35,535 nucleotides of DNA. It comes from Acidobacteriota bacterium (GTDB lineage: Bacteria > Acidobacteriota > Thermoanaerobaculia > UBA5066 > Gp7-AA6). Positions 1 through 35,535 of the stretch are shown piece by piece. Positions within the stretch are counted from its first letter, which is position 1; each line of letters starts with the position of its first letter. The position numbers and the translations under genes are program-made. The notes beneath the pieces are model-generated. The model did no database searches. It was given only the letters and a program-made list of their open reading frames with translations, and was not told the origin of the DNA. Where the stretch lies: positions 75,625 through 111,159 of the forward strand of contig DAHUXD010000039.1 in NCBI GenBank assembly GCA_027307335.1. The letters are read 5' to 3'.

Positions 1-1
1 G

Positions 2-79
2 AAGGAAGGCATCCGGATCGCCCCCCTGGAGCCCGGCCGGGCCGGTCGGCACCAGGGCGTCCTCATCCCCCCCGGCTGA
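2..79 (+). CDS. C-terminal end of an unidentified gene (5' truncated by window)
   Basis: An open frame enters from the left edge and stops with TGA at 77-79. It gives only about 25 residues, ending in QGVLIPPG. The tail is too short to assign to a family. I chose this frame because it ends cleanly 54 bases before the next gene on the same strand and its composition looks coding, with Gly, Pro and Arg but no rare-codon clusters. Another frame could be the real one. A short non-coding gap (80-133) follows, in which I see no clear ribosome binding site. Confidence 0.3.
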   Translation, partial: KEGIRIAPLEPGRAGRHQGVLIPPG

Positions 80-133
80 GAAGAGAGACCCCGTCACCCC
101 GCTGGCTACGAAACCTGTAAACTGTCTGCACCG

Positions 134-643
134 ATGGCGAGCGAAAGGGCGGAGCTGCCCGGCGAGGAGGCCGAGCGGGGCTGGCGGGAGCGCCTCGCGG
201 AGGTGTCCTCGGCGGCGTCGCGGCTTCTCGCGACCCGGGTCGCGATCTTCCGGGAGGAGGCGTCCGTCAAGGCGGTCCTCCTCGCGCGCGGGTTCGCGTT
301 CACGGTCGTCGCCGCGGCCATGGCGGCCGCGACGCTGCTGATGGCGGCGGCGCTGATCGCGGCCGTTCTCGCCAAGCTCCTCGGGAGCGTGATCCTCGGC
401 ATCCTCGCGACGGTCGTGATCTACGGCGCGGGCGCGGGCGCGGCTGCGTGGGCGGGGGTCAGGGCGCTCTCGCGCGTGAAGCCTTTCGATTTCCCGGCGA
501 CGGCGGAGGAGCTCGCGCGCGACCGCGAGACGGTGTCCGCGGTTCTCGCGCCGGAGGAAGACGAGCAGACGGTTTCCGTCGCGAATCCGGGGGAGACGCC
601 GGTCGAAGATCTCGAGGATCGCTTCCGGGCGGGCTCGGAATGA
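134..643 (+). CDS. Small membrane protein, phage holin superfamily III (Holin-X) like
   Basis: This 169-residue protein has a charged N-terminal helix (1-50, rich in Glu and Arg) and two tightly spaced hydrophobic helices at about 53-79 and 84-110, rich in Ala, Val, Leu and Gly. An acidic soluble tail follows. This layout matches the Phage_holin_3_6 / putative actinobacterial Holin-X family (PF07332), which is widespread on ordinary chromosomes and is not evidence of a prophage. Its function there is not established. Its ATG-containing successor starts inside its stop codon (ATGA, 640-643), so the two are translationally coupled. The start at 134 has no obvious Shine-Dalgarno sequence, so a slightly different start is possible. 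The family call is by architecture, not by a diagnostic motif. Confidence 0.7.
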   Translation: MASERAELPGEEAERGWRERLAEVSSAASRLLATRVAIFREEASVKAVLLARGFAFTVVAAAMAAATLLMAAALIAAVLAKLLGSVILGILATVVIYGAGAGAAAWAGVRALSRVKPFDFPATAEELARDRETVSAVLAPEEDEQTVSVANPGETPVEDLEDRFRAGSE

Positions 644-924
644 GCCGGTCGGAGGAGCGTCTCCGCGAGCTCCGGCGGAAGGCGGAGACGGAGCGGGCCG
701 ACCTCGCGGAGGCGCTCGCGTCCGCGCGGGACGGCGTCGCCGCGATGCGGCACCGCTGGCGGTTCGCGGGCTGGGCGGCCTCGAGCGCCGCGGCGGCCGC
801 GGTGGCGGGCTGGAACCTCTTCGGGCGCAACTCGCTCGCCGCGAAGGTTTCGCGCATCACGAGCTACGCGTCGCTGGCGCTGGGGATCGGAAGGGGCGTC
901 TCGCGGCTGCGGAAGTTCTGGTGA
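640..924 (+). CDS. Small helical membrane protein, partner of the holin-like gene
   Basis: A 94-residue protein starts at the ATG overlapping the upstream stop codon. Residues 1-38 form a strongly charged amphipathic helix (MSRSEERLRELRRKAETERA). A short Ala-rich hydrophobic stretch follows at about 44-62, then a basic C-terminus. This is the usual layout of the small companion (DUF3618- or YqjK-like) that often follows a Holin-X gene, but I cannot confirm a specific family. The overlap points to coordinated synthesis and perhaps a membrane complex. The role is unknown; a link to envelope stress is only analogy with other such pairs. Confidence 0.7.
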   Translation: MSRSEERLRELRRKAETERADLAEALASARDGVAAMRHRWRFAGWAASSAAAAAVAGWNLFGRNSLAAKVSRITSYASLALGIGRGVSRLRKFW

Positions 925-941
925 GTCTCGGACTCTGAGCG

Positions 942-956
942 GGCCGCTCCGCGGCC
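942..956. terminator. Short GC hairpin between convergent genes
   Basis: GGCCGC-TCC-GCGGCC forms a perfect 6-bp stem with a 3-base loop, 17 bases after the stop of the small membrane protein gene. It lies between convergent transcription units (the SGNH gene ends at 1014 on the other strand). No T-run follows, so intrinsic termination is only a possibility. Confidence 0.35.
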
Positions 957-1013
957 TGACCGAGAGAGAGGGAAAGTCGCCACAGTTCTCTCTCCCAGAA
1001 ACGACTGCAACGC

Positions 1014-1811
1014 CTAAACCACCTGGAGGACCCGCTTCGCGATCTCCTCGTAGGCGGCTGCATTCGGGTGGTATCGGTCGGCGGAGAGCCGGTCGGGGCG
1101 CCCCTGGAAGAGATCGAACGTCGGGATGACGACGACGTTCGGAAACCCGAGCGCGGTCTCCGCGATGAGCTCGTTCCACTGGAGGACGACGGAGGCGCCG
1201 ACGTGCCCGCCCGCGCGCTCGTCGCCGAACGGGTCGTAGAGGCCGAGCACCGCGATCCGCGCCTCGGGGTTCGCCTCGCGCAGCGCCGCGAGGATGCCGC
1301 GCAGGTTCTGCACGTAGCGCGCCTGCGACGCGGCCACCGAGTCGGCCATCTCCGCGGCCCCGGTGCCGCCGCGCGTCGCCCCGTGCGAGAGGTCGTTGCC
1401 TCCCGCCGACACGAGGATCAGGTTCGCGCGCGCGGCGAGCGAGCGGACGTTGGGCGTCTCGACGACCGCGCGGATCTCCGGCGACTCCATGCCGTTGACC
1501 GCGAGGTTCGTGATGTCGGCCTTGCCCTTCTTCTGGTACGCCTCGAAGACGTCGCGGGCGTAGCCCTTGCCGGTCTCGTCGCCGGTGCCCCTGGCGAGCG
1601 AGTCGCCGACGACCAGGATGCGGAAGACGCCGTCGGGGCCAGCCGCCTTGGCGTGCACCGGCGTCGGCGCGGGCGGCGGCGCGCCGCCGAGGGGATTGCC
1701 CGTCGTGCCGCGGAGCGCGAGCACGAAGCCCGTGCCGAGGACGAGGGCCGCCGCGACGCCGACCGCGAGGGGCGCGGTCCAGAACCAGAAGCGCGACAGC
1801 CCGCGGGCCAT
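1014..1811 (-). CDS. Membrane-anchored SGNH/GDSL-type hydrolase
   Basis: This 265-residue protein is likely an extracytoplasmic esterase or lipase/acylhydrolase; the substrate is unknown. Residues 8-33 form one hydrophobic segment, acting as an anchor or uncleaved signal. A Pro/Ala-rich linker (about 40-58) leads to the catalytic domain. The four SGNH blocks are visible: block I GDSLARG (Ser nucleophile) at about 69-75, block II Gly around NLAVNGMES, block III GGND (SAGGND) near 136, and block V DRYHPNAAAY near the C-terminus with Asp and His. The domain resembles lysophospholipase L1-like proteins such as Bacillus YpmR. It diverges from the ABC transporter gene at 1838 with only 26 bases between the start codons, so the promoters must overlap or lie in the coding regions. 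Confidence 0.85.
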   Translation of the reverse strand: MARGLSRFWFWTAPLAVGVAAALVLGTGFVLALRGTTGNPLGGAPPPAPTPVHAKAAGPDGVFRILVVGDSLARGTGDETGKGYARDVFEAYQKKGKADITNLAVNGMESPEIRAVVETPNVRSLAARANLILVSAGGNDLSHGATRGGTGAAEMADSVAASQARYVQNLRGILAALREANPEARIAVLGLYDPFGDERAGGHVGASVVLQWNELIAETALGFPNVVVIPTFDLFQGRPDRLSADRYHPNAAAYEEIAKRVLQVV

Positions 1812-1837
1812 AGGAGCGGCGATGATACGTTGATTCC

Positions 1838-2794
1838 GTGCCGAGCGAAGCCGTGGCAGCGGCCCTCCCCGACGCCGAGATCGTCCTCTCGGCCGAGCAC
1901 CTGACCAAGCGGTTCGGCCGGCGGGAGGCCGTGTCGGACGTGTCGTTCGACGTGCGGGCCGGCGAGGTGTTCGGCTTTCTCGGACCGAACGGCGCGGGCA
2001 AGACGACGACGATCCGGATGCTCGTCGGCCTCGCGCGCCCCGACCGCGGCGCCGTCCGCATCCGGGGACTCGACCTCGCGCGCGACTTCCGCCGCGCGAT
2101 GGTTCACGTCGGCTGCATCGTCGAGGCGCCCGACCTCTATCGCTATCTGACCGGGCGCGAGAACCTCGTGCACTTTTCCCGCATGCTGGACGACGGCGCC
2201 ACCGGACGCATTCCCGAGCTCGCGCGTCTCGTGGCGCTGTCCGAGCGGCTCGACGACCGGGTGTCGACCTACTCCCTCGGCATGCGCCAGCGGCTCGGGA
2301 TCGCTCAGGCTCTTCTCGGGAACCCCGACATCCTGATCCTCGACGAGCCGGCGAACGGTCTCGATCCCGCCGGCATCCGCGAGATTCGCGAGCTCGTCCG
2401 CCACCTGGCGGAGGACCGCGGGATCGCGGTCTTCGTGTCGAGCCACCTTCTGTCCGAGGTCGAGCAGACGTGCGACCGCGTCGCGATCATCCACCGCGGC
2501 CGCACGCTCGCGACCGGGCCGGTGCGCGAGCTCGTGGACCGCGTGGCGTCCGATCGGATCCGCGTCGTGGCGCGTCCGGCGCGTGCGGCGGCCGGGATCC
2601 TCGCGGGCTTCGGCGAGGCGGAGACCTCCGCCGGAGAGGACGAGGGCTCGATCGACGCGCGCGTGCCGCGCGAGCGGCTCCCCGACGCGCTCCGGGCCCT
2701 CGCGGCCGGCGGCGTCGACGTGTTCGCGGTCGAGCGGCGCCTCGCCTCGCTCGAGGAGGTCTTCCTGGACGTGACCGGGGGGGAGACCGTATGA
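1838..2794 (+). CDS. ABC transporter ATP-binding protein (ABC-2 exporter type)
   Basis: This 318-residue ATPase powers the permease encoded immediately downstream. Walker A is GPNGAGKTTT (about 49-58), the signature is YSLGMRQRLG, Walker B is ILILDEPANGLDP, and the switch His follows in VFVSSHLLSEVEQ. The C-terminal about 90 residues after the nucleotide-binding domain are typical of the CcmA/DrrA/NatA-like class. The start is GTG at 1838; there is no upstream room because the divergent hydrolase starts at 1811. The stop codon overlaps the permease ATG (ATGA, 2791-2794), which indicates translational coupling. The transported substrate cannot be deduced; such pairs are annotated for drug, sodium or copper-related export. 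Confidence 0.95.
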   Translation: MPSEAVAAALPDAEIVLSAEHLTKRFGRREAVSDVSFDVRAGEVFGFLGPNGAGKTTTIRMLVGLARPDRGAVRIRGLDLARDFRRAMVHVGCIVEAPDLYRYLTGRENLVHFSRMLDDGATGRIPELARLVALSERLDDRVSTYSLGMRQRLGIAQALLGNPDILILDEPANGLDPAGIREIRELVRHLAEDRGIAVFVSSHLLSEVEQTCDRVAIIHRGRTLATGPVRELVDRVASDRIRVVARPARAAAGILAGFGEAETSAGEDEGSIDARVPRERLPDALRALAAGGVDVFAVERRLASLEEVFLDVTGGETV

Positions 2795-3768
2795 GGTTCT
2801 CGGGCCTCGTCGAGAACGAGATCCTGAAGTTCACGCGGCAGCGGCGGTTCCGCGTCGTGGTCCTCATTCTCGTCGCGCTCATCGGGCTGATCGTCTTCGC
2901 CCAGTCGCGCAGCCGCGAACGGTTCGCGAAGAAGGACTGGCACGTCGAGACGCAGGAGCGCATGGCGCGCATCCAGAACTGGCTCCGCGACGGGCGGATG
3001 CCGGCATCGTCGCAGCGCTGGGCGCGGTTCGAGCTCGACCGGCTGCGCTATCACCTCGACCGCGACATCGACCCCGAGGCCGTCTCCGGTCCGCTCTTCG
3101 CGCGCGGATTCGCGAACGCGGCGAGCTATCTGCTCCTGCCGCTCCTCGCGATCGTGTTCGCCTCGGACGTCGTGTCGGCCGAGTTCGCGCAGGGAACGAT
3201 CAAGCTGCTGCTGACGCGGCCCGTCGGCCGCGCGCGCGTGCTGGCGTCGAAGGCGGCGGCGCTCGCGCTCGCGATCACGCTGACGGTCGTCTTCGGCGGC
3301 CTCGTGGCGTACGTGTTCGGCGGCATCGCGTACGGCTACGGAGGGTGGGGGGCGCCGGTGCTCGCGGGATTCCGCGTCGCCGGCGAGCGTCTCGATCCGG
3401 CGGCGGTGCGGGTGATCCCGCTGTGGCAGGACGCGATCCTCGCCTACGGGCTCGCGTGGTTCGCCTCGCTGTGCGTGGGCGCGATCGCGCTGCTGACGAG
3501 CGTCCTGCTCCGTTCGACGGCGGCCGCGATGGGGACGATGCTCGCGGCGCTCATCGCGGGGACGATCCTGCCGCGCCTCGCGTCCTCCTGGGAGTCGCAG
3601 CGGTTCCTCTTCGTGACCGCGCTGCCGCTGCCGGACTACTACTCCGGGTCGCCGCCGCCCATCCCGGGGCTGACCCTGGGACTCGGCGCCGCGGTGCTCG
3701 CGGCGTGGGCCCTTGCCGCCCTGGTGGCGGCGTTCGCCGTGTTCGTTCGGCGCGACGTGCTGGCATGA
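2791..3768 (+). CDS. ABC-2 type transporter permease
   Basis: This is a 325-residue integral membrane protein. It has an N-terminal hydrophobic helix (about 22-42), then a soluble segment of about 65 residues with many charges (about 45-108). Further membrane helices lie near 110-135, 155-185, 210-240, 245-265 and 295-320. The conserved ABC-2 region SAEFAQGTIKLLLTRPVGRARVL follows the second helix, as in NatB/YhaP-type and NosY-type permeases. The ATG overlaps the stop of the ATPase gene, so the two form a minimal exporter, presumably with a dimer of each subunit. The substrate is unknown. The transcript probably ends before 3842, where a new ribosome binding site appears. Confidence 0.92.
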   Translation: MRFSGLVENEILKFTRQRRFRVVVLILVALIGLIVFAQSRSRERFAKKDWHVETQERMARIQNWLRDGRMPASSQRWARFELDRLRYHLDRDIDPEAVSGPLFARGFANAASYLLLPLLAIVFASDVVSAEFAQGTIKLLLTRPVGRARVLASKAAALALAITLTVVFGGLVAYVFGGIAYGYGGWGAPVLAGFRVAGERLDPAAVRVIPLWQDAILAYGLAWFASLCVGAIALLTSVLLRSTAAAMGTMLAALIAGTILPRLASSWESQRFLFVTALPLPDYYSGSPPPIPGLTLGLGAAVLAAWALAALVAAFAVFVRRDVLA

Positions 3769-3841
3769 CCCCTCGATCGCGACCTTCTCTCGCCGCCTGA
3801 TAGACTCCCCGGCTCGTTCGCACATCTCCGGAGGTGACGCC

Positions 3842-4219
3842 TTGAAGCTCGATGCCCGTCAGGCCCAATACGTGCTGCAGGCCCTCGTCGAACGGCGGAA
3901 GGTGGCGGCCCGGCACATCCAGGAGGTCCTTCGTGATCGGGAACGGGAGATCGCCGCGCTGCGCCGGCGACTCGCCGCGCTCGAGGCGGGCGGCGTCCGC
4001 GCCGCGGCCGCGGCGGTCGGACGCGTGTCCCCGGCGGCGCGTCCGGTGCGGCGGCGTCGCCTGTCCCCCAGGGTGCGCGCACTGCGGCGTCAGCAGGGCG
4101 AGTACATGGGACTGGTGCGGCGGCTGAAGCCGGCGGAGAAGACCCGCGTCCGCGCGGTCCGGGAGAAGAAGGGTCTCGCGGCCGCGATCCGGGCGGCGCG
4201 GGCGATGCGCCGCTCGTAA
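3842..4219 (+). CDS. Small basic coiled-coil protein, unknown function
   Basis: This 125-residue protein starts at TTG (3842), chosen because GGAGGTGA lies seven bases upstream (3830-3837) and the sequence from there (MKLDARQAQYVLQALVERRK) reads as a normal N-terminus. An open frame extends further upstream but overlaps the end of the permease gene without any ribosome site. Residues 10-50 are a predicted coiled coil of alternating Arg/Glu and Leu. A Pro/Arg-rich hinge and a basic helical C-terminus (YMGLVRRLKPAEKTRVRAVR) follow. The positive charge suggests nucleic acid binding, but no known domain is recognisable. It is separated from neighbours and probably monocistronic. Confidence 0.7.
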   Translation: MKLDARQAQYVLQALVERRKVAARHIQEVLRDREREIAALRRRLAALEAGGVRAAAAAVGRVSPAARPVRRRRLSPRVRALRRQQGEYMGLVRRLKPAEKTRVRAVREKKGLAAAIRAARAMRRS

Positions 4220-4275
4220 CGAGGCGGTCTTGGATCCCCGGAGGGAAACGGAGTAGGCTCAAGTCTCCGATCACA

Positions 4276-4578
4276 ATGGCCGAACGGAAGACAGATCCCC
4301 CCGGGTCCGGCAAGGGTTCGAAGAGGCTCAAGCCGGAGCAGTACGAGCTGAAGATCCGCTGGGAGAAGGCGCGCCAGGTTCTCGACGTGTCGCCGACCGG
4401 CGTCCGGTTCGACTTCGACACCCCGCTGAAGGTCGGGACGAAGTACCCGATCAGTCTGGCCGCGCCCGGCGTCAACTTCTCGACGACGATCGAGGTGTCG
4501 CGCTGCCAGCTCACGGTCGAGCCGCCGAGCGGCCGCTTCTTCCGCGTGACCGGCCGCTTCTTTCCTTACGTCGAGTAG
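4276..4578 (+). CDS. Small PilZ-like domain protein
   Basis: In this 100-residue protein, residues 20-100 look like a compact beta-rich domain: LKIRWEKARQ, then VLDVSPTGVRFDFDTPLKVGTKYPISLAAPG, then a strand-rich C-terminus. The D-x-S-x-x-G element (DVSPTGV) followed by a polar strand and a Gly-rich turn is the second half of the PilZ c-di-GMP-binding signature. The N-terminal RxxxR arginine motif is not clearly present, although R29 precedes the domain. It may therefore be a degenerate PilZ that binds a protein partner instead of c-di-GMP. The first 18 residues are charged and probably disordered. It ends seven bases before the convergent gene at 4585. Confidence 0.6.
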   Translation: MAERKTDPPGSGKGSKRLKPEQYELKIRWEKARQVLDVSPTGVRFDFDTPLKVGTKYPISLAAPGVNFSTTIEVSRCQLTVEPPSGRFFRVTGRFFPYVE

Positions 4579-4584
4579 GGGGCT

Positions 4585-5037
4585 CTAAGCCCCTCCGGTT
4601 GTCGGCTTCGCGGCGAAGCGATGCGCCACGTGCCACGCGGAGAGCCGGACTTCGCGGTCGCGGACGAGGCCGCTCCTCCCGAACGCCTTCTCGAGGTCGG
4701 CGAGGTCGAGCCGGTGCCCGCCGGGCGTCTTCGGGCCGGAGACCTTGCGCAGCGCCGTCGCGACCCAGAGGAAGCCGCCCGGCGCGAGCCGCTTGAGCGC
4801 CGTCGCGAGGACGGCCTGCGAGCCGACGCGGCTCTCCTGCCACACGAGGACGAGCGCGAAGCGGCCCTTCACGCTTCGGATCGCGCGGCCCTCGACCGAG
4901 CGGAGCGCCTGGCCATCATTGAGCGCAGCCGTCACGACGGCCTCGAACTCGGCGGGCGGTTCGACGAGCAGGATCGTGTCGGCAGCGGAGAGCTCGAGCC
5001 GGCTCGCGATCTCGGTGGCGCCGCGCAGCGGAATCAC
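4585..5037 (-). CDS. DUF3052-like hypothetical protein
   Basis: This is a 150-residue soluble protein starting at GTG (5037). It has a Rossmann-like pattern: LELSAADTILLVEPPAEFE at the start, a strand FALVLVWQES in the middle, and LAPGGFLWVATALRKVSG later. The order leucine-rich start, PP-x-F, VLV strand, LAPGG-x-LWV resembles DUF3052 proteins, which lack a known activity. The similarity is by eye only. A degenerate methyltransferase fold is the alternative. It diverges from the DUF72 gene with 32 bases between the starts, so both promoters are compressed into a very short region or overlap coding sequence. Confidence 0.6.
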   Translation of the reverse strand: MIPLRGATEIASRLELSAADTILLVEPPAEFEAVVTAALNDGQALRSVEGRAIRSVKGRFALVLVWQESRVGSQAVLATALKRLAPGGFLWVATALRKVSGPKTPGGHRLDLADLEKAFGRSGLVRDREVRLSAWHVAHRFAAKPTTGGA

Positions 5038-5069
5038 GGCGGCGATTCTACGTGCGAGATACTGCCCGG

Positions 5070-5981
5070 ATGTCCGAGGTCCTCTTCGGCACGGCGAGCT
5101 TCGCGTACGAGGGCTGGAAGGGCATCGTGTACCACGACCGGTACCGCGAGGCGACTTTCAAGGTCGAGTGCCTCCGCGAGTACGCGCGGTACGCGCCGTT
5201 TCGCACCGTCGAGTTCGACTTCCCGTTCTACCGGCCGCCGACCGAGGCGCAGCTGGCGCGCTACGCCGCCGTGCTGCCGCCGGGATTTCCGGTGGTCTCG
5301 AAGGTGTGGGAGGAGATCACGGTGCCGTGGTTCCCGGGGCTGCCGCGCCACGGCCCGCGCGCCGGGCAGGAGAATCCGAAGTACCTCGACGTCCGCGCGT
5401 TCCGGGACGAGGTGTTGCCGGCGTACGAGCGGGCTTTCCGCGGCCACACGGGACCGTTCGTCCTGGAGTTCGGCACCGAGTGGCAGCCCACGCCCGAGCG
5501 CCGCGCGGAGTTCCTGGAGCGGCTCGACGCCTTCCTGGGCGCCGCCGCGCCGGAGCAGCGCTTCGCGGTCGAGATCCGCACGCCCGCCTATTTCGAGCGC
5601 GACTACTTCGACGTCCTGCGCCGCCGCGGCGCCGCGCACGTGTTCAACTGGTGGACGCGCACGCCGTCCCTCCTGGAGCAGTGGGAGGCGGCGCAGCCGC
5701 TGCCGGCCTCGTTCGCCATCGCCCGGATTCTCGTGCCGCCCGGCGTGGCCTACGAGGACGCGGTGGCGCGCTTCCAGCCGTACGACCGCGTGCTGGCGCC
5801 GCGGGAGGACATGCGCCGCGACCTCGTGCGGCTCGTCCGGCACATCACGGAGGCGGGCGCCGACGCATTCGTCCTCGTCAACAACCGCTCCGAGGGCTGC
5901 GCGCCCCTGACGATCCGCGCGCTCGCCCGCGAGCTCGGGATCGCGATCCCGCTGGACCCGAAGAGGAACCTGTTCGACTGA
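5070..5981 (+). CDS. DUF72 family protein (YecE-like TIM barrel)
   Basis: This 303-residue protein has the DUF72 landmarks. The first strand is VLFGTASFAYEGWKGIVY (usual G-T-S-W-x-Y-x-x-W-x-G-x-x-Y). F-R-T-V-E-F-D-F-P-F-Y comes next, in place of the common N-S-T-F-Y. VVSKVWEEIT follows, and the C-terminal VNNRSEGCAPLTIRALAREL carries the conserved Asn pair. The family folds as a TIM barrel related to metal-dependent sugar isomerases, but its biochemical role is not settled. I chose ATG 5070 over an in-frame GTG at 5052 because the homologous region begins right after it. A long inverted repeat (5984-6036) follows two bases after the stop codon. Confidence 0.85.
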   Translation: MSEVLFGTASFAYEGWKGIVYHDRYREATFKVECLREYARYAPFRTVEFDFPFYRPPTEAQLARYAAVLPPGFPVVSKVWEEITVPWFPGLPRHGPRAGQENPKYLDVRAFRDEVLPAYERAFRGHTGPFVLEFGTEWQPTPERRAEFLERLDAFLGAAAPEQRFAVEIRTPAYFERDYFDVLRRRGAAHVFNWWTRTPSLLEQWEAAQPLPASFAIARILVPPGVAYEDAVARFQPYDRVLAPREDMRRDLVRLVRHITEAGADAFVLVNNRSEGCAPLTIRALARELGIAIPLDPKRNLFD

Positions 5982-5983
5982 AT

Positions 5984-6036
5984 GGGGTCAGGTCTCTCAA
6001 TGGTGATCTGGAACGCTCTTTGAGAGACCTGACCCC
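5984..6036. repeat. Long inverted repeat, GGGGTCAGGTCTC type (REP/MITE-like), probable bidirectional terminator
   Basis: GGGGTCAGGTCTCTCAA (5984-6000) and its exact reverse complement (6020-6036) form a 17-bp perfect stem around a 19-base loop. The element fills the gap between two convergent genes, starting two bases after the DUF72 stop and ending one base before the stop of the zinc-ribbon gene. The motif resembles GGGGTCAGGTCT repeats that often accompany IS200-like REP-associated tyrosine transposases in environmental genomes. No transposase is present here. It would also form a strong hairpin in both transcripts. Confidence 0.85.
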
Positions 6037-6037
6037 G

Positions 6038-6442
6038 TCACTTTTTCGCCGCCTTCGCGAACACCCACACGAGGTAGGCCACGAACCCGGCGCCGCCGAC
6101 GAGGACGAGCGCGCCCGTCCCGGGCGACAGGCGCCGCACCATCGTGTACAGCAGGTAGAAGATCCCCGCGAAGATCGGCACCGACAGCACGCCGACGATC
6201 GCGACGAGCGGGGCCGGCTTCTTCCGCGCCTCGAGAGGGACGACCTTCATCATCTCGAGCTTCTTCGAGACGTCGGTCGGCAGCGCGGGCCGCTCCGCCC
6301 ACTGGAGTCCCGGGGGCGCCTCGAACCCGGCCTTGAGGTCCGCCGGGAAGGACTCCCCGCAGTAGACGCAGTGGTCCATCTTCCACGCCGCGAGCTTGCG
6401 GCGGCAGCGGGGGCACAGCGGTCCGGCGGTTGGAGCGCTCAT
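6038..6442 (-). CDS. Zinc-ribbon protein with two membrane helices
   Basis: This 134-residue protein begins with a zinc ribbon: CPRC near residues 10-13 and CVYC near 26-29. A cytoplasmic linker of about 45 residues follows, with basic stretches. Two hydrophobic helices lie at about 79-101 and 109-130, and the C-terminus is Lys-rich. The layout (short zinc ribbon, linker, two helices) is common among uncharacterised bacterial proteins of the zinc_ribbon_2 kind. No catalytic domain is visible. It is divergent from the DapA-family gene at 6512 (69-base gap), where an AT-rich stretch TTTCAATTATACGG could hold promoter elements. Function unknown. Confidence 0.75.
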   Translation of the reverse strand: MSAPTAGPLCPRCRRKLAAWKMDHCVYCGESFPADLKAGFEAPPGLQWAERPALPTDVSKKLEMMKVVPLEARKKPAPLVAIVGVLSVPIFAGIFYLLYTMVRRLSPGTGALVLVGGAGFVAYLVWVFAKAAKK

Positions 6443-6511
6443 GGAATGGATCTCGATCTGGGGCGCCTTTCAATTATACGGTTGCGCGGTGAGGATCCCG
6501 GAGGAGGCAGC

Positions 6512-7426
6512 GTGAGGACGACGGGCAGCAGGGTTCCCTGGCGGGGTTGCGGCACGGCGCTCGTGACGCCGTTCGACGACCACGGACGGATCGACTTCGG
6601 CGCGCTCGAGAAGCTGGTCGAGTGGCAGATCGCGGGGGGGGCCGACTTCCTTCTGCCCTGCGGCACCACCGGCGAATCCGCGACGCTGTCGCGGGAGGAG
6701 CGCCAGGCCGTCACCGCGGCCGTCGCGCGCGCCGCGAACGGGCGGGTCCCCGTCGTGGCGGGCGCCGGCGGCAATCACACCGCGCGGGCCGTGTTCTGGG
6801 CCCGCGACGCGGCGGCGGCGAAGGCGGACGGCATCCTCTCGATCACGCCGATGTACAACCGGCCGAGCGCGGACGGCCTCGTCCGCCACTTCTCGGCGAT
6901 CGCCGACGCGACGGACCTGCCGATCCTCGTCGGGAACGAGCCGGGCCGCACCTCGCTCGACCTCGACGTCGAGACGATCCTGCGTCTCGCCGAGATCCCG
7001 CGCGTGGCGGGGCTGAAGGAGGCGTCGTCCGACTTCGGCAAGATCGCGCGGCTGATGGCCTCCGTGCCCGAGGAGTTCGCGGTGTTCTCGGGGACCGACG
7101 CGACGGCACTCGCGTTCATCGCCCTCGGCGCGCGCGGCGTGATCTCGATCGCCGCGAACGAGATTCCGAAGGAAATGAGCGCGCTCGTCCACGCCGCGCT
7201 CGAGGACCGGCGCGCGGAGGCGCTCGAGCTCCAGCGGAAGTTCCAGCCGCTGATGGAGATGAACTACCTCGAGTCGAACCCCGGGCCGGTCAAGTGCGCG
7301 CTGTCGCTGATGGGAAGGTGCGGCGAGACGCTGCGCCTGCCGCTCGTGCCGGTGACCGACGAGGTCCGCCGGCGGATCGAGAAGACCCTCGCCGGCTACC
7401 GGCTGCTCAAGCGCAAGGGACGCTGA
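6512..7426 (+). CDS. DapA/N-acetylneuraminate lyase family aldolase lacking the canonical Tyr133
   Basis: This 304-residue protein matches 4-hydroxy-tetrahydrodipicolinate synthase (lysine/diaminopimelate pathway) in length and motifs. They are CGTTGES (Thr52, Thr53), TPMYNRPS (Tyr115), EPGRTS (Arg146), GLKEASSD (Schiff-base Lys169) and NPGPVKCALSLMG. A constant offset of +8 maps E. coli Thr44, Tyr107, Arg138 and Lys161 onto these residues without gaps. At the position of Tyr133, however, the residue is Gly141 (ILVGNEPGRT instead of ILYNVPGRT). Tyr133 is the central proton-relay residue, so activity may be altered. The start is GTG 6512 with GGAGGCAGC upstream. It stands alone, without lysine-pathway neighbours. 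It could be a true DapA with rearranged chemistry or another aldolase/lyase of the superfamily. Confidence 0.88.
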   Translation: MRTTGSRVPWRGCGTALVTPFDDHGRIDFGALEKLVEWQIAGGADFLLPCGTTGESATLSREERQAVTAAVARAANGRVPVVAGAGGNHTARAVFWARDAAAAKADGILSITPMYNRPSADGLVRHFSAIADATDLPILVGNEPGRTSLDLDVETILRLAEIPRVAGLKEASSDFGKIARLMASVPEEFAVFSGTDATALAFIALGARGVISIAANEIPKEMSALVHAALEDRRAEALELQRKFQPLMEMNYLESNPGPVKCALSLMGRCGETLRLPLVPVTDEVRRRIEKTLAGYRLLKRKGR

Positions 7427-7435
7427 CTCCAGCAT

Positions 7436-7556
7436 TGTAGGGGCGGGGGTAAACGCGGTCCGAGGACCGCGTTGCCTACTGCCGAGGGCTTGCCTTCGGT
7501 GGTCGGCTGTCCCCGCCCGCGGACGGCCGCAAGGGCCGCCCCTGCTCGGGCGCGCC
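7436..7556. repeat. Composite GC hairpin repeat between convergent genes
   Basis: This stretch starts with TGTAGGGGCGGGGG and ends with a half-unit seen elsewhere in the window (GTCCCCGCCCGCGGACGG and GGCCGCAAGGGCCGCCCCT, 7508-7543). Between them are inserted inverted repeats, including the perfect hairpin at 7452-7473 and GCCGAGGGCTTGCCTTCGGTGGTCGGC. It is related to the units at 9865-9917, 21504-21563, 24931-25013 and 26673-26705. It fills the intergenic space between the DapA-family gene and the S9 peptidase and may separate their convergent transcripts. Confidence 0.75.
7452..7473. terminator. Perfect 10-bp hairpin, probable bidirectional terminator
   Basis: AACGCGGTCC-GA-GGACCGCGTT is a 10-bp perfect inverted repeat with a two-base spacer. 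It lies 26 bases past the DapA-family stop and 86 bases past the S9 peptidase stop on the other strand. The A and T ends make a short U-tract possible in either direction. It sits inside the composite repeat. Confidence 0.5.
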
Positions 7557-7558
7557 GG

Positions 7559-9931
7559 TCAGTGCGTTGGCGTCGCGGCCGGCGCCGGCCGGCGCGGCCC
7601 CGGGGGCAGGTTCTCGACGAGGTAGCGCGCGAGGAGCTCGTGCAGGTGCAGCGACGTGCCGTCGCCCTCCCGGATCGCGTGCGTGCGGTTCGGGTAGTCC
7701 ATGAACGTGAACGGCTTCCCGAGCGCGATCATGCGATTGACGAGCCGCTCCGAGCCCTGGAAGTGGACGTTGTCGTCGCCCGACCCGTGGACGAGCAGAA
7801 GCCGGCCCTGGAGTCCCTCGGCGAAGTGGATCGGCGAGCCGTTCTTGTAGCCGTCCGCGTTCTGCTGCGGGAGCCCCATGTAGCGCTCCTGGTAGATCGT
7901 GTCGTAGAGCGTCTGGTCCGGGACGGGCGCGACCGCCATGCCGACCTTGTAGACATCGGGGGAGCGGAAGAGCAGGTTCAGCGTCATCGAGCCGCCGCCA
8001 CTCCAGCCCCACGAAGCGACGCGGTCGGCGTCGAGGTATGGCCGCTCCGCGAGGAGGGCGCGGACGGCGGCCGTCTGCTGTTTCGACGCGAGCGGGCCCA
8101 CGGCGCCGTAGACGATCTTGCGCCACTCCCGGCCCTTCGGCGCCGGCGTGCCCTGGTTGTCGACGCAGCCGACGACGTAGCCCGCCTCCGCGAGCGCGCG
8201 ATGAAAGAGGCCGCGGTCGCCCCACCACCGATCAACCACTTCCGCGCCCGCGGGCTCACCGTAGACGTACATGAGGAGCGGGTACTTCTTCGAGGGATCG
8301 AAGCCGGGCGGCCGGATCATCCAGCCGTCGAGGCGCACGCCGTCGCCGACGTCCACCGCGAAGAACTCGGTCGGGGGGTTCATCAGGGGCGCGACGGCGG
8401 CGGCCAGCGCCTTGTTGTCCTCGAGCACGCGCACGACCTCGTGCGACGGCAGCTTGACGAGATCCACGACCGGCGGCCGGTCGATCGTCGAGAAGGTATG
8501 GATCGCGTAGTGCGCGTCGGGCGACAGGTCGTACTCGTGCGTGCCCGTCGCCGAGGCCGGCGTGACGCGCACCGCGCTGCCCTTGCCGTCGAGGCGCGCG
8601 CGGTAGAGGTAGCGGCGCGTGGCGTCGCCGGGGGAGGCGAGGAAGTAGAGGAATCCGGCCTTCTCGTCGACGCCCTCGATCTTCACGACGTCGAAGTCGC
8701 CGGGGGTCAGCAGCCGCATCGGCGTCGCGTCGCGCGGGGCCGCGTACGCGTGGCGCCACCCGTGCTGCTCGCTCTCCCAGAGCAGCTCCTTGCCCGGCAG
8801 CCAGCGCCAGGCGTCGACGACGTCGAGCCACGCCTTGTCCTCGTCGTGCAGCATGCGGCGCACCTGGCCGGTTTTCGGGTCGGCCAGGTAGACGTCGTTC
8901 GAGTTCTGGAGCCGGTTCATGTGCTGCAGGACGAGCTCGCCGGTGTCCTCGACCCACTCCATGCGCGGTACGTAGTAGTCGCGCGGATGGCCCGGCAGGG
9001 CGATTCCGACGGCGGGGCCGCCGGACGCCGGCGAGACCTGGATCCGCACGGCCGAGTTGGTCGTTCCCGCCGTCGGGTAGTCGTACTTCGTGACGACGGG
9101 ATAGGTCGTGTCGGTGTCGTCGATCAGCGAAAACTCGCCGACGCCGCTCTTGTCGAAGCGCCAGTACGCGATCGAGCGTCCGTCCGGGCTCCAGCGGAAC
9201 CCGTCGCGGACGCCGAACTCCTCCTCGTACACCCAGTCCGACGTGCCGTTGATGATCGTCGTGGAGCCGTCGGCCGTTACTCTATTGATGCGGCCGTCGG
9301 CGAGGTCCTCGACCCAGATGTCGTTCGCGCGCACGTACGCGACGCGGCCGCCGTCCGGCGAGAACTTCGCGAACATCAGGGAGGACGGCGCGGCGTCGCC
9401 GCCGAGCTTCTTCAGCGTTCCGGTCCCGACGACGAGCACCCAGTAGTCGCCGCGGGTCTCCCGGCGCCAGACGCGCTTCGTGTTGGTGAAGACGAGGAGG
9501 CGCTTGCCGTCCTTCGACCAGTAGTAGTCCTCGATCGCGAGGGGCTTCGAGCCCGGCGCGCCCACCAGCGCCGACGCGGCGACGAGGACCCGGCGATTGC
9601 CGGTCGCGAGGTCGTAGCGGACGATGTCCTTGCCGCCGCCCGCGCCCGGCGCGTCTTCGAGGGTCGAGTAGGAACGGCCGTCGTCGTTCCAGCGGTACGG
9701 CCCGAACTTCTTCACCTCGAATTCCTTCTTGGCGAAGATGCGCTCGAGCTTCGCGTTGACGGCGTCGAGGCGGGGGTCGGCGGACTTCTGAGGCGTCTCG
9801 GCGGCAGACAACTCGAGGGACGCGAGAAGGAATACTGGAGCCAGAAGAAGTCGGAGGAAACCCCGTAGGGGCGGGGCTTGTCCCCGCCCGCGGGCGGCCG
9901 CAAGGGCCGCCCCTACAATCGGAATTCGCAC
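7559..9931 (-). CDS. S9 family peptidase, dipeptidyl peptidase IV-like, secreted
   Basis: This 790-residue protein has a beta-propeller (about 55-520) and an alpha/beta-hydrolase domain (about 540-785). The nucleophile is Ser644 in GWSGGG (GWSYGG in typical DPP-IV). The acid is an Asp in GSGDDNVHFQ (719/720) and the base is His751 in NRTHAI. SDWVYEEEFGVRDGFRWSPDG carries the double Glu that binds the substrate amino terminus, supporting aminodipeptidase activity on peptides. A hydrophobic signal region (FLRLLLAPVFLLASLELSA, about 25-43) implies export. The only usable start is GTG 9931, and the first about 25 residues are encoded by the dispersed repeat at 9865-9917, an odd extended N-terminus. 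It lies downstream of the M20 dipeptidase on the same strand (16-base gap), which fits peptide scavenging. Confidence 0.92.
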   Translation of the reverse strand: MRIPIVGAALAAARGRGQAPPLRGFLRLLLAPVFLLASLELSAAETPQKSADPRLDAVNAKLERIFAKKEFEVKKFGPYRWNDDGRSYSTLEDAPGAGGGKDIVRYDLATGNRRVLVAASALVGAPGSKPLAIEDYYWSKDGKRLLVFTNTKRVWRRETRGDYWVLVVGTGTLKKLGGDAAPSSLMFAKFSPDGGRVAYVRANDIWVEDLADGRINRVTADGSTTIINGTSDWVYEEEFGVRDGFRWSPDGRSIAYWRFDKSGVGEFSLIDDTDTTYPVVTKYDYPTAGTTNSAVRIQVSPASGGPAVGIALPGHPRDYYVPRMEWVEDTGELVLQHMNRLQNSNDVYLADPKTGQVRRMLHDEDKAWLDVVDAWRWLPGKELLWESEQHGWRHAYAAPRDATPMRLLTPGDFDVVKIEGVDEKAGFLYFLASPGDATRRYLYRARLDGKGSAVRVTPASATGTHEYDLSPDAHYAIHTFSTIDRPPVVDLVKLPSHEVVRVLEDNKALAAAVAPLMNPPTEFFAVDVGDGVRLDGWMIRPPGFDPSKKYPLLMYVYGEPAGAEVVDRWWGDRGLFHRALAEAGYVVGCVDNQGTPAPKGREWRKIVYGAVGPLASKQQTAAVRALLAERPYLDADRVASWGWSGGGSMTLNLLFRSPDVYKVGMAVAPVPDQTLYDTIYQERYMGLPQQNADGYKNGSPIHFAEGLQGRLLLVHGSGDDNVHFQGSERLVNRMIALGKPFTFMDYPNRTHAIREGDGTSLHLHELLARYLVENLPPGPRRPAPAATPTH
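9865..9917. repeat. Dispersed double-hairpin repeat unit inside the S9 peptidase 5' end
   Basis: This is the cleanest copy of the main repeat. The left half (GTAGGGGCGGGGCTTGTCCC and on to CGCCC) folds as one hairpin. The right half (GGGCGGCCGCAAGGGCCGCC then CCTACA) folds as a second. The unit is bounded by TAGG and CCTA. It lies within the first codons of the S9 peptidase gene on the minus strand. Confidence 0.85.
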
Positions 9932-9947
9932 GATTACCGCGACAGTC

Positions 9948-11321
9948 CTACGCCTTCATCTCGCCGAGGCGCCGGAAGTAATCCGCGAACGCCGCCATGC
10001 CGCCGGACGCCTGCATCCAGTCGTAGTTTTCGTTGGGCGCGTGGTAGCCGTGCTCGGGCAGCGAGAGTCCGAGGAAGTAGACGGGGCTCTTCAGCACCCG
10101 CTCCATCGAGAGGACGGCGCCGATCGAGCCGCCCTCGCGCACGAACACGGGCTCCTTGCCGAACGCGAACTTCATCGCGCCGCGGATCGCATCCGCGTAC
10201 GGCCCCGTGGTCTTGCCCTGGTAGGCGGGCAGCTCGTGCTCGGCCGAGACGACGACGTCCGGGTTCTTCTTCTTGACGAAGCTCTTCACGAGCTTGACGA
10301 TCTTCTTCGGATCCATGTCGGGGACGAGGCGGCACGAGACGATCGCGGTCGCCTTCGGCGGGATGATCGTCTTGACCCCCGGGCCCTGGTAGCCGCCGGC
10401 GATGCCGTGCACCTCGAACGTCGGCATCGTCCAGATCCGCTTCATCACCTCGAGCGCGTCGTGGACGCGCAGCGAGCGGAAGAGGTGATCCTTCTTGAAT
10501 TCCTTCACGGTGAAGCCGCACTTCTTCAGGTCCTCGAGCTCCTTCTTCGTCGGCGGCACGACGTCCGCATAGAAGCCGGGGATCTTGACGCGGCCGGTCT
10601 TCCCGTCGACGCACTCGGCGATCAGGGCGCAGAGCTCCGCCACCGGGTTGCGCGCGGCGCCGCCCGCGGTGCCCGAGTGCTGGTCGGTTTCGCCGGTCTG
10701 CAGCTCGAACCGGAATCCCTGGAGTCCGCGCAGCCCGGCGGGGCAGGCCGGCCGGGCGCGGGAGACCCACACGGTGTCCGACACGACGACCGTGTCGGTG
10801 GCGAAGTCCTCCGCGTTGGCGCGGATTGCCGTCTCGAAGCTGGGGCTCCCGATCTCCTCCTCGAGCTCCCAGAGGAAGTGAATGTTGAGGGGCACGCCGC
10901 GCTCCTTCGCGTAGCGCGCGCCGAAGAGCGCCGTCATGGCCGGTCCCTTGTCGTCGGTCGTGCCGCGCCCGAAGTAGCGGTCGCCCTCGCGGACGAACTC
11001 GAACGGCTTCGTCTTCCAGTCGTCCCCCTCGGCGGGCTGCACGTCGAGGTGGTTGTAGATGGTGACGGTCGGATAGTTCGGTCCGCGTTCGAACCGGCCG
11101 TGCACGATCGGATGCCCCTTCGTCTCGTAGAGCTTGGCCTTCGCGCCGAAGGACTCGAGCAGCGAGACCGCGTATTCGGCCGTCCGCCGCACCTCGCCCT
11201 TGCGCTCCGGCTCGACCGAGACCGAGGGAATCTCGACGATTTTCTTCAGGACTCCTTCGTACTCGGACCTCTTCTCGCGCGCGTATCCCTCGAGCGCGTC
11301 CCGCTCAAATCCCGTCGCCAT
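9948..11321 (-). CDS. M20 family dipeptidase (metallopeptidase)
   Basis: This 457-residue cytosolic zinc dipeptidase has the M20 landmarks. The first metal site is YNHLDVQP. GTTDDKGP holds the bridging Asp, LEEEIGS the catalytic Glu with a metal-binding Glu beside it, and EHGYHAPNE near the C-terminus the last metal His. The middle segment (about 205-330) is the dimerisation lid, with ETDQHSGTAGG. Length and motif order fit the carnosinase/CNDP-like dipeptidase branch of M20. A clear ribosome site (GAGGAGAACCG) precedes the ATG at 11321. It follows the Lys/Ala-tailed gene by 12 bases and precedes the exported S9 peptidase, so the three probably share a transcript. Together they would hydrolyse imported di- and oligopeptides. 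Confidence 0.93.
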   Translation of the reverse strand: MATGFERDALEGYAREKRSEYEGVLKKIVEIPSVSVEPERKGEVRRTAEYAVSLLESFGAKAKLYETKGHPIVHGRFERGPNYPTVTIYNHLDVQPAEGDDWKTKPFEFVREGDRYFGRGTTDDKGPAMTALFGARYAKERGVPLNIHFLWELEEEIGSPSFETAIRANAEDFATDTVVVSDTVWVSRARPACPAGLRGLQGFRFELQTGETDQHSGTAGGAARNPVAELCALIAECVDGKTGRVKIPGFYADVVPPTKKELEDLKKCGFTVKEFKKDHLFRSLRVHDALEVMKRIWTMPTFEVHGIAGGYQGPGVKTIIPPKATAIVSCRLVPDMDPKKIVKLVKSFVKKKNPDVVVSAEHELPAYQGKTTGPYADAIRGAMKFAFGKEPVFVREGGSIGAVLSMERVLKSPVYFLGLSLPEHGYHAPNENYDWMQASGGMAAFADYFRRLGEMKA

Positions 11322-11333
11322 CGGTTCTCCTCG

Positions 11334-11897
11334 TTATTTCTTCTTCTTCGGTCTGGACTTGGAGGCCGGGGCCGGCTTCTTGACGGCCTTCTTCTTCGGC
11401 GCCGGGGCGGGCTTCGCCTTCGGCGCGGGTTTCGCCTTCGCGGGGGGGGCGGCCTTGCCCTTGTCGGCCGCGTTCGCGCGGGCGGCGGCTCGCGCCGCCT
11501 TCTTGGCCGCGGCGGCCGCCTCCTTCTTCTGGCGGGCCCGCGCCTCGGCCTCCTGCTCGAGCTGGGCGAGCCGGCTCGAGAGCTCGGTTTCCGTCACGAC
11601 CGCCGCCTGCGGCAGACGCTTCGTCACCGCCTCCATCCGGTCGCTCGGGACCCGGAGGAGAAAGAGGGCGGCGTCCTTCGTCTCCCGGGCCTTGGACATG
11701 TAGTCCGCGGTCTCCAGGGAGTGAGACGGGGAGCCGGAGAAGTCGATCGCGATCGCGTACGGCTTCTCCCGCTTGGCCAGCTCGAAGAAACCGGGCCACC
11801 GGGGCTCGGCGACGACGATGTGGGCGCCGCTCTTCTGGAGCTTCTGGAGCCGTCCGGGACGCTCCTGGGTCTCGAATGCCAGGTAAAGGACACTCAT
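11334..11897 (-). CDS. Hypothetical protein with receiver-like N-terminus and Lys/Ala/Pro-rich tail
   Basis: This 187-residue protein has two parts. Residues 1-115 look like a small alternating alpha/beta domain (MSVLYLAFETQERPGRLQKL, then HIVVAEPRWPGFFELAKREK, then AIAIDFSGSPS). It resembles a degenerate receiver domain, with the strand Asp of IAIDFS in the right place. Residues 120-187 are a coiled Ala/Glu/Lys helix followed by PAKAKPAPKAKPAPAPKKK-type repeats, like histone H1 or PAKKA-type tails that bind DNA. I chose ATG 11897 over an upstream in-frame start that would add a few residues. It is the first gene of the peptidase operon. Function unknown; a nucleoid or RNA-associated role is inference from the tail. 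Confidence 0.72.
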   Translation of the reverse strand: MSVLYLAFETQERPGRLQKLQKSGAHIVVAEPRWPGFFELAKREKPYAIAIDFSGSPSHSLETADYMSKARETKDAALFLLRVPSDRMEAVTKRLPQAAVVTETELSSRLAQLEQEAEARARQKKEAAAAAKKAARAAARANAADKGKAAPPAKAKPAPKAKPAPAPKKKAVKKPAPASKSRPKKKK

Positions 11898-11922
11898 AGG
11901 GGGCGGACTATACAAGAGGAAG

Positions 11923-11963
11923 CCCCCCTCTCCCTCCGGGAGAGGGGCGTAGGGGTGAGGGGA
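11923..11963. repeat. CCCTCTCCC/GGGAGAGGG dispersed repeat
   Basis: CCCCTCTCCC-TCC-GGGAGAGGGG is a 10-bp hairpin (11925-11947) followed by CGTAGGGGTGAGGGGA. A second copy lies at 27902-27936. Such repeats are common at gene borders in GC-rich bacteria. This one fills the 87-base gap between nadB and the Lys-rich protein gene; both are on the minus strand, so it may end the nadCB transcript. Confidence 0.75.
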
Positions 11964-11984
11964 GTGACCTAGCCGGACCTCATT

Positions 11985-13541
11985 TCAGCCGTCCACCCTG
12001 TAATGACACCCCTTCGACACCCGGTTGTCCGACGCCGCCCGGTGGATCGCGAGCGCGGTCTGGACGCCGTTGCGCAGGCCGACGAGCGCGTCCGACATCG
12101 TGCCGCGCCGGTAGAAGTTCTCGATCTCCTCGCGCAGCTCGCCCAAGATCCGGCGCGCCCGGTCGAGCCGGCGCTCGGAGCGGACGAGGCCGACGTAGTT
12201 CCACATCGTGTGGCGGATGACCATCCAGTCCTGCGCGATCAGGGCCGGGTCGACCGGCTCGTGCTCGGGCTCCCAGGGACGGACGTGCGCGACTCTTCGT
12301 GGGCGGAGGCGCTCGGACTCGCGGGCCGACGCCCGCCCCGCCCGCCAGCCCCAGAGAAGTCCCTCGAGCAAGGACGTCGAGGCGAGGCGGTTCGCCCCGT
12401 GCACGCCCGTGCAGGAGACCTCGCCGACGGCGCGCAGGTGGCCGAGTCCCGTGCGCCCGTCCCCGTCCACGGCGACGCCGCCGCAGGCGTAGTGGGCCGC
12501 CGGCACGACCGGCACGGGTCCCGCCGTGAGGTCGAAGCCGTGCTCGAGGCAGCGCTCGACGAGCTCCGGGAATCGCGCCCGGATCCAGTCGGCCTTCTTG
12601 TGCGAGATGTCGAGCAGGACGTGCGGCTCGTCCTTCTCGAGCATGCGCTCGTGGATGGCGCGGGCGACGATGTCGCGGGGCGCGAGCTCGCCCGCCGGAT
12701 GGTACTCGTTCAAGAAGGGCCGGCCCGAGATGTCGGTGATCCGCGCGCCCTCGCCGCGGAGCGCCTCGGTCAGGAGGAGTCGCCCCTTCGGGTGCACGAG
12801 CGCCGTCGGGTGGAACTGCACGTACTCGAGGTTCAGGAGCCGCGCCCCCGCGCGGCGGGCCATCGCGAAGCCGTCGCCGCGCGCGCCCGGCGGGTTCGTC
12901 GTGTGCAGGTACACCTGGCCGAGGCTGCCCGTCGCGAGGATCGTCTCGCGAGCGAGCTGCGGCGTGACGCCGTCCCCGTCGCGCGAGAGGAGATACGCGC
13001 CGATGACGGCGGGCGGATGGTAGCGGTCGCTCGGGTTCGTCGAGTCGTGGGAGAGCGTCAGCAGGTCGACCGCGGTCGTCTGGAGACGCCACGCGATGTT
13101 CCTTTCCCTGCGACAGGCCTCGATCAGCGCCTTCTCGATCGGCGCGCCGGTCGCGTCCTTCACGTGCAGGACGCGCGGCACCGAGTGCGCGCCCTCGAGC
13201 GTCCAGTGGAAGCCGGCGCCCTCGCGGTCGAAGGGGACGCCGAGCTCGTCGATGAGCAGCGACCGGACGAGGTCGGGGCCCTCGCGCGCGAGGAGGGAGA
13301 CGGCCTCGGGGAAGCAGAGACCGTCGCCGGCGCGCTCGATGTCGGCGGCGAGCTTCTCGGGCGTGTCGCCGGGCGGCCGCGCGACGATGCCGCCCTGCGC
13401 GTAGAAGGTGTTCGACTCCTTCGCCTCCGCGGCGCGGGTCACGATCGTGACCGAGGCGCCGGCGCGGGCCGCGGACAGCGCCGCCGCGCATCCGGCGACG
13501 CCCGTGCCGAGGACGAGGACGTCGGTCGGCTCGCCGTTCAT
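11985..13541 (-). CDS. nadB: L-aspartate oxidase
   Basis: This 518-residue flavoprotein oxidises L-aspartate to iminoaspartate, the first step of de novo NAD synthesis. The N-terminal FAD fold is TDVLVLGTGVAGCAAALSAA (5-27). SNTFYAQGGIVA marks the aspartate oxidase/fumarate reductase family. VQFHPTAL and TEALRGEGARI line the active site, followed by HYACGGVAVDGDG. The C-terminal helical domain includes WNYVGLVRSERRLDRA, which separates NadB from SdhA. The ATG at 13541 overlaps the nadC stop (ATGA), so nadC and nadB are translationally coupled. Its partner nadA is about 7 kb away at 20291-21289. Confidence 0.95.
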   Translation of the reverse strand: MNGEPTDVLVLGTGVAGCAAALSAARAGASVTIVTRAAEAKESNTFYAQGGIVARPPGDTPEKLAADIERAGDGLCFPEAVSLLAREGPDLVRSLLIDELGVPFDREGAGFHWTLEGAHSVPRVLHVKDATGAPIEKALIEACRRERNIAWRLQTTAVDLLTLSHDSTNPSDRYHPPAVIGAYLLSRDGDGVTPQLARETILATGSLGQVYLHTTNPPGARGDGFAMARRAGARLLNLEYVQFHPTALVHPKGRLLLTEALRGEGARITDISGRPFLNEYHPAGELAPRDIVARAIHERMLEKDEPHVLLDISHKKADWIRARFPELVERCLEHGFDLTAGPVPVVPAAHYACGGVAVDGDGRTGLGHLRAVGEVSCTGVHGANRLASTSLLEGLLWGWRAGRASARESERLRPRRVAHVRPWEPEHEPVDPALIAQDWMVIRHTMWNYVGLVRSERRLDRARRILGELREEIENFYRRGTMSDALVGLRNGVQTALAIHRAASDNRVSKGCHYRVDG

Positions 13542-14389
13542 TCGACGAAGAGCTCGAGCGAGACGTCGGCGGCCGCGACGGAGTGCGTCAGCGCGCCGAC
13601 CGAGCAGCCGTCGGCGCCGGCGAGCGCGTAGGCGCGGACGGTGTCGAGCCGCATGTTGCCCGACGCCTCGACGAAGGGCCGGCGCGGCGCGGCGTGGGCG
13701 AGCGCCGCCCAGCGGGCGACCGTGTCCGGCGGCTGATTGTCGATCAGGATGCGGTCGGCGCCGGCGGAGATCGCCTCCGCGAGCTCGGCCTCGGTCTCGA
13801 CCTCCACCTCGATCTCGACACCCGGCGCGCCGGCGCGGGCCGCGACGACCGCGCGGGCGACGCCGCCCGAGAGCCGCCGGTGGTTGTCCTTGATCAGGAC
13901 CATCGCGGAGAGATCGTATCGGTGATTGGTCCCGCCCCCGTCCCGCACGGCCTGGCGGTCGAAGGGGCGCAGCCCGGGCGCGGTCTTCCGCGTGTCGAGG
14001 ATCCGGCAGGGAGTCCCGGCCACGGCGTCGGCGAAGCGGCGCGTCAGGGTCGCGATCCCGCACATCCGCTGGAGGAGGTTCAGCGCGACGCGCTCGGCCG
14101 TGAGGATCGGCCGGGCCCGGCCGACGAGGTGCGCGATCGCCGTGCCGGCACAGACGCGGGCACTAGCGGGGTGGGCCTCGCGCCAGTCGAGCCGCGGCTC
14201 GAGGAGCTCGAAGACGCGCCGCGCGACCGGGAGTCCGGAGACGACGCACTCGGACTTCGCCACGAGCTCGCCCCGCGCCCGGGCGTCCGGCGGCACCGTC
14301 GACTCGGTCGTGACGTCGCGCGCGCCGACATCCTCGGCGAGAAAGCCACGCAGGAGCGCGTCGAGGGCGTCGCCGGAGACACCTTCCAT
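13538..14389 (-). CDS. nadC: Nicotinate-nucleotide diphosphorylase (quinolinate phosphoribosyltransferase)
   Basis: This 283-residue enzyme converts quinolinate and PRPP to nicotinate mononucleotide, CO2 and pyrophosphate. Landmarks are the N-terminal EDVGARDVTTES, LNLLQRMCGIATLTRRFADAV, the substrate-binding ILDTRKTAPGLRPFDRQAV, GGGTNHRYDLSAMVLIKDNH, the EVEVE strand and the C-terminal VEASGNM. All are conserved in NadC, and the length is normal. Its stop overlaps the nadB start. The CadC-like regulator lies 31 bases upstream on the same strand, so nadCB could be read from that gene's promoter or from one inside its 3' end. Confidence 0.95.
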   Translation of the reverse strand: MEGVSGDALDALLRGFLAEDVGARDVTTESTVPPDARARGELVAKSECVVSGLPVARRVFELLEPRLDWREAHPASARVCAGTAIAHLVGRARPILTAERVALNLLQRMCGIATLTRRFADAVAGTPCRILDTRKTAPGLRPFDRQAVRDGGGTNHRYDLSAMVLIKDNHRRLSGGVARAVVAARAGAPGVEIEVEVETEAELAEAISAGADRILIDNQPPDTVARWAALAHAAPRRPFVEASGNMRLDTVRAYALAGADGCSVGALTHSVAAADVSLELFVE

Positions 14390-14420
14390 GGCTGGCGAGG
14401 ATAGTTCAACCGGGGAACGC

Positions 14421-16376
14421 TCAAAGCGATCGAACCGGGACCCTCATCTTCCGGAGCAGCTCCTGAAAACGGGGCTGCGACCGGAGCCTGGCCAGCGTCG
14501 GCTCCGTGCCGATCGCGTAGATGCCGGCGGAACGCTCGGTGAACCCCATCTCGAGGGCGTCGAGGGCGCGGTCCGGCTGACCGAGCACGAGATGGATCTG
14601 GGCGATCCGCACGGCCTTGATGCTGCGATCGATCTCGCACCGCTCGAGCCACGCGCGGTAGGCGTTCATCGGGCCGCCCTCCTCGTTCGCCTTGCGGACG
14701 GCTGCGGCCGTGACCTGGATGCCGTAGGCGTCGAGGCACCGCAGGAACTCGTCGATGGCGGTGTCGTACATCCCTCGCGCCTCGTAGAGCAGTCCGAGCT
14801 TGTAGTGAGGCGCGCCGAGCGCGGGGTCGATCGAGACGGCCCGCCGGAGCTCTTCGATCGCCAGATCGTCCTGGCCGGAGCGCCGGAGGGTCTCGCCCAT
14901 CAGTGTCGGAATCCACGGCGACACCGGATTGAGCTCCCGGGCCTTGCGGAGCTCCTGGAGCGCCGCGTCGAGCCTTCCAATCTCGTTCTCGAAGTAGCCC
15001 CGGCTCGTGTGAATGCCCGCGTCGTTGGGTCGCAGCTCGAGGGCGCGCCGGTACTCGCGCTCGGCGCCGTCCCAGTCCCAGTCGAACCGGCCGCGGACGA
15101 CGGCGAGAGAGAGGTGAGCGTCCGCGGAGAGGCCGTCGAGCTCGACGGCCTTGAGGGCGTTGCGGCGCGCGTCCGCGGCGCCGTCGGCGTAGCTGATCAC
15201 GAGGTTGTCGTAGAGCGTCGAATAGCAGTCGGCCAGGCTTGTGTACGCGAGCGCGTAGCGGGGGTCCTTCTGGATCGCCAGCTCGAAGTCATCCGCGGCC
15301 GCTATCAATCCCTTGCCGCCCCGGCTCATCGAGAGACGGCCCTTCATCACTAGCTGGTACGCGTCGAGCCGCTCGACGTGCGGCTCCTGGAGCGTCTCGC
15401 GGTCGCGCTCCGAGATCTCTGGCGCCAGCGCCTCCGAGAGGCCGAGCGCGATCGTGTTCGCGGCCGCGAGCGAGTCCCGGGGAGGGGCGTCGAAATCGCG
15501 GGACCAGCGCACGTGGCCGCTCGGCCCGTCGAGGAGGCGCACCGAGTACGCGTCGCGGTGGGGCTCTTCGCGGATCGTTCCCTCCAGAATCCAGTCGGCG
15601 TTCGGCTCCCGACCGACCTGCAGGGGGTCGCGGGCAGGCTCATTGCCCTGGGCGGCGGCGGGTCGGACCGCGACCTTGCCGAGCCGCCCCAGGCGCGCCG
15701 AGAGCTCCTCCGCGACTTCGATGCCGAGGTCACCGTCGGAGATCTTCGGCCCGAGCAGGCGAAACGGCAGCACCGTGATCGCGTGCGCCGGCGCCGCTCG
15801 CGCGTCGCGCGTTCGATCTCCGGAAACACGCGGCAGGACGAGGATCGCCACGACGGCGAGCAGAACGCCCGCGCCCCACATGGACGCCGTTCCGAGTTTT
15901 TGCCGCGACGGCGGCGCAGCGGCTCGGGGCCAGTCGCTCGACGGAACGGGAGTCGTGGAAGCCTCGAGGAGAGCGGAGGGCCGCGTCTCCTCGATCGAAG
16001 CGCGCGAGTCGGCGTGTCTCTCGAGTATCCGGTCCGACTCCATCGTGCTCACGAGCCGGACCTTCGCCACGAACCGATAGCCGACCTTCGGAACGGTCTC
16101 GATGTAGGACGCGTCGCCGTTGTTCGCACCGAGGACCTGGCGGAGCCTCGAGACGGCACGAGTCAGGCTTCCTTCCTCGACGAAGGCGTCGCGCCAGACG
16201 AGCTTGAGCATCTCGTCCTTCTCGACGAGGTGGCCGCTGCGCTCGACGAGAGCACACAGCGTGTCGAAGAGCTTCGGCGGAAGGTTGATGGGCTGATCGT
16301 CGCGAGACAGTGCTCTCTCGGCCGGGTCCAGTCTGTAGGGCCCGAACTCGAAGACCTGCTTCGCCGGGTGGGACAT
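14421..16376 (-). CDS. Membrane-bound winged-helix regulator with TolB-like and TPR domains (CadC-like)
   Basis: This 651-residue transcription regulator starts with an OmpR/PhoB-type winged helix (about 8-108; FEFGPYRLDPAERAL to YIETVPKVGYRFVAKV). A Ser/Pro/Ala linker leads to a membrane helix at about 166-186. The outer part has a TolB-N/FlgO-like region (ITVLPFRLLGPK to DWILEGTIR, about 200-290) and several TPR repeats (about 340-620; for example AIEELRRAVSIDPALGAPHY). This one-piece membrane sensor layout is very common in Acidobacteria. The signal is unknown; the periplasmic TPRs probably bind a protein or envelope component. It diverges from the metzincin gene at 16472, with 95 bases between the starts, so it may control that gene. 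It could also be cotranscribed with nadCB. Confidence 0.88.
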   Translation of the reverse strand: MSHPAKQVFEFGPYRLDPAERALSRDDQPINLPPKLFDTLCALVERSGHLVEKDEMLKLVWRDAFVEEGSLTRAVSRLRQVLGANNGDASYIETVPKVGYRFVAKVRLVSTMESDRILERHADSRASIEETRPSALLEASTTPVPSSDWPRAAAPPSRQKLGTASMWGAGVLLAVVAILVLPRVSGDRTRDARAAPAHAITVLPFRLLGPKISDGDLGIEVAEELSARLGRLGKVAVRPAAAQGNEPARDPLQVGREPNADWILEGTIREEPHRDAYSVRLLDGPSGHVRWSRDFDAPPRDSLAAANTIALGLSEALAPEISERDRETLQEPHVERLDAYQLVMKGRLSMSRGGKGLIAAADDFELAIQKDPRYALAYTSLADCYSTLYDNLVISYADGAADARRNALKAVELDGLSADAHLSLAVVRGRFDWDWDGAEREYRRALELRPNDAGIHTSRGYFENEIGRLDAALQELRKARELNPVSPWIPTLMGETLRRSGQDDLAIEELRRAVSIDPALGAPHYKLGLLYEARGMYDTAIDEFLRCLDAYGIQVTAAAVRKANEEGGPMNAYRAWLERCEIDRSIKAVRIAQIHLVLGQPDRALDALEMGFTERSAGIYAIGTEPTLARLRSQPRFQELLRKMRVPVRSL

Positions 16377-16471
16377 GGCGCGTGTCCGAGTTCCGTCCGA
16401 ACTTTATCCGATTCCGGTCAGGACGGGACTCCGTCCATGTCGTGAGGATCGGTCCGCGACCGGGAGAACAT
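16377..16471. promoter_or_regulatory. Divergent intergenic region between the CadC-like regulator and the metzincin gene
   Basis: This 95-base gap must hold the promoters of both genes. The only AT-rich part is GAACTTTATCC (16398-16408). GGACGGGACTCCGTCC (16421-16436) is a small imperfect inverted repeat that could be an operator or 5' hairpin. I find no convincing -35/-10 pair. Confidence 0.35.
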
Positions 16472-19400
16472 ATGGCGAAGCGGGGCGGCGCAAACCGATG
16501 TCTCGGCATCTCCCTCGTTCTGGTCGGGTTCGGGACCACACCGCTCCTGGCGCAGACGGCGGACCTGGCGATCACGGAAACGGTCTCCCCTCAGTTCCCG
16601 CTATCGGGCTCGACGCTGACGTACACGCTGACCGTGACGAACCTGGGCCCGGGCACGGCGACCGGAGTCACCGTCGTCGACGTTCCGTCGCCGCTCCTCA
16701 CGCCGGAAGCCTGCAGCGCCAGCGCGAACGGCGCCTGCAGCGCGGTCGGCACCGGCGCGACGTTCCCATCGGTCGCGCCCGGTTCGACCGAGATCGTGAC
16801 GATCACCGCGGTCGTATCGGGGGGCGATCCCGGCGAAACGATCACGAACTCCTGTTCGGTGAGCGCCGACGCCGCGACCGTCGATCCGGTCATGACGAAC
16901 AACACAGCCATGGCGAACGTGACGATCGGGGGTCCGGGCTCGATCGGCCTCTCGGCCGCGAGCCTCGACTTCGGCAACGAACGGCTCAACAAACTGAGCG
17001 CTCCCCGCTACGTCACGCTGACGAACACGGGAGCGACGGAGCTGTCCATTTTCGGGATCGTCAGCAACACGGCGGAGTTCATCGAGACGACTGACTGCCC
17101 GATCGGAGGCGTTCTGAGCGTCGGCGGGCACTGCACCGTCGGCGTCCGGTTCGACCCTTCGGCGGTGGGAACCAGAACCGGCTCGATCAGCGTCTCCGAT
17201 GGCGATCCGACGAGCCCTCAGGTCGTCACGCTGTCCGGCTCGGGCGTCCAGAGCAAGATCGCGCTCTCCAGCACGAGCCTGACTTTCGCGCCGCAGGTCG
17301 TCGGCGCCGTCGGATCGCCGAAGAGCGTCACGCTCTCGAACGCGGGCACGAGCTCCCTGCACATCAGCGGGATCGCCCTCACCGGATCCGACTTCGTCTG
17401 GGCGGCGAGCCCCAATCCCTGCCCCGCCGCCGGCGTCCTCCTTCCCCAGTCGAGCTGCGTCCTCTCAGTCGCCTCGTCGCCGGCCGGCAGCGGAACGCGG
17501 CTCGGCACCGTCACGATCGTCGACGATGACGCCTCGAGTCCCCAGATCGTCGGCCTGTCCGGATCCGGCGAGGCGGTCGTCATCTCGATCGACCCGCTGA
17601 CCTTCGGCGACCAGACGATCGGCGTTCCGAGCGCGCCGCTGACGGAGACGATCTCCGTCGCGGGCGACACGGCGGTCTCCTTCGGCGCCGTCACGCTCGC
17701 CGGTTCCAATCCCGGCGACTTCGCGGTGGTCTCGAACGGTTGCAGCGGCCTCTCGATCCCCGGCGGCGGCTCGTGTCTCGTCTCCTTCACGTTCACGCCG
17801 ACCGACCAATACGGCCGGCATGCGCTCGTCACAATCGCGAGCGGAGACCCCGGCAGTCCCGCGAAGTTCCATCTCGTCGGAACCGGCGAGAAGCCCGCCG
17901 TGACGGGAATCGCCGTGACTCCGCAGGGGCCCGGGCTGGGAGTGGGCCGGACGCTTTCGATGAAGGCGACGGCTTCGTACAACGACGGTTCCACCCAGGA
18001 CGTCACCTCGTCCGCGCGCTGGTCGAGCAGCGCCAGCCGTGTCGTCACCGTCGGCAACGAGGATTCCAACAAGGGGATCGCGACGGGAGTCGCCGTGGGA
18101 TCCGCCGTCGCGACCGCGACGTACAAGGGGTTCAGCAGCCAGGCGACGGTCACGACCTATCTCGTGCCGACCCTGTCCTTCCTGGTCCAGCCGGCGGACA
18201 CCGGCGTCGCCGCCGTGATCTCACCCGCGGTCACGGTGCTCGTGGTGGATCCGACCGGCAAGCCGATCGTCGGCCAGACCGTCACGATCGCGATCGGCCC
18301 CGATCCGCCCCACGCGGCGGTGCTCGGCGGAACGCTGTCGCGTCAGACGGATGCGTCGGGCAGGGTCGTCGATGGCGATCTCACGCTCGACTACCTGGGC
18401 AACGGCTACACGCTCGTCGCGACGGCGCCGACGCCGGGCGGACCCTACGCGGCGACCTCCGCGCCGTTCGACGAGACTCGAGTGGGAGATCCCTGCCTCG
18501 GCCCGACGCCGGTGTGCGCGTCGAGCTGTCCCGACTCGGACGGCGATGGACTGAACGATGCCTGGGAAACGGCCGGCGGCATCGATTTCAACGGCGATGG
18601 CCGGATCGACTCCACGTACGACCTGATGCTGCCGGGAGCGGATCCGGCGAAGCCGGACGTCTTCGTCCAGGTCGACTACATGGATTACGGCTTGAATCAG
18701 TACGGCTGCGACAGCGACGTGGAGTGCACGAATCTCGGAGTGGCGCACCTGGGCGACTCGTGTACCGGTCCGCCAGCGGGAGCCTCGGCGAGAACGTGCG
18801 TCCACACCTGCGCCATGGACGGGGACTGCACCGCACTCGGGCCGAGTCACGTCGGCGACCGCTGCATCGATTCCCTCTGCGAGCACACGCATGACCCGAG
18901 CGTCGTCGGTGCGGGCGCGCTCGACGCCGTCGTCGCCTCTTTCGCCGCGCACGGCATCAACCTTCACATCGATCCCGAGCACCACTCCGTGCCGCACTCG
19001 CGCGTCGTCTCGTGGCAGCAGCCCACGGCCGTCTGCGGGGGAGCCGACGTCGCGCCCGGAGTCATCGGTGCCTACGCCGTGAATTTCTACGACCTCAAGG
19101 CGGCCCTTTTCGATCCACGCCGAGATCTGGCTTACCACTACGCGGTCATCGGCCACTACGCGGAGTGCGACAGCGACGCCGGCTGTTCGGCCTGTCCGGC
19201 GACCAAGGGAGGTGCGGTCGTCTATGAAACCGGCCAGGCCGAGGTGAGCGGCAACGACTTCATCGTGTCCCTGGGCCACTTCTTCAACGACCAGGGAGGC
19301 GCGCCCGGCATCGACAACCTCGGCGGCACCTTCATGCACGAGCTCGGGCACAATCTCGGCCTGCACCACGGGGGCGGCGTGACGACTGCCGGCTCTCCCT

Positions 19401-20287
19401 GCGTCCCGCCGCAATGCGAGGACCTTCCGACGTTCAAGCCGAACTACCTGAGCGTGATGAATTACTCCTATCAGTTCACCGGAATCCTCGAGTCCGATTC
19501 GGCCGGCTCGGACGTGATCACCGGCCAGCGGCTCGACTACTCCACGCAGGTCCTCCCGACGGGCGGGAACACGCCGGGCGCGCTCTCCGAGAATGGCCAG
19601 CTGAACGAGCCGGCCGGACTCGGATCGGGAACGTCGGACGTCTTCACCTACAACGACGGTCAGTGCGGGTTCGACTACGCCGCATCCGACGGCCCGGTCG
19701 ACTGGGACGGAGACGGCGTGGCGGACAATCTGAATGCCTCCTCGGATCTCAATCAGGACGATCACCTCCCGTCGGCCTGTTCCGTACGAAACCAGGTCCT
19801 CAACGGGCACGTCGATTGGGGTCCGTCGCCGGGGCAATCGATCTTCACGTATTCCTTTCAGTGCACCACCTTCGGCGCCGACGATCGGGTCGGTCCGCTC
19901 GCGGAGAAGCGGAGCTTCCCCGTCCGCGAGCTCGCCCGAGACGAGCTCACGCCCGAGATGGCGATGCGCGCGCACGTTCTCCATCCGCCGAAGCGCGTGA
20001 CCGTCCGTGCCGCCGCCGGATGCGACGGAACCGTGACCCTGATGGGCGCCGATGGCTTCGATGTGAGGGACGTCGATCCGCTCAGCCTGAGGCTCGCGGG
20101 AGCGCCGGCGCTTCGAACCGCCGTCGACGACGTCGACGGCGACGGTCGGCCCGACCTCGTGGTCGTCTTCGACTCTTCCCGGATGCGGGCGCAGCGCGGG
20201 GCGGCGCGTCTATCCGGCTGGCTCTCGAACAGCCAGGTCATCCACGGACGCGTCGAAAAGGACGGTATGCCGAAGCGCTGCGAGTAG
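16472..20287 (+). CDS. Large secreted multi-domain protein with metzincin-type zinc protease site
   Basis: The protein has 1271 residues. Signal peptide at 1-28 (ends TTPLLAQ). Domains in order: DUF11-type repeat (about 30-150, with a VTVTNLGPGTATGV-like core); three choice-of-anchor-D/HYDIN-like modules beginning near 156, 260 and 368 (LDFGN, LTFAP, LTFGD followed by V-T-L-x-N/S-x-G); a BIG2-like module (about 475-560); a Big_1-like module (about 566-670); a calcium-type DSDGDGLNDAWE near 689; and a Cys-rich segment (about 745-815). The protease site is HELGHNLGLHH starting at residue 956 (HExxHxxGxxH), with a Met-turn-like VMNY at Met996, 40 residues later. Near the end is a VDDVDGDGRPDLVVVF repeat. 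It is probably an extracellular or surface metalloprotease. The start is ATG with CGGGAGAACAT upstream. It is convergent with nadA (3-base gap). Confidence 0.85.
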   Translation: MAKRGGANRCLGISLVLVGFGTTPLLAQTADLAITETVSPQFPLSGSTLTYTLTVTNLGPGTATGVTVVDVPSPLLTPEACSASANGACSAVGTGATFPSVAPGSTEIVTITAVVSGGDPGETITNSCSVSADAATVDPVMTNNTAMANVTIGGPGSIGLSAASLDFGNERLNKLSAPRYVTLTNTGATELSIFGIVSNTAEFIETTDCPIGGVLSVGGHCTVGVRFDPSAVGTRTGSISVSDGDPTSPQVVTLSGSGVQSKIALSSTSLTFAPQVVGAVGSPKSVTLSNAGTSSLHISGIALTGSDFVWAASPNPCPAAGVLLPQSSCVLSVASSPAGSGTRLGTVTIVDDDASSPQIVGLSGSGEAVVISIDPLTFGDQTIGVPSAPLTETISVAGDTAVSFGAVTLAGSNPGDFAVVSNGCSGLSIPGGGSCLVSFTFTPTDQYGRHALVTIASGDPGSPAKFHLVGTGEKPAVTGIAVTPQGPGLGVGRTLSMKATASYNDGSTQDVTSSARWSSSASRVVTVGNEDSNKGIATGVAVGSAVATATYKGFSSQATVTTYLVPTLSFLVQPADTGVAAVISPAVTVLVVDPTGKPIVGQTVTIAIGPDPPHAAVLGGTLSRQTDASGRVVDGDLTLDYLGNGYTLVATAPTPGGPYAATSAPFDETRVGDPCLGPTPVCASSCPDSDGDGLNDAWETAGGIDFNGDGRIDSTYDLMLPGADPAKPDVFVQVDYMDYGLNQYGCDSDVECTNLGVAHLGDSCTGPPAGASARTCVHTCAMDGDCTALGPSHVGDRCIDSLCEHTHDPSVVGAGALDAVVASFAAHGINLHIDPEHHSVPHSRVVSWQQPTAVCGGADVAPGVIGAYAVNFYDLKAALFDPRRDLAYHYAVIGHYAECDSDAGCSACPATKGGAVVYETGQAEVSGNDFIVSLGHFFNDQGGAPGIDNLGGTFMHELGHNLGLHHGGGVTTAGSPCVPPQCEDLPTFKPNYLSVMNYSYQFTGILESDSAGSDVITGQRLDYSTQVLPTGGNTPGALSENGQLNEPAGLGSGTSDVFTYNDGQCGFDYAASDGPVDWDGDGVADNLNASSDLNQDDHLPSACSVRNQVLNGHVDWGPSPGQSIFTYSFQCTTFGADDRVGPLAEKRSFPVRELARDELTPEMAMRAHVLHPPKRVTVRAAAGCDGTVTLMGADGFDVRDVDPLSLRLAGAPALRTAVDDVDGDGRPDLVVVFDSSRMRAQRGAARLSGWLSNSQVIHGRVEKDGMPKRCE

Positions 20288-20290
20288 GCC

Positions 20291-21289
20291 CTACGACAGC
20301 TCGAGCATCCTCAGGAGGGGCCTTTCGGCGGCCGCGCGCAGGTCCTCGAGAAGGACGATCTCCGGCCGCTCGTCGCGCAGGCACAGGTAAAGCTTCTCCA
20401 GCGTGTTGAGCTTCATGAACGGGCACTCGTTGCACTGGCACCCGTTGTCGGGCGGCACGGGGATGTACTCGCGGTCGGGCGCGAGCTTCCGCATCTGGTG
20501 GATGATCCCTTCCTCGGTCGCAATCAGGAACGTCTTCCCGGGCGCCGTCGTCGCGTAGTTCAGGATCGAGCGCGTCGAGCCCACGTGGTCGGCATGCCGC
20601 AGGATCGCCTCCGGGCACTCCGGGTGCGCGGCGACGAGCGCACCGGGGTGCTGCGCCTTGAGCCGCACGATCTCGCGCTCCGAGAACTGCTCGTGGACGA
20701 TGCAGGTGCCCGGCCACAGCGTCATGGGCCGGCCGAGCTTCTTCGACAGGAACGCGCCGAGGTGCCGGTCGGGCGCGAACAGGATCTCCTTCTCCGGCGG
20801 AATCGAGCGGACGATCTTCTCGGCGTTCGACGAGGTGACGATGATGTCCGACAGCGCCTTCACCGCCGCCGAGCAGTTGATGTACGTCAGCGACACCGCG
20901 CCGGGGTGCTCGGCGCGCCACGCCTTGAACGCCTCGGGCGGGCAGGAGTCCTCGAGCGAGCAGCCGGCCTCGTAGTCCGGCAGCACGACCTTCCGGTTCG
21001 GATTCAAAATCTTGGCGGTCTCCGCCATGAACCGGACGCCCGCGAACGCGATGATCGCGGCGTCCGTCGCCTGCGCCTTGCGCGACAGGTCGAGCGAGTC
21101 GCCGACGAAGTCCGCCAGGTCCTGGATGGCCTCTTCTTGGTAGTAATGCGCGAGCAGGACGGCGTTTTTTTGTCGCTTCAGGCGCGGGATCTCCGCCTCC
21201 AGATCGAGGCGCGGGTCGATCGAGGAGAGGTCGGGCGCCGCCGGCCTCGGCGGAAGGGTCGGAAACGCGGGCGTTTGCACGCTCGACAT
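20291..21289 (-). CDS. nadA: Quinolinate synthase
   Basis: This 332-residue 4Fe-4S enzyme condenses iminoaspartate with dihydroxyacetone phosphate to quinolinate. Landmarks are NAVLLAHYYQEEAIQDLADFVGDSL, FMAETAKILNP, INCSAAVKALSD, TSSNAEK, FAPDRHLGAF, WPGTCIVHE, HPECPEA, STRSILNY and the C-terminal GCQCNECPFMKLNTLEKLY. The cluster Cys are expected in INCSA, ECPEA and the CQCNECP segment. I took ATG 21289 (MSSVQTP) as the start; ATG 21304 would add five residues. The perfect palindrome GCTCGATCGAGC lies directly upstream. It is apart from nadCB and has a CxCxxC-rich C-terminus like many NadA proteins. Confidence 0.94.
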   Translation of the reverse strand: MSSVQTPAFPTLPPRPAAPDLSSIDPRLDLEAEIPRLKRQKNAVLLAHYYQEEAIQDLADFVGDSLDLSRKAQATDAAIIAFAGVRFMAETAKILNPNRKVVLPDYEAGCSLEDSCPPEAFKAWRAEHPGAVSLTYINCSAAVKALSDIIVTSSNAEKIVRSIPPEKEILFAPDRHLGAFLSKKLGRPMTLWPGTCIVHEQFSEREIVRLKAQHPGALVAAHPECPEAILRHADHVGSTRSILNYATTAPGKTFLIATEEGIIHQMRKLAPDREYIPVPPDNGCQCNECPFMKLNTLEKLYLCLRDERPEIVLLEDLRAAAERPLLRMLELS

Positions 21290-21290
21290 G

Positions 21291-21302
21291 GCTCGATCGA
21301 GC
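21291..21302. promoter_or_regulatory. 12-bp perfect palindrome just upstream of nadA
   Basis: GCTCGATCGAGC begins one base before the nadA start codon (cat at 21287-21289). It could be a repressor operator blocking initiation, or chance in this GC-rich sequence. It does not match an NadR, NiaR or NrtR site that I know well enough to assign. Confidence 0.3.
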
Positions 21303-21387
21303 ATAACAAGGACAGGTGCAAACGTTTTCCCCTCTCTCCTCGTACTTCTAATGGGTGGCACGGGTTCTGCTAACCGGAGGCGCCGTC

Positions 21388-21498
21388 ATGGGGGAGGTCC
21401 GCGAAAATTCCAGGCCCGATTTCAAGGCGGTCCTCTTCCTGTTCATCACGCTCGGCCTCGCGGCGCTCGAGGTATGGGGGCTGATCCGCCTGTTCTAG
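21388..21498 (+). CDS. 36-residue single-pass membrane peptide
   Basis: The ATG at 21388 is preceded by CGGAGGCGCCGTC, a good ribosome site at normal spacing. The 36-residue product has a charged start (MGEVRENSRPDFK) and then one hydrophobic helix from about 14 to 35 (VLFLFITLGLAALEVWGLIR). It stops at TAG 21496-21498. The clean ribosome site, initiation Met and single helix support a real gene. It lies between divergent nadA and a repeat before the E1 gene. Function unknown; small helices of this kind often regulate or stabilise a membrane complex. Confidence 0.6.
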   Translation: MGEVRENSRPDFKAVLFLFITLGLAALEVWGLIRLF

Positions 21499-21503
21499 CC
21501 TGA

Positions 21504-21563
21504 TGTAGGGGCGGCCCTTGCGGCCGCCCTCGCCCATCGGGCGGGGACAAGCCCCGCCCCTAC
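21504..21563. repeat. Dispersed double-hairpin repeat unit, inverted orientation
   Basis: TGTAGGGGCGGCCCTTGCGG runs into CGCCC and then GGCGGGGACAAGCCCCGCCC and CTAC. This is the reverse orientation of the 9865-9917 copy. It starts five bases after the 36-aa peptide stop and lies upstream of the E1 gene promoter region. Confidence 0.8.
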
Positions 21564-21632
21564 GAGCGCGGCAACCGCACCGTTCGGGTCACGGTCGATT
21601 TCCTACCCTTTTGCTATATTCCGGCGGTCACG

Positions 21633-23750
21633 ATGGCCACGGAGATCCGCACCGAAAATACGCACGGCCTCGACCGAAACGCCCTCGTCTCGGCCTACCG
21701 CAACATCTACCTGTCCCGCCGCTTCGACGACAAGGAGATCCAGCTCAAGCGGCAGAACAAGATCTACTTCCAGATCAACAGCGCGGGCCACGAGGCGGTC
21801 ACGACCGCGGCCGGCATGGTCTTGAAGCCGGGCTACGACTGGTTCGAGTGCTACTACCGCGACCGGGCGCTGATCCTGCAGCTCGGCGTCACTCCCTACG
21901 AGATGTTCCTCCAGTCGGTCGGCGCGAAGGACGACCCGGCGTCGGCCGGCCGCCAGATGCCGGCCCACTGGGGCCACAAGCGCTTGAACATCATCTCGAA
22001 GTCCTCCTGCACGGGCACCCAGTTCCTCCACGCCGTCGGCGCCGCGGAGGCGGGCTGGCGCATGAGCCGCATCGCCGAGCTCCGGGACCGGGGCGGCTTC
22101 CAGAAGGACGAGGTCGTCTACGTCTCGGGCGGCGAGGGCCAGACGTCCGAGGGGGAATTCTGGGAGGCGCTGTCGTCGGCCTCGAACCTGAAGCTCCCCG
22201 TCCTGTTCCTGATCGAGGACAACGGCTACGCGATCTCGGTCCCGGTCGAGGTCAACACGCCGGGCGGCTCGATCTCGAAGCTCGTGCGCTCCTTCCCGAA
22301 TCTCTTCGTCGCCGAGGCGGACGGCACCGACTTCCTCGAGTCCTACGACGCGCTCCGCTACGCGGCCGAGTACTGCCGCAACCGGATGGGCCCGGCCTTC
22401 GTGCATGCGCGCGTCATCCGGCCCTACAGCCACTCGCTCTCCGACGACGAGGCGCTCTACCGCCCCAGGGCGGAGCGCGAGCGGGAGCTCGAGAAGGACC
22501 CGGTCAAGCGCCTGTCGCGCCTGCTCCTCGAGCAGGGCGTCGTGTCGCCCGAGGAGCTCGAGAAGCTGCACGCGGACGTGGACGCCGAGATCAACGACGC
22601 GGCCGACCGCGCGCTCGCGGCGCCGGTGCCGGAGCCCGAGTCCGCGTACGAGTTCGTCTACTCGCCCGACGTCGATCCGACGAGCGCCGTCTTCTCGACC
22701 GCTCCCGTCTTCGCGGAGAACGCCGCGCCGACGACGATGGTCGATCTCCTGAACGCGTGCCTGAAGGACGAGATGAAGCGCGACCCGCGCCTCGTCGCCT
22801 TCGGCGAGGACGTCGCGGACGCGTCGCGCGAGGACGTGCTCGGAGAGTGCAAGGGCAAGGGCGGCGTCTTCAAGGTGACGGCCGGCCTGCAGCGCCTGCA
22901 CGGCGCCGACCGCGTCTTCAACTCGCCGCTCGCCGAAGCGAACATCGTCGGCCGCGCGATCGGCATGGCCGTGCGCGGGCTGAAGCCGGTCGTCGAGATC
23001 CAGTTCTACGACTACATCTGGCCGGCGTACATGCAGATTCACAACGAGCTGTCGAACCTGCGGTGGCGGTCGGGCAACGCGTTCAAGTGCCCGCTCGTCA
23101 TCCGCGCCGCGATCGGCGGCTACATCGGCGGCGGCGCGGTCTACCACTCCCAGTCGGGCGCGGTGCTGATGACGCACATCCCGGGACTGCGCGTCGTCAT
23201 GCCCTCGAACGCGCTCGATGCGAACGGCCTCCTGCGCACGGCGATCCGCTGCGACGATCCCGTGCTCTTCCTCGAGCACAAGCACCTCTACCGCCAGACC
23301 CACAACAAGGGCGCGTATCCCGGTCCGGACTACATGGTCCCTTTCGGCAAGGCGGCGAAGGTCCAGGAGGGCGCGGACGTCACGATCGTCACCTACGGCG
23401 CGACCGTGTACCGGTCGTGGCAGGCGGCGAAGGCGTTCACGGAGGAGACCGGCAGGTCTGTCGAAATCCTCGACTTGCGGTCGCTGAACCCTTACGATTG
23501 GGATGCCATCGCGGAATCCGTGAAGAAGACCTCGCGCGCGATCGTCGTCTACGAGGACCCGGTGTCCTGGGGCTACGGCGCGGAGATCGCCGCCCGGATC
23601 TCTTCCGAGCTTTTTTCGTATCTCGATGCGCCGGTCGAGCGCGTGGCGGCGACCGACACCTTCGTGGCGTATCAGCCGAGGGTCGAAGATTTCATCCTTC
23701 CGCAGGCCTCGCACGTGCGAAGGGCGCTCGATCGGGTGCTTCAGTTCTAG
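21633..23750 (+). CDS. Fused 2-oxoacid dehydrogenase E1 alpha-beta subunit (TPP-dependent)
   Basis: This 705-residue protein joins both E1 chains of a branched-chain or pyruvate-type 2-oxoacid dehydrogenase. The alpha part (about 1-330) holds the TPP motif [15 protein letters not shown] to LIEDN (about 165-199). The Mg-binding residue is Glu (GEG) rather than the usual Asp (GDG). The loop [11 protein letters not shown] follows. A linker (about 335-375) leads to the beta part (about 375-705), with [46 protein letters not shown], and the C-terminal domain with [17 protein letters not shown] and [13 protein letters not shown]. The substrate, E2 and E3 are not in the window. The acidobacterial and Bacteroidetes-type fused E1 family matches this layout. 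Confidence 0.9.
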
Positions 23751-23811
23751 TCTCTTGACCTCCCGAGAGGACTGATTCGGTCGTTTCCGACGACACGGTT
23801 TCTGGTCGAAC

Positions 23812-23830
23812 GGCGCGTAAGTCGCGCGCC
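23812..23830. terminator. GC hairpin downstream of the E1 gene
   Basis: GGCGCG-TAAGTCG-CGCGCC forms a 6-bp stem with a 7-base loop, 61 bases past the E1 stop codon. No U-run follows. In the same gap (23751-23896) a smaller hairpin (CCTC-CCGA-GAGG) lies right after the stop. Intrinsic termination is plausible but unproven. Confidence 0.35.
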
Positions 23831-23896
23831 ATGAACGTTTGCAAAACGGGTACGGGTCGTGCTGTATCGATTCCCGTCTCGCGAAAGGAGATCCGG

Positions 23897-24085
23897 ATGA
23901 TCAAGAGGGAAACCCCGGCGGTCGCGTCCAACGCGCACCACCGGGCGCTGCGCCGATGTCACGGCTGCGGCGCGTACGCGCGTCCGGCGGCCGAGCCCGT
24001 CGGCGGCCGCCTGGTGTGCGAGAAGTGCTTCGACAAGGCGCAGCGCTCCGGCGCGCGCGAGACGATCGTCATCGCGGAGGCCTGA
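23897..24085 (+). CDS. 62-residue zinc-binding (Cys4) peptide
   Basis: The start ATG 23897 is set by the strong ribosome site AAAGGAGATCCGG; a longer in-frame reading from 23831 has none. The protein has CHGC at about 22-25 and CEKC at about 42-45, a four-Cys zinc knuckle with a Gly-rich turn between. It is basic at the N-terminus and ends in a beta-like ETIVIAEA. It resembles DksA/TraR or ClpX-type small zinc ribbons only loosely. Function unknown; it lies 46 bases before pyrK and may be cotranscribed with it. Confidence 0.7.
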   Translation: MIKRETPAVASNAHHRALRRCHGCGAYARPAAEPVGGRLVCEKCFDKAQRSGARETIVIAEA

Positions 24086-24131
24086 TCGCGGTCGTGGAGG
24101 CGTCGTCCTCCTCGCTTAGAATGGCGCCCCG

Positions 24132-24920
24132 GTGAAAGCCGATCACCGAGCGACGCTGACGCGGCGCCAGATCTTCTCTCCCGGCCTCTTTTCCGTCACG
24201 TTCGATTGCCCGGACCTCGCCCGCGCGGTCCTGCCCGGACAGTTCGCGATGCTGGAGGTGCCCGAGCGTGCGCAGCCGTACCTGCGGCGCGCATACTCGG
24301 TCGCGGATGCGGATGCGGGGGCCGGCACGGTCGAGTTCCTGATCAAGACGATCGGCCGCGGCACGCGCGCGCTCGAGCGGATGCCGGAGCGGTCGACCGT
24401 GCGCCTGCTCGGACCGATGGGGAACGCGTTCACGGTCGCGGATCTGCCGCGCGGCGCGCGGGTCGCGATCGTCGCGGGCGGGATCGGGGCGGCGCCGTTC
24501 CCGGCCCTGCTCCGGGGGATCGCGAAGGCGGGGTTGTCCGCCGATTTTTTCCTCGGCGGACGCAACGCGAAGGAGCTGTCGATCCGGGCGCGGTTCGACG
24601 GGCTCGTGCCGGGCGAAACGGTGCTCGCGTCGGACGACGGGGCGCTCGGCGAGAAGGGGTTCGTCACCGAGGCGCTCGCGCGGCGGCTCGGCGCGGGGAC
24701 GCGCTACGCCCGGCTGTACGCGTGCGGGCCGATGCCGATGTTCGCGGCGCTCGCGAAGGTGGTCGGACCGGCGCGGCTCCCGTCGGAGTTCTCGACCGAG
24801 GCGGAGATGGGCTGCGGCTTCGGCGCATGCCTCGGCTGCGTGATACCGGGGACCGAGAAGCCGTTCATCGTCTCGTGCAGCGAGGGGCCGATCCTGAGCC
24901 CGGAGAAGATCCAGTGGTGA
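24132..24920 (+). CDS. pyrK: Dihydroorotate dehydrogenase electron transfer subunit
   Basis: This 262-residue iron-sulfur flavoprotein passes electrons from PyrD to NAD+. The FAD domain has QPYLRRAYSVADAD (RxYS motif, about 50-60), then a PMGNAF loop. The NAD-binding part starts at RVAIVAGGIGAAPFPAL. The 2Fe-2S motif is EMGCGFGACLGCVIPG with a fourth Cys in VSCSEGP. All match the PyrK branch of the ferredoxin-reductase family, with normal length. The start is GTG 24132. pyrD follows after 102 bases that hold two halves of the dispersed repeat, an unusual insertion between subunits of one enzyme. Confidence 0.93.
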   Translation: MKADHRATLTRRQIFSPGLFSVTFDCPDLARAVLPGQFAMLEVPERAQPYLRRAYSVADADAGAGTVEFLIKTIGRGTRALERMPERSTVRLLGPMGNAFTVADLPRGARVAIVAGGIGAAPFPALLRGIAKAGLSADFFLGGRNAKELSIRARFDGLVPGETVLASDDGALGEKGFVTEALARRLGAGTRYARLYACGPMPMFAALAKVVGPARLPSEFSTEAEMGCGFGACLGCVIPGTEKPFIVSCSEGPILSPEKIQW

Positions 24921-24930
24921 GAAACGGCGC

Positions 24931-25013
24931 GGGCGGCCGCAAGGGCCGCCCCTACGGGTGTCACCGCGCACTCGGCAACGGGTGTGTAGGGGCGGGGCTT
25001 GTCCCCGCCCGCG
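24931..25013. repeat. Dispersed repeat halves in swapped order between pyrK and pyrD
   Basis: The right half (GGGCGGCCGCAAGGGCCGCC then CCTAC, 24931-24955) comes first. A 29-base spacer follows, then the left half (TGTAGGGGCGGGGCTTGTCC then CCGCCCGCG, 24985-25013). This order is what two adjacent units would leave if their outer halves were lost. Each half is a hairpin, so the pyrK-pyrD message would contain two stem-loops. Confidence 0.8.
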
Positions 25014-25022
25014 CGAGGCACG

Positions 25023-25976
25023 ATGTCTGACCCTCTGGCCGTCACCCTCGGCCCACTCACCCTGAACAACCCGATCCTCACCGCCTCCGGCACCTTCGGC
25101 TACGGGCTCGAGTTCACCGACTTCGTCGACCTCGCGGCGATCGGCGGCCTCTGCACGAAGGGCCTGTCGTTGAAGCCCCACGCCGGCAACGCGCCGCCGC
25201 GCATCTGCGAGACGCCGGCGGGGATGCTCAACGCGATCGGGCTCCAGAACGTCGGCGTCGAGGCGTTCGTGTCGGAGAAGCTGCCGAAGCTCCGCGCTTG
25301 CGGCGCGACGGTGATCGCCAACGTATGGGGCGATCTCGAGGACGACTACGTCACGGTCGTCCGCGCCCTCGAGGGCGCCGACGGCATCGCGGCCGTCGAG
25401 CTCAACATCTCGTGCCCCAACGTGCGGCAGGGCGGGATGCTCTTCGGCAACTCGCCGCCGCTGACGCGCGCGCTCGTCGCGAAGGTTCGCGCCGCGACGC
25501 GGCGGCCGCTCATCGTGAAGCTCTCGCCGAACGCCCCCGACCTCGTCGAGTCTGCGCGCGCGGCGCGCGAGGCGGGCGCCGACATCCTGTCGCTCGTGAA
25601 CACGTTCGTCGGCATGGCGATCGCCCCGGAGACCGCGAGGCCGCGCATCTCCTTCGGCACCGGCGGCCTCTCGGGTCCCGCGATCCGCCCGCTCGCGGTG
25701 CGGATGGTGTACCAGGTCGCGAAGGCGCTGCCGGGCGTGCCGCTCATGGGCATCGGCGGCATCGCGGAGCTGTCGGACGTCCTCGAGTTCCTCGCGGCGG
25801 GCGCGACCGCGATCCAGGTCGGCACGGCGAACTTCAAGGACCCCGGCGTCTCGGGCCGGCTCGTGAAGGAGCTTACGGACTACTGCGCGGCGAGGAAGAC
25901 GACGGTCGCGGCGCTCGTCGGCCGCGCGCATCGCGGGGGCGGCCGCGTCGGCGGCGCGGCGGGAGCCGAGGGATGA
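25023..25976 (+). CDS. pyrD: Dihydroorotate dehydrogenase, class 1B catalytic subunit
   Basis: This 317-residue FMN enzyme oxidises dihydroorotate to orotate with PyrK. Landmarks are NPILTASGTFGYG, TKGLSLKPHAGNAPPRICETPAGMLNAIGLQN, ELNISCPNV (the class 1 active-site Cys), PLIVKLSPNAPD, LVNTFVGMAI, the FMN phosphate loop GIGGIAE, and GATAIQVGTAN. The class 1B assignment rests on the Cys in the active-site loop and the adjacent pyrK. The last 15 or so residues (RGGGRVGGAAGAEG) are a low-complexity tail. ATG 25023 is taken because homology starts at once; a longer start at 24999 would translate repeat sequence. The stop overlaps the pyrF ATG. Confidence 0.95.
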   Translation: MSDPLAVTLGPLTLNNPILTASGTFGYGLEFTDFVDLAAIGGLCTKGLSLKPHAGNAPPRICETPAGMLNAIGLQNVGVEAFVSEKLPKLRACGATVIANVWGDLEDDYVTVVRALEGADGIAAVELNISCPNVRQGGMLFGNSPPLTRALVAKVRAATRRPLIVKLSPNAPDLVESARAAREAGADILSLVNTFVGMAIAPETARPRISFGTGGLSGPAIRPLAVRMVYQVAKALPGVPLMGIGGIAELSDVLEFLAAGATAIQVGTANFKDPGVSGRLVKELTDYCAARKTTVAALVGRAHRGGGRVGGAAGAEG

Positions 25977-26677
25977 ACGCGTCCGGCCGCGTCTGCATCG
26001 CCCTCGACTATCCCCGCGGCGCGGAGGCCGTCGCGATGGCGCAGCGCCTGGCCGGCCGCGCCGGATGGATGAAGGTCGGCCTCGAGGTCTTCGTCGCCGA
26101 GGGGCCGGCGCTCGTCGAGAGGATCGCGACGACGGGCGCGCGCGTGTTCCTCGACCTCAAGTTCCACGACATCCCGGCGACGGTCGCGGGCGCGGTGGCG
26201 TCGGCGGCGCGCTCGGGGGCCACCATGGTGAACGTGCACGCCTCCGGCGGCCGCGCGATGCTCGAGGCGGCGCGCCAGGCGGCGGACGCGGCGGGGCTGC
26301 CGAAACTGATCGCGGTGACGCTCCTGACCTCGCTCGATCTCGCCGCGCTCACGGACCTGCCGATGGCGGGCACGCCCGAGGGCATCGCCCGACGCCTCGC
26401 GGTGCTCGCGCAGCGTTGCGGTCTCGACGGCGTCGTGTGCTCGGCCACGGATCTCGCGGCGATCCGCGGCGCGTGCGGCCCGGATTTCCTCACGGTCGTG
26501 CCGGGAATCCGCCCCGCCGGCGCCGACGTCCAGGACCAGAAGCGCATCGCGACGCCGGCGTCCGCGGTCGCCGCCGGCGCGGACATCCTGGTGATCGGAA
26601 GGCCGGTGACGGGAGCGCCCGATCCCCCCGCAGCGCTCGACCGGATCCTGAGCGAGATCTCGGCGCCCCGCCTGTAG
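25973..26677 (+). CDS. pyrF: Orotidine 5'-phosphate decarboxylase
   Basis: This 234-residue TIM-barrel enzyme decarboxylates OMP to UMP, the last step of UMP synthesis. Landmarks are the N-terminal CIALDYPRG, WMKVGLEVFVAEGP, the catalytic DLKFHDIPATV (Lys and two Asp), NVHASGG, AVTLLTS, VCSATD, VVPGIRPAG and the phosphate loop ILVIGRPVTGA. ATG 25973 overlaps the pyrD stop (ATGA), so the two are coupled. The TAG stop (26675-26677) is inside a dispersed repeat unit (TGTAGGGG), so the repeat provides the end of the gene. Confidence 0.95.
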   Translation: MNASGRVCIALDYPRGAEAVAMAQRLAGRAGWMKVGLEVFVAEGPALVERIATTGARVFLDLKFHDIPATVAGAVASAARSGATMVNVHASGGRAMLEAARQAADAAGLPKLIAVTLLTSLDLAALTDLPMAGTPEGIARRLAVLAQRCGLDGVVCSATDLAAIRGACGPDFLTVVPGIRPAGADVQDQKRIATPASAVAAGADILVIGRPVTGAPDPPAALDRILSEISAPRL

Positions 26678-26705
26678 GGGCGACCCTCGCGGCCGCCCGC
26701 CCGCG
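26673..26705. repeat. Partial dispersed repeat overlapping the pyrF stop codon
   Basis: TGTAGGGGCGACCCTCGCGG runs into CCGCCCGCC. The sequence is degenerate compared with the copy at 9865-9917 and lacks the second half. Its TAG is the stop codon of pyrF. Confidence 0.65.
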
Positions 26706-26733
26706 CCACATCGCAGATAATGCGCACCCGAGC

Positions 26734-27516
26734 ATGAGCGACTGGAAAGCGCCTCACCCGGTCTGGGTCGTCGGCCACCGCGGCGCGCCGCGGCGGGCGC
26801 GGGAGAACACGATCGAGAGCCTCGACTTCGCGGAGAGCTTCGGCGTCGACGCGGTCGAGTTCGACGTCCGGCCGACCCGCGACGGCGAGGCGGTCCTGTT
26901 CCACGACGACGACGTGGTGCTCGGGACGCAGAAGATCGCGGTCCGGAGCTTCACGTGGCGCGAGATCGAGCGGCTGTCGATCCCGTCCGAGTTCGGCGAC
27001 TTCCGCATCCCGCGGCTCGAGCAGGTGTTTCACCGCTACGGCACGTCGCAGCGCTACGTGGTCGAAGTGAAGAGTTATCCCGGCATGCCGCACGGCACGA
27101 TGGCGAGGCGGATCGCGAAGCTCGCGGCCGCGTTCGGCGTCGGGGATCGCTGCCTCGTCGCGTCGTTCGACGCCGAGTTCCTGAAGCGCATGCGCGAGGC
27201 GGCGCCCGACATCGCGACGAGCTACCTCTTCGACCACCCGGTGGCGCTCCCCACGCCGGGCCAGCCGACGCCGCTCTTCCCGCCGGTCGATGCGATCGGG
27301 CCGAAGCACGAGCTCGTCTCGCCCGCGCTCCTCGCGCAGGCGGCGGCGGCGGGGCTGTCGGTCCATCCGTGGACGGTGGACGACGCGGCGGAGATCCGGA
27401 GCCTGCTGTCCTCCGGCGTCGCGTCCCTCACGACGAACGCCCCCGACGTGGCGCTCGAGATCCGCTCGGGCACCGAGATCCACGAGACCGGCCTCGCGAT
27501 TCCCCGGACCGGCTGA
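26734..27516 (+). CDS. Glycerophosphodiester phosphodiesterase
   Basis: This 260-residue GDPD-family protein hydrolyses glycerophosphodiesters to glycerol 3-phosphate and an alcohol. The catalytic residues are visible: GHRGAPRRARENTIES (His, Arg, then Glu), VEFDVRPTRDGEAVLFHDD (Glu, Asp, His), VEVKS (the conserved Lys region) and the C-terminal VHPWTVDD. No signal peptide is seen, so it should act in the cytoplasm as in the UgpQ branch. The metal is normally Ca or Mg. The start ATG 26734 begins MSDWKAPHPVWVVGHRG. The TSUP gene follows 14 bases later, suggesting one operon. Confidence 0.92.
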   Translation: MSDWKAPHPVWVVGHRGAPRRARENTIESLDFAESFGVDAVEFDVRPTRDGEAVLFHDDDVVLGTQKIAVRSFTWREIERLSIPSEFGDFRIPRLEQVFHRYGTSQRYVVEVKSYPGMPHGTMARRIAKLAAAFGVGDRCLVASFDAEFLKRMREAAPDIATSYLFDHPVALPTPGQPTPLFPPVDAIGPKHELVSPALLAQAAAAGLSVHPWTVDDAAEIRSLLSSGVASLTTNAPDVALEIRSGTEIHETGLAIPRTG

Positions 27517-27530
27517 ACGGAGGAGGCGGG

Positions 27531-27890
27531 ATGCACATCATCGGACTGCTTCTCATCGGCATCTCGGCGGGCATCTGCGCGGGCATGTTCGGGATCGGCG
27601 GCGGACTGATCATCGTGCCGGCGCTCGTCTTCTTCTACGCGATGACGCAGCACGCGGCGGTCGGCACGTCGCTCGGGGCGATCCTCCTGCCCGTGGGGGC
27701 GCTCTCGGCGTGGGTCTACTGGAAGAACGGGAACCTGAACGTCACCTACTCCCTGCTGATCGCCGCGGGCCTCCTGGTCGGCGGCTACTTCGGCGCGAAG
27801 CTCGTGCAGCCGGTCTCGGACATGACCCTGCGCCGCCTGTTCGCGGGGTTCCTGATCCTCGTCGGGGCGCGGATGTTCTTCCAGAAGTGA
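27531..27890 (+). CDS. Half-size TSUP (TauE/SafE-like) permease
   Basis: This 119-residue membrane protein starts at ATG 27531 with GGAGGAGGCGGG just before. The N-terminal motif GICAGMFGIGGGLIIVPAL is the first repeat signature of the TauE/SafE family, which moves sulfite, sulfoacetate or similar anions. Helices lie at about 3-34, 40-62, 70-88 and 96-117. Typical members are about 240-270 residues with two such halves; only one is here, so a homodimer is likely. Half-size members do exist in databases. The stop is normal and no frameshifted second half follows. Substrate unknown. Confidence 0.85.
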   Translation: MHIIGLLLIGISAGICAGMFGIGGGLIIVPALVFFYAMTQHAAVGTSLGAILLPVGALSAWVYWKNGNLNVTYSLLIAAGLLVGGYFGAKLVQPVSDMTLRRLFAGFLILVGARMFFQK

Positions 27891-27901
27891 GAAGAGAGAA
27901 T

Positions 27902-27936
27902 CCCCTCTCCCTCCGGGAGAGGGCCGGGGTGAGGGG
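27902..27936. repeat. CCCTCTCCC/GGGAGAGGG dispersed repeat, second copy
   Basis: CCCTCTCCC-TCC-GGGAGAGGG (27903-27923) is followed by CCGGGGTGAGGGG. It matches the copy at 11923-11963. It lies between the TSUP gene and the YCF48-type gene and contains a possible GTG start for the latter (27929). Confidence 0.75.
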
Positions 27937-27949
27937 AAAACTGATTGCG

Positions 27950-28954
27950 ATGGCGTTCATCGCCACCGCCTCCTCCTCCGCCTGGCTTCCCGTCCAGACT
28001 CCCTCCGCGTCCGAGCTCCGCGGCCTCGCGGCCCTCGACGCGACGCACGCGTGGGCGAGCGGCTCCGGCGGGACGGTCCTCCGGACGGGCGACGGCAAGA
28101 AATGGGAGAAGCTGCGCGCCCCCGAAGGCGGCGAGGCGCTCGACTTCCGCGACGTGGAGGCGCTCGGCGACAGGGTCGTCGTCCTCATGAGCGCCGGCCC
28201 CGGCGACGCGTCGCGCATCTACCGTTCGACCAACGGCGGCGAGACGTGGATGCTCGCGCACACGAATCCCGAGAAGGACGGCTTCTACGACGCGATCGCG
28301 TTCTTCGACGCGCAGGACGGCCTCGTGCTCGGCGACCCGGTGAACGGCAAGTTCCGCGTGCGCGCGACCCACGACGGCGGCGCGACGTGGGCGTCGGATC
28401 CCGGGCAGATCATGCCGGCGGCCTGGGAAGGGGAGGGCGCGTTCGCGGCCAGCGGCACCTGCCTCTTCGCGCTGAAGGGCGGCAACGACGCGTGGTTCGT
28501 CACGGGCGGCGCGAAGGAGGCCCGGGTCTTCCACACGACGGACCGCGGACGCGAGTGGACGGTCGCTTCGACGCCGGCGCCGGCGGGCAACGCGTCGTCG
28601 GGGCTGTTTTCGGTGGCGTTTCTGGACGCGCGACGCGGCTTCGCGTCGGGCGGCGACTACAAGCAGCCGCAGTTCAACGGCCTCAACGGCATCCGCACGG
28701 AAGACGGCGGCGCGACGTGGACCCCGTCGCCGTTGTCGGCGACGGGCTTCTACTCGGCGGTCGTCCCGGTTCCCGGCGCGAAGGACGACCTCGTCGCGGT
28801 CGGCCTCGCGGGCGAGGCCGCCTCCCACGACTCCGGCCGCTCGTGGACGAAGGCGGGCGACACCCCGATGAACGCCGCGGCGTTCACGGCGCTGGACTCG
28901 GGCTGGGCGGTCGGGCCGAAGGGAACTTCGCTGCGGCTCGCCGCGGGGCGTTAG
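27950..28954 (+). CDS. BNR/YCF48-type beta-propeller protein, probably exported
   Basis: This 334-residue protein is made of propeller blades with Asp-box signatures: STNGGETWMLA (about 93-103), THDGGATWAS (about 144-153), TTDRGREWTVA (about 198-208), TEDGGATWTPS (about 255-265) and SHDSGRSWTKA (about 296-306). It resembles photosystem-assembly YCF48-like and glycosidase-like WD/BNR proteins in acidobacteria; there is no sialidase FRIP or catalytic set, so I do not call it an enzyme. The N-terminus (MAFIATASSSA) is a weak signal. An in-frame GTG at 27929, inside the dispersed repeat, would add MRGKLIA and make a better signal peptide. The stop overlaps the convergent vapC stop. Confidence 0.82.
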   Translation: MAFIATASSSAWLPVQTPSASELRGLAALDATHAWASGSGGTVLRTGDGKKWEKLRAPEGGEALDFRDVEALGDRVVVLMSAGPGDASRIYRSTNGGETWMLAHTNPEKDGFYDAIAFFDAQDGLVLGDPVNGKFRVRATHDGGATWASDPGQIMPAAWEGEGAFAASGTCLFALKGGNDAWFVTGGAKEARVFHTTDRGREWTVASTPAPAGNASSGLFSVAFLDARRGFASGGDYKQPQFNGLNGIRTEDGGATWTPSPLSATGFYSAVVPVPGAKDDLVAVGLAGEAASHDSGRSWTKAGDTPMNAAAFTALDSGWAVGPKGTSLRLAAGR

Positions 28955-29397
28955 TCCCTTTCCTTCTCAAAGGGATTCCGCACCTTCAGGAACTCGTATT
29001 TCAGGAAGTCGCGGTCGTTCGTGTAGAGCGTCGGCACATCGTGCTGCCGGAGAAGGGCGGCGAGATGCGCGTCGGGGACGTCGTTGGCGCGGATCGAGAG
29101 GCCGCGGGTGACGTCGCGGTAGACGTCCCAGAACCCTTCCTGCTCGGAGAGCGGGCGCACATGGGGCATGGCGAGCAGCTCGGCGACGTTGCGCTCGGCC
29201 TGGTCGGCGGAAAGCGGATTCGACGACGCTGCCGGATGCGTCGCGAGGCGCAGATAACTCATGAGAGTCGGCCACCCAAGACAAAGAGTCTCCGGCCCCG
29301 TCGAGTGCTCCTCGAGAAACCTCTTCGCGCGCCCGTGGGCCGGACTCGCCGCGTCCGAGGCGTAGAGCAGAAGATTGACGTCGACGGCGAAACTCAA
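28951..29397 (-). CDS. PIN-domain ribonuclease toxin, VapC type
   Basis: This 148-residue protein starts at TTG 29397, which overlaps the antitoxin stop (TTGA), the usual coupling of a VapBC pair. The PIN motifs are visible: the first Asp in FAVDVNLLLYASD, the Glu in AERNVAELLA, the Asp of DVPDAHLAALL, and the C-terminal NDRDF. These acidic residues hold Mg for RNA cleavage. The target (tRNA or rRNA) cannot be told. The upstream antitoxin is a ribbon-helix-helix protein. The stop (28951-28953) overlaps the stop of the convergent propeller gene. Confidence 0.9.
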   Translation of the reverse strand: MSFAVDVNLLLYASDAASPAHGRAKRFLEEHSTGPETLCLGWPTLMSYLRLATHPAASSNPLSADQAERNVAELLAMPHVRPLSEQEGFWDVYRDVTRGLSIRANDVPDAHLAALLRQHDVPTLYTNDRDFLKYEFLKVRNPFEKERD

Positions 29398-29663
29398 CCC
29401 GACTGTCCTCGGGGAGGCTTCGCCAGAAGCCCTTCGTCCACCAAGGCCCGCAGCGATTCCTTGTCGGTCAGGTCCACGCGCAGCTTCATGGGCTTCGAGA
29501 TCCAATCGAGCTTTCCGGCGGGTTTGCGTCTGGAACCGTAGCGCGAGATCGCTTCGGCCAGGAGATCCGAGACGGTGCGCCCGAGGCTCTTGCCTTCCTG
29601 CTTCTGGATCCGTTTCAGATCGTCGAGAACCGGGCCGTCGATATCCACGGTAGTACGAGGCAT
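29394..29663 (-). CDS. Ribbon-helix-helix antitoxin, VapB type
   Basis: This 89-residue antitoxin starts MPRTTVDIDGPVLDDLKRIQ, the strand and first helix of a ribbon-helix-helix DNA-binding fold. EGKSLGRTVSDLLAEAISR (second helix) completes the domain. The C-terminal 40 residues form the toxin-binding tail. The gene precedes and overlaps vapC, as in most VapBC pairs. The start ATG 29663 lies only nine bases from the predicted -10, so the mRNA may be leaderless or have a very short leader; no ribosome site is visible. Autoregulation through the inverted repeat at 29663-29693 is expected. Confidence 0.88.
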   Translation of the reverse strand: MPRTTVDIDGPVLDDLKRIQKQEGKSLGRTVSDLLAEAISRYGSRRKPAGKLDWISKPMKLRVDLTDKESLRALVDEGLLAKPPRGQSG

Positions 29664-29701
29664 GATGCGGTGATGCTATTCAATAACGCATCAGATGTCA
29701 A
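29663..29701 (-). promoter_or_regulatory. vapB promoter with overlapping inverted repeat operator
   Basis: On the minus strand, TTGACA (29696-29701) and TAGCAT (29673-29678) are 17 bases apart, a strong sigma70-like pair in an unusually AT-rich pocket. The inverted repeat TGATGCG...CGCATCA (29663-29669 and 29687-29693) covers the -10 and the spacer. The antitoxin could bind it to shut the promoter. Confidence 0.65.
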
Positions 29702-29760
29702 TATCACGTTCGCGATGAGAGTTTCCGGGCTGCACCAGGGCGTCCAAGCCATCGATCCGC
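29702..29760. other. Intergenic stretch upstream of the 1214-aa gene, no gene seen
   Basis: Together with the promoter and the palindrome, this forms the 290-base gap between the vapB start and the large secreted protein gene. I see no ORF with a ribosome site here. The flank up to 29953 includes TAGAGAAT (29794-29801), a possible -10 whose -35 (TTGGGG, 29771-29776) overlaps the right arm of the palindrome. Confidence 0.4.
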
Positions 29761-29780
29761 CTCCCCAATTTTGGGGATGG
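29761..29780. promoter_or_regulatory. 20-bp palindromic motif, copy 1 (upstream of the 1214-aa/VWFA operon)
   Basis: CTCCCCAATTTTGGGGATGG contains the palindrome TCCCCAA-TT-TTGGGGA (7-bp arms). Eighteen of 20 bases are identical to the copy at 34773-34792, including bases outside the palindrome. It is 174 bases before the start of the large secreted protein gene. A transcription factor site is the likeliest reading. Confidence 0.6.
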
Positions 29781-29953
29781 CCTGCGACTCGGGTAGAGAA
29801 TAGCGTTCCTCGGCGCCCCCTCCTCGATTTTGGCGCCGGGTCGACTGCTGAGCTGATGCAAGGGTGGTGGGGATGTTCGCGATGAGCCGCCGCGCGATGC
29901 GTCTGCGTGCCGCTCGCGATGTCGGAGCCACTCGTTCAATTCCCGGCAATCGG

Positions 29954-32900
29954 ATGATGCGGGCACTGCTCGGCGGCGCGATTCTCGCGATGCTCGCCGG
30001 CGGCGCGGCCGCCGACGCTCCCGACATGGTTCCGGTCCCCGGCGGGCCCGCCTCCGTGCGACGTCTCGTCGGCCTCGATCCCGAGCGCCCCGACGCGACC
30101 TTCTTCGTGGACCTTCACGAGGTCCTCCTCTTCGGCTCGGCCGAGAAGACCTCGTGGTCGAAGATCGAAGGCCGCCGGAAGATCGTCGACTTCGTGGACG
30201 ACCTGCGCGAGTGGCGCGTCGAGTTCGGCGCGCCGGCCACCTTCGCCGTCGCGCCGAAGGATCAGTGGAAGAAGACCGAGCGGGCGCTCGAGTGGCTCGG
30301 CTTCAAGGTCCGCGGCGAGGGAAGGACGTTCACGACGCAGCGCCGCCAGGACGCGGATTCCTCGAGGCGGCAGGGCTTCCTCGACGCGATCGGCACGCCG
30401 ACCGCCGCGTTTCTCGAGAAGCTGCACGCCGGCGAGACCGTGACGGTGTCCGTCGCCGACGCTCCCGCGCCGCTGCCCTACGGCCTCGCGGCGTGGCGCG
30501 AGACGCTCTCGGAATCGGACCTGACGGCCCAGAGCGCGTTTCTCTACTTCGACAAGAACGTGCGCGCCTCGCGCATGCTCGTGGCCCTCTCCGCGCTCGA
30601 CCCGCAGACCCGGGAGGAGCTCCGGACGCTCGTGCGCGACGAGAAGGGACGCCATCGCGGCTGGGCGATGCTCTACGAGGACACGCTCGAGCCGTTCTCC
30701 CGCTATCCCGAGGCCCTGATGCTCCGCAACGGCCAGATCGTTCTGCCCGGCGGCAAGGAGGCGGAACCGATCTGGACGAACATCTTCGGCGTGGCGCCGT
30801 CGGATCGCGCCCGCTTCCTGACCGCCCTCTTCGACGTGGACGGCGGCAAGGGGGCCTACGTCGTCGACACGCTGCAGCATCTCCCCGACGCGACCGTGCG
30901 GGAGCTCCTCTTCGGCAAGACCGGCGGCGGCGAGAAGGCCGTGAAGCGGTTCCGCCGGCTGTACAAGTCCTTCGATCGCGCCGCCGACAACTTCGAGCTG
31001 ACGAAGCGCGATCCCTACGACTTCGCGCAGCTCGCGCCGTTCATCCGCATGTCCGACGAGGGGGCGCTGTCGCTTCCCGCCGTCGACGCCGACGGCGACT
31101 TCCCGCGGAACGAGTCCGAGCTCGCGGAGGAGGTCGCCAGGGCCAGGAGCAGCGCCGCCTCTCCGGAAGAATCTCTGCGCCGACTCTTTCGCCACGACAC
31201 GACCGGGCGCGCGGGCAGTTTCCCCGGTCAGCGCCGGTTTCTCTTCGCGTCGAGTCTGCTCGCGCAGAACCCGGCCCTCTCGGACCCCGGCCTCGTAATC
31301 CTGCTCTACCGCGGCCTCGACCGCTTCCTCCCCGCCTACGCCGTGCTGCAGGACCTTCCCCTCGACGGGCCGGAGCTCGCGCGCCGCTATCTCTTCGCGC
31401 TCGACCGGCTGGACCGGCGCAGCGACTCCCGCGACCGCGAGATTGCGATCGGGCTCTTCGAGTGCGACGTCGAGCTCCTCGCCCGTCTCTCGCGGTCCGA
31501 TGCGCTGCCGCCGCCGGCGATCCGGTCCCTCTTCGCGGACCTGCTCGCCATTCCGCTGTTCGCGCAGGAGGGCGTTTCGCCGGCGGCCGGAGAGGCCGCG
31601 CTGTATCAGTGGCTCTCGGTCCGACTGCTCGCCTCGCTGCGCGACGAGGAGCGGCGGATGATCGAGAAGCGTCGCGAGTCGAAGGCGCTCCGCGAGAACG
31701 AGTATCGCGAGGCGCTGCGGGAGCGCGACGAGCGCATCCTCGCCCGCCTCGCGGCGTCGCGTGCCGCCGCCGAGGACTTCCGCGCGGCCGCCGAGGCGAG
31801 GCTCGCCGCAGCCCTCGGTCCGCCGTGCGGTCCGGACGACGCGGTGATCGGTCCGCCGACGCCGGTCTATCTCGTCGACGAGCGCGCTCTCGCCGAGACG
31901 CTGTCTCCGGGCGATCCCGTCCTCGGCGAGGACCAGGCGGCGCGGTGGATGGAGGAGACCCTGGACGTCGAGCGAGCGCGGGCGCTTCCGCTGCCCCCGG
32001 CGCCCGCGCCTCCGCGAGAGCCCGCCGATCTGGCCGGCACGACGGCTCTGGTGGACGCGGCGGAGCCGCTGCCGCGCCTCGTGCGGGTGGACGTTCCCGC
32101 GGAGACCGCGGACGCCGACGAGCTCCTCGCGCGAGCGCTCATCGGGCCGCCCGACACGGCGTACTTCGAGTGGCGGGGCGGTCACTACCGATTCGATCCG
32201 GCGTCGGACGCGGCGGCGCGGCGCCGGAGCTTCCGCATGAAGCAGCACCTGACCTGGCTCGTGGCGCTCGAGGCCATTCACGCGGATCGCAACGCCGCCC
32301 TCGCCGCGGCCGCGAAAGGAGACCTGGCCGGCTCGAAGAAGGGCGTGGCGGACGAGGTGCCGCTGCTCCGGCTCGGCCCGGCCAAAGACGCGAACGTCGG
32401 GGCCGAGGACGAGCGTGTCCTCAAGGAAGAATCGCGCGCCCGGGACGCCGCCTCGGACATCGCCGAAATCTCGAAGCCGGGCCGCCTCGGCAAGGTCGCC
32501 GACTGGATGCCGCCGATCGACAGCGTCGTCGCGGAACGGCACCTCGAGGCGGTGCTCGGACACGTGTACGCCGCGAGCGCCGGCAACCCCGACGACCTCT
32601 ACTACGAGAACCCCGATTTCGTGCGGCACCACTCCCTGCGCACCGTCGAGCACGCCGGAGTCACGATAGAGAGTCCCTTCCTGAAGACGGCGCTCCTGAC
32701 GGGCTCCGAGGGGAAGGGCGCGGCGATCACCGGGTCCGTCTTCGGCCTTCCGGACGTCCTGGGCCTCCTTCACGCGGACCAGCTCGCGTACGCTCCGGGC
32801 GCCGGCGTCGCCTCCGAGGAGATGCGCGCGGGGTTCGTGGCGCCGATCTGGCGCGTCGAGCCGGCGCGCGTCGACGACGATGCGCTGCGCGCGGTGGCGG

Positions 32901-33598
32901 ACTCCTGCCGCACCGCGGAAGAGGTCGCGGCGGCGCCGACCAGCGCGACCCCTGCCGAGCGCTTCGCGCTCTGGGACTCGGTCGCGCGCGACCTGGTGCC
33001 CCGGGCGCGTCTCGGAGAGATCGCGTCGCTCGAGTCGGACTCGGCGGCGGCGGCCGCGGCCGTGTACCTGACGCCCTCCGATCGATACGAGATCGGCCGA
33101 AGGCTCGCGGCTTCGCCGGACGCTCCGGGGCGTGTCGCGACGCCGGCGGCGGCGAAGGCGCATGACGCGTACTCGGCCCTGACGAAGAAGTACGGCGCGG
33201 CCGGCGCGAAGGCGCGCCTTGCCGAATTCGGACCACGCCCGGTCTCCTACGCGGGCTCCTTCCGCCTGTCCGACATCGACATGCCGCCGTACGAGCGGCT
33301 GGCCATGTACCGCTTCCCGCAGATCCTGAGCGACCGTCTCTACGATCTGAAGATCGTCGTCGCCTGCCGGCTCGTGGAGGAGGGCCTGCCCGCCGCGCTC
33401 CTTCCCCTCGTGTTGCCGGCGGCGCTGGACGCGACCCTCGTCCACCTGAAGATGGCGTACGCCTACGACTGGCCGGCGACCGTGCGCGCGGCGTCGCGGT
33501 TCTCGCGCGAGGATCTCGATCGCATTCTCGACGAGAGCGTCCGCTCCGGGCGGATCACGCGGGACGAGGGGCCGGAGCCCGAGGGAAGGAATCCGTGA
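29954..33598 (+). CDS. Very large secreted protein of unknown function
   Basis: The protein has 1214 residues. The ATG pair at 29954/29957 is chosen because MMRALLGGAILAMLAGGAAADAP is a good signal peptide (cleavage near 21); longer readings upstream begin inside non-coding-like sequence. No known domain is evident. The region 25-560 is mixed helix/strand with several aromatic patches. About 560-640 is a long charged coiled coil (EERRMIEKRRESKALRENE). A Pro/Ala linker (about 680-700) leads to a second helical half (about 710-1214), with YFEWRGGHYRFDP and a C-terminal SYAGSFRLSDIDMPPYERLA. There are no transmembrane helices after the signal. The stop overlaps the GTG start of the VWFA gene (33595-33598), so the two proteins are probably made together. 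I cannot name a function. Confidence 0.8.
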   Translation: MMRALLGGAILAMLAGGAAADAPDMVPVPGGPASVRRLVGLDPERPDATFFVDLHEVLLFGSAEKTSWSKIEGRRKIVDFVDDLREWRVEFGAPATFAVAPKDQWKKTERALEWLGFKVRGEGRTFTTQRRQDADSSRRQGFLDAIGTPTAAFLEKLHAGETVTVSVADAPAPLPYGLAAWRETLSESDLTAQSAFLYFDKNVRASRMLVALSALDPQTREELRTLVRDEKGRHRGWAMLYEDTLEPFSRYPEALMLRNGQIVLPGGKEAEPIWTNIFGVAPSDRARFLTALFDVDGGKGAYVVDTLQHLPDATVRELLFGKTGGGEKAVKRFRRLYKSFDRAADNFELTKRDPYDFAQLAPFIRMSDEGALSLPAVDADGDFPRNESELAEEVARARSSAASPEESLRRLFRHDTTGRAGSFPGQRRFLFASSLLAQNPALSDPGLVILLYRGLDRFLPAYAVLQDLPLDGPELARRYLFALDRLDRRSDSRDREIAIGLFECDVELLARLSRSDALPPPAIRSLFADLLAIPLFAQEGVSPAAGEAALYQWLSVRLLASLRDEERRMIEKRRESKALRENEYREALRERDERILARLAASRAAAEDFRAAAEARLAAALGPPCGPDDAVIGPPTPVYLVDERALAETLSPGDPVLGEDQAARWMEETLDVERARALPLPPAPAPPREPADLAGTTALVDAAEPLPRLVRVDVPAETADADELLARALIGPPDTAYFEWRGGHYRFDPASDAAARRRSFRMKQHLTWLVALEAIHADRNAALAAAAKGDLAGSKKGVADEVPLLRLGPAKDANVGAEDERVLKEESRARDAASDIAEISKPGRLGKVADWMPPIDSVVAERHLEAVLGHVYAASAGNPDDLYYENPDFVRHHSLRTVEHAGVTIESPFLKTALLTGSEGKGAAITGSVFGLPDVLGLLHADQLAYAPGAGVASEEMRAGFVAPIWRVEPARVDDDALRAVADSCRTAEEVAAAPTSATPAERFALWDSVARDLVPRARLGEIASLESDSAAAAAAVYLTPSDRYEIGRRLAASPDAPGRVATPAAAKAHDAYSALTKKYGAAGAKARLAEFGPRPVSYAGSFRLSDIDMPPYERLAMYRFPQILSDRLYDLKIVVACRLVEEGLPAALLPLVLPAALDATLVHLKMAYAYDWPATVRAASRFSREDLDRILDESVRSGRITRDEGPEPEGRNP

Positions 33599-34743
33599 GA
33601 CGCGGAGTCCTCTCGATCGTCGCGGCCGTTCTGGCGGGAGCGGCGCGGTCGAGCGCGGTGGCCCAGGAGGCCGCGCCGGGGACGGCCGCCATCCGCCTCG
33701 TCTCTCCCGGCTCGGCCGACATGCCCGTCGGGGAGGTCGCGATCGAAGCGGCGGTCGACGGAGCCCAGGCCGGCGATGCGGTGGACTTCTTCGTCGACGG
33801 CCGCAAGGTCGGAACGGCAACCGCGGCTCCGTGGAAGATCGCGTGGCAGGCCGGCGAGGCGCTCCGCGCGCACACGATCAGCGCCGTCCTCGTTCGCGGC
33901 GGCCGCGAGATCGCGAGCGGACGCGTGCGCACGCGCGATCCGGGGTTCACGGCGACGGCCGACGTGCGCGCCGTTTCGCTCGCGCCCATCGTGACGACGC
34001 GCAGCGGCGACTACATCTACGGCCTCGCCCGCGGCGACTTCAGCGTCACCGACGACGGCGTGCGGCAGGAGATCGAGACGTTCGAGTCGGCGGATTCGCC
34101 GCTCTCGGCCATCCTGGTGCTCGACACGTCGGCGTCGATGCGGCCGAAGCTCGAGGACGCGACGCGCGCGGCGCGGGCCTTCGTCCAGGCGCTGAAGAAA
34201 GACGACGAAGTCGGGCTGTTCACGTTCAACACCTCGGTCGTGGGCTCGGTCGACCTCACGGCGGATCGGGCGCGCGTCGAGGAGGCGATCGGCGCGGTCC
34301 AGCCGGCGGGGGAGACGGCGCTGTACGACGCGATCGCCGCCGCCCTGAAGCGGCTCAGGTCGATCAAACGGCGAAAGGCCGTGGTGGTCTTCACCGACGG
34401 AGAGGACAACCGGAGCCGCCTTTCGGTCGCGCAGGTCATCGACATGGCGCGGGCGTCGGAGGTGTCGATCTACTCGGTGGCGGAGGGCGCCGACGCAACG
34501 ACGACCGTGACGACTTTCCTCGACCGCATCGCCGCCCAGACGGGCGGCCGCGCCTGGTTCATCGGCCACATCCGGAAGCTGTCGGAGGCCTTCGACGGCG
34601 TCGTGAAGGAGCTGCGGAGCAGCTACTTCCTCACCTACACGCCGAAGCCCCCCGGAAGGCCGGGAAGCTGGCACCAGGTCGAAGTCCGGGTGTCACGTGC
34701 GGATGCGGTGGTGCGCGCGAAGCGCGAGTACCTGGTCGAGTAA
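33595..34743 (+). CDS. Exported VWFA-domain protein (acidobacterial type)
   Basis: This 382-residue protein has a signal peptide (1-24, VLSIVAAVLAGAARSSAVA), then an Ig-like beta region (about 30-145). The VWFA domain starts at about 170 with a MIDAS motif: DTSASM at 177-182 (DxSxS), Thr in ETALYDA, and Asp in VFTDGEDNRS. The family is the VWFA-related acidobacterial domain protein (TIGR03436-like), which binds protein ligands through a metal ion. GTG 33595 overlaps the stop of the upstream 1214-residue protein gene, which implies joint production and perhaps a complex. No membrane anchor after the signal is evident. Confidence 0.9.
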   Translation: MRRGVLSIVAAVLAGAARSSAVAQEAAPGTAAIRLVSPGSADMPVGEVAIEAAVDGAQAGDAVDFFVDGRKVGTATAAPWKIAWQAGEALRAHTISAVLVRGGREIASGRVRTRDPGFTATADVRAVSLAPIVTTRSGDYIYGLARGDFSVTDDGVRQEIETFESADSPLSAILVLDTSASMRPKLEDATRAARAFVQALKKDDEVGLFTFNTSVVGSVDLTADRARVEEAIGAVQPAGETALYDAIAAALKRLRSIKRRKAVVVFTDGEDNRSRLSVAQVIDMARASEVSIYSVAEGADATTTVTTFLDRIAAQTGGRAWFIGHIRKLSEAFDGVVKELRSSYFLTYTPKPPGRPGSWHQVEVRVSRADAVVRAKREYLVE

Positions 34744-34772
34744 ACCTTCCGTAAATCTTCGAGGCGGATTGT

Positions 34773-34792
34773 CTCCCCAGTATTGGGGATGG
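34773..34792. promoter_or_regulatory. 20-bp palindromic motif, copy 2 (upstream of the LuxR-type gene)
   Basis: CTCCCCAGTATTGGGGATGG contains TCCCCA-GTAT-TGGGGA (6-bp arms). It differs from copy 1 at two central bases. It lies 30 bases after the VWFA stop and 132 bases before the LuxR-type start. A second inverted repeat follows at 34809-34826. Confidence 0.6.
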
Positions 34793-34808
34793 GCAAGTCG
34801 CTGTTGCC

Positions 34809-34826
34809 TGGGAGAGCATTCTCCCA
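34809..34826. promoter_or_regulatory. Inverted repeat TGGGAGA-GCAT-TCTCCCA
   Basis: This is a perfect 7-bp inverted repeat with a four-base spacer, 17 bases after the palindromic motif. It could be a second operator or a terminator-like hairpin for the VWFA transcript. A perfect TTGACA (34843-34848) lies 16 bases further; I see no convincing -10 at the right distance. Confidence 0.5.
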
Positions 34827-34924
34827 ACTCGAAGGCTCTCCTTTGACACAACGCGCTGTAACGCTTTCGCCTCTGCGGCGACTCTTCTGCAACGAGCGCG
34901 ACCACTCCGCGCGTTCGATGCGCC

Positions 34925-35182
34925 ATGATGCCGAAGAAGATCGATAAGCAGCGCGCCGCGGGGACCGCGGATCTCCTGCGCGAGCGCTTCGGTCTCACGC
35001 CCGCGGAGGCGAGCGTCGCGATGCTCGTCGCGGACGGCCTCCGGTACGCCGAGATCGCGGAGCAGCTCGCGGTCTCCTCTCACACGGTCCACACCCACAT
35101 CAAGGAAATCCACCGCAAGTTCGACGTGCATTCGAACGGGCGCGCGGCGGCGCTGATTCGGGGGCTGGGGGAGAGGGAGTGA
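34925..35182 (+). CDS. Stand-alone LuxR/GerE-type helix-turn-helix protein
   Basis: This 85-residue protein is almost only a LuxR C-terminal DNA-binding domain: FGLTPAEASVAMLVADGLRYAEIAEQLAVSSHTVHTHIKEIHRKFDVHSNGRAAALIRGL. The start is ATG 34925 (or 34928) without a strong ribosome site. There is no receiver or ligand-binding domain. Short GerE proteins of this kind may act as direct repressors/activators or need a partner. Its position 132 bases after palindromic motif copy 2, and 1.3 kb from the coupled secreted pair, makes it the natural candidate to bind the motif. Confidence 0.88.
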   Translation: MMPKKIDKQRAAGTADLLRERFGLTPAEASVAMLVADGLRYAEIAEQLAVSSHTVHTHIKEIHRKFDVHSNGRAAALIRGLGERE

Positions 35183-35270
35183 ACGCAGGCACCGGTCTGA
35201 CGATGCTCCGAGAGCCCTGTAGGGGGCGAGGTGCTTGGTGCTCGCGGCCGATCCAGAAGAGGAGGATCCT

Positions 35271-35535
35271 ATGACTGACTGCAACCGGGTTCGTTCTGTC
35301 CTGGCGACAGTTGCGCTGGCGCCGTTGATGATTCTCCTCTCGGACAATCGGTTGAGTGCCCAGACTCAGGACGTCACGCCCCCGATCTTGACGGCGTTCG
35401 ACTATTCGCCGGGGTCGATCGACGTGACATCGGGTTCCGTCACGGTGACGGCGAACGCACACATTACGGACGATCTGTCGGGTGAGGGTTTCGCGTACAT
35501 CTATTTTCGCAGCCCGTCCGGTGCTCACTATCGGG
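35271..35535 (+). CDS. Secreted Ig-like protein, 3' truncated by window
   Basis: The ATG at 35271 follows a strong ribosome site (AGAGGAGGATCCT). The first 88 residues are seen. A signal peptide (VRSVLATVALAPLMILLS, cleavage near LSAQ at about 32) is followed by QDVTPPILTAFDYSPGSIDV and TVTANAHITDDLSGEGFAYI, a beta-sandwich-like sequence found in exported, often calcium- or carbohydrate-linked, modules. The frame stays open to the window edge, so its full length is unknown. It follows the LuxR-type gene by 88 bases and could be its target. The gap (35183-35270) includes GTAGGGGGCGAG, which only loosely resembles the dispersed repeat. Confidence 0.75.
   Translation, partial: MTDCNRVRSVLATVALAPLMILLSDNRLSAQTQDVTPPILTAFDYSPGSIDVTSGSVTVTANAHITDDLSGEGFAYIYFRSPSGAHYR

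Follow-up and report, generated by a model that had tools for sequence, protein, structure and literature searches.

Palindromic candidate operators of a stand-alone LuxR-type regulator around a secreted-protein/VWFA operon in an acidobacterial genome

To our knowledge, few LuxR-type operators are known in Acidobacteriota, and a search of the available literature for HTH-only LuxR regulators in Acidobacteria found no report. In Bacillus, the regulator GerE is encoded by a 225-bp gene (PMC5595907). Stand-alone regulators of the GerE type resemble P0001, the small regulator of the locus described here, in that they comprise ~80 residues, consist almost only of the GerE HTH and carry neither a receiver nor an autoinducer domain. 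However, P0001 is not orthologous to GerE: it belongs to a different phylum, its gene lies beside secreted-protein/VWFA genes and not beside sporulation genes, and the site proposed for it is a CCCC-N6-GGGG palindrome. MalT, a member of the LuxR family, binds GGGGA(T/G)GAGG in enterobacteria, and in Actinoplanes its target is the palindrome TCATCC-5nt-GGATGA, located over the -35 region (PMC7567727). The sites described here share with these targets the GGGGA(T/G)G-like half-sites and, with the Actinoplanes palindrome, the outward-pointing inverted repeat. The gap, however, is 6 bp and not 5 and the arm is GGGGAT, and the likeness is one of the site, not of membership, MalT being a large ATP-binding regulator whereas P0001 is HTH only. 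The second gene of the neighboring operon fits the acidobacterial VWFA proteins (TIGR03436), whereas its operon partner, P0002, has no named family.

The stretch of DNA that was analyzed (the window, 35,535 nucleotides) comes from a draft genome of 4.37 Mb, in which it makes up the right-hand end of a 111-kb contig. The features considered are as follows.

29761..29780, plus strand: palindromic site 1, CTCCCCAATTTTGGGGATGG, upstream of the secreted-protein/VWFA operon; proposed operator
29954..33598, plus strand: P0002, predicted secreted protein, 1214 aa from the ATG at 29954 (longest ORF 1244 aa, start 29864)
33595..34743, plus strand: P0003, VWFA-domain protein with a Big_7 domain (TIGR03436 acidobact_VWFA)
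34773..34792, plus strand: palindromic site 2, CTCCCCAGTATTGGGGATGG, between the VWFA stop codon and the luxR ATG; proposed operator
34809..34826, no strand: second inverted repeat, TGGGAGAGCATTCTCCCA, 16 bp past site 2
34925..35182, plus strand: P0001, 85-aa stand-alone GerE/LuxR-type HTH protein (PF00196, residues 24-75); proposed binder of both sites
35271..35535, plus strand: P0005, further predicted secreted protein, start only; preceded by AGGAGG, runs off the contig end

The two palindromes and their setting

Sites 1 and 2 are identical at 18 of 20 positions, both mismatches being central, and the similarity between them ends at 20 bp. In each of the 16-bp cores, TCCCCAATTTTGGGGA and TCCCCAGTATTGGGGA, 7 of 8 positions pair, which makes both near-perfect palindromes. 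The two sites have the same orientation, and both lie in non-coding DNA 5' of genes. A preliminary description of this DNA had claimed that the match included bases outside the palindrome, that site 1 preceded the secreted-protein/VWFA operon and that site 2 preceded the 85-residue LuxR-type gene. Both 20-mers were found at the coordinates listed above with an unpaired TGG matching, and the coordinates of the genes agree with the placement.

Site 1 falls between two divergent units, a PIN/antitoxin-like pair on the minus strand and, on the plus strand, the secreted-protein/VWFA operon. Site 2 follows ~30 bp past the VWFA stop codon (34743) and precedes the luxR ATG (34925) by 132 bp. The signal-peptide-like sequence of P0002 begins at the ATG at 29954, as judged by eye, and the protein has no Pfam or NCBIfam family. 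P0003 scored 183.3 bits against TIGR03436 (cut-off 81.25), identifying it as an acidobacterial VWFA protein, a match that points to Acidobacteriota as the phylum of this DNA. The start of its gene and the P0002 stop codon overlap by 4 bp, which places both genes in the same operon. No convincing sigma-70 promoter placed by site 1 or site 2 was found. The inverted repeat TGGGAGAGCATTCTCCCA after site 2 may provide extra half-sites, or it may form a hairpin. Between this repeat and the luxR gene stands a perfect TTGACA (34843-34848) with no obvious -10.

Palindromes of this kind could also act in the transcript, as hairpins belonging to a structured RNA, a terminator or an attenuator, and not as DNA sites. 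As isolated 31-36-mers both can fold into a small stable hairpin (z -2.98 and -2.39), and site 2 is placed directly behind the VWFA stop codon, with the second inverted repeat coming after it. In longer contexts, however, the folding was only modestly better than that of shuffles (z -1.16 and -1.94). No Rfam match was obtained at the sites, and the test for an intrinsic terminator was negative, with neither a T-run nor a terminator call at either of them. Moreover, no terminator is expected at site 1 in its divergent intergenic region, and a hairpin does not need 18/20 identity that includes the unpaired TGG bases. We consider a function as RNA hairpins improbable.

The minus-strand pair at 28951-29693 consists of a PIN-domain toxin gene and a small antitoxin-like gene and is VapBC-like. 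Here, a good sigma-70-like promoter has its -10 hexamer, TAGCAT (29678-29673), within the inverted repeat TGATGC-N11-GCATCA (29671-29693), which is the usual layout of an autoregulated toxin-antitoxin operon.

Frequency of the motif and a third site

Allowing up to 3 mismatches, the 20-mer occurs at 2 places in the whole 4.37-Mb genome, namely sites 1 and 2, which are 5 kb apart; occurrence at many unrelated loci at chance frequency, which the preliminary description had named as the finding that would speak against it, was thus not observed. At the same tolerance 0.01 matches to the consensus are expected per shuffled window, and for copies of site 1 with no more than 2 mismatches the expected number is ~2e-5 within 5 kb and ~0.009 over the genome.

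Whether the resemblance could be due to chance depends on how the sequence is shuffled. Without restriction to non-coding DNA, near-palindrome pairs at 17/20, GC-rich ones among them, were frequent (79 of 200 shuffles), and the real window itself contains three, two GC-only pairs in addition to sites 1 and 2. Palindromicity and similarity alone are therefore not convincing, and the significance of the pair rests on its position, its AT-rich center and its uniqueness in the genome. Among 5000 runs with shuffled intergenic DNA, however, 4 gave a near-palindrome pair with at least 18 of 20 positions identical; this is the fairer test, since it accepts any near-palindrome pair and does not start from the observed sequence. 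With this result, and with 2e-5 copies expected within 5 kb, a chance origin is very hard to credit.

Exact matches to the core CCANNNTTGGGGANGG number three in the genome and comprise sites 1 and 2 together with C49:40581; this count is partly after the fact because the pattern was loosened at one position once the third site had been seen. On this contig (C49), CTCCCCTGTTCCGGGGATCG, which ends one base before C49:40581, can be aligned with sites 1 and 2 in the same register. All three sites share CTCCCC-N6-GGGGAT without change and differ only in the center or just outside the arms. Over the full length the C49 site matches site 1 at only 15 of 20 positions, and this likeness was noticed after the fact. 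The C49 site is oriented towards a gene that begins ~105 bp downstream and encodes a CarboxypepD_reg/TonB-plug outer-membrane protein.

The fixed arms also bear on the proposal that the sites are direct repeats left by an insertion or duplication, either as att-like or target-site repeats of a 5-kb cassette or as a copied promoter stretch. Such an origin would fit the two direct 20-bp copies that bracket the operon exactly, and the secreted-protein/VWFA pair does occupy different contexts in relatives. However, the mismatches are central, where an att core must be identical, and the arms are kept in the C49 copy too; fixed arms with a variable center fit an operator read by a dimer and argue against an att core or a target-site duplication. 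In addition, the similarity is limited to 20 bp, the GC content of the operon resembles that of the flanks to its left, no recombinase was recognized among the adjacent proteins scanned, and only two such copies exist in the genome, which excludes a REP or MITE family. We therefore assign little probability to an insertion or duplication, and regard the two palindromes as operators with good confidence.

Several other matches were rejected as sites. The CCCC-GGGG matches at C49:35555 (inside the C49 secreted gene) and C49:54588 are coding, as are those at C7:65439 and on C28 and C31; C7:66165 is a GC-rich intergenic repeat and probably different. A viral contig (L189) carries the exact 20-mer pattern inside an open reading frame, which was judged to be chance.

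The stand-alone regulator, its paralog and the candidate binder

The GerE domain of P0001 (PF00196) scored 45.8 bits in the Pfam scan against a curated cut-off of 23.5 (E 4.7e-12), and its PDB matches are EsrB, NarL, DesR and VraR. No receiver, autoinducer-binding or ATPase domain was found in the Pfam and NCBIfam scans, and P0001 is accordingly a stand-alone GerE-like regulator. An assignment as a quorum-sensing LuxR (AHL receptor) was rejected on its short length and the lack of an N-terminal autoinducer-binding domain in Pfam, and one as a MalT-type regulator on its 85 aa and a score of 26 against a cut-off of 537 for the NCBIfam MalT model. Since P0001 has no sensory domain, control would have to run through its own amount or through a partner. 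The secreted protein P0005 is probably co-transcribed with luxR.

The only close paralog of P0001 in the genome is P0004 (52% identity, E 8e-15; next best E 2e-4), which is encoded on C49, 4.3 kb from the third site. It is also HTH-only and its gene lies between two predicted secreted-protein genes. The two proteins are mutual best matches among ~147 genomes of the class, and no close homolog of P0001 was found in the other sampled genomes of this set. Both have HTVHTH in the recognition helix, a sequence absent from the three other LuxR hits of the genome with a readable helix. The C49 site stands before a different operon from that of P0004, and the upstream region of the P0004 operon itself contains no copy of the site.

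Because the half-site GGGGATG resembles the MalT boxes, which are bound by LuxR-family HTHs, a LuxR-type HTH is a natural candidate binder, and the third in-register site 4.3 kb from an HTVHTH-type paralog makes a LuxR/GerE-type binder plausible. Judging from the sequence, we lean towards both palindromes being operators of one dimeric LuxR/GerE-type regulator, which would most simply be P0001. The sites may instead belong to a different regulator encoded elsewhere, LuxR-type or an unrelated dimer, for which the 85-aa LuxR gene would be one target. The genome encodes several further LuxR-type proteins, the case for P0001 draws on neighborhood and analogy, and what precedes the C49 site is an ECF sigma/protein kinase pair, not P0004. 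Against this, the core occurs at three places only, none of them more than 5 kb away from one of the two LuxR genes of the HTVHTH type, and the remaining LuxR proteins with a readable recognition helix differ there. We think a different regulator rather unlikely.

With P0001 as the binder, each GGGGA(T)G half-site would be occupied by one HTH of the dimer, the arms pointing outwards across the 6-bp center. Binding at site 2 would regulate the luxR gene itself and probably also the secreted gene behind it, and binding at site 1 the secreted-protein/VWFA operon. As at MalT boxes, the regulator would more likely activate from near the -35 region, and thereby stimulate its own synthesis, than act as a repressor. 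The C49 site and the paralog with the same recognition-helix sequence would extend this to a small network in which two regulators act on exported proteins and proteins of the outer membrane. We put forward only tentatively that the HTH-only P0001 and P0004 form a cross-talking network in one acidobacterial lineage, controlling exported proteins via a CTCCCC-N6-GGGGAT operator. Its targets would be the P0002/VWFA pair, the TonB-type outer-membrane protein and the secreted genes beside each regulator.

The palindromes would represent one more case of a familiar type of local LuxR-type regulation. If P0001 does act on them, the locus would supply the conserved, uncharacterized secreted-protein/VWFA pair with a defined operator and a candidate regulator, and show how a sensorless GerE-like protein can be wired locally to exported proteins. 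This would be a modest addition to known LuxR-type regulation; apart from being peculiar to this genome, the arrangement is ordinary local gene control.

Further observations were made on the surroundings of P0004. In L117 (G000:C49:28000-46000) the order is secreted A, P0004, secreted B, A and B being alike. The P0004 ATG overlaps the stop codon of secreted A as ATGA, and the similar gene B then follows. The trio is divergent from an ECF sigma gene that overlaps a gene for a protein kinase with PD40 repeats; the order on C49 is this ECF sigma/protein kinase pair, then the third site, then the TonB-type outer-membrane gene. At ~54.7-55.0 kb of the same contig (L014, G000:C49), a minus-strand frame of ~1000 aa contains tandem TTCGAGATGTTCTGG-like asparagine-rich repeats.

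The locus in related genomes

Homologs of P0002 were found in four genomes (G001, G010, G012 and G014). In the three relatives where the pairing could be read (G001, G010 and G012), all of the same family and order as the source genome, the homolog is paired with a VWFA gene; in G014 the contig ends before such a gene could be read. The surroundings of the pair vary. In G001 the pair starts 8 bp after a transporter-like gene, named by eye as NRAMP-like, and in G010 and G012 an unrelated reading frame ends just before it. Neither a palindrome at or near the P0002 homologs of the four genomes nor an orthologous luxR next to the pair in the relatives was found in the available sequence. LuxR-type matches on the contig of the pair in G010 and G012 were rejected as orthologs of the mini-regulator, as they represent a longer frame beside a chromosome-segregation-like gene.

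The motif was absent from the whole genomes of 60 near relatives, those that carry the pair included. Among 396 genomes of the phylum, the looser pattern TCCCCANNNTTGGGGA had one stray place each in 15 others, which is no more than a control pattern gave, and many of these places are in coding DNA. The arrangement of palindrome and regulator is a feature of one genome among those examined, and with neither an orthologous locus carrying the motif nor a close P0001 homolog, these genomes permit no phylogenetic footprinting.

The preliminary description had proposed a test of whether palindrome, secreted pair and regulator co-occur in relatives; the pair is kept there, with no palindrome and no adjacent luxR in the available sequence. 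Its proposal that the regulator controls both its own gene and the secreted pair stands in part, the sequences making a shared operator likely and P0001 a plausible binder, whereas the trio as such was not found in relatives. The term "small self-contained system" is doubtful, given a third site elsewhere in the genome, and finds no support beyond the source genome.

Palindromes also occur 5' of other small LuxR genes in the class, and their sequences differ from sites 1 and 2. One genus of the class, g18, repeatedly encodes HTH-only LuxR-like proteins of ~80-112 aa (L159, L162, L165, L167, L170 and L172). Several of these genes adjoin one for a 370-390-aa protein that begins like MEDVVRLLQEAAFDESRW, and the two products are perhaps a split sensor/HTH pair.
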